Shown here one piece after another: positions 1 through 64,000 of a DNA stretch of 64,000 nucleotides. The notes under the pieces are model-generated. The model was given only the letters and a program-made list of their open reading frames with translations, ran no database searches and was not told the DNA's origin. The position numbers were made by a program, and so were the translations under genes. This stretch comes from an uncultured Flavobacteriales bacterium (GTDB taxonomy: Bacteria > Bacteroidota > Bacteroidia > Flavobacteriales_E > Vicingaceae), in the NCBI GenBank assembly GCA_913056345.1, contig CAJXMH010000006.1, forward strand, positions 1-64,000. Direction: 5' to 3'. The number at the start of each line of letters is the position of its first letter. The first letter of the stretch is position 1.

Positions 1-314
1 GACTTAAAGCGTAAAATAAATAGTAAAGTTGATGAAATAATCTCGAATTGGATAGCTTGGAATTGTCAGAAAACCAAGAGCCCTCTCCGCAGGATTTAAA
101 ATCCTGCGGAATGGATTTCATTTTAAAACCGATCAACTTCCAAAAACTATCCCTAAAACTGGAAGAGGAAGTTCAAACTCGTTTTTTTTGGTAACACTTT
201 TCTCAGCACTTCGAGTTACTTTAGAAAATCATTGCTTTGTTAAGTTTCCCAATCAATCTTAATTCAGCAAGCAACAATCTAGAATTAATGAGTGTCATGT
301 AATAAACTTCTATC
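1..314. other. Intergenic region upstream of the first gene
   Basis: I see no convincing gene here. Frame 1 on the plus strand is open from the window edge to a TAA at 97-99 and could be the last 32 codons of a gene beginning outside the window, but its composition gives no family clue and the stop lies inside a perfect palindrome. The rest is AT-rich without a recognisable promoter close to the ATG at 315. Confidence 0.4.
86..110. repeat. Perfect 25-bp palindrome, REP-like
   Basis: Twelve-base arms TCCGCAGGATTT and AAATCCTGCGGA flank a single A, so the inverted repeat is perfect. No T-run follows on either strand, which argues against a simple terminator. The form resembles extragenic REP-type palindromes mobilised by REP-associated tyrosine transposases, but I see no second copy and no transposase in the window, so the class is inferred. 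Confidence 0.55.
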
Positions 315-1535
315 ATGAAACACTTCATCCTATCCCTAACTTGCTCTTTAATGATTGTATCAACAGCTATTTCACAGTCGAATTATTTGATAAAGAATGT
401 AAACATTAACACTACTCATCGAATTCAAGACCTTAAATTCATTGACTCTACCCGAGGAATTGCAATTAGTCACTCTGAGATTTTTTATACTGTAGATGCA
501 GGTGAAAATTGGCAATTAAAATTTTCTATTCCGCCTTCATCCGGACTTGAAGTTATCAATCATCAGAATGATTCAATTATAGTAACGGGTTTTTATGGTT
601 TTTCCGGTCCTAGTCATCTATCCTTTTTATTTTCAGATAGTACCTTTCAGCTAGTTAACCTTCCTAATACCTATAACTTAGCATACGTAAATCCCACTTA
701 CTTTAATGATAGCATGTGGTCAACCTATGGTACAGGAAATCCATCGACCAACGGATTATTAGTTATAAAAGGAGCCAATTACCGGAGAATAGATACAAAC
801 CAGTGCATTTTGGATATTTACGATGATCGAATTTCTTATTACAATGGCACTCATTTGAAATACAGTGTCGATTCCGGGAAAAGTTGGATTTCGATTTCTA
901 ATTTGCCTGTTTCAGGAGCCTCTCAAAGTGCTTTTCAAACTTATTATGACGGAAACTCAAATCTCTATGTACACAAACACGGTAGCTTCCTAGAAAATTA
1001 TCATGACTCTACTTTCATTAGCAATGACTTTGGTTTAAGCTGGTTAATGTTAGGCACAGCTCCTAAACCGAGAAGACTCCATTTTGTAAATAATCAAACT
1101 GTAGTAGGTGTTGACTCTAATTTGTTCTACTACTCCATAGATGGAGGATTTACTTTTAACACCTTACAGATTGACTCAAACTCTACCGGTGCTGCTGAAC
1201 TATGGGTACATTCCACCGATCGGTTCTTTAGTTGGAATCAAAACAAAGGTCTTGTCGTCATAGAGAAAAACTTAACAACACAGCTAGATCATATTCAGAA
1301 TGAAAGCTTTGCTTTTTCACTTTATCCTAATCCTGCTAAAAATTCTTTTAGCATTGATATGGAGACAATTGATATCAAGCAAGTTCAAGTCTTTGACTTA
1401 ACTGGTAAAATTTATTTTGAGAGCCGCCATAAGCAGTCTCAAATTGAAGTTAGTGAATTTCCGAATGGCATTTATTTTGTTTCCATCATTACAAATAACC
1501 AACACTCTACAAAGAGACTAGTGGTTTACCATTAA
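315..1535 (+). CDS. Secreted T9SS type A cargo protein with BNR-like repeats
   Basis: This 406-residue protein starts with a clear signal peptide (about residues 1-20, cut before QSN). Its body holds short D-x-G-x-x-W elements at about residues 61-66 and 186-191, with looser copies near 235 and 275. These resemble BNR/Asp-box repeats of sialidase-like beta-propellers. Residues 332-406 form a typical type IX secretion type A C-terminal domain: YPNP near 337, then V-x-V-F-D-L-T-G and a final G-I-Y-F-V segment. It should cross the outer membrane through T9SS and be anchored on the surface or released. The ligand or substrate is unknown, and no catalytic residues are recognisable. It stands alone, with no operon partner. 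Confidence 0.8.
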   Translation: MKHFILSLTCSLMIVSTAISQSNYLIKNVNINTTHRIQDLKFIDSTRGIAISHSEIFYTVDAGENWQLKFSIPPSSGLEVINHQNDSIIVTGFYGFSGPSHLSFLFSDSTFQLVNLPNTYNLAYVNPTYFNDSMWSTYGTGNPSTNGLLVIKGANYRRIDTNQCILDIYDDRISYYNGTHLKYSVDSGKSWISISNLPVSGASQSAFQTYYDGNSNLYVHKHGSFLENYHDSTFISNDFGLSWLMLGTAPKPRRLHFVNNQTVVGVDSNLFYYSIDGGFTFNTLQIDSNSTGAAELWVHSTDRFFSWNQNKGLVVIEKNLTTQLDHIQNESFAFSLYPNPAKNSFSIDMETIDIKQVQVFDLTGKIYFESRHKQSQIEVSEFPNGIYFVSIITNNQHSTKRLVVYH

Positions 1536-1691
1536 AGGAATTCCTTTATCATTTTGGTTGGATGTGAAAAAAGTGTCACAAAAAATTGAAATTCTTTTAA
1601 ATATAGCAAGGGCAAACTAAGATAAATCTCCTAAACTTCTATACTACCGCTTGAAGTTTCACGGTCAGGCCTCTTGAAGTCAGAAGATGCC

Positions 1692-1722
1692 CTCAACTTA
1701 CTTCGTGAGTTGAGTCTTTTTT
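1692..1722 (+). terminator. Hairpin with T-run after the T9SS cargo gene
   Basis: CTCAACTTAC and GTGAGTTGAG pair over ten positions (one T-G) around a TTC loop, followed by TCTTTTTT. It lies 157 nt downstream of the stop at 1535 and could end that transcript. Its sequence also resembles the hairpins inside the two repeat units just downstream, so it may be a third, decayed unit. Confidence 0.45.
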
Positions 1723-1749
1723 AACTTTCATTCGCTTTTAGCAAACTAC

Positions 1750-1867
1750 GATTGCCTCCGCTCTGCTCCGGCCATCTTGTAGGTGGGTTGATTCAGAAAA
1801 AAGCCTTCAACTCAGTTCCTGAGTTGATCTTTTTTTTATTTCAGCTTCACTTTCAAGCAAGCTTGAG
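1750..1867 (-). repeat. tRNA-tail repeat unit 1 at the tRNA-Pro locus
   Basis: A 118-bp unit beginning (plus strand) with GATTGCCTCCGCTCTGCTCC and ending CAAGCAAGCTTGAG. In the middle is a hairpin with arms CAACTCAG/CTGAGTTG flanked by A- and T-runs, so it looks like a bidirectional terminator. A second copy follows at 1876-1991 with few differences. The same two end boxes bound the repeats at the tRNA-Ser locus near 20.3 kb. The copies lie downstream of the minus-strand tRNAs, in the tail of their transcript. Confidence 0.75.
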
Positions 1868-1875
1868 TTTGAATC

Positions 1876-1991
1876 GATTGCCTCCGCTTTGCTCCGGCCA
1901 TCTTGTAGGTGGGTGATTCAGAAAAAAGCCTGCAACTCAGTTCCTGAGTTGTCCTTTTTTTATTTCAGCTTCACTTTCAAGCAAGCTTGAG
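1876..1991 (-). repeat. tRNA-tail repeat unit 2 at the tRNA-Pro locus
   Basis: A 116-bp second copy of the 1750-1867 unit, nearly identical in the end boxes and the CAACTCAG/CTGAGTTG hairpin. It ends with CAAGCAAGCTTGAG, 11 nt before the A-run of the tRNA terminator. Nothing suggests protein coding. Frames that run through this region and the tRNA are artefacts. Confidence 0.75.
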
Positions 1992-2002
1992 TTCGCTGAA
2001 AT

Positions 2003-2033
2003 AAAAAAAGCCTCCAATCTTTCGATTGAAGGC
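2003..2033 (-). terminator. Rho-independent terminator of the tRNA cluster
   Basis: On the minus strand GCCTTCAATC pairs with GATTGGAGGC (one G-T) around a GAAA loop and is followed by seven T. It lies 9 nt after the tRNA-Pro 3' end, so it should end the tRNA transcript. A T-run on the other side makes it potentially bidirectional. Confidence 0.8.
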
Positions 2034-2042
2034 TTTTTTCTG

Positions 2043-2117
2043 TCGGGGTGGCAAGATTCGAACTTGCGACCTCCTGCTCCCAAAGCAGGCGCGATAACCG
2101 GGCTACGCTACACCCCG
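2043..2117 (-). tRNA. tRNA-Pro (anticodon TGG)
   Basis: The minus strand folds as a complete tRNA: acceptor CGGGGTG/CACCCCG, anticodon arm CCTGC-TTTGGGA-GCAGG with anticodon TGG, variable loop AGGTC, T-arm GCAAG-TTCGAAT-CTTGC, and discriminator A. CCA is not encoded. It is the last member of a minus-strand cluster, after tRNA-Ser(GCT) and a tRNA-Pro-like relic. Confidence 0.97.
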
Positions 2118-2179
2118 AACTAATTATATTTAAAGGTTCAAATATACAATATGTAAGAACACCCTGTAACAGTTTGTTA

Positions 2180-2231
2180 GCGACCTTCACGCCTAAGGCG
2201 TGACGCGATAACCGGGCTACGCTACACCCCG
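2180..2231 (-). pseudogene. tRNA-Pro 5'-half relic with a replaced anticodon arm
   Basis: On the minus strand the first 28 nt (acceptor 5' strand, D-arm, position 26) are identical to the neighbouring tRNA-Pro. The 17-nt anticodon arm is replaced by the 17-nt inverted repeat TCACGCCTTAGGCGTGA. The next 7 nt (AGGTCGC) match again, then homology ends, so the T-loop and 3' acceptor strand are missing. The substituted arm still folds as a 5-bp stem with a 7-nt loop, whose central triplet would be TTA, complementary to the UAA stop codon. Position 33 is C instead of the universal T. It cannot be a functional tRNA by itself. Confidence 0.8.
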
Positions 2232-2274
2232 AATTCTTGGTGCGAAAGTACTAAACAACTTCCAATATTCTAAG

Positions 2275-2363
2275 CGGAGAGAGGGGGATTCGAACCCCCG
2301 ATACCCGTTTCCAGGTATGCATGTTTAGCAAACATGTGGTTTCAGCCACTCACCCACCTCTCC
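2275..2363 (-). tRNA. tRNA-Ser (anticodon GCT)
   Basis: Minus-strand class II tRNA of 89 nt. The acceptor is GGAGAGG paired with TCTCTCC (one G-T) with discriminator G. The anticodon arm is CATGT-TTGCTAA-ACATG, giving GCT. A long variable arm precedes the T-arm GGGGG-TTCGAAT-CCCCC. CCA is not encoded. It heads the minus-strand cluster that continues with the tRNA-Pro relic and tRNA-Pro. Confidence 0.97.
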
Positions 2364-2513
2364 TAAATCTATATTTTAAAGAACTTTTTAGTTCGACTTT
2401 TCTCAAACGGAGCACAAAAGTAATCAGTATTTTTTAGTTCGAAAAAATTAATCAAGCAATTATTTATTTTTTTACACTCTACTATCTTTCAAGCAAGATA
2501 TGTCCCATTCGGT

Positions 2514-2521
2514 TATCTTTG
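2514..2521 (+). promoter_or_regulatory. TAnnTTTG promoter element, 4 nt before ATG
   Basis: TATCTTTG matches the Bacteroidota -7 element. Only TTTT separates it from the ATG at 2526, so transcription should start at or next to the start codon, giving a leaderless ABC-transporter mRNA. The -33 region is not clear. Confidence 0.6.
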
Positions 2522-2525
2522 TTTT

Positions 2526-4229
2526 ATGCACACCAAGCTTAAACTTTTTCCGCTTTTCTGTCTCTTAGCTTTAAGTTCTTGTGTTTCTGAAAAGGTTCAA
2601 GAAAACAATACGTTAATCATTCACAGTCAAACCAAGGCAAATGATCTTAATCCTGTAACCTGCCGTGATGCCTTCTCTAACTATTTAGCACTACATTTCT
2701 ATCAAACCTTAGTCGGATTCGATTTTAAAAATGACTCTTTGGTGGGAGTGCTTGCAGAAAAAGTCCCCGAAGGTAAAGTTTATCAAGACAGTCTATTGCG
2801 TTTCAATTATCACATACGAGCAGAAGCGAGTTTTGATGATGGTAAAAAAATAAGCGCTCAAGATGTCCTTTTTTCCTTAAAAGCTCATTTATGTCCTGGG
2901 GTAAACTCCTCCTCTACTCAGTTTTTTCGTTTTATTCTCGATTTTAAACCACAAACTGATGATTCATCAAGCTTTGCGCTAATTACAAAAAATATGGGAA
3001 GCTCTACAAAATACTTTTGTGGAGCATTTTACATTCTTGATTCACGACACTTTGATCCTGACGACATTTTAAAAAAATACTCGCTTGCTGAAATTAAAAA
3101 TGCTGAATCATCAGACAGTCTTCTTAAGAAATTTGCCCAAAACTTCAACCACAGTTTCTATAGTCAAACAAGTAATGGTGTTAGTGGCAGTGGTCCATAC
3201 CAATTAGAAAAATGGGACAAGGGACAGTTCCTTCAACTACGTAAAAAAAAGGATTGGTGGGGCGAGCAAATACAAGATAACAGCAATAGTTTCTTTAAAA
3301 TCGAGGCAGCCAAAATTAAATACCAGATAATCGAAGATCAGCAAACCGCCCTTTTAGCAATGCAAGCAGGTGAGCTAGACTTTACCACATCCATACCAAG
3401 CCAAAGCATAGATAAACTTGAAAAAGGACAATATCGCATCAAAAAAATATCGAGAAAGGGTTACCAAATGCTCGGGTTTAGACTTGATCATCCGATACTT
3501 AAAGAAAAGGCTGTGCGGAGAGCAATAAGTTATTCAGTACCCCGTAAGTTGATGTTAGCAAAGCTTTTCAATCATGATGGAAAAATGACCAATGGGCCAA
3601 TAGACGCTGAAAGGTTTAATAAACTAGTAGGTCAGCCGACAGATTATGCCAACTTAGAGCAGGCAAAGACAATCTTAGAAGATAATGGATGGGAGGATTC
3701 TGATCAGGATGGGGTTCTAGATAAACTCATTAATGGGGAAAGAGTGAGTCTTACGCTTCCTTATGCCTATAATGGAAGCAATGAAGCTAGAAAATCCTTT
3801 GGTTTGATCTTAAAACAAGAAGCAGCCAAGATTGGCATTTCCATCAATTTAGAACCTTATGAATGGAAAACCTATGTGACAAAAATGAGAAATGGAGAAT
3901 TACCTCTTTTCTTTTCCGCTGTGAGCACTAATTCTCTCTTTCCCGACCTTTCTAGGTCATTTCATTCAGATGGCATAGCATCTGGCAGAAACCTCTTTTC
4001 GTATCAAAATTCATTTACTGATAGTTTGATTACCGCAATGAAATACGAAACCAATTCCAATCAAAAAGCTGAATACTTTAAGAAAATATGCAAGCAACTT
4101 CAGGTAGACTTACCTTGTCTTTTTCTTTGGAGCTTAGACGAGATCATGGTTGCTCGAAATTCCATTAAGCCCTTCTACAGTAAACGAAGACCCTACTATT
4201 GGGCTCCTGCCTTCAAAAAGGAAAAATGA
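2526..4229 (+). CDS. Peptide-type ABC transporter substrate-binding lipoprotein
   Basis: This 567-residue protein is an SBP_bac_5 (DppA/OppA-type) solute-binding lipoprotein. It opens with a lipoprotein signal peptide ending LALSSC, with Cys19 as the lipidation site. The body shows family segments such as L-N-P-V near residue 37, the ISAQDVLFSL stretch near 115, and AVRRAISYSV near 335. Solutes are usually oligopeptides, but these proteins also bind nickel, heme or sugars, and the ligand cannot be told here. It is first in a three-gene operon; its TGA overlaps the ATG of the first permease. A TAnnTTTG element 4 nt before the ATG supports this start. Confidence 0.88.
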   Translation: MHTKLKLFPLFCLLALSSCVSEKVQENNTLIIHSQTKANDLNPVTCRDAFSNYLALHFYQTLVGFDFKNDSLVGVLAEKVPEGKVYQDSLLRFNYHIRAEASFDDGKKISAQDVLFSLKAHLCPGVNSSSTQFFRFILDFKPQTDDSSSFALITKNMGSSTKYFCGAFYILDSRHFDPDDILKKYSLAEIKNAESSDSLLKKFAQNFNHSFYSQTSNGVSGSGPYQLEKWDKGQFLQLRKKKDWWGEQIQDNSNSFFKIEAAKIKYQIIEDQQTALLAMQAGELDFTTSIPSQSIDKLEKGQYRIKKISRKGYQMLGFRLDHPILKEKAVRRAISYSVPRKLMLAKLFNHDGKMTNGPIDAERFNKLVGQPTDYANLEQAKTILEDNGWEDSDQDGVLDKLINGERVSLTLPYAYNGSNEARKSFGLILKQEAAKIGISINLEPYEWKTYVTKMRNGELPLFFSAVSTNSLFPDLSRSFHSDGIASGRNLFSYQNSFTDSLITAMKYETNSNQKAEYFKKICKQLQVDLPCLFLWSLDEIMVARNSIKPFYSKRRPYYWAPAFKKEK

Positions 4230-5572
4230 TGCTTCGGTATTTTTTAAAGCGCATATTATGGTTAATTCCTACTCTATGGATTATTTCTGTAGTTGTATTT
4301 TTTCTTGCAAAAGCAACTAAGGGGGATGCTATTTCACCGCCTCGTTTTGAAGAAAATATGAGCTTAAAACAAGAGGCTGAATACTACAAGAGCGAACGAA
4401 TAAGAATGCGCCTTGACCTACCTCTTTTTTATTTTAACATCCATCGCGCAAGTCAAACAGACACTGTTTATCGTATCCCTGAAAGACATAGAGAAGCGCT
4501 CTTAAGTCTTGCCTACCATTGCAACAATTGGCCAAAAGTTGATCGCTTTTATGCAGCATTAAAAAAGGCAGCATTTCAAAAAAAAATAAGCAAAGCTGCG
4601 TTCAACAACCTCATCTCAAGCTATCACCAAAGCAGCTTAAAGGCCAATAAAAGTAAATGGACTAAGGAAATTGACTCTGTACCGGTTTTGAAGAAAAGAA
4701 TTATTGAGCTTCAAAGTAAGCACCTCTCACTAGATAATTACTTGCTAAATTTTAAATTCTATGGTTTTGACAACCAATACCAACAATGGCTTATAAGAGT
4801 ATTAAATGGCAATGGAGCTTATTCTAGCCTGCAACAAAAAGAACAAGGAAAACAACTACTAAGAGCGCTTCAATGGACACTAGGCATGAGTTTACTTTCA
4901 CTCTTTCTAGCCTTTGGCTTGGCATTATTACTTGGCCTTTTGGCTTTCAAGCCTGCATTCAAACAATTTAAGCCCTATTTAGAGCGGATTTTTTTAAGCC
5001 TTTACGCCACGCCAAATTTTCTTATGGCAACTATATTGATCTTCTTTTTTGCAAGTGGTCATGTTCTTAAATGGCTACCGCTATATGGAATTGGCGATGC
5101 AAGCGAAACTGATGGTACCTTTTCCCTAATCCAACTGCGAGCACCTTACCTAATTCTTCCGTTGATCTGTTACACATATGCGGCACTGGCCTATTTTTTT
5201 GAACAGGTGAAAGGCAACCTTGCAAATCAATTAAAGAGCGATTATTTGCTAACAGCTCAAGCCAAAGGTTTATCTTACTTCGCTAGTCTTAGCAAACATG
5301 CCCTTCCGAATGCTATAATTTCCTTAATCAGTCTTTTGGGAAGTTCAATACCAGCATTGATTTCTGGCTCATTCATTATTGAAACCATTTTCAACCTGCC
5401 GGGCATGGGCAAACTCAGTGTAGAAGCTTTTCTAAATCGTGATTATGATCTGATTTTTACTATCACACTCATTGGGGCAGCCTTAACCCTACTAGGCAAT
5501 TTAATTAGCGACTTTGCTTATCATGCAGCCGATCCTAGGATTAGCATATACCAAAAGGAGAAAGCGAAATGA
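4226..5572 (+). CDS. ABC transporter permease, DppB type, with large insert
   Basis: An inner-membrane permease of 448 residues that pairs with the following gene to form the channel of a peptide-type importer. The start is ATG at 4226, overlapping the upstream stop; upstream in-frame starts lie inside the previous gene. TM1 is at about residues 4-30 and the permease core at about 215-445. The cytoplasmic EAA loop that contacts the ATPase is clear near residues 343-362 (T-A-Q-A-K-G-L then H-A-L-P-N-A). Between TM1 and TM2 lies an insert of roughly 115 mostly polar residues (about 70-185), which makes the protein about 100 residues longer than typical DppB. It should sit in the periplasm. No ATPase gene is present nearby. 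Confidence 0.85.
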   Translation: MMLRYFLKRILWLIPTLWIISVVVFFLAKATKGDAISPPRFEENMSLKQEAEYYKSERIRMRLDLPLFYFNIHRASQTDTVYRIPERHREALLSLAYHCNNWPKVDRFYAALKKAAFQKKISKAAFNNLISSYHQSSLKANKSKWTKEIDSVPVLKKRIIELQSKHLSLDNYLLNFKFYGFDNQYQQWLIRVLNGNGAYSSLQQKEQGKQLLRALQWTLGMSLLSLFLAFGLALLLGLLAFKPAFKQFKPYLERIFLSLYATPNFLMATILIFFFASGHVLKWLPLYGIGDASETDGTFSLIQLRAPYLILPLICYTYAALAYFFEQVKGNLANQLKSDYLLTAQAKGLSYFASLSKHALPNAIISLISLLGSSIPALISGSFIIETIFNLPGMGKLSVEAFLNRDYDLIFTITLIGAALTLLGNLISDFAYHAADPRISIYQKEKAK

Positions 5573-6732
5573 AAAAAGCAAACTTTCATACGCTGAGCTT
5601 GGCTTACCTGTACCTTGGCCTTATGGCAGTTCTTGGGATCTTAGCTCCTATCTTAGCAAACGATAAACCTCTAATTGCAAAAAGTGAAAATGCTTGGCAT
5701 TTCCCATTCTTGAGGGAAGGTCTTTATGAGAAAAGTGATTACCATTGGCAGTTAAATCCACCCATCCCTTACGGTGAAGGCAGCTTAGAGTATGCTCAAA
5801 GTGATGCCATTAGCCCATTTGATGATCAATCAAAAAAAGCTTGGAATCAGAGACATTGGTTAGGTACAGATCAACTTGGTCGGGATGTATTAACTCAATT
5901 GATTTACGGCTGCAGAACTGCTTTTTGGGTAGGCTTAGGTAGTATGTTGATTGCTTTCATAATAGGCATAGCGGTTGGTGGATTTTCAGCTTATCTTGGT
6001 GATGGGCAACTTAGCTATACATGGCCTAAATATCTCTTCTTTTTATTACTTGGAATACTTAGCATCATTGCATTTACCCTTATACCACCTTATCAAGTAA
6101 AGGGTGTGAGCACTAGTCAGTTGCTAAGTCCAATCCTCTCGATTTGCTTATTGATTGTTCTGCTACTTTTAATAGCGCGCTTATTATTTAAAAGGTATTC
6201 GGATATTAAAAGCAAGCAGTTCAACCTACCGCTTGACCTTTTCTTGAATCGTTTGATCGAATTGATTGATAGTCTACCCAGCCTACTTTTAGTAATTGCC
6301 TTAAGTGCCTTGATTCAAGGTGGAGTGGCGAGTCTTATCCTTATTATTGGCCTTACCGCTTGGACTGGTATTGCTAAACTATTCAGAGCAGAAGTCCTAA
6401 AAATAAAGAATAGCCCATTTATAAGCAGTGCGCAAAGTCTAGGCTTCGGCAATTCTCGAATCCTTTTCAAACATATACTGCCCAACGCTCTACCCTCTGT
6501 TACGGTTGCTATCAGCTTTGGAGTTTCATCAGCTATTTTAGCAGAATCAAGCCTTTCTTTCCTAGGTCTAGGTTTAAGTGGTGCCCAAGCTTCATGGGGT
6601 GCCATGATCGCATCAGCGAGGGTTGACCTCGAAGCGTGGTGGGTTCTACTCTTTCCTGCTCTTGCCATCTTCTTAACATTACTTTCATGCCATACGATAG
6701 GCAAAAGCATAATGAAACAGCAGCATACTTGA
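5569..6732 (+). CDS. ABC transporter permease, DppC type
   Basis: The second permease (387 residues) of the importer. ATG at 5569 overlaps the stop of the DppB-like gene as ATGA. The family signature L-G-T-D-x-x-G-R-D is at residues 98-106, followed by the first TM of the permease domain. The EAA loop is near 287-307 (S-A-Q-S-L-G-F then H-I-L-P-N-A-L). Residues 153-207 contain two additional predicted TM helices absent from standard DppC, so both permeases of this operon are enlarged between TM1 and TM2. No terminator is obvious after the stop. The ATP-binding subunits must be encoded elsewhere. Confidence 0.85.
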   Translation: MKKANFHTLSLAYLYLGLMAVLGILAPILANDKPLIAKSENAWHFPFLREGLYEKSDYHWQLNPPIPYGEGSLEYAQSDAISPFDDQSKKAWNQRHWLGTDQLGRDVLTQLIYGCRTAFWVGLGSMLIAFIIGIAVGGFSAYLGDGQLSYTWPKYLFFLLLGILSIIAFTLIPPYQVKGVSTSQLLSPILSICLLIVLLLLIARLLFKRYSDIKSKQFNLPLDLFLNRLIELIDSLPSLLLVIALSALIQGGVASLILIIGLTAWTGIAKLFRAEVLKIKNSPFISSAQSLGFGNSRILFKHILPNALPSVTVAISFGVSSAILAESSLSFLGLGLSGAQASWGAMIASARVDLEAWWVLLFPALAIFLTLLSCHTIGKSIMKQQHT

Positions 6733-6838
6733 TCTAGCATAAGACCATTTAAGTATTCATTTTGTAGCTGTTCATAAGGATAAGTAAAGCGGTTTATGCA
6801 TAATTTCATGATTCTCTTAACAAGATTGAAATAGAAAG

Positions 6839-7939
6839 ATGAAAAGGTTCTTCATTCCCATTATAATTTTTACAATTATCCTTTTACCTGCATGCAAGGT
6901 AGGACGGTTTTTTGTTTACAATTATGCAGATATTAAAGACTACAAGAAATTCCAAAATCGAACATTAGAAGCACCTGATCAAAGTTTTCAGTTTGCCGTT
7001 GCTAAAAAAGGAAGAGCGGTTAGAAATTTGAATATCAACGGAAAAGACTACCCTTTTGATCAATATGCTGAAGATAATAAGACTGTAGCTTTTTTAGTAA
7101 TTCAAAACGACACTATCCAATATGAGAAATATTGGAAGAATTATACTAAATCATCCATCGTCCCTTCCTTTTCGATGGCAAAGTCGATTCTATCTATTTT
7201 AATTGGTATTGCAATCGATGAGGGCAAAATCAAATCTGTTAAAGAGCCCATCACCAATTACATTCCTGAGTTAAAATCACAAGGATTTGAAAAAGTAAAT
7301 ATTGAACACTTATTGCAAATGACTTCAGGAATAGAATTCAAAGAAAGTTATTCTAACCCTTTTGGTGAAGCAGCCACTTTTTATTACGGTCGAAATTTGC
7401 GCAAAGCGATTAGTAAATTGGAATTTGAAGTTGAAGCAGGTGAGAGACATTATTATTCAAGCGGAGACAGTCAGATTCTTGGATTGATCCTAGAAAGAGC
7501 GCTTGGAGAACAAACGCTTACTAACTATTTACAAGAAAAAATATGGCAACCGCTTGGCATGGAATACGATGCTTCCTGGAGTATTGACCGTAAAAAGAAT
7601 GGACTCGAAAAAACCTTTTGTTGCGTTAATGCAAGAGCTCGCGATTTTGCTAAAATTGGTCGTCTGTACCTCAATAATGGAGAGTGGAATGGGAAACAGA
7701 TCGTTTCAAAAGGTTGGGTTGAAACTTCCACTCAAATTGATACCACAAATGGCAGCGAGTGGTACTACCAATATCAATGGTGGCTACCAACAAAAACAGG
7801 CGACTTTATGGCTCAAGGTATACTTGGACAATACATTTATGTTAACCCTGAAAAGAACTTGATCATTGTAAGACTGGGAAAAAAGCAAGGCGATGCCAAT
7901 TGGTGGCAGATTTTGGCGAGTTTGGGAAGGGTGTATTAA
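6839..7939 (+). CDS. Serine hydrolase, beta-lactamase class C fold, lipoprotein
   Basis: This 366-residue protein has a lipoprotein signal peptide ending LLPAC (Cys19), so it is anchored in an envelope membrane. The penicillin-binding/class C fold motifs are present: S-M-A-K at residues 112-115 with nucleophile Ser112, and Y-S-S at about 206-208 in place of Y-x-N. A C-terminal region ends IIVRLGKK, consistent with the last strand of the fold. The family includes esterases, D-aminopeptidases and low-molecular-weight PBPs, so the substrate is open. It is monocistronic, 106 nt after the ABC operon and in the same direction. Confidence 0.8.
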   Translation: MKRFFIPIIIFTIILLPACKVGRFFVYNYADIKDYKKFQNRTLEAPDQSFQFAVAKKGRAVRNLNINGKDYPFDQYAEDNKTVAFLVIQNDTIQYEKYWKNYTKSSIVPSFSMAKSILSILIGIAIDEGKIKSVKEPITNYIPELKSQGFEKVNIEHLLQMTSGIEFKESYSNPFGEAATFYYGRNLRKAISKLEFEVEAGERHYYSSGDSQILGLILERALGEQTLTNYLQEKIWQPLGMEYDASWSIDRKKNGLEKTFCCVNARARDFAKIGRLYLNNGEWNGKQIVSKGWVETSTQIDTTNGSEWYYQYQWWLPTKTGDFMAQGILGQYIYVNPEKNLIIVRLGKKQGDANWWQILASLGRVY

Positions 7940-7940
7940 A

Positions 7941-8075
7941 TCAATCTGCCATTATAAAACGGTAGCCCACTCCCCTAACGTTGATTAATTGTAAACTAGC
8001 ATCTGCTGCAATTTTCTTACGGAGTTTTGAAATAAAAACGTCTAAGGTACGTCCCACATAATCACCTTCATCTCA
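7941..8075 (-). pseudogene. Remnant of an OmpR-family response regulator (C-terminal winged helix)
   Basis: The minus strand encodes 43 open codons, from a TGA at 8073-8075 to the natural stop at 7941-7943. They read as the end of an OmpR/PhoB winged-helix domain: GDYVGRTLDVF, then SKLRKK, then INVRGVGYRF. This is the DNA-recognition helix and wing of such regulators. The receiver domain and first half of the effector domain are absent, and an in-frame stop closes the upstream side. It is a truncated relic with no partner kinase beside it. Confidence 0.8.
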
Positions 8076-8080
8076 CCTAA

Positions 8081-8374
8081 TGGAGACAAAAAACGAATGT
8101 AAACTACCACTATGAAGGTGCGGGTAATTTGGTTTCTGACTTTGCTAATATACTCTTTGGCAATTTCTATATTCAAAACCACTATGACTCTTTGAACTTC
8201 ACCGAAAAGATCATGTTGATCCAAGATGATGCGAATAATCTAATTAAGGTGGATGTTTTTACAGAGTTGAAAATAGTCTGTGATCCTTTTAAAGACAATC
8301 TCGAATTGCAGAAAGAAAGCCTTAATTCATGGGCACTAAAAGTGAAAAAGATCAGCGAGCAGGGCAAACTGTAA
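8081..8374 (+). pseudogene. Truncated unknown gene, C-terminal part
   Basis: An open frame of about 97 codons begins right after a TAA at 8078-8080 with no ATG near its start. The first usable start is a TTG at 8129, leaving 81 residues. The residue mix looks like a real soluble protein (many Asn, Phe, Lys and acidic residues) but matches no family I recognise. It begins only 5 nt from the broken end of the response-regulator remnant on the other strand, so the two look like pieces joined by a deletion. A short intact gene starting at the TTG is the alternative. Confidence 0.35.
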
Positions 8375-8383
8375 AAGAAAAAG

Positions 8384-8419
8384 AAGTCAAAGCAGGTCTT
8401 ATAAGGGCTGTTTTGACTT
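8384..8419 (-). terminator. Terminator of the HD-domain gene
   Basis: On the minus strand AAGTCAAAACAG pairs with CTGCTTTGACTT (one mismatch) around a 12-nt loop and is followed by CTTTTTCTTTT. It begins 2 nt after the stop of the phosphodiesterase gene. Confidence 0.65.
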
Positions 8420-8421
8420 TT

Positions 8422-10488
8422 CTATTCTGGATACTCTACTCTTACATGATAAATACTCATTAACTTCTTTTTAAAGATCTTTTTAATCGTGCTAATATCT
8501 TTAAAGGTAATGTTGGCATTAGCGAACTGTCCTTCTTTGGTTTGGGTATCAATAATTTGATCCACTAGCTTTTCTATACGTTGCCCATCGTACTGTTTCA
8601 AACTTCTAGATGCAGCTTCCACAGAGTCAGCCATCATTAGCACAGCGGTTTCCTTTGAATAGGGTTTAGGGCCCGGATAGCGAAACTTGGCTTCAAATTC
8701 ATTCTCATCAGGGTGTTGCTCTTTATATTGGAAGTAGAAGAACTGAGTCCTGCTTGTGCCATGGTGGGTTCGAATAAAGTCAACAATAATGTCTGGCACC
8801 TTATACCTTCTCGCCATTTCAATTCCCCTGATCACATGGTCAATGATTATTTGCGCACTTTCTTCCGGCTCTAATTCTTCGTGAGGATTGTAGTCTGAAT
8901 TTTGATTTTCTATGAAATAATTGGGCATATTCATTTTGCCTATGTCATGGTACAAAGCGCCTGCCCGAACCAATAATGCATTCCCTCCAATGGTTCTAAT
9001 GGCCTCTTCTGCCAGGTTAGATACTTGTAAAGAATGCTGAAAAGTACCCGGAGCCTTCATATTTAATTTTCGGAGCAACTTACTGTTCGTATCGGCTAAT
9101 TCTAATAAGGTAAGGTCAGAAACAAAACCAAAGAGTTTTTCGAAAATGTAGACTAATGGATAGGTAAATAAGCTCAACATGGCACTACCGAAGAACCATC
9201 CTAAAAAACGCCAGTTGGTATCTACGAAAGTTCCTTCCTGAATCAAACCAATGCTCAAATACACCAAACAATACACACCAAAGATAATCAGGGAAGAAAG
9301 AAACAAATGCGATCGATTTCTCAGGTTTACGATGCTAAACAAAGTAAGCATACCTGCCATCATTTGGATTATGATAAACTCATAGGGATTAGGGGCAATA
9401 AAACCAACCAGTAGTATGGCTACCAAATGAGAAAATAGAGCCACCCGAAGGTCAAAAAAGGTTCGTATTAGTAAGGGTAGCATGCAAAAAGGCACTAAAT
9501 ACAAATTAATGTTTTCAATGTCTATGGCCAGTTTTGACCCAAAAACAATCAAAACGATTAATAAGAGTAAAAAAGTGATCTTAAGGTCACTGCGAATAAT
9601 CTCAGGCCGGTAACTAGTCAAGAACAAAGCCAATGAAAGAATCAATAAGGCTACCAAAATGAGCTGTCCCACTAGAACAAGAAAGACTTGGGAATCATCG
9701 CCCAATTGGGCTTCGTATTCTACTCGCAACGATTCGACTAACTGATATTTTTTGTTGTTGATCAGCTCTCCTTTGGCTACTACTCTTTCTCCTTCCTGAA
9801 CCAGGCCTTGAGAAGGGGAAATTTCATCGAGTGACTCTTTCCGCATCAGCTCGTTGGTTTCTTGATCATAGATAATGTTTCTTCTCAAACAATCTTCCAT
9901 CACCTTGCTTAAAAAGCTGCGCTCTGTTTCATTCAAAGTAGATAAACTATCTTTTAATCGCTTAAAAGCCGTTTGTATGTTGTTCATACTTCCCAACAAG
10001 CGAACAGCAGCCACATTGTCTTTTAACACTACCACTTCAAAGTCAGAATCTTTGCCTTCAATAGATTCGTGTAATTCAATAATGCCTTGATCGTACAGAC
10101 CTTTGATCCATCTTTCACCTTTGAGTTTGATTTTCCCTTCAAGACCAGCTTGATCATCTAGTTCAAGACTTGGCCAAAACTCATCAAAACGGTCTTGATA
10201 AGTATCTAGAGCCTTTTTCTCTACCGCTTGATTTCTGAAAAAATAAGGTTTAAGGTTCTTGATTACCTTCTCCTTTTCCGCAGATAAAGCTTGATCTGAT
10301 TTATAGATGGGAAAATCAAAAGGAGCGATCAAGTCCTCATGCGCCCATGGCTTTCCTTGTTGGAATTCGTATTTGAATTTTCCTCCATGCGGATAGATCA
10401 AAACTATTGCAGTCGCAGCAAGCACAAACAAAAACACTTTAAATATAAGGGAGTGTTGATCTCGAATAAAAGCTAAAAGCTGTTTCAT
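8422..10488 (-). CDS. Membrane HD-domain phosphodiesterase, PgpH-like (c-di-AMP)
   Basis: The 688-residue protein has the 7TMR-HD architecture. It has one N-terminal TM (about 15-37), an extracytoplasmic 7TMR-HDED-type domain (about 40-265), a block of seven TM helices (about 270-460), and a C-terminal HD domain with ALYHDIGKM near residue 510 and further metal-ligand histidines (D-H-V-I-R-G and T-H-H-G-T-S). Proteins of this plan, such as Listeria PgpH, hydrolyse cyclic di-AMP, controlling turgor and wall homeostasis. That function is inferred from architecture. The gene is monocistronic. A TAGCTTTG element 4 nt before the ATG suggests a leaderless transcript, and a terminator follows the stop. 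Confidence 0.85.
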   Translation of the reverse strand: MKQLLAFIRDQHSLIFKVFLFVLAATAIVLIYPHGGKFKYEFQQGKPWAHEDLIAPFDFPIYKSDQALSAEKEKVIKNLKPYFFRNQAVEKKALDTYQDRFDEFWPSLELDDQAGLEGKIKLKGERWIKGLYDQGIIELHESIEGKDSDFEVVVLKDNVAAVRLLGSMNNIQTAFKRLKDSLSTLNETERSFLSKVMEDCLRRNIIYDQETNELMRKESLDEISPSQGLVQEGERVVAKGELINNKKYQLVESLRVEYEAQLGDDSQVFLVLVGQLILVALLILSLALFLTSYRPEIIRSDLKITFLLLLIVLIVFGSKLAIDIENINLYLVPFCMLPLLIRTFFDLRVALFSHLVAILLVGFIAPNPYEFIIIQMMAGMLTLFSIVNLRNRSHLFLSSLIIFGVYCLVYLSIGLIQEGTFVDTNWRFLGWFFGSAMLSLFTYPLVYIFEKLFGFVSDLTLLELADTNSKLLRKLNMKAPGTFQHSLQVSNLAEEAIRTIGGNALLVRAGALYHDIGKMNMPNYFIENQNSDYNPHEELEPEESAQIIIDHVIRGIEMARRYKVPDIIVDFIRTHHGTSRTQFFYFQYKEQHPDENEFEAKFRYPGPKPYSKETAVLMMADSVEAASRSLKQYDGQRIEKLVDQIIDTQTKEGQFANANITFKDISTIKKIFKKKLMSIYHVRVEYPE

Positions 10489-10492
10489 AAAA

Positions 10493-10500
10493 CAAAGCTA
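10493..10500 (-). promoter_or_regulatory. TAnnTTTG promoter element, 4 nt before ATG
   Basis: Minus strand TAGCTTTG, then TTTT, then the ATG of the HD phosphodiesterase. The spacing is the same as at 2514. Confidence 0.6.
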
Positions 10501-10585
10501 GAAAGTAGCGAAAATAAGACTATAAAGCTAAAGAGAAGGCCAAAAGTAGGGTGATTTCCCTTTAGAGATGAAGAAGCTTTTTACT

Positions 10586-10593
10586 TACTTTTG
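10586..10593 (+). promoter_or_regulatory. TAnnTTTG promoter element of the thiolase gene
   Basis: TACTTTTG lies 26 nt before the ATG at 10620, giving a leader of about 20 nt. It probably drives the thiolase and perhaps the NlpC/P60 gene. Confidence 0.5.
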
Positions 10594-10619
10594 CAGCCTT
10601 AATCAGATAATATTTACCT

Positions 10620-11798
10620 ATGAAAGAAGTATACATTGTATCAGCAGTAAGAACCCCAATGGGCAGCTTTAATGGAAGTTTATCAGGCATTGGCGCTACT
10701 AAATTAGGCGCCACAGCTATAAAGGGAGCTCTTAATAAAGTTGAACTTGATCCCAAAGAGGTTCAAGAAGTGTTTATGGGTAATGTGATCCAAGCCAATT
10801 TAGGTCAAGCTCCTGCCAGACAAGCTGCAATTTTTGCAGGTTTAAGCGAAAATGTTCCTTGTACAACCATCAATAAGGTTTGTGCTTCCGGCATGAAAGC
10901 GACCATGTTAGGAGCACAGGCGATCATGCTTGGTGATGCAGATGTTGTGGTTACAGGTGGGATGGAAAACATGTCGCAAGCACCCTATTATTTAGATAAA
11001 GCAAGAAGTGGCTACAAATATGGAAATGGACAATTAATTGATGGTCTTACAAAAGATGGATTAATTGATGTATACCATAATTACCCAATGGGCAATGCTG
11101 CAGAATTATGCGCTAAGGAATGCAACATCAGTCGAGAAGACCAAGATGAGTTTGCAATTGAGTCTTACAAGCGATCTGCCGCTGCTTGGGAAGCAGGAAA
11201 GTTCGATGATGAAATTGTTCCTGTAGAAGTACCGCAGCGTAAAGGAGACCCGATTTTATTCGATCATGACGAAGAATATAAGAATGTTCGTTTTGAAAAA
11301 ATCCCACAGTTAAGGCCTGTTTTTGATCGAGAGGGATCAGTAACAGCTGCAAATGCCTCAACTATCAACGATGGAGCTTCTGCCTTAATATTGATGAGTA
11401 AAGAAAAAATGGAAGCTCTTGGTTTGAAACCTCTAGCTAAAGTGGTAGCCTTTGCCGATGCTGCCCAAGCTCCTGAATGGTTTACCACAGCTCCGGCTAA
11501 AGCATTGCCAAAAGCAGTTGACAAAGCAGGTTTAAAAATGGAAGAAATCGACGCAATCGAATTAAATGAAGCGTTTTCTGTTGTTGGTTTAGCTAACATT
11601 CAAGAGTTAAAACTTGACCCTGCTAAGGTCAACATTAATGGCGGTGCAGTATCGCTCGGTCACCCACTTGGCAATTCAGGTTCCAGAATTTTAGTAACCT
11701 TAATTAACGTGCTTAAACAAAACAACGGAAAATACGGTGCAGCAGGAATCTGTAATGGTGGCGGCGGTGCTTCTGCTTTTGTTATTGAGAACATTTAA
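10620..11798 (+). CDS. Acetyl-CoA C-acetyltransferase (thiolase)
   Basis: A 392-residue biosynthetic-type thiolase that condenses two acetyl-CoA to acetoacetyl-CoA, or cleaves it. Catalytic residues are all visible: nucleophile Cys88 in NKVCASGMKA, His348 in GHPLGNSG, and Cys378 in CNGGGGASA, matching the spacing of classical tetrameric thiolases. Length is normal. The next gene begins 31 nt downstream on the same strand but is functionally unrelated. No beta-oxidation or PHB genes are adjacent, so the pathway cannot be fixed from context. Confidence 0.93.
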   Translation: MKEVYIVSAVRTPMGSFNGSLSGIGATKLGATAIKGALNKVELDPKEVQEVFMGNVIQANLGQAPARQAAIFAGLSENVPCTTINKVCASGMKATMLGAQAIMLGDADVVVTGGMENMSQAPYYLDKARSGYKYGNGQLIDGLTKDGLIDVYHNYPMGNAAELCAKECNISREDQDEFAIESYKRSAAAWEAGKFDDEIVPVEVPQRKGDPILFDHDEEYKNVRFEKIPQLRPVFDREGSVTAANASTINDGASALILMSKEKMEALGLKPLAKVVAFADAAQAPEWFTTAPAKALPKAVDKAGLKMEEIDAIELNEAFSVVGLANIQELKLDPAKVNINGGAVSLGHPLGNSGSRILVTLINVLKQNNGKYGAAGICNGGGGASAFVIENI

Positions 11799-11829
11799 GA
11801 ACTGCTAAATAGTTCCTTAACCAGCAAGT

Positions 11830-12609
11830 ATGAAATACGGACTTGGTCATTTGAGTGTTGTGCCCTGCCGGGCTGAAGCTTCAGACAGCAGTGAGCAAGT
11901 AACGCAGCTACTTTTTGGCGAGACCGTGAAGGTTTATGAAAAGAAGCGTTCATGGTACCGTGTTAAAACAGCGCACGACAACTATGAATGTTGGATGGAT
12001 GAAAACCAATTTGTGTTCATAGGAGAAGAGGAATTTAAAGCATTGCAAAGTAATCCTGCCTTAGTAGTAAATGAGTTTGCTGATATACTCAAACACGAGC
12101 AAAGCGGAGAAATGATGTCTGTTTTACTCGGTTCAAGTCTTCCTTTTTTAAAAGACCAAAAAGTCAAGCTAGGGAATGAAAAATGGATCTATGAAGGGGG
12201 CAGTTTAAGTCTTTCTAAAAAAGGACCAAAAACGAAACTAGCCGAACATGCCTTAATGCTCTTAAATGCTCCATATCAATGGGGTGGTCGTTCACCTTTT
12301 GGAATAGATTGTTCAGGTTTTGTACAATTGGTGTACAAACTAAATGGTATTTTTTTACCGAGAGATGCTTCACAGCAAGCAGAGAAAGGAAGCAAGCTTT
12401 CTTTCATTGAAGAAGCTGAAGAAGGAGACCTTGCCTTTTTTGACAATGAAGAAGGTAAAATCACTCATGTCGGTATGATTCTTGATAATAATCGAATTAT
12501 CCATGCCTCAGGCATGGTAAGAATTGATCGTCTTGACCATCAAGGTATATTCAACCAAGAAAAAAGAGATTATACCCACCGATTAAGACTAATAAGTAAA
12601 ATTTGTTAA
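11830..12609 (+). CDS. NlpC/P60 (C40) peptidase with SH3 domain
   Basis: A 259-residue cell-wall peptidase. Residues 15-75 look like a bacterial SH3 domain and about 135-255 form the NlpC/P60 catalytic domain. Catalytic Cys161 is in DCSGF, His213 in ITHVG, and the third polar residue is probably His225 in IIHASG. Such enzymes cleave D-Glu-diaminopimelate links in peptidoglycan peptides, and many flavobacterial homologues act on imported muropeptides. No signal peptide is visible at the N-terminus, so either the protein is cytoplasmic and recycles peptides or export uses another route. It follows the thiolase gene by 31 nt. Confidence 0.87.
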   Translation: MKYGLGHLSVVPCRAEASDSSEQVTQLLFGETVKVYEKKRSWYRVKTAHDNYECWMDENQFVFIGEEEFKALQSNPALVVNEFADILKHEQSGEMMSVLLGSSLPFLKDQKVKLGNEKWIYEGGSLSLSKKGPKTKLAEHALMLLNAPYQWGGRSPFGIDCSGFVQLVYKLNGIFLPRDASQQAEKGSKLSFIEEAEEGDLAFFDNEEGKITHVGMILDNNRIIHASGMVRIDRLDHQGIFNQEKRDYTHRLRLISKIC

Positions 12610-12645
12610 CCCTTTTTATTAATTGTTTCATTAAATATAAAACGC

Positions 12646-13245
12646 ATGAAAATTCTTACATCATTTCTTAGCTTACTTATTGCGACAACACTCAGTCTGT
12701 CGTGCAATTCTCAAGACCAATATGGAGAAGGTTTGTTTGCAAAGATCAACACAACAAAAGGAAGCATTGTAGTAAAGCTAGAGTTTGAAAAAACCCCTTT
12801 GACAGTAGCAAATTTTGTTGGGTTGGCTGAAGGTGAAATAGAAAACAAAGCCAAGGCTAAGGGAGAACCATACTATGATGGAATTACTTTTCATCGGGTA
12901 ATTGCAAACTTTATGATTCAGGGTGGTGACCCTACAGGAACTGGAAGAGGTGGACCAGGTTACCAGTTTAAAGATGAATTTGACAAAAGGTTAAAACACG
13001 ATAGGGCCGGAACCCTTTCTATGGCTAATGCTGGTGCTGGAACTAACGGCTCTCAATTTTTCATCACCCACGGCCCTACTCCTCACCTGGATGGTATGCA
13101 TACGGTTTTTGGTTATGTAGTTGAAGGACAAGGCACAGTTGATTTAATTGCGAAAGGCGATAAGATCAAAAACATTGAAATTATTAGAAATGGAAAAGCT
13201 GCCAAGAAATTTGATGCTGCCAAAACCTTTGCTGAACTAAGGTAA
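12646..13245 (+). CDS. Cyclophilin-type peptidyl-prolyl isomerase, lipoprotein
   Basis: This 199-residue protein has a lipoprotein signal peptide ending LSLSC (Cys20) and then a complete cyclophilin domain with [23 protein letters not shown] and HTVFGYV. It catalyses cis-trans isomerisation of X-Pro bonds in envelope proteins. The catalytic Arg of FHRV and the QGGD loop are intact. It lies 36 nt after the peptidase gene on the same strand and is followed by a strong terminator, so it probably closes that transcript. Confidence 0.92.
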
Positions 13246-13265
13246 AGTGAAAATAATACTCTTTT

Positions 13266-13291
13266 AAAGCGCCCATGTGGCGCTTTTTTTT
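13266..13291. terminator. Terminator between convergent genes
   Basis: AAAGCGCC pairs with GGCGCTTT around CATGT, followed by a T-run on the plus strand. It ends the cyclophilin transcript, and its last bases touch the 3' end of the convergent coiled-coil gene. Confidence 0.85.
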
Positions 13292-13865
13292 ATGCTATTA
13301 TTTCTTCTAACTCTTTTATTTTAATATCGCAATCTTCAACAGCTTGACTTAAAAGCTTGCTTACCTTTATAAGGTTTTCTTTATAAGCAGCCTTAGCTTC
13401 TTGGATTTCTTGACTAAATGAAAAAAGAGCATTGTTCATAAGTTGTAAACTGTGGATTTTTGCTTTATACTTTCGAATAGAAAGCTCCACAAACAGGAGA
13501 GACTTTCGACATTTCATTAAGTCTGTCATTTCTCCTTTTAACCCTTGATAATGATTACTTAATTCATCCAAATCATCTAGCAGTTTAGAAATGGCAGAAG
13601 AAAACGCTTCCTGCTGCTGCCCAATCTGTTGATTAAATTTCACTATGTTCTCGGTTAGCTTGGCTATATTCTCATCAAAAGCTTCCTGATCCCCCTTAGC
13701 ACTATCCTCAAACCCATCGTCTAAATTAGCAACCTGTTCCATGTAAGCTTTAGATTGTGATTTAAGTTCATTAATTCTTAAAACTGCTTCTTTTTGAAGC
13801 TTGGAAAGTTGCTGAAGACTTAGCTGAGAACTTTTAAGTGCTTCTTTAAAGGATTTTTGAGCCAT
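13290..13865 (-). CDS. Coiled-coil protein of unknown function
   Basis: I do not recognise a family for this 191-residue protein. It has no signal peptide or TM helix. It is rich in Lys, Glu, Gln, Leu and Ser with long heptad-like stretches (about residues 10-50, 60-115 and 125-190), so it should be an almost fully helical cytoplasmic protein. An acidic break (DDGFEDSAKGD) occurs near residue 49. It is convergent with the cyclophilin gene and lies 60 nt downstream of the VTT gene on the same strand, which suggests but does not prove co-transcription. Confidence 0.65.
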   Translation of the reverse strand: MAQKSFKEALKSSQLSLQQLSKLQKEAVLRINELKSQSKAYMEQVANLDDGFEDSAKGDQEAFDENIAKLTENIVKFNQQIGQQQEAFSSAISKLLDDLDELSNHYQGLKGEMTDLMKCRKSLLFVELSIRKYKAKIHSLQLMNNALFSFSQEIQEAKAAYKENLIKVSKLLSQAVEDCDIKIKELEEIIA

Positions 13866-13925
13866 TTAAATAAGGGTTTAGTAGTCCCTTAAAGGTATGA
13901 CTAAGTAAAAGATAAAGCAAATAGC

Positions 13926-14555
13926 TTAGACTACCTTAAACAGCACATAGGCGTAGCCAAAAAACCTGGCAAAGCGGAAAATTCCTAACAGTAAAAAGAG
14001 TTTGAAGGGAAACCTCAAAGTTCCTGCAGCCATGCATACTGGAGAAAAAGGTAATGGAAATAAGGCAGCAAAAACAATTAAGATTCCACCTAAGCGTTGA
14101 ATTTGGTCAAAATGTCTATTAAACCGAGCTTTCATCCAAGTATGGATTTTTGGAATACTTCCGATGTAAAATCCAATCATATATGAAATTATTCCACCAC
14201 CGTAAGAAAGGGCAGCTAACAAGGCTACCATAGCGTAAGGTGATTTGAACTGCTTTCCCCAAAGAATAAAAAGATCAGGAGGTATAAGACCTAGCAAAGA
14301 CTCAGAAAGGGTAAAAACCAAAAGAATGGTAATTGGTCTGAAGGTAACGGTCATTAACTCAAAATAGTAATCTAAGTCAGGTAGGTAATCCTTACCGAAG
14401 TAGAGCAAAAGTGCTAATCCGCCTAAACCCAAAATCAACCTCAATGAGTTTTTGATCATAAACTCATAGACTCCTCTGCTCCTATAAAACCGAATATAAG
14501 TGCGAACCTTTTTTTTGGACTGACGTTTCGCTGTTTTACTATTGGATGTTTGCAT
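13926..14555 (-). CDS. VTT/DedA-like inner-membrane protein
   Basis: A 209-residue polytopic protein with a basic N-terminus (about residues 1-30), then five to six hydrophobic segments. The VTT (SNARE-associated/DedA) signature is at about residues 115-175: Y-G-G-G-x-x-x-Y-x-I-G, then an amphipathic helix, G-G-x-x-I-V, and F-P-L-P-F-S-P. DedA proteins are linked to undecaprenyl-phosphate and phospholipid recycling and membrane-potential homeostasis. The specific role is not inferable. TAATTTTG lies 4 nt before the ATG, again predicting a leaderless transcript. Confidence 0.75.
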   Translation of the reverse strand: MQTSNSKTAKRQSKKKVRTYIRFYRSRGVYEFMIKNSLRLILGLGGLALLLYFGKDYLPDLDYYFELMTVTFRPITILLVFTLSESLLGLIPPDLFILWGKQFKSPYAMVALLAALSYGGGIISYMIGFYIGSIPKIHTWMKARFNRHFDQIQRLGGILIVFAALFPLPFSPVCMAAGTLRFPFKLFLLLGIFRFARFFGYAYVLFKVV

Positions 14556-14559
14556 TTTG

Positions 14560-14567
14560 CAAAATTA
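14560..14567 (-). promoter_or_regulatory. TAnnTTTG promoter element, 4 nt before ATG
   Basis: Minus strand TAATTTTG, then CAAA, then the ATG of the VTT-protein gene. Third exact 4-nt case in the window. Confidence 0.6.
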
Positions 14568-14670
14568 CTGAAACAGCCTGCTTGTTTTTTGATTTTAAAA
14601 GGCAGTAATTTGATTTATGTTTAAACAATTCAACCATCGATTTAGTTAGAATATTAAAGTCTTTTTGTTA

Positions 14671-15240
14671 ATGTACGCTGTATTCCCCCTTAGCATAGTC
14701 GTATTGCCTAATGAGTCGGTCGCACTCCACTTATTCGAGCCTCGATATCGTCAGTTATTCCAAGATTATAAGGATGGTGATGAGTTTGCAATAGTTTATG
14801 AGGATAAAAATGGATTAGCTGAATTTGGAACTTTGGTTTACATCGATAAAATAATCAATGAATTCCCTGATGAGACGGTTGATGTAATTGTTAAAGGTTC
14901 TTCTATAATTAAGTTAGAAGAATTTGTAGAGCAATATCCCGATAAATTATACTCAGCAATAGAGGGAGAGGTGATTGAATTTTCGATGGAGGCTAAGACA
15001 TCGCTCAAAGAAAAGTTTCTCACTTACTTAAAAACATCAGGCAAACGTATTTCTAAAAGTCAACCACTAGACCTGTTCTACATTGCCAACAGGTTAGAAT
15101 TAGATGCAGAAACCAAAAACAAATTGATTTCGTTGGATAATAATGCCGAAATGAATCACTTCTTAGTAAACCAACTTAATTTTTTGGAAAAGATTAGGGA
15201 GCAGGAGTCTTTACTGCAACAGAAATTCCACCTTAATTAG
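14671..15240 (+). CDS. Stand-alone LON substrate-binding-domain protein
   Basis: A 189-residue protein matching the N-terminal (LAN/LON) domain of Lon protease: F-P-L-S-I-V-V-L-P-N near the start, then L-x-L-F-E-P-R-Y-R-Q-L and an E-F-G-T-L-V-Y-I strand. The AAA+ and protease domains are absent. Homologues are widespread, and a substrate-recruiting or regulatory role is only inferred. I use ATG 14671; a TTG two codons upstream is possible. Its 3' end overlaps the convergent CoA-binding gene by 4 nt. Confidence 0.8.
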   Translation: MYAVFPLSIVVLPNESVALHLFEPRYRQLFQDYKDGDEFAIVYEDKNGLAEFGTLVYIDKIINEFPDETVDVIVKGSSIIKLEEFVEQYPDKLYSAIEGEVIEFSMEAKTSLKEKFLTYLKTSGKRISKSQPLDLFYIANRLELDAETKNKLISLDNNAEMNHFLVNQLNFLEKIREQESLLQQKFHLN

Positions 15241-15602
15241 TATAAATTATTTGATAGCATAACTAGCGTGCAGGCGTCCAAGCATTCTATATCCTGCTGC
15301 TCCAGTTTTTCGATCAGGTTTTCATTGTATGTACCTGGGTTGAAAATAACCCTATTCGGTTTTTGTTTTAGTATATAATCATAATAAGGTTCTTGATTTT
15401 TAGGCGAAAGGTATAGCGTTATAGTGTCAACATCCTCATAGTCTTCTTCTGCTTTCTGAAGCTCAACTCCTGCTACTTTACCCTTTTTTAAACTCACTGC
15501 AATAACCTCATGACCTTTTGCGCTCAATCTTTCAATCGCTTTATAAGAATAACGACTAGGATTTGTAGATGCTCCAAGCACCATGGTTTTTTTTGACTTC
15601 AT
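15237..15602 (-). CDS. CoA-binding protein (Rossmann fold)
   Basis: A 121-residue CoA_binding_2-type single-domain protein, related to E. coli YccU. The nucleotide-binding start [11 protein letters not shown] is followed by [12 protein letters not shown] and later F-N-P-G-T-Y-N-E. Small proteins of this family bind CoA but their physiological role is unsettled. The ATG at 15602 is preceded by TATCTTTG and exactly 4 nt. It is divergent from purT with only 56 nt between start codons. Confidence 0.82.
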
Positions 15603-15606
15603 TTGG

Positions 15607-15614
15607 CAAAGATA
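15607..15614 (-). promoter_or_regulatory. TAnnTTTG promoter element, 4 nt before ATG
   Basis: Minus strand TATCTTTG, then CCAA, then the ATG of the CoA-binding gene. Fourth exact 4-nt case. Confidence 0.6.
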
Positions 15615-15658
15615 GCTTGCTTAATTTAGGGCGTGAAAAGAATCAAGGATTTAAAAAA

Positions 15659-16825
15659 ATGACAAAAACATTTTTACTACTCGGATCAGGTGAATTGGGT
15701 AAAGAATTTGCCATCAGCGCACAACGTTACGGACAAAGAATAATTGCAGTTGATAGCTATAAAAATGCACCTGCTATGCAAATTGCCGATGCATTTGAAG
15801 TAATCAATATGCTTGATGGGGACGCTTTGGAGGGCATTGTTGAAAAGCACCAACCTGATTATATCGTTCCTGAAATCGAAGCGATTAGGACAGAAAAGCT
15901 TTACGATTTCGAAAAAGCAGGCATTCAAGTGGTACCCTCAGCCAAAGCAACGAATTACACCATGGATCGCAAAGCAATTAGAGACCTTGCTGCTCAAAAG
16001 CTTGGTTTAAGAACAGCAGCATACAGTTATGCTAAAAGTCTTGAAGAAATGAAAGCAGCAGTTGAGCAAGTAGGAATTCCTTGTGTAATTAAACCACTTA
16101 TGTCTTCTTCAGGGAAAGGACAATCAGTAATTCGAAACAAAGCAGAAATACAGCAGGCTTGGGAATTTGCTCAGGCAGGAAGTCGAGGAGATTTGGCAGA
16201 AGTGATTGTAGAAGCTTTTATTGCTTTTGAATCAGAGATCACTTTGCTTACGGTTAGCCAGAAAGACGGACCTACCCTATTCTGTCCGCCCATTGGTCAC
16301 CGACAAGAAAGGGGAGATTACCAAGAAAGTTGGCAACCTGCCAAGATACCTTTAGATTGGCTAAAAGAAGCCCAAGATATGGCAGCCAAAGTTACCGAAG
16401 AACTTGGCGGAGCAGGAATTTGGGGAGTTGAGTTTTTCCTAGCAAAAGAGGGAGTCTACTTCTCAGAGCTCTCCCCTCGCCCGCATGATACCGGAATGGT
16501 TACATTGGCAGGGACACAAAACTTCAATGAGTTTGAGCTGCATTTAAGAGCCATCTTAGGACTTCCTATCGCAGAAATACAGCAACTAAGACATGGGGCT
16601 AATGCCGTAATCTTAGCAACTGAAAAAAGTGTGTCTGCTCCTCAGTTTTCTGGTCTTGAAGAAATATGTGATGATCCGAATACTGATTTCAGGATTTTTG
16701 GTAAACCAAGCTCAAGGCCTTTTAGAAGAATGGGCATCTGTATGGCTTCAGGTAATTTAGAGACCGATGTCAATTTACTTAGAAAGAAAGTCGGCGAAAT
16801 GAAAGATAAATTAAAGTTACACTAG
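15659..16825 (+). CDS. purT: Formate-dependent GAR formyltransferase
   Basis: PurT is an ATP-grasp enzyme making formyl-GAR from GAR, formate and ATP in purine synthesis. The 388-residue protein begins [19 protein letters not shown], the usual N-terminal Rossmann motif. An ATP-grasp loop SSSGKGQS lies near residue 148, and a conserved [10 protein letters not shown] segment near 272. I choose ATG 15659 because earlier starts would run into the divergent CoA-binding gene and add a non-conserved leader. Length fits E. coli PurT (392). No other pur gene is nearby. Confidence 0.95.
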
Positions 16826-16873
16826 ACCTTTCTTATTATTCTTGATGCTATATGAATGAATCTTTCTTTAGAT

Positions 16874-16881
16874 TATCTTTG
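16874..16881 (+). promoter_or_regulatory. TAnnTTTG promoter element of the phytochrome operon
   Basis: TATCTTTG lies 34 nt before the TTG start at 16916. It is the only clear match between purT and the bacteriophytochrome gene. Confidence 0.45.
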
Positions 16882-16915
16882 GCTTTAGGTATACATTACT
16901 TCTTATTTAAAATCC

Positions 16916-19288
16916 TTGAAATTTAAAAAGCTCGAAAATAATTACTTAGCCAACCTAGAAAATTGCGACGAAGAGCCAATTCATTTGATTGGAAAAGTTC
17001 AAGAGAATGAATTATTACTAGCCTTCGATCTAGAAAACTTTCAACTGACTCATTTTTCTGAAGGGCTAAAAAACAAACTGAGCTGTTTTTTTAAGACCTC
17101 TAAGCCTAAGCCAAAATTAGAGGACCTCTTTAACTATGATTTATTAAAGGAAGCAGAGGCCTTTGTCAAAGAGAATAGCAGTAATTACTTAAGGGAGCAT
17201 ACCGAATCATGGCAAGAAGATGATTATGTCATAAGGTTCGTTAAGGCAAAAGCTTTTCTAATTTTAGAACTAGAAAAGTTTAACCGTTCTGAAAACATTA
17301 AAATAAATAGCGCAATAAGGCCATTAGAAAACTTTTCAGAAGGGATAGAACGCTACAAGAACCTAGCAGACATAGCAACCAATGCCGTTTATTACTTTCG
17401 GCAATTGACAAAGTTTGACAGGGTGATGTTTTACAAATTTCACCAGAATGGCGATGGCGAGGTAATTGCTGAAGATAAAAAAGTGGGCTTAGAATCTTTT
17501 TTAGGACTGCGATACCCCGCTAGTGATATACCTGAACAGGCTCGAAAGCTATACATTGCAAACCCTATTAGAACTATAACAGACACGAACAGTGAGGGAG
17601 ATGCCATCTACAGCCTGCAAGGTCAAGAGATGTTAGATTTAAGTCATTCAGCATTTCGGAGTGTAAGTCCAATTCACTTAGAATACTTACGAAACATGGG
17701 AGTGAGTGCCTCACAATCTTTATCCATACTAGCAAATGGTAAGCTTTGGGGAATGCTTATTTGCCACCATTACACTACACCGAAAAGGTTGAATTTGAGC
17801 CAATTCAGTTTATGTAAGGTTTTTGGCTCAGTTATTTCTTCTTGGATCTTATCTGAAGCAATTCGAATAAAAGAAAATACACTTCGAATCGGAAACCAGA
17901 TCGATAGTGAGTTAAAAGAAAATAAATCCCTTAGCGGAAGCTTTAAGCTGCTAGAGAATACTTGGCCAAGCCTTTCTAAAGCCTTAAACATTTGCGGCTA
18001 TGCAGTTAGAAATCAAGACGACTATGAATTTTATGGTGACTGTCCTAAGAAAGAAGTTTTAATACCAATTCTTGAAGACTTACAAATTGATAAAACTAAA
18101 TCGCTCTTTATAGAATCGAAAGAGGAATTAGGGCTAGTAAAAAGTGAAGAAATAGAAGTTGCGGGATTAGCAGCTTTTACCTTGATCGATAAAATAAATA
18201 AGACCGTTTTTTTGTTTAGGAAGGAGCACCAAACTGAACACAAATGGGCAGGTAAAACCTCTAAAGATAGATATGGTAAGGTTAGCTTAAGTCCACGTAA
18301 GAGTTTTGATAAATGGGTTGAGAAAGTTAAAGGACAAAGCCTCACTTGGAGTGAAGCAGACAAAGTTTTGGTTGAGAGGCTGAAGGAAAGCTTAATTGAT
18401 GTTCTTCTACAACAGCTAGAGGAAAATGAAGACGAGGAAAAACTAAAAGGTTTATATGAACAGAAGATCAAAAGTTTAAAAATAGACTCAGAGGAATTCA
18501 TTAATCAACATCGAATACTTACAGCGGAGTATACGAAATTAAAAAGCATGGTGCTGGGCAGCGAACAACTTGCAGGATTGCAACAAAACGTACTTTCAAA
18601 AATGAGTCACGAAATGAGGACTCCACTAAATGGTATTATGGGTCTTTCAGATTTGTTGAACACTGAATTAGAAAAAACAGATCTCGCAAATAAAGTTCAT
18701 CTACAGGAGTATAGCAGATTGATCAAAGAGAGTGGAGATAGAATGCTCAAAACGTTTAATCGTTTGTTAGAAATAGGCAAAAACTCTAGAACTGAAGTTC
18801 AACTTAAACTGGACAACATCACGCTAGATCAATTTTTTGAAAGTGTAATCGATCCATTGAGGCCTTTGGCAAAAAAGTTAAACCAAAAGATCTTTTTTCA
18901 ATCTCATAACACTGTTAATCAAATTGTAACAGATGAATTATTTCTTTCGCAAATAATTTCAAACTTGGTACAAAATGCCATCAAATACGCAGGAAAGGAA
19001 GCAAGCATTGAAGTAGGATATAAATTGGTTTACGAGCAAGAAGAAAGGATACTTATTCTTGAAGTACACGATGATGGAAATGGCATTGAAAAGTCAGAGC
19101 AAACCAAAATATTTGAACCATTTTACAGCACGAAAGATCTAACAAAGTCTGCAGATCAATCATCAGGCTTAGGTCTTTACTTGGTAAAATCTTACGTTGA
19201 ATTTTTGGGAGGTAAAATAGAATTAGAAAGTGACCTAGGAAAGGGTAGCTCTTTTAAGTTATTCATCCCTGTAGAAAAAGTGAATTAA
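16916..19288 (+). CDS. Bacteriophytochrome sensor histidine kinase
   Basis: A 790-residue red/far-red light sensor with a complete photosensory module. Cys17 in C-D-E-E-P-I-H is the expected biliverdin attachment site in the N-terminal PAS region. The GAF domain carries P-A-S-D-I-P (201-206), His254 in SPIHLEYLRNMG, and the H-H-Y motif (284-286). The PHY domain has the tongue motifs W-A-G (444-446) and P-R-K-S-F (460-464). A coiled coil leads to the HisKA H-box with phospho-His565 (S-H-E-M-R-T-P), then an ATPase domain ending G-L-G-L-Y-L. The start is TTG, since no in-frame ATG precedes the conserved Cys. A receiver gene follows after 1 nt and heme oxygenase after that. Confidence 0.93.
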   Translation: MKFKKLENNYLANLENCDEEPIHLIGKVQENELLLAFDLENFQLTHFSEGLKNKLSCFFKTSKPKPKLEDLFNYDLLKEAEAFVKENSSNYLREHTESWQEDDYVIRFVKAKAFLILELEKFNRSENIKINSAIRPLENFSEGIERYKNLADIATNAVYYFRQLTKFDRVMFYKFHQNGDGEVIAEDKKVGLESFLGLRYPASDIPEQARKLYIANPIRTITDTNSEGDAIYSLQGQEMLDLSHSAFRSVSPIHLEYLRNMGVSASQSLSILANGKLWGMLICHHYTTPKRLNLSQFSLCKVFGSVISSWILSEAIRIKENTLRIGNQIDSELKENKSLSGSFKLLENTWPSLSKALNICGYAVRNQDDYEFYGDCPKKEVLIPILEDLQIDKTKSLFIESKEELGLVKSEEIEVAGLAAFTLIDKINKTVFLFRKEHQTEHKWAGKTSKDRYGKVSLSPRKSFDKWVEKVKGQSLTWSEADKVLVERLKESLIDVLLQQLEENEDEEKLKGLYEQKIKSLKIDSEEFINQHRILTAEYTKLKSMVLGSEQLAGLQQNVLSKMSHEMRTPLNGIMGLSDLLNTELEKTDLANKVHLQEYSRLIKESGDRMLKTFNRLLEIGKNSRTEVQLKLDNITLDQFFESVIDPLRPLAKKLNQKIFFQSHNTVNQIVTDELFLSQIISNLVQNAIKYAGKEASIEVGYKLVYEQEERILILEVHDDGNGIEKSEQTKIFEPFYSTKDLTKSADQSSGLGLYLVKSYVEFLGGKIELESDLGKGSSFKLFIPVEKVN

Positions 19289-19289
19289 A

Positions 19290-19670
19290 ATGAAAATACT
19301 TTACGTTGAAGACAATTACGCCAATCGCTTAGTTTTAGAGCGTGGTTTAGAGGCCCATGTAGCTAAAATTGACACTGAAGAAAATGGCTTCAAAGCTTTT
19401 AGCATGGCTGAAAAAGAAGATTACGATGTCTACATCTTAGACCTTAACCTTGGTGATCCTGAAATAGATGGCATTAGCTTACTTAAAAAATTAAAAACCA
19501 TTAGACCAAATGCCATTTACGCAGCCTTAACAGCTTTTGATGATGCTGAATGGAGAGAAAGATGCGAACGCTCAGGTTTCGACTTATTCTTTGGTAAACC
19601 CATTGACGCTAAAGAGTTGTTAGAAGCAATCAAAAATTACAAAAAGGAAAATCCCGCCCTTGGAAAGTAA
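19290..19670 (+). CDS. Single-domain response regulator
   Basis: A CheY-like receiver of 126 residues without an output domain. The acidic pair is Glu7-Asp8, the phosphoacceptor Asp51 (Y-I-L-D-L), the switch Thr81 and the conserved Lys103 (F-G-K-P). It begins 1 nt after the phytochrome kinase, so it is almost certainly its partner. How the signal leaves this receiver is unknown: it may relay to another phosphotransfer protein or act by protein contact, as cyanobacterial Rcp1-type regulators do. Confidence 0.92.
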   Translation: MKILYVEDNYANRLVLERGLEAHVAKIDTEENGFKAFSMAEKEDYDVYILDLNLGDPEIDGISLLKKLKTIRPNAIYAALTAFDDAEWRERCERSGFDLFFGKPIDAKELLEAIKNYKKENPALGK

Positions 19671-20223
19671 GGCTAACTCATTACATCAATTCCTTAAAAC
19701 TGAGACAAAGCGTCTGCATCAAGATGCTGAAAAAAGCTTAAAAGCTGAAGAATTATTCTCGCCTGCATTAAAGCAAGCTGAATTAATTGACCACCTTAAA
19801 ATTCAAGCAGCTAGTCACCAAAGGCTTCAGGAAGCGCTAAACACTTTCAAAGGGTCAAGCTTTCTTCACTCATTTTGGCCATTAGAAGATTTTGCAGCTT
19901 TAGCTTATCATGACCTAAATAATTTTGAAGTTAGCTCTATTCCACTGCCTCCTGAAGTTAATTTTGAAAACCCCTATCAAGCAGTTGGTGCTTTGTACGT
20001 TATAAATGGTTCTTCATTGGGTAGAAGACATATTGGTAAAGCTCTAAAAGCCAAAGTAAAGCAGTGGCAAATCAAGCCATTACAATTTTATCCACCCAAG
20101 GCAAATCAAGGAATAAATTGGCCACTTTTTTGCGAAAACCTCAATAAGTTGGAGTTGACTAAAGAAGAGCGTGCACAAGTGTTAGTTGGTGCAAAGAAAA
20201 CCTTTGGGGTGTTTATTAATTGA
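19660..20223 (+). CDS. Biliverdin-producing heme oxygenase
   Basis: A 187-residue bacterial heme oxygenase of the phytochrome-associated type. It opens heme to biliverdin, CO and iron, supplying the chromophore of the kinase encoded two genes upstream. The proximal heme ligand should be His20 in T-K-R-L-H-Q-D-A-E. The flexible distal-helix motif is G-S-S-L-G-R at 117-122 (G-A-L-Y-V just before). The start is TTG at 19660, overlapping the receiver gene by 11 nt, so translation is probably coupled. There is no terminator until the tRNA tail repeats. Confidence 0.9.
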   Translation: MESKANSLHQFLKTETKRLHQDAEKSLKAEELFSPALKQAELIDHLKIQAASHQRLQEALNTFKGSSFLHSFWPLEDFAALAYHDLNNFEVSSIPLPPEVNFENPYQAVGALYVINGSSLGRRHIGKALKAKVKQWQIKPLQFYPPKANQGINWPLFCENLNKLELTKEERAQVLVGAKKTFGVFIN

Positions 20224-20246
20224 GCAAAAATTCAAACATAGCCAGC

Positions 20247-20361
20247 GATTCCCTCCCCTGCGCTTCGGGCATCCCAAAAGGGGTTAGCTTCACCAAAATC
20301 CCACTTTGCTAATGAAAAGTCAGTGATTTTTTATTTTCCTACACCTACAAGCAAGCTTGAC
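20247..20361 (-). repeat. tRNA-tail repeat unit 1 at the tRNA-Ser locus
   Basis: A 115-bp unit from GATTCCCTCC to CAAGCAAGCTTGAC. It contains a terminator-like hairpin whose arms carry AAAATC and GATTTT. A second 115-bp copy begins 40 nt downstream with about ten differences. The end boxes match those of the units at 1750-1991, while the middle is different. Confidence 0.75.
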
Positions 20362-20401
20362 CTAAGTCAGAATGAAAAGAAATCTAACTATTTGTAACTA
20401 G

Positions 20402-20516
20402 GATTCCCTCCGCTTCGCTACGGGCATCCCAAAAGGGGTTAGCTTCACCAAAATCCCACTTTGCTAATGCAAAGTCAGTGATTTTTCTTTTTCCTACACT
20501 TACAAGCAAGCTTGAC
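20402..20516 (-). repeat. tRNA-tail repeat unit 2 at the tRNA-Ser locus
   Basis: A 115-bp second copy, containing CCTCCGCTTCGCTACGGGC, then CTTTGCTAATGCAAAG within the AAAATC/GATTTT hairpin, and ending CAAGCAAGCTTGAC. It lies 10 nt from the tRNA terminator and downstream of the minus-strand tRNA-Ser. Confidence 0.75.
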
Positions 20517-20526
20517 GTTTGGAAAA

Positions 20527-20559
20527 TAAAAAATCCCACAGTTTTCACTGCGGGATTTT
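20527..20559 (-). terminator. Terminator of tRNA-Ser(TGA)
   Basis: AAATCCCACAGT pairs with ACTGCGGGATTT (one G-T on the minus strand) around a 4-nt loop. On the minus strand a run of seven T follows. It is directly downstream of the tRNA 3' end. Confidence 0.8.
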
Positions 20560-20561
20560 GG

Positions 20562-20649
20562 TGGCGGAGAAAGAGGGATTCGAACCCCCGGTACCTTGCG
20601 GTACGCTGGTTTTCAAGACCAGTGCATTCGACCGCTCTGCCATTTCTCC
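20562..20649 (-). tRNA. tRNA-Ser (anticodon TGA), CCA encoded
   Basis: Class II tRNA on the minus strand. The 5' acceptor GGAGAAA pairs with TTTCTCC, discriminator G, and CCA is genomically encoded (20562-20564). The anticodon arm is CTGGT-CTTGAAA-ACCAG, giving TGA. The variable arm GTACCGCAAGGTAC is long. TACTTTTG lies 4 nt before the mature 5' end, so the primary transcript may have no 5' leader. Confidence 0.97.
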
Positions 20650-20653
20650 GCGG

Positions 20654-20661
20654 CAAAAGTA
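20654..20661 (-). promoter_or_regulatory. TAnnTTTG promoter element, 4 nt before tRNA-Ser
   Basis: Minus strand TACTTTTG, then CCGC, then the first base of the tRNA. The distance is the same as in the four leaderless protein genes. Confidence 0.6.
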
Positions 20662-20739
20662 ATAAAGCCTTTTATATTTATTAATTTTTATAAAACGTTT
20701 TTTTCACTTTCCGTGTCTTCTATCTGTAATTTAGTGTTT

Positions 20740-22185
20740 ATGAAGAAAATCTTGCTCTTTTTGGGATTGGCAGTTTACTCGTTTTCTAGTTCTGCTCAGC
20801 TTAATCTTATCTTAGATTATGCAAGTTTTTACCATGAAGATTCGGGTCCTTATTTAGAGGTTTACCTTAACGTAAATGGAAGATCCTTGCAATACCAAGC
20901 TAATGATAGTGGTAAAATTCAAGCTTCTATAGAACTTACTTATTTAATTGAAAAAGAAGACAGCATTATTGCTTATGAAAAGTTCCAATTAAATAGCCCT
21001 CAGTACGAAACAACAGAAAATATCCTCGACATGAGGGACTTACATCGACTACCGATTAAAAATGGAAAATTCAAGTTTACGCTCATAGCTAAGGACTTAG
21101 TAAGTGGTGAGTTGGTTGAAAGCAGTCAAGAGCTTCGGGAGGTGCTATACAAGCCGTCGGTAGTTAATTTCTCTGGTGTTCAGTTGGCCAATAAAGTAAC
21201 GGCAAGCTCTATAAATGGGCCTTTCGTAAAAAATGGTTTCGATATAGAACCAAACCTAGCCCATTACTTTGGGGCTAATCAGCAAGCCCTTTACTTTTAC
21301 ACTGAGCTGTATTTTAGTGATCAAATCGGAGGCAATAACGAACCATTTTTGCTTGCTTATTCTATTGTGGATGCTAAAACAAAAAAACTGATGGCTAATC
21401 TCAGTGGCTTTAAGCGTCTAAATGGAAAAAACATCCACCCTGTTCTGCAATCTTTTGATCTTAAGAACCTACCATCCGGAAAATATGCCTTACTGCTACA
21501 GGCAAAAAATAAAAACAATGAGGTAGTATGCGAACAAAGCGTAGAGTTTTACCAGTCTAACCCTGGTCTTGTGAATTTTTCAGCCATCAATTCATTAAAC
21601 ACTTTTGTGGATAGTATGACCAATAAAGCTCAATTGGCAGAATATATACGCTCGCTTGATCCTATATCTAATGCCAATGAAAAAGCCTTTGCACAAAACC
21701 AGCTAAAGCATGCAGACTTAGAGTTTATGCAACAGTATTTCTTAAACTTTTGGAAAAGTCGGAACCCTGAAGAGCCCTACGTATCATGGCTTGCTTACCA
21801 AGCTGAACTAGAAAAGGTAGATCAATTGTTTGCTTATGGAAAAACACCGGGCTACAGAACGGAACGTGGCAGGATTTACCTGCAATATGGAGAACCAAAT
21901 TCCATGCAGAATGTGCCTTATGAACCTAATACCTTTCCTTACTCTGTTTGGCACTACAATAAGATTAATGGTATATCAAATCGGAAATTCATCTTCTTTA
22001 GCCCAAGCATGGAAGTTTTAGGCTATGAGGTTTTACACTCAAACGTTCCCGGCGAAATTCAAAACCCAAATTGGGAACTGCAATTGATGAGCAAATCAAA
22101 TGCGGGGATTCGGCCAACCCAAGAAACCCCTGAAAATACCATGATTAATCGCAGGGCTAGGGATCTTTGGGAAAATCCACGCTAA
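20740..22185 (+). CDS. GWxTD-domain exported protein
   Basis: A 481-residue protein with a signal peptide (about residues 1-20, MKKILLFLGLAVYSFSSSAQ). The C-terminal third matches the Bacteroidota GWxTD-domain family: a region of R-G-R-I-Y-L-Q-Y-G-E-P-N followed by Y-S-V-W-H-Y and K-F-I-F-F-S-P. These proteins are periplasmic or outer-membrane associated and of unknown function. I take ATG 20740, because upstream starts would run through the tRNA gene. It is 39 nt upstream of a glycosyltransferase gene that has its own promoter element. Confidence 0.75.
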   Translation: MKKILLFLGLAVYSFSSSAQLNLILDYASFYHEDSGPYLEVYLNVNGRSLQYQANDSGKIQASIELTYLIEKEDSIIAYEKFQLNSPQYETTENILDMRDLHRLPIKNGKFKFTLIAKDLVSGELVESSQELREVLYKPSVVNFSGVQLANKVTASSINGPFVKNGFDIEPNLAHYFGANQQALYFYTELYFSDQIGGNNEPFLLAYSIVDAKTKKLMANLSGFKRLNGKNIHPVLQSFDLKNLPSGKYALLLQAKNKNNEVVCEQSVEFYQSNPGLVNFSAINSLNTFVDSMTNKAQLAEYIRSLDPISNANEKAFAQNQLKHADLEFMQQYFLNFWKSRNPEEPYVSWLAYQAELEKVDQLFAYGKTPGYRTERGRIYLQYGEPNSMQNVPYEPNTFPYSVWHYNKINGISNRKFIFFSPSMEVLGYEVLHSNVPGEIQNPNWELQLMSKSNAGIRPTQETPENTMINRRARDLWENPR

Positions 22186-22199
22186 GTATTCGCTTTGTT

Positions 22200-22207
22200 T
22201 ACTTTTG
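22200..22207 (+). promoter_or_regulatory. TAnnTTTG promoter element of the glycosyltransferase
   Basis: TACTTTTG lies 17 nt before the ATG at 22225, in the short gap after the GWxTD gene. Confidence 0.45.
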
Positions 22208-22224
22208 TCTGCTAATTCAAAAGG

Positions 22225-23244
22225 ATGTCACTCTCAGTAGCGGTAGTTATTTTAAATTGGAATGGAAAAGAGCATTTATCTACATTCCTACCCTCAGTGG
22301 TAAAATACTCGAAGTCTGCAACCGTATACCTTGCCGACAATTGCTCTACTGATGATTCAATTTCTTTTGTCAAAAAGAACTTCCCTTCTGTTAGTATAAT
22401 TCAAAATCCTGAAAACGGTGGTTTTGCAAAAGGATATAACCAAGCATTAGAAAGCTTAAAGGAAGACATTTTTGTTTTGCTCAATTCTGATGTTGAAGTT
22501 AGTGAAAACTGGATCGAGCCTATCGTTAGCTGTATGGAACATGATCCGAGCATTAGTATCGCCCAACCAAAGATAAAGTCTTACCTAGAGAAAGAGTACT
22601 TTGAGTACGCCGGAGCTGCAGGAGGATTTATCGATCAATTAGGCTACCCTTTTTGCCAAGGGAGAATCTTTCAAAAAATTGAAAAAGACGAAGGACAATA
22701 CGATACAAGTAAAGAAGTATTTTGGGCAACAGGAGCATGTATGTTTATACGTTCCGCTGTTTTTAAAGCATTAGAAGGTTTTGATGAGCGCTATTTTGCA
22801 CACATGGAAGAGATTGACCTTTGTTGGAGAGCAAAAAACTTAGGTCATCGGGTATTTTATATTGCTGAAAGTGAAGTGTTTCACTTGGGTGGCGGAACCA
22901 TGCAAAATACCAATCCTCGTAAGACTTTTTTAAACTTCAGAAACAGCTTACTCACTTTACATAAAAATGACCACAGCGGTTACCGAAATCTTAAAGTCTT
23001 TTTACGCCTAATATTAGATTTTCCAGCTTTTATAAAGCTTTGGCTTGAAAGTGGTTTTATTCATGCTATCTCAATCCTTAAAGCTCATTTTTCGTTTTAC
23101 GGCATGGAAAAACACCGATCAGAGGTCAAAGGAGAGAACTTAAGGGGTATGTACCAAAAAAGTATCGTACAAGCCTATTTTCTTGAAGGAAAGAAAAGGT
23201 TTTCTCAACTGAAAAATGGCTTCATTTTGGCTAACAAAAACTGA
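22225..23244 (+). CDS. Glycosyltransferase family 2
   Basis: A 339-residue GT-A fold enzyme resembling rhamnosyltransferase-like family 2 proteins. Visible motifs are I-L-N-W-N-G near residue 8, A-D-N-C-S-T-D-D-S for nucleotide-sugar binding, N-G-G-F-A-K-G-Y-N, and the DxD-like N-S-D-V-E near 91. Later come G-A-C-M-F-I-R and E-E-I-D-L-C-W-R. Donor and acceptor are unknown. It probably adds sugars to a cell-surface glycan or lipid. Its 3' end overlaps the convergent thioesterase gene by 40 nt. Confidence 0.88.
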   Translation: MSLSVAVVILNWNGKEHLSTFLPSVVKYSKSATVYLADNCSTDDSISFVKKNFPSVSIIQNPENGGFAKGYNQALESLKEDIFVLLNSDVEVSENWIEPIVSCMEHDPSISIAQPKIKSYLEKEYFEYAGAAGGFIDQLGYPFCQGRIFQKIEKDEGQYDTSKEVFWATGACMFIRSAVFKALEGFDERYFAHMEEIDLCWRAKNLGHRVFYIAESEVFHLGGGTMQNTNPRKTFLNFRNSLLTLHKNDHSGYRNLKVFLRLILDFPAFIKLWLESGFIHAISILKAHFSFYGMEKHRSEVKGENLRGMYQKSIVQAYFLEGKKRFSQLKNGFILANKN

Positions 23245-23609
23245 GGAGGTTTACACAGTTTCTTAGTGGCTATATCCATAAAAAGTAAGGTAGTACTTGC
23301 CTCGATCAGTATTGTTTCTTCTCGGTATACTTTATAATGAAATAGCATTTTCGATTCAGGCATTTCTCTCACTTCGCAATCAACCCGTATTTCATCGTCA
23401 TAAGTAGCAGCCTTTCGATAAGTAATATTTAGATCTCGAACTGGCATAGCAATCCCCTCCTCTTCCATTTCTCGATAAGAGATTCCAATCTTTTTCATTA
23501 GCACTACTCTGCCAATTTCAAGGTACTGAGCATAATTTCCATAATAGACAAAACCCATTTGGTCTGTTTCCGAATACCTTACTCTTAAATACTCGCTACT
23601 TTTAATCAT
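23205..23609 (-). CDS. Acyl-CoA thioesterase, 4HBT (YbgC-like) fold
   Basis: A 134-residue hot-dog-fold protein. The catalytic segment is Y-S-E-T-D-Q-M-G-F-V-Y-Y-G-N-Y, with Asp16 as the expected acid and Y-L-E-I-G-R just after. These enzymes hydrolyse short- to medium-chain acyl-CoA. It stands alone on the minus strand and converges on the glycosyltransferase, sharing 40 nt at the 3' ends. Confidence 0.88.
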   Translation of the reverse strand: MIKSSEYLRVRYSETDQMGFVYYGNYAQYLEIGRVVLMKKIGISYREMEEEGIAMPVRDLNITYRKAATYDDEIRVDCEVREMPESKMLFHYKVYREETILIEASTTLLFMDIATKKLCKPPQFLLAKMKPFFS

Positions 23610-23881
23610 GATCCTGTAATTTGAAAGCGTAGTTATGTAAAATAAAGTTTATAATCAAGGGTGATTTGGTTTTTTATTTCACTTTTTTCTTCAAATATTT
23701 GTCAGGTGTTCAACAAGCACGCATGCTCTTTACTTTTTACTGATAATCAACAATTTAAGCAAGACGCCTTCCAAAGGTATGAGATTAAAAAAAATCCAAG
23801 ATTTGTTGATTTTTGTTTGTATTTAGAGCATTATTTATGTAAGTTAAGCACGAGATTATTAATCGATTTTAAATGTAGAAA

Positions 23882-25315
23882 ATGAGTAAAGACTTTAACC
23901 AAGTTTGGGAGAATTGTTTGTCTGTTATTAAAGACAATGTGAGTTTACAAAGTTTTAAAACATGGTTCGAGCCGATTACCCCTCTTAAGTTATCCAACAA
24001 CATTTTAACCATTCAAGTACCAAGTCAATTTTTCTATGAATGGTTAGAAGAGCATTACATTTCTTTGTTGCGTAAAACCATCAAGAAAGAATTAGGAACA
24101 GAAGGTAAATTGGAGTACAGCATTATTATGGAAAATAGTGTACATAACCCAAAGCCATACACTGTTAAGATTCCAACAACCAACCGCCAGGCACTTAAAA
24201 ATGAACCGGTTTCAGTTCCCATAGATGTAAACGGAGAAAAAGGAATTAAGAACCCTTTTATTATTCCGGGCTTAAAGAAGGTCAACATTGATTCTCAACT
24301 GAACCCCAATTATTCTTTTGACAATTTTATAGAAGGAGACTGCAACCGATTGGCTCGCTCTGCTGGTTATGCTGTAGCGAAGAATCCCGGAGGAACGGCT
24401 TTTAATCCACTTCTTATATATGGAGGCGTTGGATTGGGTAAAACACACCTGATTCACTCTATTGGTATAGAAATCAAAGACAACCATCCTAATAAAACAG
24501 TACTGTACGTTTCTTCTGAGAAGTTTACCCAGCAGTTTATTGACGCAGTTCGAAACAACAACCAAAATGACTTCATCCATTTCTACCAAATGATTGATGT
24601 ACTCATCATTGATGATGTTCAGTTCTTTAGTGGAAAGGAAAAGACCCAAGATGTCTTTTTCCACATTTTCAATCACCTGCACCAAACAGGAAAACAATTG
24701 ATCTTAACTTCAGATAAGGCACCTGTTGAATTGCAAGGAATGGAACAGCGACTTCTCTCTCGTTTTAAATGGGGCTTATCGGCTGATTTACAAAACCCTG
24801 GTCTAGAAACGCGAATTGCTATTCTAGAAACGAAAATGTACAATGAAGGTCTAGAACTACCTAAAGAGGTGGTTGAATACTTAGCTTACAGCATTACCAC
24901 TAACATTAGAGAGTTAGAGGGAGCTTTGATCTCACTGTTAGCACAATCCTCATTGAATAAAAAGGCTGTTACCTTAGAACTAGCCAAGCAAATGATTGAC
25001 AAGTTTGTCAAAAATACTGCCCGAGAAGTCTCTATAGATTACATACAGAAAGTGGTTTGTGATTACTTCGACCTACCAATCGAGTTATTGAAGTCAAAAA
25101 CCAGAAAAAGAGAAGTAGTGCAAGCACGACAAATAGCTATGTTTTTTGCCAAGAAAATGACCAAATCCAGTTTGGCCAACATTGGCATGCACTGCGGTGG
25201 AAAAGATCACGCAACAGTTTTACATGCTTGCAAAACAGTTAATAACCTCATAGATACTGATAAGCGGTTTAGAGGATACATAACAGATCTCGAAAAGAAA
25301 ATTAGCATTCAATAA
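23882..25315 (+). CDS. dnaA: Chromosomal replication initiator DnaA
   Basis: A 477-residue DnaA with all four domains: domain I (about 1-85), a linker with polar and acidic residues (about 85-140), AAA+ domain III with Walker A G-G-V-G-L-G-K-T-H (181-189) and Walker B I-I-D-D-V-Q-F-F near 243, and DNA-binding domain IV ending with G-G-K-D-H-A-T-V-L-H-A-C near 440-451. The 272 nt upstream are AT-rich but hold no clear TTATCCACA-type box, so origin location cannot be claimed. A strong terminator follows the stop. The usual partner dnaN is not adjacent. Confidence 0.98.
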   Translation: MSKDFNQVWENCLSVIKDNVSLQSFKTWFEPITPLKLSNNILTIQVPSQFFYEWLEEHYISLLRKTIKKELGTEGKLEYSIIMENSVHNPKPYTVKIPTTNRQALKNEPVSVPIDVNGEKGIKNPFIIPGLKKVNIDSQLNPNYSFDNFIEGDCNRLARSAGYAVAKNPGGTAFNPLLIYGGVGLGKTHLIHSIGIEIKDNHPNKTVLYVSSEKFTQQFIDAVRNNNQNDFIHFYQMIDVLIIDDVQFFSGKEKTQDVFFHIFNHLHQTGKQLILTSDKAPVELQGMEQRLLSRFKWGLSADLQNPGLETRIAILETKMYNEGLELPKEVVEYLAYSITTNIRELEGALISLLAQSSLNKKAVTLELAKQMIDKFVKNTAREVSIDYIQKVVCDYFDLPIELLKSKTRKREVVQARQIAMFFAKKMTKSSLANIGMHCGGKDHATVLHACKTVNNLIDTDKRFRGYITDLEKKISIQ

Positions 25316-25320
25316 TACCT

Positions 25321-25348
25321 AACCCCGCCAATTAGCGGGGTTTTTTAT
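25321..25348 (+). terminator. Terminator of dnaA
   Basis: AACCCCGC pairs with GCGGGGTT around CAATTA and is followed by TTTT. It begins 6 nt after the dnaA stop. Confidence 0.9.
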
Positions 25349-25360
25349 TTCTTTAAATAC

Positions 25361-25831
25361 ATGGGAAAAAAAGTTTTAATGGTTTGCTTGGGTAACATTT
25401 GCAGATCGCCAATGGCTCAAGGTATTTTGGAACATAAAGTTGAAGAGAGTGGCTTAGATGTAGAAGTGGATTCTGCAGGTACCTCAGATTACCACATTGG
25501 TCAAGCACCTGACCACCGAGCTATCGCAAAAAGTAAAGAATACGGCATAGATATCAGCCAATACAAAGGCAGGCAGCTAGTAGCAGAAGATTTTGAGGAA
25601 TTTGATCGTATTTTAGTGATGGACACCTCTAATTACAACAATGCAGTAGCCTTAGTTGAGGATGAGCAGAAAAAAGCCAAAGTTGAAATGATATTAAACC
25701 TCAGTCAACCAGGTAATAACATGTCTGTTCCAGACCCCTACTTTGGAGGTGAAGAAGGGTTTGAGAATGTTTATCAACTGCTTGACCATGCTTGCGACGT
25801 TTTGATCAAAGAACTTAAAAGTGAGCGCTAA
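25361..25831 (+). CDS. Low-molecular-weight protein-tyrosine phosphatase
   Basis: A 156-residue phosphatase with the signature C-L-G-N-I-C-R-S-P: nucleophile Cys9 and Arg15 in CX5R. The general acid Asp is in V-P-D-P-Y-F-G-G near residue 124. Such enzymes dephosphorylate tyrosine kinases of polysaccharide export or arginine-phosphorylated proteins. No tyrosine kinase is nearby. It overlaps the next gene by 11 nt, so the two are probably co-translated. Confidence 0.92.
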   Translation: MGKKVLMVCLGNICRSPMAQGILEHKVEESGLDVEVDSAGTSDYHIGQAPDHRAIAKSKEYGIDISQYKGRQLVAEDFEEFDRILVMDTSNYNNAVALVEDEQKKAKVEMILNLSQPGNNMSVPDPYFGGEEGFENVYQLLDHACDVLIKELKSER

Positions 25832-26528
25832 GCTTTACCTTATTCCCAATCTACTTGGTACTGAAGGATCAGTAGAGAAAAGCCTGCCTGGCTATAATCT
25901 CAAGACCATCGAAAATCTAAGGCACTTTGCAGTTGAGCATGTAAAAGATAGTAGACGGTTTCTTGTTAAATGTGGACTCAAACCACTAATTGACCAAAGT
26001 GAGTTTGAAGAAATTAATAAACACAGTGAAATTGATTCGTACAGCAGAATTCAAGGCTGGCTAAAAGCGGGCCATTCTGTTGGAGTAATTAGCGACGCTG
26101 GTTGTCCCGGTATAGCTGATCCAGGTGCTAGCCTTGCTAAATGGGCGCACAAAAATAACATCCGCGTAGAACCCTTGATTGGTCCTTCATCCATTTTGCT
26201 TGCTTTGATTGCATCAGGCATGAACGGCCAGTCTTTTAGTTTTCATGGCTACTTAGATAAAGATAGTTCCAAAAGAAAAGAGCAACTTTTAACCATAGAA
26301 AGTAAAGTTGCTAAAAGCGGAGAAAGCCATTTATTCATGGAAACACCTTACCGCAATGAAGCGCTATTTGAGGAACTAGTCCGTATGCTCAACCCTAACA
26401 GTTTGCTTTGCATTGCCATGGACCTTAGTTTACCTTCAGAAGATGTTAGAACAAAAACAATTGCTGAGTGGAAAAAGCAAAAGCCTAAACTAAAGAAAAG
26501 ACCAGCTATTTTTATACTTGGTCGTTAG
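25821..26528 (+). CDS. SAM-dependent methyltransferase, RsmI/tetrapyrrole-methylase fold
   Basis: A 235-residue enzyme of the tetrapyrrole methylase superfamily, closest in look to RsmI (16S rRNA C1402 2'-O-methyltransferase) and its Bacteroidota paralogue. Visible: L-Y-L-I-P-N-L-L-G, then V-G-V-I-S-D-A-G-C-P-G-I-A-D-P-G and L-I-G-P-S-S. The start region is less RsmI-like (longer loop after the first strand), so the substrate is uncertain. Start GTG 25821 overlaps the phosphatase gene. The 3' end overlaps the convergent kinase gene by 17 nt. Confidence 0.8.
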   Translation: MSAKLYLIPNLLGTEGSVEKSLPGYNLKTIENLRHFAVEHVKDSRRFLVKCGLKPLIDQSEFEEINKHSEIDSYSRIQGWLKAGHSVGVISDAGCPGIADPGASLAKWAHKNNIRVEPLIGPSSILLALIASGMNGQSFSFHGYLDKDSSKRKEQLLTIESKVAKSGESHLFMETPYRNEALFEELVRMLNPNSLLCIAMDLSLPSEDVRTKTIAEWKKQKPKLKKRPAIFILGR

Positions 26529-27360
26529 CTTGGTGAAACAAGCTTAAGCCTGAGATTGGTTTTTCTAAAATAGTTCCAACCCTTACCCCTTTTTCAGCAG
26601 CTATAGCACGAATAAATTCATGGTAATAAAAAGCAATAGATCCTACTAAATTCAAAGGAAGCTCAAGTGCTTCATCATAACGTAAAACTTGGTGCTCAAA
26701 AAAAGCAATAAACTCTTTTTCAATAAGCTGCGCTATAAAATGGTTTTCTCTGTGATGGTAAATAAAGCGGCTAAATTGCGCCATAAAACGGTTAGGGTGA
26801 GGTTTTTTATAGATATGCTCTAGAATATCTTCCGAAGAATATCCATAGCGCTTTTCAAAGGCTGTATTTAGATCTAATGGTAAGTCCTTTTCTATGTATG
26901 CTTTGAGCAAACGCTTTCCAAGGTTCACCCCTCCCCCTTCATCACTTAAAATATAGCCGCCTGATGGCCGAGACTCAATAATTTCATTTCCATTATAAAC
27001 ACAACAGTTGCTACCTGTTCCTAAAATGGCGGCTAGGCCTGCATTTTTACCGCATGCTGCTCTAGCTGATCCCAAAAGGTCATGAAATACATGAATATTT
27101 GCAGCTGTAAAGACCTTTTTCAGCGCCTGCTTTACAATTTCTTTTGATTCAAGAGAACTGCAGCCAGAACCATAGAAATAAATGACTTCAACCTTAGAAT
27201 GCTCAATTCCTTCAAACGTATTATCTAATACCGCTATAATATTGGATTCGGTATTGAAATAGGGATTTAACCCTTTGCTCTCAAAAGGTTTGATTTTTCC
27301 ATTTTGCTGAATTAATCGCCAATCTGTTTTGCTTGAACCGCTGTCTGCTACTAAGATCAT
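26512..27360 (-). CDS. BadF/BadG-type sugar kinase (GlcNAc kinase-like)
   Basis: A 282-residue ASKHA-fold ATPase. The N-terminal phosphate loop D-S-G-S-S-K-T-D-W is at residues 6-14, and the second loop G-T-G-S-N-C-C-V-Y near 115, followed by G-G-Y-I-L-S-D-E-G-G-G. This matches the BadF/N-acetylglucosamine kinase family, where the usual substrate is GlcNAc or glucosamine from peptidoglycan recycling. Substrate specificity is inferred. It is monocistronic and convergent with the methyltransferase gene. Confidence 0.82.
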   Translation of the reverse strand: MILVADSGSSKTDWRLIQQNGKIKPFESKGLNPYFNTESNIIAVLDNTFEGIEHSKVEVIYFYGSGCSSLESKEIVKQALKKVFTAANIHVFHDLLGSARAACGKNAGLAAILGTGSNCCVYNGNEIIESRPSGGYILSDEGGGVNLGKRLLKAYIEKDLPLDLNTAFEKRYGYSSEDILEHIYKKPHPNRFMAQFSRFIYHHRENHFIAQLIEKEFIAFFEHQVLRYDEALELPLNLVGSIAFYYHEFIRAIAAEKGVRVGTILEKPISGLSLFHQANDQV

Positions 27361-27474
27361 TATAAAATTTAAAACGTAAAGGTACAGTAGAGATCACTCT
27401 CAGCTAAAAAGACGCTGCACTTTTATCATAAGTAAGGCTTTCTGTATCTTTACTAAACGCTTAACTGGAGTATT

Positions 27475-30400
27475 TTGAAGCAGCATTTTCTCTTACTTTT
27501 TTGCTTTTTTAGCTTATGGATCAGCTCTGTTGCCCATGAAGGGGATTCTTTTGCTAAAAGTCATCAGTATATTTTTACAGAAAATAAGGGTCAGTGGGAT
27601 GCCAAGGTTAACTATAAAGCAGAAATTGATGGTGCGGAAATTTACTTCCAATCAAACGCTTTTCACTACCAATTCATTTACCGCCCAAATTACCACGCTA
27701 ATGTTCCAAGTGAGGATGATACCCTCGTGAAAGGACATGTTTTTGAGGCGCAATTCATAGGAGCAAATGAGAATCCAACGTTCGAGGTTCATGAAAAATC
27801 ACCCTTTTACTATAACTACTTTTTGGGCAACGATAAAAGCAAATGGCAATCCATGGTTCGCTCTTATGAAAAAATTGAATACAAAGGATTGTATCAAGGT
27901 ATAGACCTTGAAGTATACGCCTATCAGAACTCCTTGAAGTATGATTACCGTATTGCCATAGGCGCAGACCCAAGTCAGATCAAGGTGAAATATGCAGGTG
28001 CAGATGATGTTACCATATCAGAAGAACAGTTGGAAGTAACTCACAGCCTTGGCAAACTGCTTGAACAAAAGCCTTATGCCTACCAAGTAATCGATGGAAA
28101 AGAGGTTGAAGTTAGATGTGTTTATGAGATGAATGAAAAAGGGGAAATTGGATTTACCTTTCCTAATAGCTATCGAAAAGACCTTGAACTGATCATTGAC
28201 CCAATTATCTTTTCTACCTACTCTGGTTCAAGAAGCGGGAACTTCGGTGCAACTGCCACCTATGATACCTTAGGATTTGGTTACATGGGTGGGACAGTTC
28301 TAACAACAGGATACAATATAACATTAGGTGCTTTTCAAAGTAGTTATCAAGGAGGAAATGTAGACATGGCAATCTCCAAATTCAGTCCTGATGGAAGCCA
28401 ATTGATCTATGCTACTTATTTGGGAGGTAATAGGTCGGACATTATTAGTAGTATGGTGGTTGATCATAATTTAAATCTAGTGGTATTAGGTTCATCTAGT
28501 TCACGAGATTATCCAACTTCTGTTAATGCTTATGACAATAGTAAAGATATTTCGAACCAACAATTAGCTTTTAGCGGTTATGGCTGGACTATTGCAGGTG
28601 GGTCTGACTTGGTTATAACCAAACTGAACGCACAAGGAAGTAATATTATTGGATCTACATTTTTTGGCGGAAATTCTGTTGATGGAATTAATTATAGTCC
28701 TTCTACATCCAGTAATTTAACTTATAATGATGAACTTGTATATAACTATGGAGACCATATCAGAGGAGAAGTTATCGTAGACCAAAACAATGAGATTTAC
28801 ATTGGTTCTTGTACAAGATCTACAATTATTAATGGAATGTTAAACCAAAATCAAGGTGGTTTAGAAGGCATAGTCGCAAAATTTAGCAGTGACTTAAGTA
28901 GCCTAAATTGGGCTCGATATCATGGAGGCTCCGGTTCTGATGCTGTTTTTTCATTAAAGCTATTAAACGGAAATAAAGTATTAATTGGTGGAGGCACGAA
29001 TAGTACAAGCAATTTTCCTGTGAGAGTGCCCGCTTACCAAACTTTAAGGCAAGGAGGCAGATCGGATGGTTTTCTTGCTACTATTTCGAGTGATGGATCT
29101 ACTGTGGAACAAGCAACTTTTGTGGGGACAAGAAATTTTGATCAGATCTATTTTGTAGAAACTGATCGCTTTGGAGGAATTTATGCCTTGGGGGTAACCA
29201 ATGCAAACTTGGTTGGTGGAGCAGGCAGCTTTCCCACCTTAAACTCTCAGATTTCAGACAATTCAGGACAGTTCATTGTAAAACTTGACAGTAATTTAGA
29301 CAACCTTCAGTTTTCTCACACTTTTGGAGATACCCAAGGTAATGGGGAAATCAACATCTCTCCCACTGCCTTTTTAGTTGATCGTTGCCTAAATCTATAT
29401 GTTTCAGGCTGGGGAGGTTCATTGCAAGGGAACGCAGAAGGACCTAAAGTTTTGCCAACCAGCATGCGGATAGCAAATAATAGTGGTAATCAAACTACTA
29501 CAGGAGATGGTGATGCTTTCTACATTTACGCTGTAAACCGCGACTTGGATTCTGTTCTTTTCGCCTCTTTTTTTGGTGATCCTAATGCTGATGACCATGT
29601 AGATGGAGGGACGAGCCGGTTTGATAAGGAAGGAGTTATTTATCAGTCTGCCTGTGCATCATGCCTAACAGGAGATACAGCTAGCGGTTGGCCAACTACA
29701 CCTAATAGTTTTGCGCCTAAAAAACTTATAACTTCCGGGACAAATACTTGTAATAATGCTCTCCTCAAATATGACTTAAACATTTTACCTAAGTCAAATT
29801 TTTCGGTAAATAGAACCAGTGGATGCGAACCCTATTTGGCAACAATCACTGATTCAAGCGAAAGGGCTTCTCAAGTAATTTATGAGCTTTTTGGTCAGCG
29901 GTTTACCTTTGATGAGGATACCACCATTCTCTTTAACACGCCTGGCACTTACATCGTTAAACAATTTGCTCGAGATACCATTTGCGATGCAGTAGACAGT
30001 TCAGAATTGATCATTACTGTTTTTCCAAATCCAATAAGTCTGTTGCCTATTCCTGATACAATTACTTGCACACAAGACTCGATTGACCTTACAGCAGTTA
30101 CCAATGGCACGGGAACTGAATTTTATTGGTCGACCAATCCCCTATTTTCTGATACTTTAAACCAACTAGGAGATTCTTCAATTAAAATAGAACCTCAAAT
30201 TGGAGGGATAACCTATTATTTGCAGGTTACTGATTCTGCTCAAAACGACTGTATTCGATTTGATACGGTTAATGTAAGCTATAGCCCCATAGACGTTAAC
30301 CTGACCTTAAGTGAGGATACGATTTGCGAGCAAAGCAACGTAAGGCTTAATGCAAACCTGCAAAACATAAACAGTTTTATTTGGAATTTAGGCGATGGCA

Positions 30401-32052
30401 GAACCAACTCTACCGACCAAATTTTGAATACGATTTACAATACACCCGGGGATTATCAAATAAAGTTAAAAGGCACCAATACTCAATGTCAGCTCTCTGA
30501 TTCTGCTATTATTAACCTTAATGTGCAAGCCAACCAATTACAAATTAGTAGCCTTACTGACAGTATTTATTGCGGTTTAGACACTGTTGATCTGATTGGA
30601 AATACCTTTGGCACCGCTGACGAATTCATTTGGAGCAGCAACAAACTTTATTCTGATACTTTAAATGCATCTACAAACGATAGTATTGTTTCTATCTCGA
30701 ATAATGTTTCTGATACATTTTACCTAAAAGTTACTGATCAATTTTGCGAATTAGAAGAACAAGTTTTTCAAGAATACAACCAATTTGAAATTGACCTAAG
30801 CCTCAGTTCAGATAGCGGTTGTGCCCCTTTCAACACCCAAATTCCAACTACACTTTTAGGAACAACTAACTTTGAAATTAATTTCGGAAATGGTTCTTCA
30901 ACTACTTCAAATCCCAATCCAAGCACTACTTACACCAACCCTGGAATCTACCAAATAAGGCTGATTGGAGAAAATAGCCGTTGTAACCGATCTGACACAA
31001 TAGTAGACAGTTTAGTAGTACTGCCGGAGGTGACCTTACAAAACATAACGGATACCATAATCTGTTTAGGTGAGTCCATTAATTTAATAGCCAATTCAAA
31101 TGGATCTGCCAACCGCTTTACTTGGTCTACCACACCTAATTTCAGTATCCCCTTAAACGCTCCTCAAGACAGTAACCTTAATATTTCTCCCACATCATCA
31201 ACCAACTACTTTGTCTTAGCAGAAAAACAAATCTGTTCAGACCAAACTGATGTACTTGTGCGAGTGGAAGACTTAGAAGTTGACCTTACAGACCTTGAAA
31301 GCATTTGCCGAGGCGATACCCTTAATTTGCAGGCCTTAGCTGTTTCGTTTATCAATCCGGTGAGTTTTGATTGGGAACCTGCAGATAGCATTCTTAGCGG
31401 ACAAAACACAAGTATGGTACAAGTGGCTCCTCGAAATGATCTTGATTTCATACTTACCTCAAACAGCAGTATCGGATGTGAAGATATTGACACTGCTACC
31501 GTTGAAGTGCAACAACCGGCATTTGAAGATGCACTAATTTCTGCTACGAATGATTCTATCTTTAAAGGAGAACTCATCCAACTAAGCACCAACCGAAATG
31601 GCTCTAACCTGATCTATCAATGGTCACCAGCCGAATTACTTGACAATCCTAATTCACCTACCCCCAACACCAATCCAAATCAAACTACGGTTTATCAAGT
31701 CACCATTACAGACTTGAATACAGGATGTGAAGTGGTAGCCTTTAAGCGCGTGAAAGTGTTTGAAATAAATTGCGCAGAACCTGATATTTTCATTCCCTCA
31801 GCCTTTACCCCAAATGGTGATGGCAACAATGATTTATTCAGAGTAAGAGGAAATAATTTGGCAGAAATTGAATTGGAGGTCTACAACCGCTGGGGACAAA
31901 TGGTTTTTAAAACCAATGAGATCAACCAAGGCTGGGACGGAACCTTTCAGGGCAAAAAGGCAGATCCTGGCGTATTTGTTTATCACCTTACTGTGATTTG
32001 CCTTGATAGGCAAGAGTTCTACACCCAAGGAAATGTTACCCTAATTAGATGA
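27475..32052 (+). CDS. Giant T9SS type B cargo protein with SBBP, PKD and Ig-like modules
   Basis: A 1525-residue surface or secreted protein. It has a signal peptide (about 1-21), then a DUF7948-like N-terminal domain (about 30-245, including F-T-E-N-K-G-Q-W). An SBBP-type beta-propeller region (about 250-720) repeats Y-L-G-G / F-x-G-G elements. At about 770-1430 PKD-like modules (G-D-G-R or G-N-G-S with T-P-G-D-Y-Q-I) alternate with Ig-like modules sharing W-S-(T/S)-N. The last 95 residues form the gliding-motility-type C-terminal domain: F-I-P-S-A-F-T-P-N-G-D-G-x-N-D and Y-N-R-W-G-Q. Start is TTG. Its stop overlaps the ATG of the PorP-like gene. An adhesin or gliding role is inferred. Confidence 0.88.
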   Translation: MKQHFLLLFCFFSLWISSVAHEGDSFAKSHQYIFTENKGQWDAKVNYKAEIDGAEIYFQSNAFHYQFIYRPNYHANVPSEDDTLVKGHVFEAQFIGANENPTFEVHEKSPFYYNYFLGNDKSKWQSMVRSYEKIEYKGLYQGIDLEVYAYQNSLKYDYRIAIGADPSQIKVKYAGADDVTISEEQLEVTHSLGKLLEQKPYAYQVIDGKEVEVRCVYEMNEKGEIGFTFPNSYRKDLELIIDPIIFSTYSGSRSGNFGATATYDTLGFGYMGGTVLTTGYNITLGAFQSSYQGGNVDMAISKFSPDGSQLIYATYLGGNRSDIISSMVVDHNLNLVVLGSSSSRDYPTSVNAYDNSKDISNQQLAFSGYGWTIAGGSDLVITKLNAQGSNIIGSTFFGGNSVDGINYSPSTSSNLTYNDELVYNYGDHIRGEVIVDQNNEIYIGSCTRSTIINGMLNQNQGGLEGIVAKFSSDLSSLNWARYHGGSGSDAVFSLKLLNGNKVLIGGGTNSTSNFPVRVPAYQTLRQGGRSDGFLATISSDGSTVEQATFVGTRNFDQIYFVETDRFGGIYALGVTNANLVGGAGSFPTLNSQISDNSGQFIVKLDSNLDNLQFSHTFGDTQGNGEINISPTAFLVDRCLNLYVSGWGGSLQGNAEGPKVLPTSMRIANNSGNQTTTGDGDAFYIYAVNRDLDSVLFASFFGDPNADDHVDGGTSRFDKEGVIYQSACASCLTGDTASGWPTTPNSFAPKKLITSGTNTCNNALLKYDLNILPKSNFSVNRTSGCEPYLATITDSSERASQVIYELFGQRFTFDEDTTILFNTPGTYIVKQFARDTICDAVDSSELIITVFPNPISLLPIPDTITCTQDSIDLTAVTNGTGTEFYWSTNPLFSDTLNQLGDSSIKIEPQIGGITYYLQVTDSAQNDCIRFDTVNVSYSPIDVNLTLSEDTICEQSNVRLNANLQNINSFIWNLGDGRTNSTDQILNTIYNTPGDYQIKLKGTNTQCQLSDSAIINLNVQANQLQISSLTDSIYCGLDTVDLIGNTFGTADEFIWSSNKLYSDTLNASTNDSIVSISNNVSDTFYLKVTDQFCELEEQVFQEYNQFEIDLSLSSDSGCAPFNTQIPTTLLGTTNFEINFGNGSSTTSNPNPSTTYTNPGIYQIRLIGENSRCNRSDTIVDSLVVLPEVTLQNITDTIICLGESINLIANSNGSANRFTWSTTPNFSIPLNAPQDSNLNISPTSSTNYFVLAEKQICSDQTDVLVRVEDLEVDLTDLESICRGDTLNLQALAVSFINPVSFDWEPADSILSGQNTSMVQVAPRNDLDFILTSNSSIGCEDIDTATVEVQQPAFEDALISATNDSIFKGELIQLSTNRNGSNLIYQWSPAELLDNPNSPTPNTNPNQTTVYQVTITDLNTGCEVVAFKRVKVFEINCAEPDIFIPSAFTPNGDGNNDLFRVRGNNLAEIELEVYNRWGQMVFKTNEINQGWDGTFQGKKADPGVFVYHLTVICLDRQEFYTQGNVTLIR

Positions 32053-33059
32053 GAAAGTTTATCCTCTCTTTTCTAATTTTTGCAGCCATGGATGCCTCGC
32101 TAAGTGCACAAGACATCCATTTTTCTCAGTTTAATCGCTCTTACTTAAACTTAAATCCCGCCCTTGTAGGAGATTTTAATGGAACCCATAGGTTCAATGC
32201 AAACTACCGCAACCAATGGTCTGCTGTTTCAGAACCTTTTGAAACGATCTCTTTTTCTGCCGAAACCAAAGCGCCCTTTCGCAATTTAAAAGATCTACAC
32301 CTAGGTCTTTTATTTTACAATGATGAAGCAGGTCAAGGTGGACTGCAAACAACCCAAATTAATTTCAGCCTAGCTTATGCCTTTAAATTTAAAGAGGACT
32401 CTTCTTTAGTGGCCAATTTTGGTATCCAAACAGGCTTGAACTCACGCTCGATCAATTTTGATGCTTTTAGTTTTGATCGACAGTTTGATGGGAATCAATT
32501 TAACCCAAACTTGGGAAATGGTGAAAACTTTGACCGATCAAGCTTTAATCACACGAATCTTCACGCAGGTTTCAATTTATTCTACAAGGTGGCAAATCGT
32601 AAAACCTTTAAAGCGGGTTTTGCATTTTTCAACCTTAATCAAGCCAATCAAAGCTTTCAAGGTAGTAACATCCCCTTAGACCAAAGAACAAACTATTACA
32701 TTGAAGCAGATTACTACATAAGTGAAAAGCTAGACCTCCTACCTGCTTTGCTCTACAGTCAACAAGGCCCATTTGAAGAACTAGTATACGGCAGTAGCAT
32801 TCGTTATCGCCTGAAACAAGGAGGCTTTAATAAGCAGAATGTTTATTTGGGAATTTGGCAACGAAATGAAGATGCCCTAATTGCTTCTTTAGGATTAGAC
32901 TACCGCCAATGGAATGTGGGTGTAAGCTATGACATCAATACCTCAGGACTGGAAGTTGCAAGCAATAATCGGGGTGGTCTTGAAGTTGCAGTAACCTACA
33001 TAATACAAACCTTTAAACCGGTGATCAGAAGATACAAATCATGTCCCGTATACCTATAA
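32049..33059 (+). CDS. PorP/SprF-family outer-membrane protein
   Basis: A 336-residue protein with a signal peptide (about 1-20) followed by D-I-H-F-S-Q-F, the standard start of PorP/SprF proteins, then L-N-P-A-L-V-G. The body alternates polar and aromatic residues as in an outer-membrane beta-barrel. PorP/SprF proteins accompany T9SS cargo carrying type B C-terminal domains and help its export and attachment. This one overlaps the giant cargo gene (ATGA) and the next gene (19 nt), so it is very probably its dedicated partner. Confidence 0.9.
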   Translation: MRKFILSFLIFAAMDASLSAQDIHFSQFNRSYLNLNPALVGDFNGTHRFNANYRNQWSAVSEPFETISFSAETKAPFRNLKDLHLGLLFYNDEAGQGGLQTTQINFSLAYAFKFKEDSSLVANFGIQTGLNSRSINFDAFSFDRQFDGNQFNPNLGNGENFDRSSFNHTNLHAGFNLFYKVANRKTFKAGFAFFNLNQANQSFQGSNIPLDQRTNYYIEADYYISEKLDLLPALLYSQQGPFEELVYGSSIRYRLKQGGFNKQNVYLGIWQRNEDALIASLGLDYRQWNVGVSYDINTSGLEVASNNRGGLEVAVTYIIQTFKPVIRRYKSCPVYL

Positions 33060-35323
33060 TATTATTTGCCGGCATCAGCATGCTGCTAGCTTTTACTTGC
33101 AAGGCGCAAAGTCCTGAGCAAGTATTAAAAGTGGCTGACGAGTTATTTGAACAAGGGCATTATCGTGGTTCTATAGGATTTTATAAACAAGCCTTTCAAC
33201 TTGACTCAACCAATGGTGAGATCTTGTACAAGTATGGTCGAAACCTATTTATGATCAAAAAATTTAAAAAGGCAAGCCGCTATTTACTAAAAGCAGAGCT
33301 ATTGGGTGCCGACCGCACTTACCCCATGCTGCATTTTGAACTTGCTCAAGCTTATCACCAATCAGCCGAATACCGCAAGGCAAAAAGGTTTTACAATAGA
33401 GCCATTAGACCCTATAGAAGAGACAGAAAGTCATATTGGTATAAAAGGATAGATCAGGCCAAAGATGCTGCTTCCTGGGCTTATAAAAGAAAGAATGAAA
33501 TCCCACAGCACACAGTAGAAAATCTAGGAGAAGAAACCAATCAATCAGATGCAGACTTTGCAGGTGTGGTAAAAGGAAATAAACTTTACTTCACAGCACT
33601 GATTGCAGATAGCATAATCAAAGGGAACCAGATTGCCGACCGTGAATATTTTAGTCTATTATACACTAAAGTGCTTAACAGCAAAGAATTGCCTAATGCT
33701 TTAGCCTACGAAAGCAAAAATAGAGCACATTTTAAGGATAAACACCTAGCAAACCTTAGCATAGCAGAGGATAATCGGGTATTCTTTAGTGTTTGTGACA
33801 CAAATAAAAGCTGTGAAATATGGCAAGCTAAACTTGTAGGTAAATTATTAATGGATCCGGTAAAGCTTTCAGCAAATATTAATAAAAGTGGGTCTAATAA
33901 TACTATGCCGCATTGGTTTAGTGGCGAAGCTGGCAATTATCTCTTTTTTGTATCAGACCGAGAAGGTGGTTTTGGTGATTTGGATATTTGGTTAGCCAAA
34001 GAAGAAAGTTTCGGCTATGATCTTCCTATTAATGCAGGAGCAGCCGTTAACACTATGGGTAAAGAAGTAAGTCCATATTACAGCGAAAAAGACCAACAGC
34101 TCTATTTCAGTTCAGATTGGCATTATGGATACGGTGGATTTGATGTCTTCAAAGCCGAGGGCTTCCCTCCTTCTTCTAATAAAGCAGAAAATCTCGGTCG
34201 AGCAATTAATAGCAATTTAGATGATTTATATTTTTATCCTTACGGAGATTCAGCCTTATTAAGCAGTAATCGCTCAGAAGGAGCAGTTGCTAAAAATAAT
34301 TGTTGTAACGACCTGTATAAACTTCATTATCCCAGAAGTATTAGAACTAAAAATGAACCTTCTTCCAAAGACACTTTGGTAAAAAAGGTAAGTATTTCAA
34401 CACTGAACCAGTACCTACCTCTTGAGCTGTATTTTCACAATGATGTGCCCAAACCATCAAGTTCTGACACTACCACTGAAGCTAACTACCTAGAGCTGGC
34501 TTATAACTATTTAGCGCTTGAGAAAAACTACCTAGATCAATTGAATGACTATGCCAAAGAAGAGCAAAAGGTAGATCAAATTGGTAACTTTTTTGACGAT
34601 GAACTTTCTGAGAGTATCAAACGACTTGAAGAGATTACCCCTATGCTACTAACGGAACTTGAGAAAGGAAGTCGTATTACTTTAAATGTAAAAGCTTATT
34701 CAAGTCAACTTTCAAAAAGTGAATACAACCTCAAACTAAGCTCCAGAAGAATTGAGAGTCTAATAAATTATCTAAAGGAATATCGAAACGGAATTTTCAT
34801 ACCTTATATGAAAGATCAAGCCGCTAACGGTGGTGGCCTCCAAATAAACAAATTGCCTTATGGCGAATTTGCTTTTTTATCTCAAAATGAACAGCAAGAT
34901 GAAAATGATGGAATTTACAGCTACGAGGCAATTAAACAGAGAAAGATCAACATATTAGCTGTAACGAAATCGAAAGAAAATGTAGACCAAAATACCTTAG
35001 AAAAAGAAAACCTGCCACGAATCGAACTCAATTCAACTGCTTATGATTTAAAGAAGATTAAGAAAGGTCAAGTAATGAGTCGAGTTTTCATTCTTAAAAA
35101 TAAGGGACAGTCAGTTTTAAAACTCTACAATGTCGTAAGCGAAAATCCAGCTCTCAAGATCACAAACCCAAATGAGGTCAAAGCAGGAGATCAAGCTAAA
35201 ATAATTTGCGAAATAGACACTAAATTACTAAGCTATGGCAAGAATGAACTTTCAGCCACTTTAGTGAGTAATGCGCTTAGGAACTTAATTGAGTTAAATT
35301 TAAAAATGGAGGTAACTCCCTAA
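33041..35323 (+). CDS. PorE-like exported protein: TPR, WD40-like, OmpA-like domains
   Basis: A 760-residue protein with a signal peptide (about 1-22), TPR repeats at about 25-130, a WD40-like PD40 propeller at about 160-430 (segments such as F-V-S-D-R-E-G-G-F-G-D-L-D-I-W and Y-F-S-S-D), and a divergent OmpA-like domain at about 530-640. Residues about 660-760 look like an Ig-like DUF1573 domain. The TPR-PD40-OmpA order is that of PorE-type envelope proteins that tie T9SS parts to peptidoglycan. The OmpA part is weak, so peptidoglycan binding is uncertain. It is third in the cargo-PorP operon and overlaps a convergent gene. Confidence 0.8.
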   Translation: MSRIPIILFAGISMLLAFTCKAQSPEQVLKVADELFEQGHYRGSIGFYKQAFQLDSTNGEILYKYGRNLFMIKKFKKASRYLLKAELLGADRTYPMLHFELAQAYHQSAEYRKAKRFYNRAIRPYRRDRKSYWYKRIDQAKDAASWAYKRKNEIPQHTVENLGEETNQSDADFAGVVKGNKLYFTALIADSIIKGNQIADREYFSLLYTKVLNSKELPNALAYESKNRAHFKDKHLANLSIAEDNRVFFSVCDTNKSCEIWQAKLVGKLLMDPVKLSANINKSGSNNTMPHWFSGEAGNYLFFVSDREGGFGDLDIWLAKEESFGYDLPINAGAAVNTMGKEVSPYYSEKDQQLYFSSDWHYGYGGFDVFKAEGFPPSSNKAENLGRAINSNLDDLYFYPYGDSALLSSNRSEGAVAKNNCCNDLYKLHYPRSIRTKNEPSSKDTLVKKVSISTLNQYLPLELYFHNDVPKPSSSDTTTEANYLELAYNYLALEKNYLDQLNDYAKEEQKVDQIGNFFDDELSESIKRLEEITPMLLTELEKGSRITLNVKAYSSQLSKSEYNLKLSSRRIESLINYLKEYRNGIFIPYMKDQAANGGGLQINKLPYGEFAFLSQNEQQDENDGIYSYEAIKQRKINILAVTKSKENVDQNTLEKENLPRIELNSTAYDLKKIKKGQVMSRVFILKNKGQSVLKLYNVVSENPALKITNPNEVKAGDQAKIICEIDTKLLSYGKNELSATLVSNALRNLIELNLKMEVTP

Positions 35324-35703
35324 GAAGGCAGTTTAATTAAATCAGCCTCAACTGGATACTTGTCCAATATTTCTTGAGTAAACTTATTTTGTCCGTAAGG
35401 AACAATGATGTGAAAACTTCCTTTTTTCATCTTGGCGATTGTAGATAAAAGCTTCCATTTACTCACCAAAGAAGTAACTTCATCTGTCTTTCTTGCTAGC
35501 TCAAAATAAGCTTTACCATGATTTCCTTCAGCAGTAATGTCAGGTGTATAATTGGTATCATCACCTTTTTTATCAAAAGAAATTGGATCTTCATAGCCAT
35601 CAAGCTTTGATTTTACATCAGTGAAACCTCTGCTCTCAACTAATTCGACGGCTTTTAACATCCAGTCATGTATCTTCTTGCTCTCATCTACTTCTACAAT
35701 CAT
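35320..35703 (-). CDS. Small protein, possibly PD-(D/E)XK nuclease-like
   Basis: I do not recognise a named family for this 127-residue cytoplasmic protein. The middle (about 68-105) reads Y-T-P-D-I, a short loop, Y-F-E-L-A-R-K, then a Lys/Trp-bearing helix and F-H-I-I-V-P-Y. That pattern is like the core of PD-(D/E)XK nuclease folds (PD, then E, then a helix and strand), but the catalytic Lys after E-x is replaced by Ala, so it may be inactive or unrelated. It stands alone, convergent with the PorE-like gene. Confidence 0.55.
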   Translation of the reverse strand: MIVEVDESKKIHDWMLKAVELVESRGFTDVKSKLDGYEDPISFDKKGDDTNYTPDITAEGNHGKAYFELARKTDEVTSLVSKWKLLSTIAKMKKGSFHIIVPYGQNKFTQEILDKYPVEADLIKLPS

Positions 35704-35794
35704 AAATAGCTTTATTTAATTTGTTTAATGCTCTTATAACAAGAAACTTAAGCAAATGTTTTTAAAGCTACAAGCGAAGTGACAAAGCTAAATT

Positions 35795-36880
35795 TTACCT
35801 TCCAAGCTGATAAAGCATCTTTCCGTGCGAAAATAGCGCTCTAAAGAAAGAAGACTCAGAGTTGTATGGCATACCAAACTCTCGAGCTGTTTTCCTTACA
35901 ATTGGAGCTATCTTGCGGTAATGAACATGACTAATATTTGGAAACAAATGGTGTTCTACTTGAAAGTTCAGTCCTCCAATCAACCAAGTAAAAACGCGAT
36001 TTTGGTTACAAAAGTTGAGGGTAGTTTGTAATTGGTGAGCTGCCCATTGGTTACCCATATTTCCTTCTTTTGGAAGCGGGAAATTAGTGTCTTCCATCAC
36101 ATGCGCTAATTGGAAAATAAGCGCCAAGGTAAAGCCTGCTACGAAGTGAACTGTTAGAAATCCTATAATTAATTGCCACCATGCGACATCAAGGAATATT
36201 ACGGGTAGTACAACCATGTAAGTGAAATAGACCACACGAGTTATGATGATCAATGTAAGCTCTTTACCATAAGATGTTTTGAGTTGCTTATACAAACCCA
36301 TTTTTCGATAACGCACTACATCCACAAAATCTTTCTTAAAGGTCCATGAGAGGGTCATTAGGCCATACAATAACCAAGCATATAAAAATTGATATTTATG
36401 AAAAGGCTTTTTCTCTGCATGAGGAGAAAACCGAAGAACGCTTCCGGGTGCAATATCCTCATCATAACCTTCAATATTGGTATAAGAATGATGTAGGATA
36501 TTATGTTGAGCTTTCCAGTTATTTACATTTCCACCTAAGAAATTCAACGAAAAGCCGGCCGTTTTATTAAGCCATTTGATTCTTGAAAAACTTCCGTGAT
36601 TGGCATCGTGCATAACAGATAAGCCAATGCCGGCCATACCTAGACCCATTAAGGCACACATCAACCACATTAACCAAGCATCTGAAACTACATTAAACAT
36701 AATCATGGCATAAGGCACTACATAAAGCGCCAGCATGAAAAGTGCTTTAAGCTTGATTCTGATTCCACCTGTTTTTGAAAGTTGATTTTCTTTAAAGTAT
36801 TGGTCAACCCTCTTTCTTAAGGTTCTTACAAATTCGTTTTGGGTTTGGTTGGTGAATTTTAGGGGACTAATCATTTGCAT
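35795..36880 (-). CDS. Membrane acyl-CoA fatty acid desaturase
   Basis: A 361-residue membrane di-iron desaturase of the front-end/linoleoyl-CoA type. The three histidine boxes are intact: H-D-A-N-H (91-95), H-N-I-L-H-H (126-131) and Q-V-E-H-H (307-311). The Gln in the third box is typical of front-end (delta-5/delta-6) enzymes, but the fused cytochrome b5 domain of eukaryotic ones is absent. Four or more TM helices surround the boxes. It introduces a double bond into membrane fatty acids; the position cannot be predicted. Two ATGs (36880 and two codons downstream) are possible. Confidence 0.9.
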   Translation of the reverse strand: MQMISPLKFTNQTQNEFVRTLRKRVDQYFKENQLSKTGGIRIKLKALFMLALYVVPYAMIMFNVVSDAWLMWLMCALMGLGMAGIGLSVMHDANHGSFSRIKWLNKTAGFSLNFLGGNVNNWKAQHNILHHSYTNIEGYDEDIAPGSVLRFSPHAEKKPFHKYQFLYAWLLYGLMTLSWTFKKDFVDVVRYRKMGLYKQLKTSYGKELTLIIITRVVYFTYMVVLPVIFLDVAWWQLIIGFLTVHFVAGFTLALIFQLAHVMEDTNFPLPKEGNMGNQWAAHQLQTTLNFCNQNRVFTWLIGGLNFQVEHHLFPNISHVHYRKIAPIVRKTAREFGMPYNSESSFFRALFSHGKMLYQLGR

Positions 36881-36897
36881 TTATTCACTGTTTTTTT

Positions 36898-36905
36898 CAA
36901 AGATA
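36898..36905 (-). promoter_or_regulatory. TAnnTTTG promoter element of the desaturase
   Basis: Minus strand TATCTTTG lies 17 nt before the ATG at 36880. Confidence 0.5.
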
Positions 36906-36987
36906 AGGTCTAATGGTAGGATAACGAAAACAAATAGGAAGAATATATTCAACAATTAATTCTGAACAAATCCTTAAACTTGTTCGG

Positions 36988-38817
36988 ATGAAGTCGAAAC
37001 TACTTCCCAAACTATACCTTTTCTTAGGGATTCTTTCCTTTTTAGTCTATTCGAACACATTAAATCATGACTATGTTCTTGACGACTTTTCTGTTATTAA
37101 AGACAATTTTGTTGTCAAACAAGGATTGGAGGGGATTCCAACTATTTTCAAAACCCATTACCGCTATGGCTATGGCTACCAAACGGCCACCCTATACCGG
37201 CCCCTTAGTTTAAGTCTTTTTGCTTTGCAATGGGAATTGGCTCCCGATCAAGCAAGTCTAGCACACCTCACCAACCTTATAGCATATGCCCTTTTAGTGT
37301 GCTTAATCTTCTTTTTTTTAAACAAGCTTTTTGGGAAAGAAAAGCTATGGCTAAGCTTTTTTAGTGCTTTCCTTTTTGCTCTTCATCCCATTCACACCGA
37401 GGTGGTAGCAAACATTAAAAGTATAGATGAAATAATGGCCTTTGCTTTTTGTTTGTTGAGCTTGATCTACTTGCTAACTTATGTAGAATCGAAACATAAA
37501 AAAGAATTGTTTTTCAGTTTATCATTTTTTGCAATCGCATTCTTTTTTAAAGAAAGCACCATCGCTTTTCTTGCAGTTGTTCCCTTGACTCTCATTTTAT
37601 TTCGTGACTTCCCTCCCATCAAAGCGATAAAAACAAGCCTTCCCTTTTTGCTTCCAACGGCAATTTACCTGATAAGTAGAAGAATAGTGCTTGGAAGCTT
37701 CGGTGGCAATAAAGCTATTGCAGTGATTGATAATGTTTTGGTTGGAGCGCCAAACGCAGCCATTAAGTTGGCAAGCGCACTAAAAATTATGCTCTTGCAT
37801 CCTTATAAGCTTTTATTCCCCAAAACTTTAATGAATGACTATTCCCTAAACGTAACCCAATTAAGCAGCTGGTCAGATCCACTTGTGTGGTTAAGCCTTT
37901 TATTTTACGCTACTTTGATCATAATCTTATTCAAAACGTGGAAACATCACAAGATCATTGCCTTTTGTATTGCGTTTTTCTTGATCAATACAGCTTTGTA
38001 CACTAACATATTCATCACTATTGGGACTCCTTTCGGTGAAAGACTACTCTTTATTGCATCTTTGGCTTTTTGTATCCTATTAGCTTACGCTATTCTCGGC
38101 TTCTTTAAGTTGAATCAGCATGTAACAAGCTTCAAAAAACTTAGTAAACCAATGGTTTTGTTTGCACTTATTGGAGTGGTTTATGCCTTTAAAACCATTG
38201 ATCGAAACCAAGCTTGGAAAGATAATTTCACACTTTATGCTACAGATGTAAAAAACTGCAGCGAGAGTGCACGCTGCCAATACTATTATGGCTTAGGTCT
38301 CATGAAAGAAAAGGCCTTAAAAAGTAAAAATGAAAAGAAGCGTACGGAATTGATTCAAGAAGCAATCAAGGCTTTTGATCGAGCAGTAAGCATCTACCCT
38401 ACCTATTCTGATGCTTACGGCCAACGTGGTTTAGCCTACTACAGAATGGGGAACTATGAGGCTGCTTTATATGACTACAAACAAGCAGTAAAACATTTAT
38501 CAGGCAACGCTAACGCGTGGTCAAATATGGGTACACTCTTATTCGAGCAAGGCAGATACCAAGAGGCGAAACAAGCTTTTGAGAAAGCCTTACAAGCTAA
38601 TCCCAATCATGTAGATGCGCTTGCCAATTATGGCTCTACCCTTGGTACTTTGGGCGAATTCAATACCGCCATAACCTACTTCAAAAGAGCAATAGCTCTT
38701 AAACCTGATGAACCTTCTTATTATCAGATGGTGGGGATGACTTATCAAAACTTGAATAAACCAACATTAGCACAGCCTTATCTTAAGAAAGCAAACGCTT
38801 TGCGCCAAAACCAGTAG
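36988..38817 (+). CDS. TMTC-like membrane protein with TPR repeats
   Basis: A 609-residue protein with an N-terminal membrane half (about 10-400, eight or more TM helices) and a C-terminal TPR half (about 420-605, four or five repeats). The N-terminal loop has Y-V-L-D-D-F at residues 29-34, whose Asp pair is the usual catalytic acid site of GT-C glycosyltransferases. The layout resembles TMTC proteins, which O-mannosylate cadherins in animals. Bacterial homologues are common but their acceptors unknown. Transferase activity is inferred. A small HEAT-like gene follows 1 nt downstream. Confidence 0.75.
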   Translation: MKSKLLPKLYLFLGILSFLVYSNTLNHDYVLDDFSVIKDNFVVKQGLEGIPTIFKTHYRYGYGYQTATLYRPLSLSLFALQWELAPDQASLAHLTNLIAYALLVCLIFFFLNKLFGKEKLWLSFFSAFLFALHPIHTEVVANIKSIDEIMAFAFCLLSLIYLLTYVESKHKKELFFSLSFFAIAFFFKESTIAFLAVVPLTLILFRDFPPIKAIKTSLPFLLPTAIYLISRRIVLGSFGGNKAIAVIDNVLVGAPNAAIKLASALKIMLLHPYKLLFPKTLMNDYSLNVTQLSSWSDPLVWLSLLFYATLIIILFKTWKHHKIIAFCIAFFLINTALYTNIFITIGTPFGERLLFIASLAFCILLAYAILGFFKLNQHVTSFKKLSKPMVLFALIGVVYAFKTIDRNQAWKDNFTLYATDVKNCSESARCQYYYGLGLMKEKALKSKNEKKRTELIQEAIKAFDRAVSIYPTYSDAYGQRGLAYYRMGNYEAALYDYKQAVKHLSGNANAWSNMGTLLFEQGRYQEAKQAFEKALQANPNHVDALANYGSTLGTLGEFNTAITYFKRAIALKPDEPSYYQMVGMTYQNLNKPTLAQPYLKKANALRQNQ

Positions 38818-38818
38818 A

Positions 38819-39340
38819 ATGGACTTAAAAAATCAACTTCTACAAGAACATTCAAAGATAAATAGTTTAGCGATCAGAAATTATCTCATTCAAAATCCTC
38901 AAGAACTAGATGATTTCATGGCTATCTTTTTCGGTGATGTTTATCGATTGAGTCAAAGAGCTGCTATGGTCGTCAGTGCTTTATTTGATTATCAAAAAGA
39001 ATTGATGCAGCCCTACATTAAAGATATGATCCTGAAACTTCAGGAAAAGGAACTACATGTTGCTGTTAAGAGAAATATTGTTAGAATACTTCAAGAGGTA
39101 GAAGTAGACGATGATCTATTAAGCTTGCTGTTTGATCGTTGTGCTTTTTATGTGCAATCAGCATTAGAGGCAATTGCTGTGAAAGCCTTTTCAATGAAAG
39201 TAATGGTCAATGCTTGTATAAGATATCCTGAACTAAAGCAGGAGGCCTTTCTCATTATAGAAGAGGAAAAAAGAAGAAACCAAGCCAAAGGGATTCAAGC
39301 CAGATCGAAAGCCATGTTAAAAATTCTTGAACGTATTTAG
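38819..39340 (+). CDS. Small HEAT-repeat-like protein
   Basis: A 173-residue all-helical protein without a signal peptide. Repeated paired helices (about 40-70, 75-110 and 112-150) with alternating Leu/Ile/Val positions suggest HEAT or ARM repeats. No catalytic motif is visible. It starts 1 nt after the TMTC-like gene, so it should be co-transcribed with it, and a scaffold role is only a guess. It is followed immediately by the convergent msrA. Confidence 0.6.
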   Translation: MDLKNQLLQEHSKINSLAIRNYLIQNPQELDDFMAIFFGDVYRLSQRAAMVVSALFDYQKELMQPYIKDMILKLQEKELHVAVKRNIVRILQEVEVDDDLLSLLFDRCAFYVQSALEAIAVKAFSMKVMVNACIRYPELKQEAFLIIEEEKRRNQAKGIQARSKAMLKILERI

Positions 39341-39341
39341 C

Positions 39342-40013
39342 CTAATGATTTTCTTTTAACAGCTCGGGAAACTTGGCTTGAAAACGTTTTAAACGGGGAA
39401 TGGAAACCGACTGTACGTAAGGGTTTTCAGGGTGATTCTGCTCATACTCTTGATGGTATTCTTCTGCCCTCCAAAACTTATCAATTTCCTTTATTTCCGT
39501 CACTATCGAAGCATTGTAGACTTCTTCTTCAGTTAATTGCTCGATATATTTTTCGATCAATTCTTTTTCTTTTTGATTGGCATAAAAGGCAATGGAACGG
39601 TATTGTGCTCCCCTGTCTGGACCTTGTCGGTTCAAAGTGGTTGGATCGTGAGAACCGAAGAAAACTTTGATCAAGGTTGGAAAATCAATTACGGACGAGT
39701 CATAGATGACTTTTACTGCCTCTGCGTGTTTTGTCAAGCCCCTGCTCACTTCTTCGTAGGTAGGATTGGCCTTTTCACCTCCTGCATATCCTGAAATAGC
39801 TTCTTTTACACCTTTTACAGACTGAAAAACTGCTTCTACACACCAAAAGCAACCACTTGCAAAATAAGCGACCGATCCGTCTACTTCTTCTTCAGTTTGA
39901 ATTAAGCTTTCTGCTACTTGGGCTTCTTCTTTTCCCGGTTCTGAATTATTGCCACAACCCACTAGTGGTAGGAAAATCAAAATAGATAATGTAATGCTGA
40001 TCGATTGTCTCAT
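39342..40013 (-). CDS. msrA: Peptide-methionine (S)-S-oxide reductase, lipoprotein
   Basis: A 223-residue MsrA with a lipoprotein signal peptide ending LVGC (Cys20), so it repairs oxidised methionine in envelope proteins rather than in the cytoplasm. The active-site motif G-C-F-W-C is at residues 54-58, with Cys55 as catalytic residue. G-Y-A-G-G and Y-R-S-I-A-F also match the family. No MsrB domain is fused. It lies 11 nt after the MoxR-like ATPase gene on the same strand, so it may share its transcript. Confidence 0.95.
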   Translation of the reverse strand: MRQSISITLSILIFLPLVGCGNNSEPGKEEAQVAESLIQTEEEVDGSVAYFASGCFWCVEAVFQSVKGVKEAISGYAGGEKANPTYEEVSRGLTKHAEAVKVIYDSSVIDFPTLIKVFFGSHDPTTLNRQGPDRGAQYRSIAFYANQKEKELIEKYIEQLTEEEVYNASIVTEIKEIDKFWRAEEYHQEYEQNHPENPYVQSVSIPRLKRFQAKFPELLKENH

Positions 40014-40024
40014 AAAAGTATGTT

Positions 40025-41500
40025 TTAGGCTTCTTCTCCACTAAAAAAAGAACTAAGCAAATCTCCAAATTGGTAACTTCTTTCCAATTGTTGCTTGCTT
40101 AAATGTGAATATTCAGCGAGGGCGTGTAACAGAAACTCCATCATTAAATATTTACCTTCTTCAGGCAGGTTGCTAAATTTCGTTGTTACTAATTCCGAAA
40201 GTCCCTCAACTTGGTCTAATTGTTTATGGTATTGTTTTTTAGATGCTTCATTCATGAGGTCTATCCGATTTGAAGAAAACCAATTAATGATTTTGCTATA
40301 ATCATCAGCATAACGATCATCTGATTTTTTCTTCAAATCTTTTAGTTCACTAAAATAGGTTGCTGCTAAAGCACGTATAGCACTTCGAATAAGGGCATAG
40401 CTGACATTAGTAGCTCCTTCTTGCTCGCCTTCGTAAACCATTTCGATCTTTCCAATAATGGCAGGTATTACAGCCATTACATCTGCAATACGGGCAGTGG
40501 TTTCCTTTTCCTTATTCTTTAACATGCGCCTTTCTGCTGCACTAAATAGAGTTTCATAGGCTGAAATAGAAAGTCTTGCTGAAACACCCGACTTTTCGTC
40601 TACAAATTCGCTCTCTCTAGCCTCTACTGCTATTTGCTCCAACAGGTCTTTGATGATTTCAGGCACTAAAACCTTAACCTTCACATCATCTCCTACTTTT
40701 GCTTCTTGCTCCGTAATACTTTTAGCTATGCTAATAGAGTTAGGATAATGGGTCATGATCTGACTTTGAATACGGTCTTTTAAGGGCGTAATTATAGATC
40801 CACGATTGGTGTAATCTTCAGGGTTTGCAGTAAAAACTAATTGTATATCAAGTGGAAAACGTAATTGGAAACCACGGATCTGTATATCTCCCTCTTGTAA
40901 GATATTAAATAAGGCAACTTGTATTCTTGCCTGCAAATCGGGTAATTCATTGATCACAAATATGCTACGGTTAGCACGGGGAATCAGACCAAAATGGATA
41001 ACCCTTTCGTCGCTGTAATCTAATTTAAGGTTGGCTGCCTTAATTGGATCTACATCTCCAATCAGATCTGCAATTGAAACATCAGGGGTGGCTAACTTTT
41101 CCACGTAGCGCTCGTTGCGGTGAACCCATTCAATTGGGGTCTTGTCTCCTTCTTTTTCGATCTTTTCTCTAGCATAAAAACTCAACGGACTAAATGGATC
41201 GTCATTCACCTCTGATCCTGAAACTATAGGTATGTATTCATCCAACAAGTTTGTCATCAAACGTGCAATCTTTGTTTTAGCCTGCCCTCTTAAACCTAGT
41301 AAATTAATACTGTGACCTGCTAATATGGCTCTTTCAAGCTTTGGTATCACAGTATCCTCATATCCAACAATGCCCGGAAAAACCTCTTCTCCATTCTGCA
41401 TCTTTTGAATCAAGTTTTCTCTTAATTCTTGGTGTATGCTTTTAGATTGATACTTCGATTTTTTCAAATCGCCCAATGTCTTAATTTGATCTTGCTTCAT
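40025..41500 (-). CDS. MoxR/Mg-chelatase-like AAA+ ATPase
   Basis: A 491-residue AAA+ protein. Walker A is G-L-R-G-Q-A-K-T-K (69-77). The segment N-E-L-P-D-L-Q-A-R-I-Q-V-A-L-F-N is near 195, and an arginine-finger region and helical lid follow. The sequence resembles the I subunit of magnesium chelatase and MoxR ATPases. Together with the VWA protein encoded just upstream (the stop TAA and start ATG share one base, TAATG), it should form an ATP-driven chaperone or metal-insertion pair. No third chelatase subunit or substrate is encoded nearby. Confidence 0.85.
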   Translation of the reverse strand: MKQDQIKTLGDLKKSKYQSKSIHQELRENLIQKMQNGEEVFPGIVGYEDTVIPKLERAILAGHSINLLGLRGQAKTKIARLMTNLLDEYIPIVSGSEVNDDPFSPLSFYAREKIEKEGDKTPIEWVHRNERYVEKLATPDVSIADLIGDVDPIKAANLKLDYSDERVIHFGLIPRANRSIFVINELPDLQARIQVALFNILQEGDIQIRGFQLRFPLDIQLVFTANPEDYTNRGSIITPLKDRIQSQIMTHYPNSISIAKSITEQEAKVGDDVKVKVLVPEIIKDLLEQIAVEARESEFVDEKSGVSARLSISAYETLFSAAERRMLKNKEKETTARIADVMAVIPAIIGKIEMVYEGEQEGATNVSYALIRSAIRALAATYFSELKDLKKKSDDRYADDYSKIINWFSSNRIDLMNEASKKQYHKQLDQVEGLSELVTTKFSNLPEEGKYLMMEFLLHALAEYSHLSKQQLERSYQFGDLLSSFFSGEEA

Positions 41501-42591
41501 TAAAATCTCTTTTTTTTGTTTTTCTCGTAATCTGTAAATATAAATTCGCCTAGTCCCTTCAAGTCTGAATAAAATGCCTTTCCATTATTCGCTTCAGTAA
41601 ACTCTTCCACGAACTGCTGCAAATAGGGATCTTTTGCAATCATAAAGGTGGTAATGGGAATATTTAATTTCCTGCATTGGCGGGCTAGGTTAATGGTCCG
41701 GTTCAAAATTTTGGGATCTTGACCCCAACTATTTTGGTAATATTCTCCGTTTTCTATGATGCAGGTTGGTTTTCCGTCTGTGATCATAAAAATCTGTCGG
41801 TTAGGATTGCGCCTTCTTTTAAGCAGATCCATGGCCAATTCTAAACCTGCAACTGTGTTGGTATGATATGGCCCAACTGATAGATATGGAAGATCTGTGA
41901 GCTTTACCTCCCAAGCATCATTGCCAAATACTACTACCTCTAAGCTATCTTTAGGATACTTGCGCCTAATCAATTCGGCTAAAGCCATTGCTACCTTTTT
42001 AGCAGGTGTAATGCGGTCTTCACCGTACAAGATCATACTGTGAGAAATGTCAATCATCATTACCGTTGACATTTGGGCACTGTGAAACTGTTCATTAACC
42101 TCCAAATCGCTTTCTAGCATTTGAAATTGGTCTATGCCGTGATTGATCTGCGCATTTTTAAATGATTCAGTAAAGGCAATGTGCTCTGCAGAGTCACCAA
42201 ATTGAAAAGGCCTGCGATCTGCACTATCTTCTTCTCCTTGTCCAAAATAATTGCTTTTGTGATTACCTCGACCGCTTCGCTTTAGTTTACCAAAAATCTG
42301 CTCTAAGGCTTTACTGCGGATTAACTGCTCCCCTTTGCTGCTAAGCAGCTTCTCTCCTGCTTCATTTTGCTTTACATAGCGCTTTTCCTCTAGCTCCTTC
42401 CGAAAGTCTTCAAGGGTATAATCATCATCTGTAAGCTGATACTCCTGATCTAACTGCTCCAACCATCTAAAAGACTCTTCATAGTCACCCGAAGTATGGG
42501 TCATGAGTTCTAGAAAAATTTCGAGTAAGCGCTCAAAAGGACTTTGCTTTTTCTCTTCCTCTAAAAACTCCTGAAATCTAAATCCTATCAT
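41500..42591 (-). CDS. VWA-domain partner of the MoxR-like ATPase
   Basis: A 363-residue protein starting MIGFRFQEFLEEE. ATG 42591 fits better than an upstream start that adds 26 non-conserved residues. The VWA domain occupies about 170-350, with MIDAS motif D-I-S-H-S and the later I-T-D-G-K-P-T. The N-terminal half is acidic and helical. VWA partners of MoxR ATPases bind target proteins in a metal-dependent way. Its stop overlaps the ATPase start, so both are translated together. It is divergent from the SpoIIE-phosphatase gene. Confidence 0.82.
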   Translation of the reverse strand: MIGFRFQEFLEEEKKQSPFERLLEIFLELMTHTSGDYEESFRWLEQLDQEYQLTDDDYTLEDFRKELEEKRYVKQNEAGEKLLSSKGEQLIRSKALEQIFGKLKRSGRGNHKSNYFGQGEEDSADRRPFQFGDSAEHIAFTESFKNAQINHGIDQFQMLESDLEVNEQFHSAQMSTVMMIDISHSMILYGEDRITPAKKVAMALAELIRRKYPKDSLEVVVFGNDAWEVKLTDLPYLSVGPYHTNTVAGLELAMDLLKRRRNPNRQIFMITDGKPTCIIENGEYYQNSWGQDPKILNRTINLARQCRKLNIPITTFMIAKDPYLQQFVEEFTEANNGKAFYSDLKGLGEFIFTDYEKNKKKRF

Positions 42592-42682
42592 ATTCCTAAA
42601 AGTAAACAAACAGTTTTGGGTCTTGCTGGTTCTGAGCTTAATTATTCTTAATACTTTTAAGCATCCCAAAAGCCCTTTTAAT

Positions 42683-44785
42683 TTGAAGCAATTTGCTTTT
42701 CAACTATTACTCATATGCTCTGTTTTAGCTCATTTTTCTAATGAGTCGGTTGCGCAAGACTTACGGGCATATAATCTAAAAAAAATAGGTGAATCTCAGC
42801 ACTTGGCCAAAGAGTCTAAAATCCTTGAGGATCCCAGTCATCTGCTAGATTTTCATGCCATAATGGAAAGCGATAGTGTTGAGAGCCTATTCACTAGTCC
42901 ATCCAATGACATTCCTTATTTGGACTTTACTGCCTCAACCTTTTGGCAAAAGATCAGTCTCAAAAATCCTACGGATGAAGAGTTGACTTTCTACCTTGAA
43001 ACAGCACGTCCACTCACCAATAAAGTAAACCTCTACTTATTCAATGAAGAGGGCGACTTAATCAAGGTATTTCAAGCAGGTGATGATCTACCGTTTAAGG
43101 AGCGCCCTTACCAGCACCGAAAGTTTATTTTTCCGTTATCTTTTGAGGCCAACACCTCCACTACATTATTATTAGAAACTGAAAGCGATGGTGAAATACT
43201 AAAGTTGCCGCTAAAGTTTTGGAACGTTGAAGCTTTTACACAGTTTAGTGCTACTGAAAACTTTTTCTTGGGACTTTACTACGGTTTATTCATACTTGTG
43301 ATCGTGCTATTTTCATTTTTTGGACTAGCGCTTAGGCAAGGACTTTACCTTTTCTTTGTCAGTTATGTGTTTGTGCTGGGTTTATTCCAGTTTTCGCTAG
43401 ATGGATTGGCTTACCAGTATTTGTGGCCATCACATCCATGGATGGGAAACCATGCAATTTTAATTTGGGCAGCCATTTCTATGCTTGCCATGATGTTCTA
43501 TGTTAAGCACTTCCTTACTTTTCAAAAAAACCATCCAAAGTATATTAAAGTCTACAATGGCTTTATGGTGCTTATTGTGCTGTCTCTTTTGGCTTCATTG
43601 ACAAACGGTCCTCTCTATCAATATGCTTTTCCTGTTTTAAACGGCCTTTCATTCATATCAATCCTATACATACTTTATGGTTTAGTTTTAAAATACCGTA
43701 GCAACGATAAGCCTGAACTTCCTATTCTCTTAGCATTCCTGTGCTTGGTGATTGGCTCTATTCTGTTCATTTTGGCAAACACCAATTTCATCAACAATGA
43801 ATTTTTAGCAGCCAATGCCTTAAAACTAGGTTCAGCAACGGAAGTCACCTTCCTTTCTCTAGCTATGGCAGGACGGTACCGCAAAACACAACAAGAAAAG
43901 ATTTCTGCCCAAAACGAAGCATTTAAGCGTTTAGAAGAAGTGAACACTTTGAAAGAAGAGCAAAATGTTAAATTAGAGAAACAGGTAGCAGAACGAACCG
44001 AAGAAATTCGTGAACAAGCAAATACACTTGCTCAACAAAATAAAGAAATCATCAACAGCATCAATTATGCTCAGCGCTTGCAAGACGCTATTTTACCTTC
44101 TGAAAATGCACTGAATAAAGCATTACCAGATCCTGCCGTGCTTAATTTACCCAAAGATATTGTTAGCGGTGATTTCTATTGGCTTGAAACCACTGAAAAG
44201 CATGTTTATTTCGCTGTTGCAGACTGCACCGGCCACGGGGTACCCGGTGCATTAGTCAGTGTTGTAGGCTATAACGCCCTTAACCGTTGCGTGCGTGAAT
44301 TAAAGTTGACTAATCCTGCTGAAATTCTCGATCACCTGACAATGATGGTGGAAGAAACTTTTTCAAAGGAACAAAATACCGTAAGTGATGGAATGGACAT
44401 TGCCTTATGTGTTTGGGATAAAAATGAAAGCCTATATTTTGCAGGTGCATTTAACCCCCTCTATCTCATAAAAAATGAGGAATTGATCGAAATAAAAGGA
44501 GATAAACAACCAATAGGCAAGTTTATTAAAAGAGAGCCCTTTAAAGCGCATGAAATCAAGCTAAACAAAGGAGACGCTGTTTATTTATTCTCCGATGGTT
44601 ATGCCGATCAGTTTGGAGGACCAAAAGGTAAAAAGCTCAAATATTCGAGATTCAAAGAATACTTGATTGAGCTTAATCATCTAAACAGCAAATCCCTTGA
44701 AAATTCTTTAGAAAAAAGAATTCGAGCTTGGCAAGGCAATGAAGAGCAGATCGATGACATCTGCGTGATGAAAGTCCAATTTTAG
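42683..44785 (+). CDS. 7TMR-DISM sensor with SpoIIE-type PP2C phosphatase
   Basis: A 700-residue membrane signalling protein. I choose TTG 42683 because it gives a normal signal peptide (MKQFAFQLLLICSVLAHF...). A periplasmic 7TMR-DISMED2-like domain (about 25-180) is followed by seven TM helices (about 185-400), a short coiled coil (about 415-460), and a SpoIIE/PP2C domain. That domain has the metal-binding Asp motifs G-D-F-Y-W, V-A-D-C-T-G-H-G, S-D-G-M-D-I-A and F-S-D-G-Y-A. It should dephosphorylate a protein, often an anti-sigma-antagonist, on a periplasmic cue. No STAS or anti-sigma gene is adjacent. Confidence 0.85.
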   Translation: MKQFAFQLLLICSVLAHFSNESVAQDLRAYNLKKIGESQHLAKESKILEDPSHLLDFHAIMESDSVESLFTSPSNDIPYLDFTASTFWQKISLKNPTDEELTFYLETARPLTNKVNLYLFNEEGDLIKVFQAGDDLPFKERPYQHRKFIFPLSFEANTSTTLLLETESDGEILKLPLKFWNVEAFTQFSATENFFLGLYYGLFILVIVLFSFFGLALRQGLYLFFVSYVFVLGLFQFSLDGLAYQYLWPSHPWMGNHAILIWAAISMLAMMFYVKHFLTFQKNHPKYIKVYNGFMVLIVLSLLASLTNGPLYQYAFPVLNGLSFISILYILYGLVLKYRSNDKPELPILLAFLCLVIGSILFILANTNFINNEFLAANALKLGSATEVTFLSLAMAGRYRKTQQEKISAQNEAFKRLEEVNTLKEEQNVKLEKQVAERTEEIREQANTLAQQNKEIINSINYAQRLQDAILPSENALNKALPDPAVLNLPKDIVSGDFYWLETTEKHVYFAVADCTGHGVPGALVSVVGYNALNRCVRELKLTNPAEILDHLTMMVEETFSKEQNTVSDGMDIALCVWDKNESLYFAGAFNPLYLIKNEELIEIKGDKQPIGKFIKREPFKAHEIKLNKGDAVYLFSDGYADQFGGPKGKKLKYSRFKEYLIELNHLNSKSLENSLEKRIRAWQGNEEQIDDICVMKVQF

Positions 44786-44791
44786 GGTCTA

Positions 44792-45514
44792 ATGTGTGGG
44801 CGATATGTAGTCATTTCAAAAGTAGAAAGCGCTGAAAAGAAATTTCAGGCTTCAGCAAGTTTTAAGTGGCAACCGAACTATAACCTATCGGCAGGCCAAT
44901 TAGCGCCTATCATAACCTCAGCTAAGCCTCAAGAAATACAAGCCTACCACTTTGGCTTTACCCCTGCTTGGTCTAAAAAAAGAACTTGGGTAATTAACGC
45001 TCGTTCAGAAGGAGACCATAATCCCGACAATGATCCCAAATTTAAAGGCGCTAAGGGTATTTTAAAAAAGCCATTTTTTAGAAATGCGATCCGCTCAAAG
45101 CGGTGTTTGGTCATTGCAGATGCCTTTATTGAAGGAACAACGAAAGAAAAGTTACAAAAACCTTACTTGGTTTACATGCGAGACAAAAAACGCCCTTTTG
45201 CTTTTGCGGGAGTGTATGACGAATGGGGAAATCCTGAAACGGGCGAAGTTTTACCAACTTTTGCCATTATAACATGTCCCCCAAATAGCTTGATGCAGAA
45301 GATTCCACATCATCGAATGCCTGTAATCATACCCCCAGCATACTACAAAAAGTATTTAAGTACAGCTACAGAATTGAGTGAAATAACCGCTTTACTCGAG
45401 CCATATCCTGCAAGAGAAATGAATGCCTACCCCATTGATTCAGCAATTAGCAAAACAAGCACAAATGAAGCTGAATCGCTAAAACCAATAGCTGAGCCAC
45501 TTATTAGAATTTAG
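44792..45514 (+). CDS. SRAP-domain abasic-site protein (YedK/HMCES family)
   Basis: A 240-residue protein starting M-C-G-R-Y. After Met removal Cys2 becomes the N-terminal nucleophile that forms a thiazolidine crosslink with abasic sites in single-stranded DNA. Other active-site residues are present: Asn69 in I-N-A-R-S-E, Glu114 in A-F-I-E-G, and His in H-H-R-M-P-V-I-I (173-174). Length is typical. It starts 6 nt after the phosphatase gene and is followed by a terminator. The link with the phosphatase is probably only transcriptional. Confidence 0.93.
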   Translation: MCGRYVVISKVESAEKKFQASASFKWQPNYNLSAGQLAPIITSAKPQEIQAYHFGFTPAWSKKRTWVINARSEGDHNPDNDPKFKGAKGILKKPFFRNAIRSKRCLVIADAFIEGTTKEKLQKPYLVYMRDKKRPFAFAGVYDEWGNPETGEVLPTFAIITCPPNSLMQKIPHHRMPVIIPPAYYKKYLSTATELSEITALLEPYPAREMNAYPIDSAISKTSTNEAESLKPIAEPLIRI

Positions 45515-45535
45515 GGTTAGTCCATGGGAATAAAA

Positions 45536-45559
45536 AAAGGCCGGTTAAAACCGACCTTT
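45536..45559. terminator. Bidirectional terminator between convergent genes
   Basis: AAAGGCCGGTT and AACCGACCTTT pair (one mismatch) around AA, with an A-run on the left and T-rich sequence on the right. It separates the SRAP gene from the thioredoxin operon. Confidence 0.75.
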
Positions 45560-45565
45560 CATTTG

Positions 45566-45823
45566 TTACTGATCAATGGAGCCTAAGACTCGTTTCATAA
45601 AGCTGTTGGCTGCCTCCTTTTCCGACATTCCATCTTTGGTCATTTTAGCAACCTCAAGTCCGCCGTATAAATTAGATAGAAGCTCGCCGATAACGTCCAG
45701 CTCTTCATCTTTTAAGTTATCACTTTCAGATAAGTATTCTAGAAGTTCAATTGCTTCGTTGACGTAGTCTTCATCGTTATCATTGATGAATTTATTAATA
45801 TGTTTAATCAGAGGCAATCTCAT
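45566..45823 (-). CDS. Small conserved protein, DUF6952-like, in peroxide operon
   Basis: An 85-residue acidic helical protein with no signal peptide. It resembles the small DUF6952-type proteins that follow thioredoxin and peroxiredoxin genes in Bacteroidota; I name the family from memory and give it moderate weight. Its start overlaps the thioredoxin gene by 20 nt, so it is translated with it. No cysteine is present, so it is not itself a redox protein. A regulatory or docking role is only a guess. Confidence 0.6.
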   Translation of the reverse strand: MRLPLIKHINKFINDNDEDYVNEAIELLEYLSESDNLKDEELDVIGELLSNLYGGLEVAKMTKDGMSEKEAANSFMKRVLGSIDQ

Positions 45824-46127
45824 CTATCAATTCTTTAAGTTTATCTGCTTTGTTAGTTTGAACTTGATTAATGAGTTCACCATTCTTAAATGCTGCGAAA
45901 GTTGGTAAATTATCAACTTTTGCTAATTTTCTTGATTCGGGAAGCTTTTCAGCATCTACAACGTAAAATGCTACGTTATCATAATCCCTTGAAAATTTTT
46001 TAAATTTTGGCTTCATCATTCTACAATTGCCACACCAACCTGCAGAAAATTGTACCATCACTAATTTATGTTCGTCAATTAATTCAGCTAAGGTGTCTTC
46101 CTTAAGTTCTTCAAACATTTCTTTCAT
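45804..46127 (-). CDS. Thioredoxin-family protein
   Basis: A 107-residue cytoplasmic thioredoxin fold with active site W-C-G-N-C (Cys32, Cys35) and the cis-proline loop D-N-L-P-T-F. CGNC instead of the classical CGPC suggests a shifted redox potential. It lies 47 nt after the peroxiredoxin gene on the same strand and is likely its reductant or a backup thiol donor. Confidence 0.9.
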   Translation of the reverse strand: MKEMFEELKEDTLAELIDEHKLVMVQFSAGWCGNCRMMKPKFKKFSRDYDNVAFYVVDAEKLPESRKLAKVDNLPTFAAFKNGELINQVQTNKADKLKELIDEIASD

Positions 46128-46174
46128 AGACTTTTAGTTTGAAAATAAATAAATTGTAAATTATTAGGTTGATT

Positions 46175-46813
46175 TTAATTTTTACTGAGGTAATCGGCTA
46201 CGCCATCACGGTCTGCTTTCATAGCAGTCTTGCCTTCTTCCCAGTTGGCAGGACATACTTCACCTTTTTCTTGTACATGCGTGTAGGCATCGATTAAACG
46301 TAAATATTCATTTACATTTCTTCCCAATGGCATATGATTTACACCTTCATGAAATACAGTACCCTCTTCATCAATTAGGTAAGTTGCACGATAGGTAACA
46401 TAATCACCTTCAATAATGTCAGCATCCAATTCTTCATTGTATTCTATGTTTTGCACATCTAGAATATCAAGGATGGTAGACAAATTCCTATTGCTATCTG
46501 CAATAATGTCGTAAGTAACACCTTCAATTCCACCATCATCTTTTGCTGTGTTTAACCAAGCAAAATGCACTTCGGCAGTATCGCAAGATGCTCCAATTAC
46601 AATCGTGTTTCTTTTATCAAACTCACCTAATGCAGCCTGAAATGCGTGCAACTCAGTTGGACAAACGAAAGTAAAATCTTTTGGATACCAGAATAAAAGA
46701 ACTTTCTTCTTATTCTTCACTGCTTCATCGAGCACATTGATTTCTTTTACATCTCCCATTTCATTCATAGCTGGAACGCTAACATTTGGGAATTTTTTTC
46801 CTGTTAATGACAT
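46175..46813 (-). CDS. Typical 2-Cys peroxiredoxin (AhpC/Prx1)
   Basis: A 212-residue peroxidase reducing H2O2 and organic peroxides. Peroxidatic Cys51 is in F-T-F-V-C-P-T-E-L, and resolving Cys187 is in G-E-V-C-P-A-N-W. It is the first gene of a minus-strand operon with thioredoxin and a small partner. It is divergent from oxyR across an operator-like array of OxyR half-sites, so induction by peroxide through OxyR is very plausible. Confidence 0.95.
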   Translation of the reverse strand: MSLTGKKFPNVSVPAMNEMGDVKEINVLDEAVKNKKKVLLFWYPKDFTFVCPTELHAFQAALGEFDKRNTIVIGASCDTAEVHFAWLNTAKDDGGIEGVTYDIIADSNRNLSTILDILDVQNIEYNEELDADIIEGDYVTYRATYLIDEEGTVFHEGVNHMPLGRNVNEYLRLIDAYTHVQEKGEVCPANWEEGKTAMKADRDGVADYLSKN

Positions 46814-46866
46814 AATTCTTTTTTTTTAATTTGATGCAAACTTAAAGCCATTAATACATAGAACCA

Positions 46867-46903
46867 AACGAATAATTCTATACATTTGATAGAAAAATTC
46901 TAT
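46867..46903. promoter_or_regulatory. OxyR operator with embedded oxyR promoter
   Basis: The array CTAT (46878-46881) - 7 nt - ATAG (46889-46892) - 7 nt - CTAT (46900-46903) has the spacing of the E. coli OxyR consensus ATAG-N7-CTAT-N7-ATAG-N7-CTAT. The fourth site (46867-46870, AACG) matches at two of four bases. A TAnnTTTG element for oxyR (TACATTTG, 46881-46888) lies inside the array, so bound OxyR should also control its own gene. The array ends 2 nt before the oxyR ATG. Confidence 0.75.
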
Positions 46904-46904
46904 T

Positions 46905-47843
46905 ATGAATTTTGCTCAACTTCAATATGTATTAGCCATTAAAGAAAATGGTCATTTTGGCAAGGCTGCGATACATTGCCACGTCACCCAAGCCACTTTA
47001 AGTGGAATGATCAAAAGATTAGAAGATGAATTAGGTTACATCTTATTCGATCGAAGCAGTCACCCAATTGTTGCTACAGAAAAAGGTGAGCGCTTTTTAA
47101 AAAAAGCAGAGGAAATATTAGCTCTTCAAAACGATCTCTACGCTTTAAAAAAGCCTGAAAAAAGGTTAAGTGGAGAGATCAAGCTTGGTATTATACCAAC
47201 TATATCAAGCACGCTGCTGCCGTTTATACTACCTGAATTTTTAAAGGATCACCCCAAGCTTAAAATTACTATTGTAGAATCAACAACTACTGAAATTTTA
47301 AGAAAACTCGACCATAGAGAATTGGACTTTGGTATTTTATCAACTCCTCTAGCAAACCAACATAAGCTCACTTTTAAAGAGGTTCTTTACTACGAATCTA
47401 TGCTAGTATATGGGGTAAGTGCAGCAGAGAAGAATTTTCAACCCCATAATATAAAAAATGAAAAGATTTGGTTGCTCGAAGAGGGGCATTGTTTTCGAAA
47501 TCAAAGTATGTCAATATGTAACCTTAAGAATGAGCAAACTGAAAGTGCTCAACTAAATTTTAAAAGCAATTCATTTGACACTTTAATAAACCTGAGTGAT
47601 CAATTTGGAGGTTATACCCTTATTCCTGAACTCTATGCCAAACTACTTGAAACTGTCAAATTAAACCGTTGTCGCCACTTTAAAAAACCTGTACCCGTGA
47701 GGGAGGTAAGCCTTGTTGCAAGTAGTTCTCTTTTAAAGCAAAATGCAATAGAAATATTAAGTAAGCATATAAAAGCAATCATCCCTCCTTTATTGGACTC
47801 AGCAGACTACAAGCTTAAAGATCTAGACATCATTTCGATCTAA
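46905..47843 (+). CDS. oxyR: Peroxide-sensing LysR-type regulator OxyR
   Basis: A 312-residue LysR-family regulator with an N-terminal winged helix (about 1-60, H-V-T-Q-A-T-L-S-G-M-I-K-R-L-E) and a substrate-binding-like sensor domain. The sensor has Cys196 and Cys205 in G-H-C-F-R-N-Q-S-M-S-I-C, with the same nine-residue spacing as Cys199-Cys208 of E. coli OxyR, which form the activating disulfide. It is divergent from the peroxiredoxin operon and has an OxyR-type operator immediately upstream, so autoregulation is expected. Confidence 0.94.
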   Translation: MNFAQLQYVLAIKENGHFGKAAIHCHVTQATLSGMIKRLEDELGYILFDRSSHPIVATEKGERFLKKAEEILALQNDLYALKKPEKRLSGEIKLGIIPTISSTLLPFILPEFLKDHPKLKITIVESTTTEILRKLDHRELDFGILSTPLANQHKLTFKEVLYYESMLVYGVSAAEKNFQPHNIKNEKIWLLEEGHCFRNQSMSICNLKNEQTESAQLNFKSNSFDTLINLSDQFGGYTLIPELYAKLLETVKLNRCRHFKKPVPVREVSLVASSSLLKQNAIEILSKHIKAIIPPLLDSADYKLKDLDIISI

Positions 47844-47955
47844 ACATATTTTTAAATACGTTGGGAAATTCACACAAAGAAGTATGATCAATAATTATTA
47901 GATTTGAGTTATTGTCAGGCGTACAAGACCAATAACTAACCAATTAAACCTTTCT

Positions 47956-49884
47956 ATGAATAAAGAATTCCTTGAATTAAAGGAGGAAATAAAACGCCTA
48001 AAAGAAGAGAACAATAGCCTTAAAAGTCATCTCAATGATGTGAGAGAATCCTCTGAACTGGTTAAAAGCACTACCTCGAAAATAGAACTTAGCGAAATAT
48101 TCAATGCCTTAAAAGATGAAGTTCACATTTGGAAAGTTGTAAGAAATGAAAAAGGTGAAATAGTTGATTGGAAATTAGCTGAGGTAAATGAAACGGCTTT
48201 AATAGCTTGGGATAAGCGGAGAATTGATGTGATTGGCAAATCACCAAATGAAATTTTTGATTTTGATGCCATTACGCAATTCAAACCCACCATAGATCAA
48301 ATATTCAAATCAAATAAAAGTAGCAGTTGGACACAATACTTTGAACCTACAGATCAACATTTAATGATGGATAGCATTCCGTTGGGAGACTATTTCATTT
48401 CAACAGGAAAGGATATAACTGATCGAGTCAAAATGGAGCAATCCTTATTGGAAAGTGAAGCGCGGTTTCGCATGCTTTTTCACAAATCTATGGCTGCGAA
48501 TCTTGTTGCTGACGACAATGGAAATTACCTGGACGTTAATCAAGCTGCAATCGATCTTTTTGGTTACTCAAAAAGTCAGTTTTTGAATATGAATGTCAAA
48601 GACCTTAAGGTGCAAGAATCTAGACCGTTTGAGGAAAAATATTCAGAGTTTGTTGATAAAGGAATAGAGAGTGGTGAGCTTACAATTATTAATGGCAAAA
48701 ATGAAACAAAAACCATTTTTTACAAAGCCATTCGCTTTAAAGAAAACTTTAACCTAAGTGTAGCCTTTGATATAACGGATAGAAAGAAAACAGAGCAAGA
48801 TCTTAAAAATACCCTGACTGAAATTGAATTAGCTCAAAAAATTGCGAAACTAGGATATTGGGAATACAATCCTAAAGAAGAAGAGCTCATATGGTCAAAG
48901 GAAATTTTCGAACTCTTTGAGCTTGACCCAAACCAAGGTACCCCATCAGTTAAAAAGCACGAACAATTGCTCGAAAAAGGGTCTTTTTATTTGCTTACTG
49001 ATTCTTTGGAGAAAGCCGCGAAAAATGGAATAGCATACAACATCGAATTAGCACTTAAGAACCACAAAAAATGGATCAGGTCAATTTGCATTACCAAAAA
49101 ACTGGTTAATCAAGAAGGTTATCTTTTAAAAGGAGTGTTACAAGACATTACAGAGCAAAAAATGATTGAAAAAGAACTTCAAATTTCCAATGCAACGAAA
49201 GATAAATTTTTCTCCATCATTGCTCATGATCTAAAAAACCCCTTATCTAATATTACAAGCATCACAGAACTTATCCATAAAGAGCTAGACACGATTTCTA
49301 AAAAAGAAGTACAAGGTATTTTTGAAGATCTTTATGGCTCATCTAAAAACGCACAGTTGCTTTTAGACAATCTATTAGATTGGGCACGCTCAGAACAGGG
49401 TGAAATAACCTTTAAACCTAAGAGCGTTATGCTAAATACGATTATACAAGAAGTTTTTGACCTCCTAAATCCCTTAGCAAACGAAAGGCAAGTTTCACTT
49501 AAAAGCAATGTAGCAGATAACTTTAAAGTTCACGCAGACCCAAACATGCTAGCAACTATACTACGCAACCTGGTTTCTAATAGCATAAAGTTTTCAAATC
49601 AAAATGGTCAAGTGCAATTAACAGCCACGCAAACAGCAAATGTAGACAGCATTGCAGTTGAAGATAATGGGATTGGTATGAATAAGCAAGAGCTAAACGA
49701 TTTGTTTAAACCATCAAATTATTCCTACGCCTCAGGAAGTGATCGAAAAGGAACTGGTATAGGTCTTCAACTCTGCAAGGACTTTGTAGTTAAACAAGGT
49801 GGCACTATTGAAGCTGAAAGTGAGGAAGGTAAGGGTAGTAAATTCACCTTTACGCTTAAAAGCAAACCAACTAAAAATCGCTAA
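47956..49884 (+). CDS. Cytoplasmic multi-PAS sensor histidine kinase
   Basis: A 642-residue kinase with no TM helix. An N-terminal coiled coil (about 1-40) is followed by three PAS or PAS-like domains (about 45-155, 165-275 and 290-400), a HisKA domain with phospho-His424 in I-I-A-H-D-L-K-N-P-L, and an ATPase domain (N-x-V-x-N-S near 540, and G-x-G-I-G-L-Q-L). Signal and partner regulator are unknown, and no response regulator is adjacent. It is 112 nt after oxyR in the same direction. Confidence 0.88.
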   Translation: MNKEFLELKEEIKRLKEENNSLKSHLNDVRESSELVKSTTSKIELSEIFNALKDEVHIWKVVRNEKGEIVDWKLAEVNETALIAWDKRRIDVIGKSPNEIFDFDAITQFKPTIDQIFKSNKSSSWTQYFEPTDQHLMMDSIPLGDYFISTGKDITDRVKMEQSLLESEARFRMLFHKSMAANLVADDNGNYLDVNQAAIDLFGYSKSQFLNMNVKDLKVQESRPFEEKYSEFVDKGIESGELTIINGKNETKTIFYKAIRFKENFNLSVAFDITDRKKTEQDLKNTLTEIELAQKIAKLGYWEYNPKEEELIWSKEIFELFELDPNQGTPSVKKHEQLLEKGSFYLLTDSLEKAAKNGIAYNIELALKNHKKWIRSICITKKLVNQEGYLLKGVLQDITEQKMIEKELQISNATKDKFFSIIAHDLKNPLSNITSITELIHKELDTISKKEVQGIFEDLYGSSKNAQLLLDNLLDWARSEQGEITFKPKSVMLNTIIQEVFDLLNPLANERQVSLKSNVADNFKVHADPNMLATILRNLVSNSIKFSNQNGQVQLTATQTANVDSIAVEDNGIGMNKQELNDLFKPSNYSYASGSDRKGTGIGLQLCKDFVVKQGGTIEAESEEGKGSKFTFTLKSKPTKNR

Positions 49885-49929
49885 CCATAATTTAACCTTT
49901 ATCAAGGTATTTTTAGTCAAAAGCTTCCT

Positions 49930-49937
49930 TACTTTTG
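49930..49937 (+). promoter_or_regulatory. TAnnTTTG promoter element of ndk
   Basis: TACTTTTG lies 19 nt before the ATG at 49957. Confidence 0.55.
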
Positions 49938-49956
49938 CCGCTCAAAAAATTAAGCT

Positions 49957-50376
49957 ATGTCAGGAAATAGAACCTTTACCATGATCAAGCCAGATGCAGT
50001 TGAGAAAAACTACATTGGTGCCATTTTAGAAAAAATAAACGCTGCAGGATTTAAGATCGTTGCGATGAAATACACCCGTCTTTCAAAAGCAGACGCAGGT
50101 GAATTTTATGCAGTGCACAAAGAACGTCCGTTTTACAGTGATTTAGTTGATTACATGTCAGATGGACCTATTGTTGCTGCCATTTTAGAAAAAGACAATG
50201 CGGTAGCAGACTTTCGTGAGTTGATTGGTGCTACAAATCCTGAAGAAGCAGCCGAAGGAACAATTCGTAAGCTATATGCAGAATCGATCTCAGCAAATGC
50301 CGTTCATGGGTCAGACAGTGACGAAAATGCCCAGATCGAAGGCAACTTCTTCTTCTCTCAGCTAGAAAGACATTAA
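49957..50376 (+). CDS. ndk: Nucleoside diphosphate kinase
   Basis: A 139-residue NDP kinase exchanging gamma-phosphates between NTPs and NDPs. The catalytic phospho-His117 is in N-A-V-H-G-S-D-S, and the N-terminal T-M-I-K-P-D-A-V is standard. Length is normal. It has its own TAnnTTTG promoter element and a terminator, so it is monocistronic. Confidence 0.97.
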
Positions 50377-50394
50377 AAAGACCTAAATACAGAG

Positions 50395-50430
50395 GCCCAA
50401 GTATTCTTTCATTGAATACTTGGGCTTTTT
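50395..50430 (+). terminator. Terminator of ndk
   Basis: GCCCAAGTATTC and GAATACTTGGGC form a perfect 12-bp stem around TTTCATT, followed by five T. Confidence 0.92.
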
Positions 50431-50467
50431 CGTAAAAACCATATTCGAAGGCTTCTGTTAAAGTGTT

Positions 50468-50791
50468 ATGCGCCTGAAAAACATTTTAATCTTAATCACT
50501 TGTGTAGCTCTAATTGGACTAACGCTAAGTAACCCTTCTCAAGAAAAATTCCAGAAAAGATTGGTTGACGACTTTGGTCAATTTCACGGTGGAGTAAGTT
50601 TAAGCATTGACCAAATTATGTCGCTTGGACATGGAAACCGTAACTCATTCTTCATTTTCAGTACTTACCAGTATGAAATGGGCAATATTGGTGTGAAATA
50701 CTGGGGAATTGCCGGTCAAACCATTTTTATAAAGAGTTTTAGAAAGGATGAGCAGCAGAAAGAACAGACAGAAAGTTTAGATTCTGTTTAA
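50468..50791 (+). CDS. Small DUF4359-like membrane-associated protein
   Basis: A 107-residue protein with one N-terminal TM or signal segment (about 5-22). The rest (N-S-F-F-I-F-S-T-Y and Y-W-G-I-A-G-Q) recalls the DUF4359 family, whose function is unknown. It stands alone between the ndk terminator and a lipoprotein gene. Confidence 0.6.
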   Translation: MRLKNILILITCVALIGLTLSNPSQEKFQKRLVDDFGQFHGGVSLSIDQIMSLGHGNRNSFFIFSTYQYEMGNIGVKYWGIAGQTIFIKSFRKDEQQKEQTESLDSV

Positions 50792-50904
50792 TGTTAAAAT
50801 TTATCTTGCTTTTAAATTATTGATTAGCATCTCATTAAGACCTAAGGGCATACCAAAACTACTTCCTCTTTAAAAGAAAGTAGAGTTTATAGCTTTCTTT
50901 CCAT

Positions 50905-50912
50905 TATTTTTG
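50905..50912 (+). promoter_or_regulatory. TAnnTTTG promoter element of the lipoprotein operon
   Basis: TATTTTTG lies 16 nt before the ATG at 50929. Confidence 0.45.
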
Positions 50913-50928
50913 AGAAAACTATCCACTT

Positions 50929-51453
50929 ATGAGAAAGATGAGATTACCTTTTATCCTGAGCTTTATAATGCTTTTGGGTCTATTTTCATGTACAAGTACA
51001 GAACAAAAAGAGGCAACTTTACAATTGAAGGCCACTGCACAGGGTCCATTTTTTGCAGGTCCGAACAGCCTGATGGCTGAGTACAGTATTAACCCTGCAG
51101 ACCTATTTGATTCAGAAGGTTTAAAGAAATCAGATATTGAAGAAGTAAAATTAAAATCGGTTAGCATCGACTTGGCAAAGTCTGATAGTATAGCACTAGA
51201 TCAATTTACCAGCGTTTCACTCTCTATTGTGGGCGGTGATGAACCGATGACAGCCCTTGCTATCTTAAATCCTATTGAGGGTTCTAACACTCCCCTAACC
51301 CTTACAGTGAGTGAAGAAGCAGATTTGGCACCATTTTTTCAAGCAGATAAAGTAACCTTTATTTTAGATTGGGATTTTATTTCTGATGATTATCGAGAAG
51401 AAATGAACAGTCAAATAACTTTAAACTTAAATGCAGCACTAAAATCAAATTAA
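50929..51453 (+). CDS. Putative lipoprotein of unknown function
   Basis: A 174-residue protein with a lipoprotein signal peptide ending GLFSC (Cys21). The mature part is acidic and rich in beta-forming residues, with no family I can name. The next gene begins 1 nt after its stop, so it belongs to a three-gene envelope operon with DUF2147 and a beta-barrel protein. Confidence 0.65.
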   Translation: MRKMRLPFILSFIMLLGLFSCTSTEQKEATLQLKATAQGPFFAGPNSLMAEYSINPADLFDSEGLKKSDIEEVKLKSVSIDLAKSDSIALDQFTSVSLSIVGGDEPMTALAILNPIEGSNTPLTLTVSEEADLAPFFQADKVTFILDWDFISDDYREEMNSQITLNLNAALKSN

Positions 51454-51454
51454 G

Positions 51455-51925
51455 ATGAAAAATATGATGAGAAGTTTTTTAACAGTTGTTTTAATTAGTT
51501 TCACTAGCCTTATCATGGCTCAAGATGGGGAAGCAGACCGCTTAGTTGGAGTATGGGAACCGAGTCATGGAAAAGCCAAGGTAAAGATCGAAAAGATCAA
51601 CGATAAATATTATGGAAAGATTGTATGGTTAAGAGAACCCATCGACCCTGAAACAGAAAAACCTAAAGTAGATAAGAATAATCCAGATGAAAAAATGCGC
51701 TCAACTCCCCTTAGAGGTTACCGTATTTTGAAAGATTTCGAGTATACTGACAAAGATACTTGGACTGAAGGAACTATCTATGATCCAGAAAATGGCAATA
51801 CCTACAACTGCACCATAAAAATGACGGATGAAAATACCTTAGATATTAGAGGTTACATTGGCATTTCAACCTTTGGGAGAAGCGATGTATGGAAAAGACT
51901 GAAAATACCTTCTAGAAAAAAATAA
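51455..51925 (+). CDS. Exported DUF2147 protein
   Basis: A 156-residue protein with a signal peptide (about 1-22) and a DUF2147 domain: G-V-W-E-P-S-H-G-K-A-K-V, then Y-Y-G-K-I-V-W-L, and a C-terminal G-R-S-D-V-W-K-R. The domain is a lipocalin-like beta-barrel of unknown ligand, common in Bacteroidota. It starts 1 nt after the lipoprotein gene and precedes an outer-membrane protein. Confidence 0.82.
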   Translation: MKNMMRSFLTVVLISFTSLIMAQDGEADRLVGVWEPSHGKAKVKIEKINDKYYGKIVWLREPIDPETEKPKVDKNNPDEKMRSTPLRGYRILKDFEYTDKDTWTEGTIYDPENGNTYNCTIKMTDENTLDIRGYIGISTFGRSDVWKRLKIPSRKK

Positions 51926-51955
51926 CCTACAAATACTTATTTAAGACATACAGGC

Positions 51956-53035
51956 ATGAAAAGATTGCTAAGCATAACCTTTTCACTTTTGATGGTTTCA
52001 TCATACGTGTTTGGGCAGACAGATACCACTTCCACAGAAGAAGAAGACTATAGCATTTATGATAACCTCGAATTTGCTGATGAAGGCACCAAACGCTTTG
52101 CCTCTGTAAAAGTAAGTGGTAAAAGTCCAGACAAATTAATTAGTGTAGGTTATGATTGGCAAGGCGCATACGATAGTGATGCAGCTGCTCTAGGTCTATC
52201 ACCTGCTGAGAATGCTGATATCACTGCTACGCATGGATTTCGATTTGAAACCAATGTTCCAGTTATTTCGAAAAACAACATCATTATTCAAGCGGGCTTA
52301 CTTTATTGGAATACAATCTATGAGTTTGAGAATGAAAATCAGTTGGTAAATCCTCTTCATCGAACTTTAGCAGATAATGGATTGAATACCATTGAACTAA
52401 GCTCAACAATCTACAAACCGCTTAATGAAACTTCCTTTTTACTCTTCCAACTTCGAGGTGGAATGAGCGGAGATTACTCTATGGAAGAATTGCAGAATAC
52501 CAAATACAACCGTTATGCCTTGGCAGCCATTTGGGGTAAAAAACCTAACGACAGAAAGCAATGGGGATTAGGGCTTTCGAGAACCTACCGGGCAGGTGAA
52601 TTGAACTACATTCCAGTTGTGCTTTACAATTGGACTTCTGTTGATCGTAAATGGGGAGTTGAAACAGTTTTCCCTGCAAGGGGTGATGTTCGCTACAACT
52701 TCAATCCTAGAAGCATGCTGTTCTTTGGATTTGATTTAGAAGGGAATAGCTACCGAATCGGTAATCAGGGTACCGCTTTAGCAGAGCCTTTAAATGATTT
52801 GGAGATTAGAAGAAGTGAATTGAGATTCAGATTCCGATATGAGCGCCAACTAACAGGATTTATATGGATTTCTGCCAAAGTAGGATACCGTTACAACTAC
52901 TCTTTTAATGTTGATCAGGTTGCTGATGGGGAAGACTTTTTTAGGGGTTTCTTCGGCGATCAAGAGTATGCGATGGAAAATGAGTTGACCAACCCACTTT
53001 TCTTCAACTTCAGTATCAATTTAGTTAGCCCATAG
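51956..53035 (+). CDS. Outer-membrane beta-barrel protein, DUF6268-like
   Basis: A 359-residue protein with a signal peptide (about 1-20, cut after V-F-G) and alternating aromatic/polar strands ending in a membrane strand at the C-terminus. This looks like an outer-membrane barrel. I compare it with DUF6268 from general memory, with moderate confidence. It is 30 nt after the DUF2147 gene and is followed by a strong hairpin, so it closes the envelope operon. Confidence 0.7.
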   Translation: MKRLLSITFSLLMVSSYVFGQTDTTSTEEEDYSIYDNLEFADEGTKRFASVKVSGKSPDKLISVGYDWQGAYDSDAAALGLSPAENADITATHGFRFETNVPVISKNNIIIQAGLLYWNTIYEFENENQLVNPLHRTLADNGLNTIELSSTIYKPLNETSFLLFQLRGGMSGDYSMEELQNTKYNRYALAAIWGKKPNDRKQWGLGLSRTYRAGELNYIPVVLYNWTSVDRKWGVETVFPARGDVRYNFNPRSMLFFGFDLEGNSYRIGNQGTALAEPLNDLEIRRSELRFRFRYERQLTGFIWISAKVGYRYNYSFNVDQVADGEDFFRGFFGDQEYAMENELTNPLFFNFSINLVSP

Positions 53036-53058
53036 CTCGCTACGCATCTCAAATAAAA

Positions 53059-53083
53059 AGGGCTGTGCTTTTGGCACAGCCCT
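53059..53083. terminator. Bidirectional terminator
   Basis: AGGGCTGTGC and GCACAGCCCT pair perfectly around TTTTG, with A-runs on both outer sides. It separates the beta-barrel gene from the convergent rhodanese gene. Confidence 0.8.
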
Positions 53084-53119
53084 AAAAACTACTACACTCA
53101 ACCTTAAAGGGGTTGATTC

Positions 53120-53437
53120 TTAATTTAGCTTAGACGCTAAAGAATTCCAATTTCCACCATTATAGGCCTCGATACCTGCAGCTTCTAATTTTCTTTTAGC
53201 TGAGCCACTTCTAGCACCTGACATGCACACCGTGATGATGGGTTTATTCTTCTTTTTTAATTTGTTGATTTGATTTTCAATCTTGTCTAGTGGGATGTTA
53301 ATACTCCCCTTGCCATGACCTGATGCGAACTCACCAGGTGACCTTACATCTACCACTATGGCGCCATTGTTTTCTTTAAGGCTTTTAAAATCTGTTGCCG
53401 GGCCAAAACCCATTGCTTGTTTAATGATATCTAACAT
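53120..53437 (-). CDS. Single-domain rhodanese-like protein
   Basis: A 105-residue rhodanese with active-site loop C-M-S-G-A-R-S (Cys71 in this numbering) and V-V-D-V-R-S-P-G-E-F near residue 31. It may transfer sulfane sulfur or take part in redox signalling. I use ATG 53437: the TAAATTTG element at 53452-53459 lies upstream of it, inside the longer possible reading frame, which excludes the earlier start. Confidence 0.88.
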   Translation of the reverse strand: MLDIIKQAMGFGPATDFKSLKENNGAIVVDVRSPGEFASGHGKGSINIPLDKIENQINKLKKKNKPIITVCMSGARSGSAKRKLEAAGIEAYNGGNWNSLASKLN

Positions 53438-53451
53438 CTTTCTTTTTTCTA

Positions 53452-53459
53452 CAAATTTA
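53452..53459 (-). promoter_or_regulatory. TAnnTTTG promoter element of the rhodanese gene
   Basis: Minus strand TAAATTTG lies 14 nt before ATG 53437. It supports the shorter protein. Confidence 0.55.
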
Positions 53460-53485
53460 AAAGCAATGAAAGGTTTGTTCAGTAA

Positions 53486-53500
53486 CATTGGTTACCAATG
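53486..53500. promoter_or_regulatory. Perfect 15-bp palindrome, possible operator
   Basis: CATTGGT-T-ACCAATG is centred about 46 nt upstream of the predicted start site of the rhodanese transcript. This position suits an activator, but I recognise no known consensus. Confidence 0.35.
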
Positions 53501-53652
53501 CTAATATGCTTTTGGTTGTGAAATAAATAATCGGAGAAATTTACTTAGATAATCAGCTTATCTACTCCTCATTCTTCATCAATTGAGCGAGAGTGAATAG
53601 AATATTTATTCGAGATGATGTAGAGGTAAATACAAGCTTATAGCTAAAGCTA

Positions 53653-54618
53653 TTAAACCGCTTTTTTCTTATTTTCTTTTAAGTTAGAATTAAGCGGAAT
53701 GGTTTTCTCGTTAGATTTTTGAGCTGTTTGAGTGACAGTTGCTCCCATTGCTTCTAGATCTTGCTTATGCTTGTCTACAGGGCTACCAAATAAAACATTC
53801 CAAGCATCTTTTAACGAACGAGCCTTAGCCATATCTTTAAAAACCTCAATCCATTCATGGAATACCAGAAATACAGGATTGTAGGAATTCACCGGTTTGG
53901 TTATACCGTAAATGGCCTTCTCATCTTCTTCTTGAAAAGTGCCGAACATTCTATCCCAAATAATAAATGTTGAACCGTAGTTTTTATCAAGGTAGCGTTC
54001 GTTAACTGAATGGTGCACTCTGTGGTGCGAAGGTGTTGTAAAGATGTATTCAATAGGTGCAGGGAGTTTTCTAATCAGTTCTGTATGTATCCAAAATTGG
54101 TAAAGCACTTCTATTTGATGTACTATAAAGAATACGAATGGATGAAAACCCATTAAGATAACCGGTAAAAAGAAAACTAATTTTAAATTTTGCGTCCAAG
54201 ACAATCTGAAAGAAACTGATAAATTGTAGTGCTCAGAGGAGTGGTGAACCACATGAGTAGACCACCAGAACCTTTGCTCATGTGCAATTCTATGAGCCCA
54301 ATAGCGACAAAAGTCAAGAATTACCAAACACAAAACATAAGACCACCAAGTATGCGGAATTTTTAAGGGAGAAAGGTTGTAGAAAAATAAAAACACAGAG
54401 AACATCCCTAATTTCATCAACCCATTCAAACCAACGTTGACCAAACCAATGGTAAGGGAAGCCAAAAAGTCTTTCCCATTGTAAAGATTTTTATGCTGTT
54501 TTCTGCCAACTAAATACTCAATAAGCACAAAAGCAAACATAAAAGGGGCAGCAATCCAAATTACTGTAGTAAAATCAAGTTGCGTTATATCAGCTAATGT
54601 GAGTTCTTCTTTACCCAT
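53653..54618 (-). CDS. Fatty acid hydroxylase / sterol desaturase-family protein
   Basis: A 321-residue membrane di-iron enzyme of the fatty-acid hydroxylase superfamily. The histidine clusters are H-R-I-A-H (109-113), H-V-V-H-H (122-126), and S-H-H-R-V-H-H (197-203), spaced as in sterol desaturases and alkylglycerol monooxygenase-like proteins. About four TM helices surround them. The substrate is unknown; in Bacteroidota such enzymes may act on lipids or carotenoids. It is monocistronic with its own promoter element, divergent from a MaoC-like gene. Confidence 0.85.
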   Translation of the reverse strand: MGKEELTLADITQLDFTTVIWIAAPFMFAFVLIEYLVGRKQHKNLYNGKDFLASLTIGLVNVGLNGLMKLGMFSVFLFFYNLSPLKIPHTWWSYVLCLVILDFCRYWAHRIAHEQRFWWSTHVVHHSSEHYNLSVSFRLSWTQNLKLVFFLPVILMGFHPFVFFIVHQIEVLYQFWIHTELIRKLPAPIEYIFTTPSHHRVHHSVNERYLDKNYGSTFIIWDRMFGTFQEEDEKAIYGITKPVNSYNPVFLVFHEWIEVFKDMAKARSLKDAWNVLFGSPVDKHKQDLEAMGATVTQTAQKSNEKTIPLNSNLKENKKKAV

Positions 54619-54636
54619 AAAAAAATTTTAAGATTA

Positions 54637-54644
54637 CAAAATTA
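54637..54644 (-). promoter_or_regulatory. TAnnTTTG promoter element of the hydroxylase gene
   Basis: Minus strand TAATTTTG lies 18 nt before the ATG at 54618. Confidence 0.5.
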
Positions 54645-54781
54645 AGGCATATTAGTTAGATGACTTAATTTATGAGACAAAAAGCCTTACCGATGGTTCA
54701 ACCCAATTTGATAATATTTGGAACTCACAGCTCAATTTATTAGTTAAGCTTAACAAATAATCAAGTTCTAAACCTGAATTT

Positions 54782-55246
54782 ATGTTCAATTTTGGTCTTA
54801 TGTTAGAAACGAATTGGCCTGTAGGTAAGCGTTTTGATCTAGGGGTAAAAACCTTTACTGAGAAAGAGATCATCAGCTACGCTAAGCAGTTTGATCCTTT
54901 ACCTTTCCACTTAAATCGAAAAGCTGCGGAATCAAGTAGGTTCAAAGGTTTGGTCTGTAGTGGTGGTCAAGCTTTTTATCACTTTTATGTGAATGCATGG
55001 GTTCCGCTTTTCGGAGAAACCGTTGAAGCCGGTTTAGGGATTAAAGATTGGAAGTTTTTGGCACCCATTTACGAAAATGAAAAAATAGAAGCTGCTTGCG
55101 TCATACAGTCAAGTCGTTTAACTAAAGATTCTGCATTTTGCATTAACCGATGGGAATTCACTTTTAATTCTGTTAAGGTAAATGAAAAACAGGTACAGTA
55201 TTTGCTTTTAGACGTTATGCACCAAAATAGTTACAATTATGAATAA
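54782..55246 (+). CDS. MaoC-like hot-dog-fold dehydratase domain protein
   Basis: A 154-residue protein with the MaoC-like layout: V-G-K-R-F-D-L-G near residue 13, F-T-E-K-E-I-I-S-Y-A-K-Q-F-D-P-L-P-F-H-L with the catalytic-type Asp and His, and F-K-G-L-V-C-S-G. Such domains hydrate enoyl-CoA thioesters. The start could be the second Met, seven codons in. It overlaps the following thioredoxin-like gene by 8 nt and diverges from the hydroxylase gene. Confidence 0.75.
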   Translation: MFNFGLMLETNWPVGKRFDLGVKTFTEKEIISYAKQFDPLPFHLNRKAAESSRFKGLVCSGGQAFYHFYVNAWVPLFGETVEAGLGIKDWKFLAPIYENEKIEAACVIQSSRLTKDSAFCINRWEFTFNSVKVNEKQVQYLLLDVMHQNSYNYE

Positions 55247-55757
55247 GGTACTTTTTCTTAGTGTCTTTGTGTTCAGTCTTGCCAGTAAAGCCCAAGAGCC
55301 AAAAAAAGAAAGCATTGAATGGATGAGTTTTGAGGAGGCCGTTAATGCAAATAAAGTCGAATCAAAAAAGTTCTTGATCGATGTTTACACAGATTGGTGC
55401 GGATGGTGTAAAAGAATGGATCGAACCACCTTTCGTGATCCTGAAGTGGTAGCAGTTGTGAACAAATATTACCATGCAGTAAAGCTAAATGCGGAAAGAA
55501 AAGACACTGTAATATTAGATGATCGAACCTTTGTAAATGAAAAACCAAAAGGTAAAAGACATCCTCATCAATTAGCCATTTCATTGATGCAGGGTAAAAT
55601 GACCTATCCTACAGTGGTTTACTTGGATGAAAATGGTAATATGTTACAACCTATCCCCGGTTTTCAGTCAACAGAAAGTATTTTACCAATTCTAAACTAC
55701 TTTGGGTCTGATGCCTATAAAACAACAGACTGGGAAGCGTACCAAGAAAAATTTTAG
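55239..55757 (+). CDS. Exported thioredoxin-fold protein
   Basis: A 172-residue protein with a signal peptide (about 1-18) and a Thioredoxin_7/DUF255-like domain. The active site is W-C-G-W-C (Cys53, Cys56) followed by K-R-M-D-R-T-T-F. It should act in the periplasm on thiols or disulfides. Its start overlaps the MaoC-like gene. Confidence 0.82.
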   Translation: MNKVLFLSVFVFSLASKAQEPKKESIEWMSFEEAVNANKVESKKFLIDVYTDWCGWCKRMDRTTFRDPEVVAVVNKYYHAVKLNAERKDTVILDDRTFVNEKPKGKRHPHQLAISLMQGKMTYPTVVYLDENGNMLQPIPGFQSTESILPILNYFGSDAYKTTDWEAYQEKF

Positions 55758-55873
55758 CGAAAAGAACAAGTAAAGTATTCCGTTCCTTACTTTAAGTTTT
55801 CCTTATTTTTTTGTTGATTTTCAAATAAATAAGGATATAATCCCTTTCTTTGTTGTTCACTAAACAACTCACT

Positions 55874-56125
55874 ATGAATATTTACGTTGGAAACATCCCT
55901 TACAAAGCCACAGAAGATGATCTTGGCAATTTGTTCGCTGAATTTGGCGATGTAACATCCGTTAAAATTATTACAGACAAATTTACCGGCCGTTCAAAAG
56001 GTTTCGGATTTGTTGAAATGGCTGATGATACAGCAGGAAACACGGCTATTGAAGCTTTAGATGGTTTAGAACACCTAGGCAGAAACTTAAGAGTAAGCGC
56101 TGCAAATTCTAACAGCGACGATTAA
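55874..56125 (+). CDS. Small RRM RNA-binding protein
   Basis: An 83-residue single RNA-recognition-motif protein. RNP2 is I-Y-V-G-N-I at the N-terminus and RNP1 is K-G-F-G-F-V-E-M near residue 41. ATG 55874 gives the normal M-N-I-Y-V-G-N start; an earlier frame start adds eight residues that do not fit. Such proteins are abundant RNA chaperones or cold-shock-type proteins in bacteria. Confidence 0.93.
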   Translation: MNIYVGNIPYKATEDDLGNLFAEFGDVTSVKIITDKFTGRSKGFGFVEMADDTAGNTAIEALDGLEHLGRNLRVSAANSNSDD

Positions 56126-56143
56126 TCCCTCAAAAGTTTTACA

Positions 56144-57028
56144 TTAAAACTTCTTGCGCTTCCCCTTGGCAGCAAGGATAGTATTTTTGAGTAATGAAAC
56201 GATGGTCATTGGCCCTACTCCACCTGGAACTGGGGTGATGAAAGCAGCTTTTTCTGCAACATCGGAGTAATTAACATCTCCGTGCAACTTATAACCTGAT
56301 TTTTTGCTTTTGTCTGGTTTCCTAGTAATTCCTACATCAAAAATTACTACGCCTTCCTGAACCATATCTGCAGTTATGAATTCAGGCTTCCCAAGAGCAA
56401 CAATCAATATGTCTGCAGTTCGTGTGATCTCAGCCAAATTTACTGTCCTGCTATGGGTTAAGGTTACAGTGCAGTTACCAGGATAAGTATTTCTAGACAT
56501 GAGGTTAGCCATCGGACTTCCAACAATGGAGCTTCTGCCAACCACCACACAATGCTTTCCGGTAGTTTCTATGTTGTAACGCTCAATTAATTGTAAAATT
56601 CCATAAGGGGTGGCAGGCAGAAAGGTCGGGAGGTTCAGCAACATTTTACCAATATTCCAAGGGTGGAAACCGTCTACATCTTTAGAAGGTAAAATAGCCT
56701 CTGTAACCTTTTTGTCATCTATATGCTTTGGGAGGGGCAGTTGAACAATGAAACCATCTATCTGCTCATCTTGATTTAACTCCTCAACCTTTTCTAATAA
56801 CTCCTCTTCAGAAACAGTATCATTCAATCGAATCAAACTGCTTTTCATGCCCACTTTCTCACAGGCTTTGACTTTGGCATTAACATAGGTCAAGCTAGCT
56901 CCATTGCTACCAACCAAAACTGCCGCCAAGTGCGGTATTTTTTTACCTTTCTGCTTTAAATTCGATATCTCTACTGCAATCTCTTGCTTGATTTCTTCGG
57001 CAGTCTTTTTCCCGTCTAGTATTTGCAT
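56144..57028 (-). CDS. folD: Methylenetetrahydrofolate dehydrogenase/cyclohydrolase
   Basis: A 294-residue bifunctional FolD interconverting 5,10-methylene-THF, 5,10-methenyl-THF and 10-formyl-THF. Visible motifs are [10 protein letters not shown] with the catalytic Lys, Q-L-P-L-P-K-H near 99, G-R-S-S-I-V-G-S-P in the NADP site, and [11 protein letters not shown] near the end. It begins 3 nt after ffh and is co-transcribed with it. Confidence 0.97.
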
Positions 57029-57031
57029 CCT

Positions 57032-58381
57032 TTATTTTCCTAATCCGCCAGGCATTTTTGGCATATTTTGCATCATTTTAGCCATGTTCTTCTTATTCCC
57101 CATCATCTTCATCATTTTACTAGTCTGTTCAAACTGCTTCAGCAATTTATTTAACTCTTGCACTGATGTTCCGCTTCCTTTTGCAATACGCTTGCGTCTT
57201 GATCCATTTAAAACTTTAGGGTTCTCACGCTCCTCAGGGGTCATAGAGTGAATCATCGCTTCAATTCCTTTAAAGGCGTCATCGTCAATATCAACATCTT
57301 TCATAGCCTTTCCCACCCCGGGAATCATACCCATTAAATCTTTGACATTTCCCATTTTCTTAATCTGGTTGATCTGGTCAAGGAAATCATTAAAATCAAA
57401 TTGATCTTTCGCAATACGCTTCTGAAGCCTTCTTGCCTTTTCTTCATCATACTGTTCCTGAGCTCTTTCAACCAACGAAACAACATCACCCATTCCCAAA
57501 ATACGATCAGCCATTCGCTTTGGATAGAAAACATCAAGTGCCTCCATCTTTTCGCCTGTACCAATAAACTTGATTGGCTTATCTACCACTGTTCGAATTG
57601 AAAGCGCAGCTCCCCCTCTAGTGTCTCCATCTAATTTGGTTAGAACAACTCCATCATAGTCAATCTGCTGATTAAAGGCCTTGGCCGTGTTAACCGCATC
57701 TTGACCTGTCATTGAATCAACTACAAAAAGTGTCTCTGATGGATTAATTCCTGCCTTAACGGCGCTGATCTCTTCCATCATTTTCTCATCAACCGCTAAA
57801 CGACCTGCAGTATCGACAATCACGACATCATGGCCTTTACTTTTTGCTTCTTGAATAGCCGTTTTAGCAATGGATACAGGATCCTTATTCTCCTTATCAG
57901 AGTATACTTCTACTCCAATTTGATCCCCAACAACGTGCAATTGGTCTATTGCAGCCGGACGGTAGACATCTCCTGCAACCAATAATGGATTTTTATTTTG
58001 TTTCTTTTTAAGAAGATTAGCTAACTTACCTGAGAAAGTAGTTTTACCAGATCCTTGAAGACCAGCTATGAGGATAACAGCAGGATTTCCACTCAAGTTG
58101 ATTTCTTCCTGCTCACCACCCATCAGCTTGCTCAATTCATCGTGGGTAATTTTTGTAAATAATTGACCCGGAGAAACAGAAGTTAATACATCTTGTCCTA
58201 TGGCTTTATCCTTAACCCGATCGGCAAACTGCTTAGCTATTTTATAGTTGACATCAGCATCAAGCAAGGCACGGCGTATCTCTTTAGAAGTTTCAGCTAC
58301 ATTTACCTCGGAAATTTGTCCCTGACCTTTTAAAACCTTGAGGGCTCTATCCAGCTTATCTGATAAATTTTCTAACATCAT
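57032..58381 (-). CDS. ffh: Signal recognition particle protein Ffh
   Basis: A 449-residue SRP GTPase. The N and G domains (about 1-300) carry G-L-Q-G-S-G-K-T-T near 109, D-T-A-G-R near 190 and T-K-L-D-G-D. The C-terminal M domain is methionine-rich and ends P-G-G-L-G-K, the part that binds 4.5S RNA and signal sequences. It has its own promoter element (58404-58411) and is followed by folD after 3 nt. Confidence 0.98.
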   Translation of the reverse strand: MMLENLSDKLDRALKVLKGQGQISEVNVAETSKEIRRALLDADVNYKIAKQFADRVKDKAIGQDVLTSVSPGQLFTKITHDELSKLMGGEQEEINLSGNPAVILIAGLQGSGKTTFSGKLANLLKKKQNKNPLLVAGDVYRPAAIDQLHVVGDQIGVEVYSDKENKDPVSIAKTAIQEAKSKGHDVVIVDTAGRLAVDEKMMEEISAVKAGINPSETLFVVDSMTGQDAVNTAKAFNQQIDYDGVVLTKLDGDTRGGAALSIRTVVDKPIKFIGTGEKMEALDVFYPKRMADRILGMGDVVSLVERAQEQYDEEKARRLQKRIAKDQFDFNDFLDQINQIKKMGNVKDLMGMIPGVGKAMKDVDIDDDAFKGIEAMIHSMTPEERENPKVLNGSRRKRIAKGSGTSVQELNKLLKQFEQTSKMMKMMGNKKNMAKMMQNMPKMPGGLGK

Positions 58382-58403
58382 TATTTTCTGTGATTTTAAA
58401 GTG

Positions 58404-58411
58404 CAAATTTA
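58404..58411 (-). promoter_or_regulatory. TAnnTTTG promoter element of ffh-folD
   Basis: Minus strand TAAATTTG lies 22 nt before the ATG at 58381. Confidence 0.5.
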
Positions 58412-58432
58412 GAGATTCTAATTATGCTTAAA

Positions 58433-58461
58433 TAAAAAAGGAGAAGCAAAAGCTTCCCCTT
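58433..58461 (-). terminator. Terminator of the DUF4397 gene
   Basis: Minus strand GGGGAAGC pairs with GCTTCTCC (one G-T) around TTTT and is followed by TTTTTT. It lies 24 nt after the stop at 58485. Confidence 0.85.
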
Positions 58462-58484
58462 AATTGTGTAGAAATTATTTATAA

Positions 58485-60881
58485 CTATTGAATGATTATC
58501 TGTTTTATTATGGGTTGAGTAGATGTATTAATTCTAATTAAATAACTTCCTTCAGCTAAATCACTTACGTCAAGTGTTTTTTGTACTACTTGATTTAAGC
58601 GAAAGGATTTTACTACCCTTGAATTTAGATCAAGCATCTCAATTCCCTCTACTTCAAGATCAGTATTCTCAAAATCAATATTTATCATATTGTTAGCGGG
58701 ATTTGGATATACTGAAATAGACTTTTCAAGATTATCTATCTCGTCTAAGCTGGTAATTACGGGCAGTGGTGTAAGTGCTCCTCCTGCTGCAGAAGCTACA
58801 TATAAACCGAATGAAGAACCGTTGCTATTTTGCGTAGGATCAACAAAACCTGATGCCACTACAGTAATTGCATCTCCGCTTAAGGTGAGCGTATTTAAAG
58901 GAGCAGCATAAGTATCTATTAGATTTGCTTGAGTAGAATCAAATAAATTAATAACGTAATCAGCTGTTGCTAAATTTAAATATCCTGAAAAACTTGAATA
59001 ATCTAAGTTATCAATTAAAGTACCGGCAGGAATAGAAGTTTCTACAACATCAACTCCAGGCGCATCTGTTGATCCATGATAAACCAAAACATCTGTATTC
59101 ATCATATTAGTAGCGGCTTCTCTTGCCCCTGTCAAAATATCCAATTCAAAAGGTTGGTTGGGACTGTAACCACTCGTGCTCACTAGCCCATTTGCAATAG
59201 CAATGTAGGTGCTATCTTCGATTAAATTTAAATTGAATTGTGCAACTGCATTACTTGTATCAATACTTGAACCAGGTGACACAGACACAACCGCATCTAC
59301 CCCTGCTTGCACGTCAACAAATGGACTCGCAGTTCTAAAGTTAAAATCATCAAGCAACAAGCTATCATTCAACCATACATCTACCGTTGATGCTGCTGCA
59401 TCTGCTGAATTATGGATTACCTGCATTCTTGCAGTTGGTATGGTAGCTTGAGGTAAAGCAACCAGGGAACCACCTGCCGCTGTTGCAGCAAACAATCCAA
59501 AAGCCGGACCATTGGAATTAGCCGCAGTATCTAAAAAACCTGATGCTAAAACTGTAATCGCTTCACCACCCAATGACAAACTAGACAAAGGAGCAGCATA
59601 AGAAGAAACAATTTTGCTATTTGCAGAATCTCTTACTTGAATAGTATAATCTGCAGTTATTAGTGGGAGGTATCCTTGAAAGTCGCTGTAGGCTATGTTA
59701 TCTATTATTGTTCCAGCAGGAACAGAGGATTCAAATACATCAACAATCGGTGCATCTGTTGAACCATGATAAACTAATATATCGGTAGTAGATTGATTGG
59801 CTGTTTCTCTAGCACCTTCCAAAATATCAAGGTCAAATGCACGAACAGGATTGTAACCCGATGCACTTATAATACCGCTTGCAACTGCTAAATAAGTGCT
59901 GTCTTCCTCTAATTTTAAATTAAACTGTGCTAAAGCTGAATTTGTATCAACGCTAGCTGAATCAGCTATACTGATAATTGCATCAACATTTGCTTGAACT
60001 GTCGTGTAAGGACTTGCATTCCTAAACTCAAAATTATCAATAAACATTTCATCATTTAACCATACATCAACAAATCTAGCTGCAGTATCGGCGGAATTGT
60101 GAATAACTTGCAATCTTGAAGAAGCAATTGGCACAGGACTTAATGCAATCATAGGTCCACCTGCAGGAGTAGCCGCATATAATCCAAAGGCGGCTCCATT
60201 AGAGTTTGCTGCAGGATCAAGAAATCCCGAGGCTACTACAGTAACGGCTAATCCTCCTGCATTTAGAGCTAATAAGGGTGCATCATAAGCAGCTAAAACT
60301 TTACTGTTGGAAGAATCTCTTACTTGTATGCGGTAGGCTGAAGTTGGTAAATTAATGTAGCCGTCAAAATTGCTATAGCTTATGTTATTCACTACAGTTT
60401 GATCAAGTACCGAATCTTCATAAATGTCTACAATTGGTGCTCCAGGTGCACCATGATTAACCAAAACGTCTGTTATGGCTGCACCTGATGAAGTTTGTCT
60501 AGCGTTAGCAAATACATCTAATCCAAAGGACGGAGAAGAACTATATGCTGAAGATGAAACGATTCCATTAGCAACAACCACATAAAAATTATTAGCAGTA
60601 AGTGAGAGAGATTGTCGAAATAGTGCATTAGTTGTATCTACACTGCTAGAAGGTTGAATTGTTACGTCGATTGAACCAGATGGGGCATTGATGAACGCAG
60701 TCGTTTCTCTAAAATTTAGATCATCTGCAACACGTGCATTGTTGACCCATACGTCAACTGAATTAACAGCAGTATCAGGAGAGTTATGAATTATCTGTAC
60801 TTGAGCACTTTGAGCCTTTGTAATTGTTAAAGAACTTAGAAGTAATATAATTGAGAGAGTAAATAGTTTAATTGTACGCAT
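58485..60881 (-). CDS. Secreted DUF4397-repeat protein with T9SS type A domain
   Basis: A 798-residue exported protein (signal peptide about 1-23). I take ATG 60881; a frame start 11 codons upstream adds a non-signal leader. Three long repeats of about 230 residues follow one another. Each has two related modules, one with H-N-S-x-D and V-D-V-W, one with H-G-(A/S) and V-D-(I/V). That makes six DUF4397-like modules. The C-terminal ~75 residues are a T9SS type A sorting domain with Y-P-N-P-A-N-N. The role is unknown. A TACTTTTA element lies 4 nt before the ATG (one base off TAnnTTTG). Confidence 0.85.
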   Translation of the reverse strand: MRTIKLFTLSIILLLSSLTITKAQSAQVQIIHNSPDTAVNSVDVWVNNARVADDLNFRETTAFINAPSGSIDVTIQPSSSVDTTNALFRQSLSLTANNFYVVVANGIVSSSAYSSSPSFGLDVFANARQTSSGAAITDVLVNHGAPGAPIVDIYEDSVLDQTVVNNISYSNFDGYINLPTSAYRIQVRDSSNSKVLAAYDAPLLALNAGGLAVTVVASGFLDPAANSNGAAFGLYAATPAGGPMIALSPVPIASSRLQVIHNSADTAARFVDVWLNDEMFIDNFEFRNASPYTTVQANVDAIISIADSASVDTNSALAQFNLKLEEDSTYLAVASGIISASGYNPVRAFDLDILEGARETANQSTTDILVYHGSTDAPIVDVFESSVPAGTIIDNIAYSDFQGYLPLITADYTIQVRDSANSKIVSSYAAPLSSLSLGGEAITVLASGFLDTAANSNGPAFGLFAATAAGGSLVALPQATIPTARMQVIHNSADAAASTVDVWLNDSLLLDDFNFRTASPFVDVQAGVDAVVSVSPGSSIDTSNAVAQFNLNLIEDSTYIAIANGLVSTSGYSPNQPFELDILTGAREAATNMMNTDVLVYHGSTDAPGVDVVETSIPAGTLIDNLDYSSFSGYLNLATADYVINLFDSTQANLIDTYAAPLNTLTLSGDAITVVASGFVDPTQNSNGSSFGLYVASAAGGALTPLPVITSLDEIDNLEKSISVYPNPANNMINIDFENTDLEVEGIEMLDLNSRVVKSFRLNQVVQKTLDVSDLAEGSYLIRINTSTQPIIKQIIIQ

Positions 60882-61015
60882 TGTATAAAAGTATATTGGT
60901 TTATAACAATACAATGAAACTCACCACTTCGTTCAAATATAAAACAAACTGATTTTAAATTCCTTAGCTATGCTTGAGTAGCAGCAGCATTAAAAAATGT
61001 TAAGCGTAAAAACTC

Positions 61016-62803
61016 TCACATTTGGTTAGGTACATTTATCCCCAATAATGACATAGATCGTTGGATGACATTACCCACATTCTCAGCAATGCTTAACCTA
61101 AAGTTTTTCAATGCTTGATTATCCTCTTTTAAGATTGGTGGGGTATTCTGATAAAATGAGTTAAAGTCCTTAACTAACTCAAAAACGTAATTTGCCACTA
61201 ATGCAGGACTTTTCTGACTTGCTGCCTCATCAATCAGTTCTGGAAATCCGTGTAATCTTTTAAGTAAAGTCAAGTCCCAATCCGTTAACACCAAGTCGTT
61301 ATTGAAAGCTGAATTATCTGGCTTCCCGGCCTTTCTTAATATTGACTGGATACGCGCATAGGCATATTGAATAAATGGGCCTGTATGACCATTAAAATCA
61401 ACTGACTCTTGAGGATCAAAAAGCATCCTTTTTTTAGGATCTACCTTTAAAATGAAATACTTTAAGGCTCCCAATCCAATAGTTTCAAAAAGTTGTTCCT
61501 GCTCTTCAGCATTAATACCGTCAATTTTTCCTAACTCTTCTGCAATTTCTTTAGCGGTGTATTTCATTTCTTCCATCAACTCATCAGCATCAACTACAGT
61601 ACCCTCTCTTGACTTCATTTTACCGCTTGGTAGGTCTACCATACCGTAGGAGATGTGCTGGATCCCTTTAGCCCATGCATACCCCATTTTCTCCAGTATG
61701 ATCGCTAAAACTTTAAAATGATAATCTTGCTCATTCCCGACTACATAAAAATACTCTTGACAATTAAACTCCTCTTCACGAATTATGGCAGTACCAATGT
61801 CTTGTGTCATGTAAACAGAAGTTCCATCAGCTCTCAAAAGCAATTTATCGTCTAGCTTTTCATTGCTCAAATTAGCCCATAAAGAACCATCCTCTTTTCG
61901 ATATAAGAAATCAGATGATTCATGCTGCAGGGACTTTTCCTTTCCAATTAAAAAAGTATCAGACTCATAGTATAGCTTGTCGAAGCTAGTCCCAATGGTT
62001 TGGTAAGTCTTGTCAAATCCATTATACACCCATTGATTCATCTGCCTCCACAGTGCAGTCACTTTCGCATCACCCTGCTCCCATTTTCTAAGCATTTCTT
62101 GTGCCTCTAACAAAATAGAAGCTTCTTTCTTAGCCTCCTCTTCTGTTTTCCCATCTGCTATGAGATCAGCTTGTTCTTTTTTATAAGCTTGATCAAAAGC
62201 AACATAATACTTCCCTACCAAATGATCTCCTTTTAGACCGCTTGACTGCGGAGTTTCTCCATTTCCAAACTTTTGCCAAGCAAGCATCGATTTACAAATA
62301 TGAATCCCTCTATCGTTTATAATTTGGACCTTGTAAACCTCATGTCCATTAGCCTTTAATAGTTCAGCTAAAGCATGACCCAAGAAAATATTCCGAAGGT
62401 GACCAAGGTGAAGTGGTTTATTAGTGTTTGGAGAGGCATACTCTATCATTACCTTGGACTTGCTATTGGCTTCTGCAAAACCGAAGCGAGGTTTGGCTAT
62501 TTCGGTTTTAAAGAAATTAAGCCAATAAGCCTGAGAAATTGTTAAGTTCAAAAAGCCCTTCACAACATTAAAGTCTGCTACTAACTCTTCTGATTCCTTT
62601 AAGGCGTTTCCAATTAGCTGAGCAGTTTGTTCAGGTGACTTTTTACTCCATTTCAACAACGGAAATACCACGAGCGTAAGGTCTCCATCAAATTCTTTTC
62701 TGGTGCTTTGAAACTGAAGCTGAGATAATTCTATTGAATGGTCAAACAATTGCTGAAATACCGCTTGTATTGCTTGTCCTAAATGGCCTTCTAACTTATT
62801 CAT
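61016..62803 (-). CDS. argS: Arginyl-tRNA synthetase
   Basis: A 595-residue class I aminoacyl-tRNA synthetase charging tRNA-Arg. The HIGH motif is H-L-G-H near residue 128 (N-K-P-L-H-L-G-H-L-R-N). The KMSK equivalent is K-M-K-S-R-E-G-T-V near 395. The C-terminal anticodon-binding DALR-like domain ends the protein. Its ATG lies inside the last codons of the arginase gene (8-nt overlap), so the two are translationally coupled. Confidence 0.97.
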   Translation of the reverse strand: MNKLEGHLGQAIQAVFQQLFDHSIELSQLQFQSTRKEFDGDLTLVVFPLLKWSKKSPEQTAQLIGNALKESEELVADFNVVKGFLNLTISQAYWLNFFKTEIAKPRFGFAEANSKSKVMIEYASPNTNKPLHLGHLRNIFLGHALAELLKANGHEVYKVQIINDRGIHICKSMLAWQKFGNGETPQSSGLKGDHLVGKYYVAFDQAYKKEQADLIADGKTEEEAKKEASILLEAQEMLRKWEQGDAKVTALWRQMNQWVYNGFDKTYQTIGTSFDKLYYESDTFLIGKEKSLQHESSDFLYRKEDGSLWANLSNEKLDDKLLLRADGTSVYMTQDIGTAIIREEEFNCQEYFYVVGNEQDYHFKVLAIILEKMGYAWAKGIQHISYGMVDLPSGKMKSREGTVVDADELMEEMKYTAKEIAEELGKIDGINAEEQEQLFETIGLGALKYFILKVDPKKRMLFDPQESVDFNGHTGPFIQYAYARIQSILRKAGKPDNSAFNNDLVLTDWDLTLLKRLHGFPELIDEAASQKSPALVANYVFELVKDFNSFYQNTPPILKEDNQALKNFRLSIAENVGNVIQRSMSLLGINVPNQM

Positions 62804-63761
62804 TTTCGTTCATTTGTTCAATTAACACTGCTGTTTCATTCAAGATCTTGAAAGCAGTTTCAGCCATCATATTTCCTTTATTATCTAGCGTAGGGTTAAC
62901 TTCCACAAGCTCAAAACAGACAACCTTTCGCGACTTTATAATTTCCGCAATCAGGCTTTGAGCCTCCTCTGGTAAAAACCCATTGGGCACAGGCGTACCT
63001 GTTCCTCTTGAAACCTTATCTGAATCCATACTATCCACATCAAAAGACAGGTAGATTATGTCACAGTTATCTAATTTTTCTAAAGCTTCTTTGGCTGCCT
63101 TTTCAATGCCCTTTTCTCGGCTCTCCTTAACCGTGAAGTTTTTGATTCCTTCTCTTTCCATGAGCTCTTCTTCAGGCTTCTCGGTATCACGAACCCCAAA
63201 AAAAACCAAGTCCTCTGCTTTGATCTTGGGGCTAATACCGCCCAAGTTCTTCAAGGCATTCCAATTACTTAAAGCTTCCTCCTCAGGTTCTTTTACCTTG
63301 CATACCTCATTATCTTCAGCGAGCGCAGTAGCAAGAGGCATTCCATGTACATTACCTGTAGGTGAAGTAAAAGGTGAATGAAGGTCTCCGTGGGCATCGA
63401 CCCATATTACACCTAGACGTTTTTCAGGATAAGCCATTTTTATCCCGGCTATTGTACCACCTGCAGAAGCGTGGTCAGCTGCAATTACCAAAGGATAATC
63501 GCCCTCTATTAAGACTTCTTTGACCTGATCAGCAAGTCGTTGATAGACTTTTTTAATCCCCTTAATGCGTATAGCTGAAGGAGTTTCTACTGCTTGAAAA
63601 AGCAAGTCGTTTTCATCCTTAATAGAAACAGAATCATAACGACTGAAAAAATCACTTTTTTGATTTAAAGAAGCAACCTTTAGTGCCTCTATCCCAAGGC
63701 TTGCACCCCTTGTTCCTGCCCCAATCTCGGATTTATTTTCTATAAGCTTTAAGTTTTTCAT
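62796..63761 (-). CDS. Arginase/agmatinase-family ureohydrolase
   Basis: A 321-residue manganese ureohydrolase. Metal-binding motifs are A-D-H-A-S near residue 97 (the GGDHS position), V-D-A-H-G-D-L-H near 122, and S-F-D-V-D-S-M-D near 229. Arginine, agmatine or formiminoglutamate are possible substrates; adjacency to argS makes arginine attractive but is not proof. I choose ATG 63761: the alternative TTG at 63782 lies within the TAGTTTTG promoter element, so it cannot be in the transcript. Confidence 0.87.
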   Translation of the reverse strand: MKNLKLIENKSEIGAGTRGASLGIEALKVASLNQKSDFFSRYDSVSIKDENDLLFQAVETPSAIRIKGIKKVYQRLADQVKEVLIEGDYPLVIAADHASAGGTIAGIKMAYPEKRLGVIWVDAHGDLHSPFTSPTGNVHGMPLATALAEDNEVCKVKEPEEEALSNWNALKNLGGISPKIKAEDLVFFGVRDTEKPEEELMEREGIKNFTVKESREKGIEKAAKEALEKLDNCDIIYLSFDVDSMDSDKVSRGTGTPVPNGFLPEEAQSLIAEIIKSRKVVCFELVEVNPTLDNKGNMMAETAFKILNETAVLIEQMNENE

Positions 63762-63779
63762 GGGTTTGAAATTTGCTTG

Positions 63780-63787
63780 CAAAACTA
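63780..63787 (-). promoter_or_regulatory. TAnnTTTG promoter element of arginase-argS
   Basis: Minus strand TAGTTTTG lies 18 nt before ATG 63761. Confidence 0.55.
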
Positions 63788-63911
63788 ATTAATCTAAAAA
63801 GGTATTGAGTACTATTCAAAGCCCCTTGCGCTACTAGCATGCTTTTGTCGAGCCAAATTGATTTTCTGTCAGATTAAAGCTCTAATTAATCGAAATACAA
63901 GGATAACTTTT

Positions 63912-63919
63912 TATATTTG
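63912..63919 (+). promoter_or_regulatory. TAnnTTTG promoter element before the last gene
   Basis: TATATTTG lies 40 nt before the ATG at 63960. Confidence 0.45.
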
Positions 63920-63959
63920 TATGTTCAGCAATTTAATTGCTTACACACAGGTCATTTGC

Positions 63960-64000
63960 ATGAAATTAACCAACTTAATGCGTAGTAAAATTACCGTGCT
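63960..64000 (+). CDS. Start of a gene cut by the window end
   Basis: ATG at 63960 opens a frame of 13 codons (M-K-L-T-N-L-M-R-S-K-I-T-V) that runs off the window. It has an upstream promoter-like TATATTTG. The product cannot be identified from so few residues. Confidence 0.4.
   Translation, partial: MKLTNLMRSKITV

Follow-up and report, generated by a model that had tools for sequence, protein, structure and literature searches.

We find that a 64,000-nt stretch of DNA from an uncultured Flavobacteriales bacterium (the window) carries a three-gene phytochrome cassette, all on the forward strand at positions 16916-20223, consisting of genes for a bacteriophytochrome histidine kinase (bphP), a lone receiver (bphR), and a heme oxygenase (bphO). 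The initial annotation had recognized a red-light sensing operon here, and that observation is correct; the kinase/receiver module is a variant. Our leading interpretation, offered tentatively, is that the cassette encodes a split-hybrid sensor of red/far-red light, in which BphR would relay the signal, most likely to an HPt domain.

Gene layout and gene products

The first gene, bphP (16916..19288), encodes the histidine kinase of 790 aa, as identified from the ORF list, Pfam, phmmer and alignment. It is followed after a 1-nt gap by bphR (19290..19670, ATG start), which encodes a stand-alone receiver of 126 aa, and this gene is overlapped by 11 nt by bphO (19660..20223), which encodes a heme oxygenase of 187 aa; TTG starts were assumed for bphP and bphO. 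Pfam matches over the curated cut-offs were PAS_2, GAF, PHY, HisKA and HATPase_c for BphP, Response_reg for BphR, and Heme_oxygenase for BphO. Both the ORFs and their domains thus bear out the contiguous kinase/receiver/oxygenase arrangement initially described. The identical order BphP-REC-HO is present in four further genomes, indicating that the cassette is more than a chance association.

The photosensory part of BphP comprises a PAS_2 domain (16964..17275, aa 17-120), with Cys17 encoded by the TGC codon at 16964-16966, a GAF domain (17363..17791, aa 150-292), with the PASDIP Asp204 at 17525-17527 and His254 at 17675-17677, and a PHY domain (17945..18415, aa 344-500), with the WAG (W444-A445-G446) and PRKSF (P460-R461-x-S463-F464) tongue motifs. 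These residues, together with the kinase residues H565, N683 and D719/G721/G723, are invariant across seven aligned phytochromes. The alignment columns and the residues of the window show the Cys before the PAS domain, the PASDIP Asp, the GAF His and the PRxSF tongue of a bacteriophytochrome, and phmmer matched BphP to bacteriophytochromes of solved structure (e.g. 6bap, E 7.3e-59). The match to the NCBIfam equivalog NF041576 had an E of 1.1e-56 but reached 192.5 bits, below the cut-off of 1040; BphP is assigned to the general bacteriophytochrome family, and membership in the narrow equivalog is not claimed. A structure model of BphP was set aside (mean pLDDT 47.9, 3-row alignment). Red/far-red photoactivity is the likeliest reading of the BphP residues.

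In BphR, the residues E7, D8, D51, T81 and K103 are present, with Asp51 at 19440-19442, and E7, D8, D51 and K103 are invariant in 10 aligned receivers. Residues read directly from the window therefore confirm the earlier statement that the chromophore, tongue, kinase and receiver positions are intact. BphO matched PF01126 at 49.2 bits (Pfam cut-off 23), and a search of NCBIfam gave no matching model. Its proximal His20 lies at 19717-19719, in a column invariant among 28 aligned oxygenases, and its predicted structure (mean pLDDT 77.7) found heme oxygenases in all 50 listed PDB matches, with Z from 11.8 to 17.5. Profile, fold and proximal His are thus those of the HO-1 family.

The kinase and receiver of a five-genome clade

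The window groups with the same four genomes in trees of the photosensory module (100/99, 42 rows), the receiver (99/83, 65 rows) and the oxygenase (98/95, 30 rows), indicating that the three genes have stayed together. The other members are L022 (a Flavobacteriia MAG), L023 (a Bacteroidia MAG), L087 (genome G345, family f15) and L090 (genome G288, family f29). With the window in family f1, the clade spans at least three families, L022 and L023 being without a given family, and the other BphPs of the clade have 38% or less identity to that of the window. We compared 42 phytochrome ORFs, taken from the class genomes, L022-L025 and the window; in 13 cases the three genes of the cassette are consecutive on one strand, namely in all five clade members and in 8 of the 37 others. 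A PHY domain was found in 1 of 46 family genomes (the order-level search covered the identical 46) and in 30 of 395 class genomes, and a heme oxygenase was found in 4 of the 60 relatives searched, the window genome being counted in each case.

The initial annotation had stressed that the operon has no output domain. This is true but not remarkable, as 13 of the 37 other phytochrome ORFs are directly followed by a receiver on the same strand; lone receivers next to phytochromes are common, and a cassette lacking an output domain is thus nothing unusual. The D. radiodurans operon bphO-bphP-bphR, in the accessible part of its description (PMC8363230), likewise combines an oxygenase, a PAS-GAF-PHY kinase and a lone receiver without an output domain; it differs in order, which is P-R-O here, and the window H-box, neck and receiver differ from those of the phytochromes compared, a set that does not include DrBphP. 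Annotation gives receiver-oxygenase-phytochrome for a Deinococcus actinosclerus plasmid cassette and oxygenase-kinase-receiver, then a hybrid kinase, for a Hymenobacter tibetensis plasmid. Other Bacteroidota BphP-REC-HO cassettes (e.g. L061, L062, L065, L071, L072 and L075) agree with the window in genes, order and strand. Unlike the window, these six have SHDL H-boxes, a tongue-to-His distance of 66 residues, and receivers of the other phytochrome receiver group.

The kinase of BphP consists of a HisKA domain (18581..18781, aa 556-622), with the H-box SHEMRTPLNGIMG and the phospho-acceptor His565 at 18608-18610, and a HATPase_c domain (18932..19276, aa 673-787), and is joined to the PHY domain by a long neck (18416..18580, aa 501-555). 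From tongue to phospho-His we count 104 residues in the window BphP and 99, 103, 104, 112 and 112 across the clade, compared to 66-73 in 26 other phytochromes, so that the clade neck is at least 26 residues longer; the distance was measurable in 31 of the 42 ORFs, and 11 were dropped where the motif or the kinase was not found in the ORF. The H-box SHE-[RK]TP is present in all five clade members and in none of 33 other phytochrome kinases, and SHEIRTP[LM]N occurs in 7 of 8 hybrid-labelled rows of the same H-box set, in a comparison that favours hybrid-like kinases because it was gathered by a search with the window's own kinase. SHE-RTP-type H-boxes are also carried by L003, L007 and L009, which have no hybrid label. 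The kinase tree alone leaves the five clade members apart, a tree uniting them being no worse (p 0.52), and a single origin of the clade kinases and 31 main phytochrome kinases was not rejected by the AU test (p 0.32). A kinase swap as a proven event is rejected on this result.

The receiver shows a similar departure. BphR is a lone receiver encoded with a phytochrome, like the receivers of Rcp1/BphR type, but it has none of the STSDNP...GANAY...FW features found in most of the phytochrome-adjacent receivers compared, and bears AGFDxYxxKP-like and LNLGDPxIDG stretches. In the receiver tree (65 rows) it falls outside the main group of phytochrome-adjacent receivers, and the clade receivers group with six hybrid-kinase receivers (support 93/91), one of which is that of the window genome's own HK-REC-HPt protein. 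A union of the clade receivers with 13 other phytochrome-adjacent receivers as one origin was not rejected at 0.05 (AU p 0.06). Outside the clade, the row nearest to BphR comes from genome G037 (L007) and is a lone receiver that follows a multi-PAS kinase, another case of a kinase with a detached receiver.

These comparisons support, short of proof, the view that BphR is a detached receiver of hybrid-kinase type, and they suggest an exchange of the kinase/receiver module in the clade; with AU values of 0.06 for the receiver and 0.32 for the kinase, and a comparison set baited with the kinase, the exchange is a supported suggestion. Two established classes were ruled out. BphP is not an HWE-kinase phytochrome with a fused C-terminal receiver, its kinase being of HisKA type (Pfam E 3e-13; no match to the HWE model at E <= 0.01) and its receiver a separate ORF, nor is it a true hybrid histidine kinase, the receiver being its own ORF after the 1-nt gap. 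For this reason we use the term split hybrid-like. Fungal and diatom phytochromes, in the accessible part of PMC4422448, combine a classical kinase with a receiver fused at the C-terminus; by description, the window resembles them as a sensor with a hybrid-type output of kinase and receiver, and differs in that its receiver is a separate gene. The same part of that source reports many sensor-kinase rearrangements in phytochromes and anticipates that a receiver moves together with its kinase in such exchanges. In the accessible parts of the open-access literature we found no description of a split-hybrid phytochrome cassette.

Genomic setting of the cassette

The cassette lies at the junction of two blocks, one running upstream from thiolase to purT and the other comprising downstream a tRNA-Ser, a GWxTD protein, a glycosyltransferase and a thioesterase. 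Both blocks are kept in relatives but apart, being about 223 kb from each other on one contig in G007, and no bph gene was found at E <= 1e-6 at 5 purT and 17 GWxTD loci of relatives, the latter being 17 of the 27 other than the window's own. The cassette may have been gained here or lost in relatives, and gain at this site is possible. Its presence in 1 of 46 family genomes and its position at a break between blocks are hints of horizontal gain. Horizontal acquisition of the cassette at the tRNA-Ser(tga) next to it (20562-20649) was considered and rejected: GC content is unremarkable (bphP 0.357, bphR 0.373 and bphO 0.374, with purT at 0.418 and dnaA at 0.374), no integrase was seen, and 115-nt repeats lie downstream, not flanking the cassette.

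A weak candidate -7 element of a Bacteroidota-type promoter, TATCTTTG, is present at 16874..16881 on the forward strand, 34 nt before the bphP start. The consensus of this element, TANNTTTG, is rarer in the window than expected, with 65 matches compared to 85.9 from shuffles, and the promoter scan found no sigma-70-like site upstream of bphP.

The light input does not stand alone in an otherwise purely heterotrophic genome, since a rhodopsin (Pfam Bac_rhodopsin) is encoded at C4:56374-57126, followed by a homologue of the carotene-cleaving beta-carotene dioxygenase. The helix-C motif D-T-E of the rhodopsin is presumably of proton-pump type. The description of the organism as a heterotroph consequently needs qualifying, and the links proposed with it, to gliding, adhesion or pigment, are unsupported in this analysis.

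Signal output and alternative readings

In the mechanism we favour, BphO would convert heme to biliverdin, as its family and operon suggest, and Cys17 of BphP would bind it, as the conserved residues suggest. Light would toggle the PAS-GAF-PHY module, and the signal would pass through the unusually long neck to the HisKA/HATPase kinase. The shared operon and intact residues point to an exchange of phosphate between this kinase and BphR. As a detached receiver of hybrid-kinase type, BphR would most likely stand in the middle of a His-Asp-His-Asp relay, with the phosphate most likely passing to an HPt domain. The initial annotation had assigned output to an unlinked partner; the receiver and H-box types suggest a phosphorelay rather than any unlinked partner.

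The window genome offers one detected HPt, at the C-terminus of an 800-aa PAS-PAS-HK-REC-HPt protein (C4:42325-44727, reverse strand). Its gene is flanked by the gene of a heme-NO-binding H-NOX (HNOB) protein on one side and two REC-LytTR genes on the other, and some 12 kb separate the operon from the rhodopsin gene. Because the sole detected HPt shares an operon with two REC-LytTR regulators, LytTR-controlled transcription would be the first candidate output. The HPt is fused to a receiver of its own, which would compete with BphR. Among 25 receiver matches in the genome, only two (BphR and C2:80125-80454) lie in open frames of a length compatible with a lone receiver. All four other clade genomes have an HPt, but so do 24 of 26 further phytochrome genomes (E <= 0.01), and its mere presence was rejected as uninformative for a relay. 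HPt and REC-LytTR genes are neighbours in 4 of 5 clade genomes, G288 being the exception, compared to 7 of 26 others (7 of the 24 with an HPt, the 26 counting two without one); this difference (Fisher p 0.042, uncorrected for kinship) comes from a count made after the idea.

A close rival is an ordinary bph two-component system in which BphR binds a target protein directly with no HPt, its odd sequence reflecting divergence only. Direct target binding is the assumed action of lone phytochrome receivers. We regard this as a real possibility, though somewhat less probable than a relay to HPt: lone receivers next to phytochromes are frequent, as counted above, the AU tests allow common descent of both receivers and kinases, and BphR finds its best PDB matches in lone receivers of SpoF type. 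Against it, the BphR and H-box types differ from the phytochrome systems compared, and Spo0F, which is the lone receiver that matches best in the PDB, itself serves as a step in a phosphorelay. It is doubtful that the main role of BphP is to remove phosphate from a BphR charged by another kinase, as a light-controlled phosphatase or a phosphate drain; the H, N, D and G residues of the kinase are all in place and no sequence feature favours phosphatase-only action, even if the sign of the kinase cannot be read from sequence, the neck length is unlike that of other phytochromes, and DrBphP is described, in the accessible part of PMC8363230, as a light-activated phosphatase of DrBphR. Least probable is that BphP is not a working red-light sensor (its chromophore unloaded, or redox or temperature being sensed) and that BphO serves heme iron release: the QxHG stretch behind the Cys is altered to QENE, the Pfam PHY match begins only at profile position 20 and the NCBIfam BphP cut-off is missed, but the Cys, PASDIP, His254, tongue and kinase residues are intact and the oxygenase is retained in the operon in all five clade genomes.

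Little is known about what lone phytochrome receivers act on. If BphR is of phosphorelay type, its next partner becomes predictable as an HPt domain, for which one candidate is detected here, and the cassette would be a case of the exchange of kinase with receiver proposed in the accessible part of PMC4422448. A more speculative and rather unlikely extension is that the clade represents a distinct bacterial phytochrome lineage with split hybrid kinase output and a relay from BphP through BphR and HPt to LytTR. Were this true, a single HPt in the window genome would receive both light and nitric oxide signals, and bacteria would have, in this clade, an equivalent of the fused kinase-receiver output of fungal and diatom phytochromes.

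Surroundings of the bph cassette

We examined the region of the window surrounding the bph cassette, which encodes the phytochrome kinase, lone receiver and heme oxygenase. Within window positions 15237-23609, the cassette is flanked by two gene blocks, each of which is conserved but separated in the examined relatives. Two copies of a 115-nt direct repeat (window 20247-20361 and 20402-20516), 94% identical to each other, lie between bphO and tRNA-Ser. Shorter matches to this repeat are found at window 1832-1866 and 1956-1990, upstream of the tRNA-Pro/tRNA-Ser genes (2042-2363). A 90-aa ORF at window 20384-20656 (-) overlaps the tRNA-Ser(tga) gene at 20562-20649 and is unlikely to be a real gene.

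Receivers and phytochrome kinases in comparison genomes

In the receiver tree, the row closest to the receivers of the five-genome clade sharing the BphP-REC-HO order was a detached 127-aa receiver from genome G037, found with a multi-PAS kinase (locus L007, 1-2602). Among the matches listed, which covered only the matching genomes and some others, there was no PHY match in G037. The H-box region of a phytochrome kinase ORF in genome G190 (locus L077, 4943-7267) reads SIGNDLKEP, and judging by its sequence this kinase apparently lacks the phospho-acceptor His there. Three further loci (L068, L073 and L076) each contain an ORF of ~500 aa with PAS-GAF-PHY only, followed by a kinase-matching ORF of roughly 1500-1600 aa.

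Other sensory loci in the window's genome

The genome carrying the bph cassette also encodes a rhodopsin and, after it, a homologue of beta-carotene 15,15'-dioxygenase (G000:C4:56374-58091; locus L183, 6375-8092). The same contig carries an operon (G000:C4:40956-45263 (-); locus L167, 4957-9264) encoding an H-NOX (HNOB) protein, a kinase with PAS-PAS-HK-REC-HPt architecture and a pair of REC-LytTR regulators, and this operon holds the sole HPt detected in the genome.
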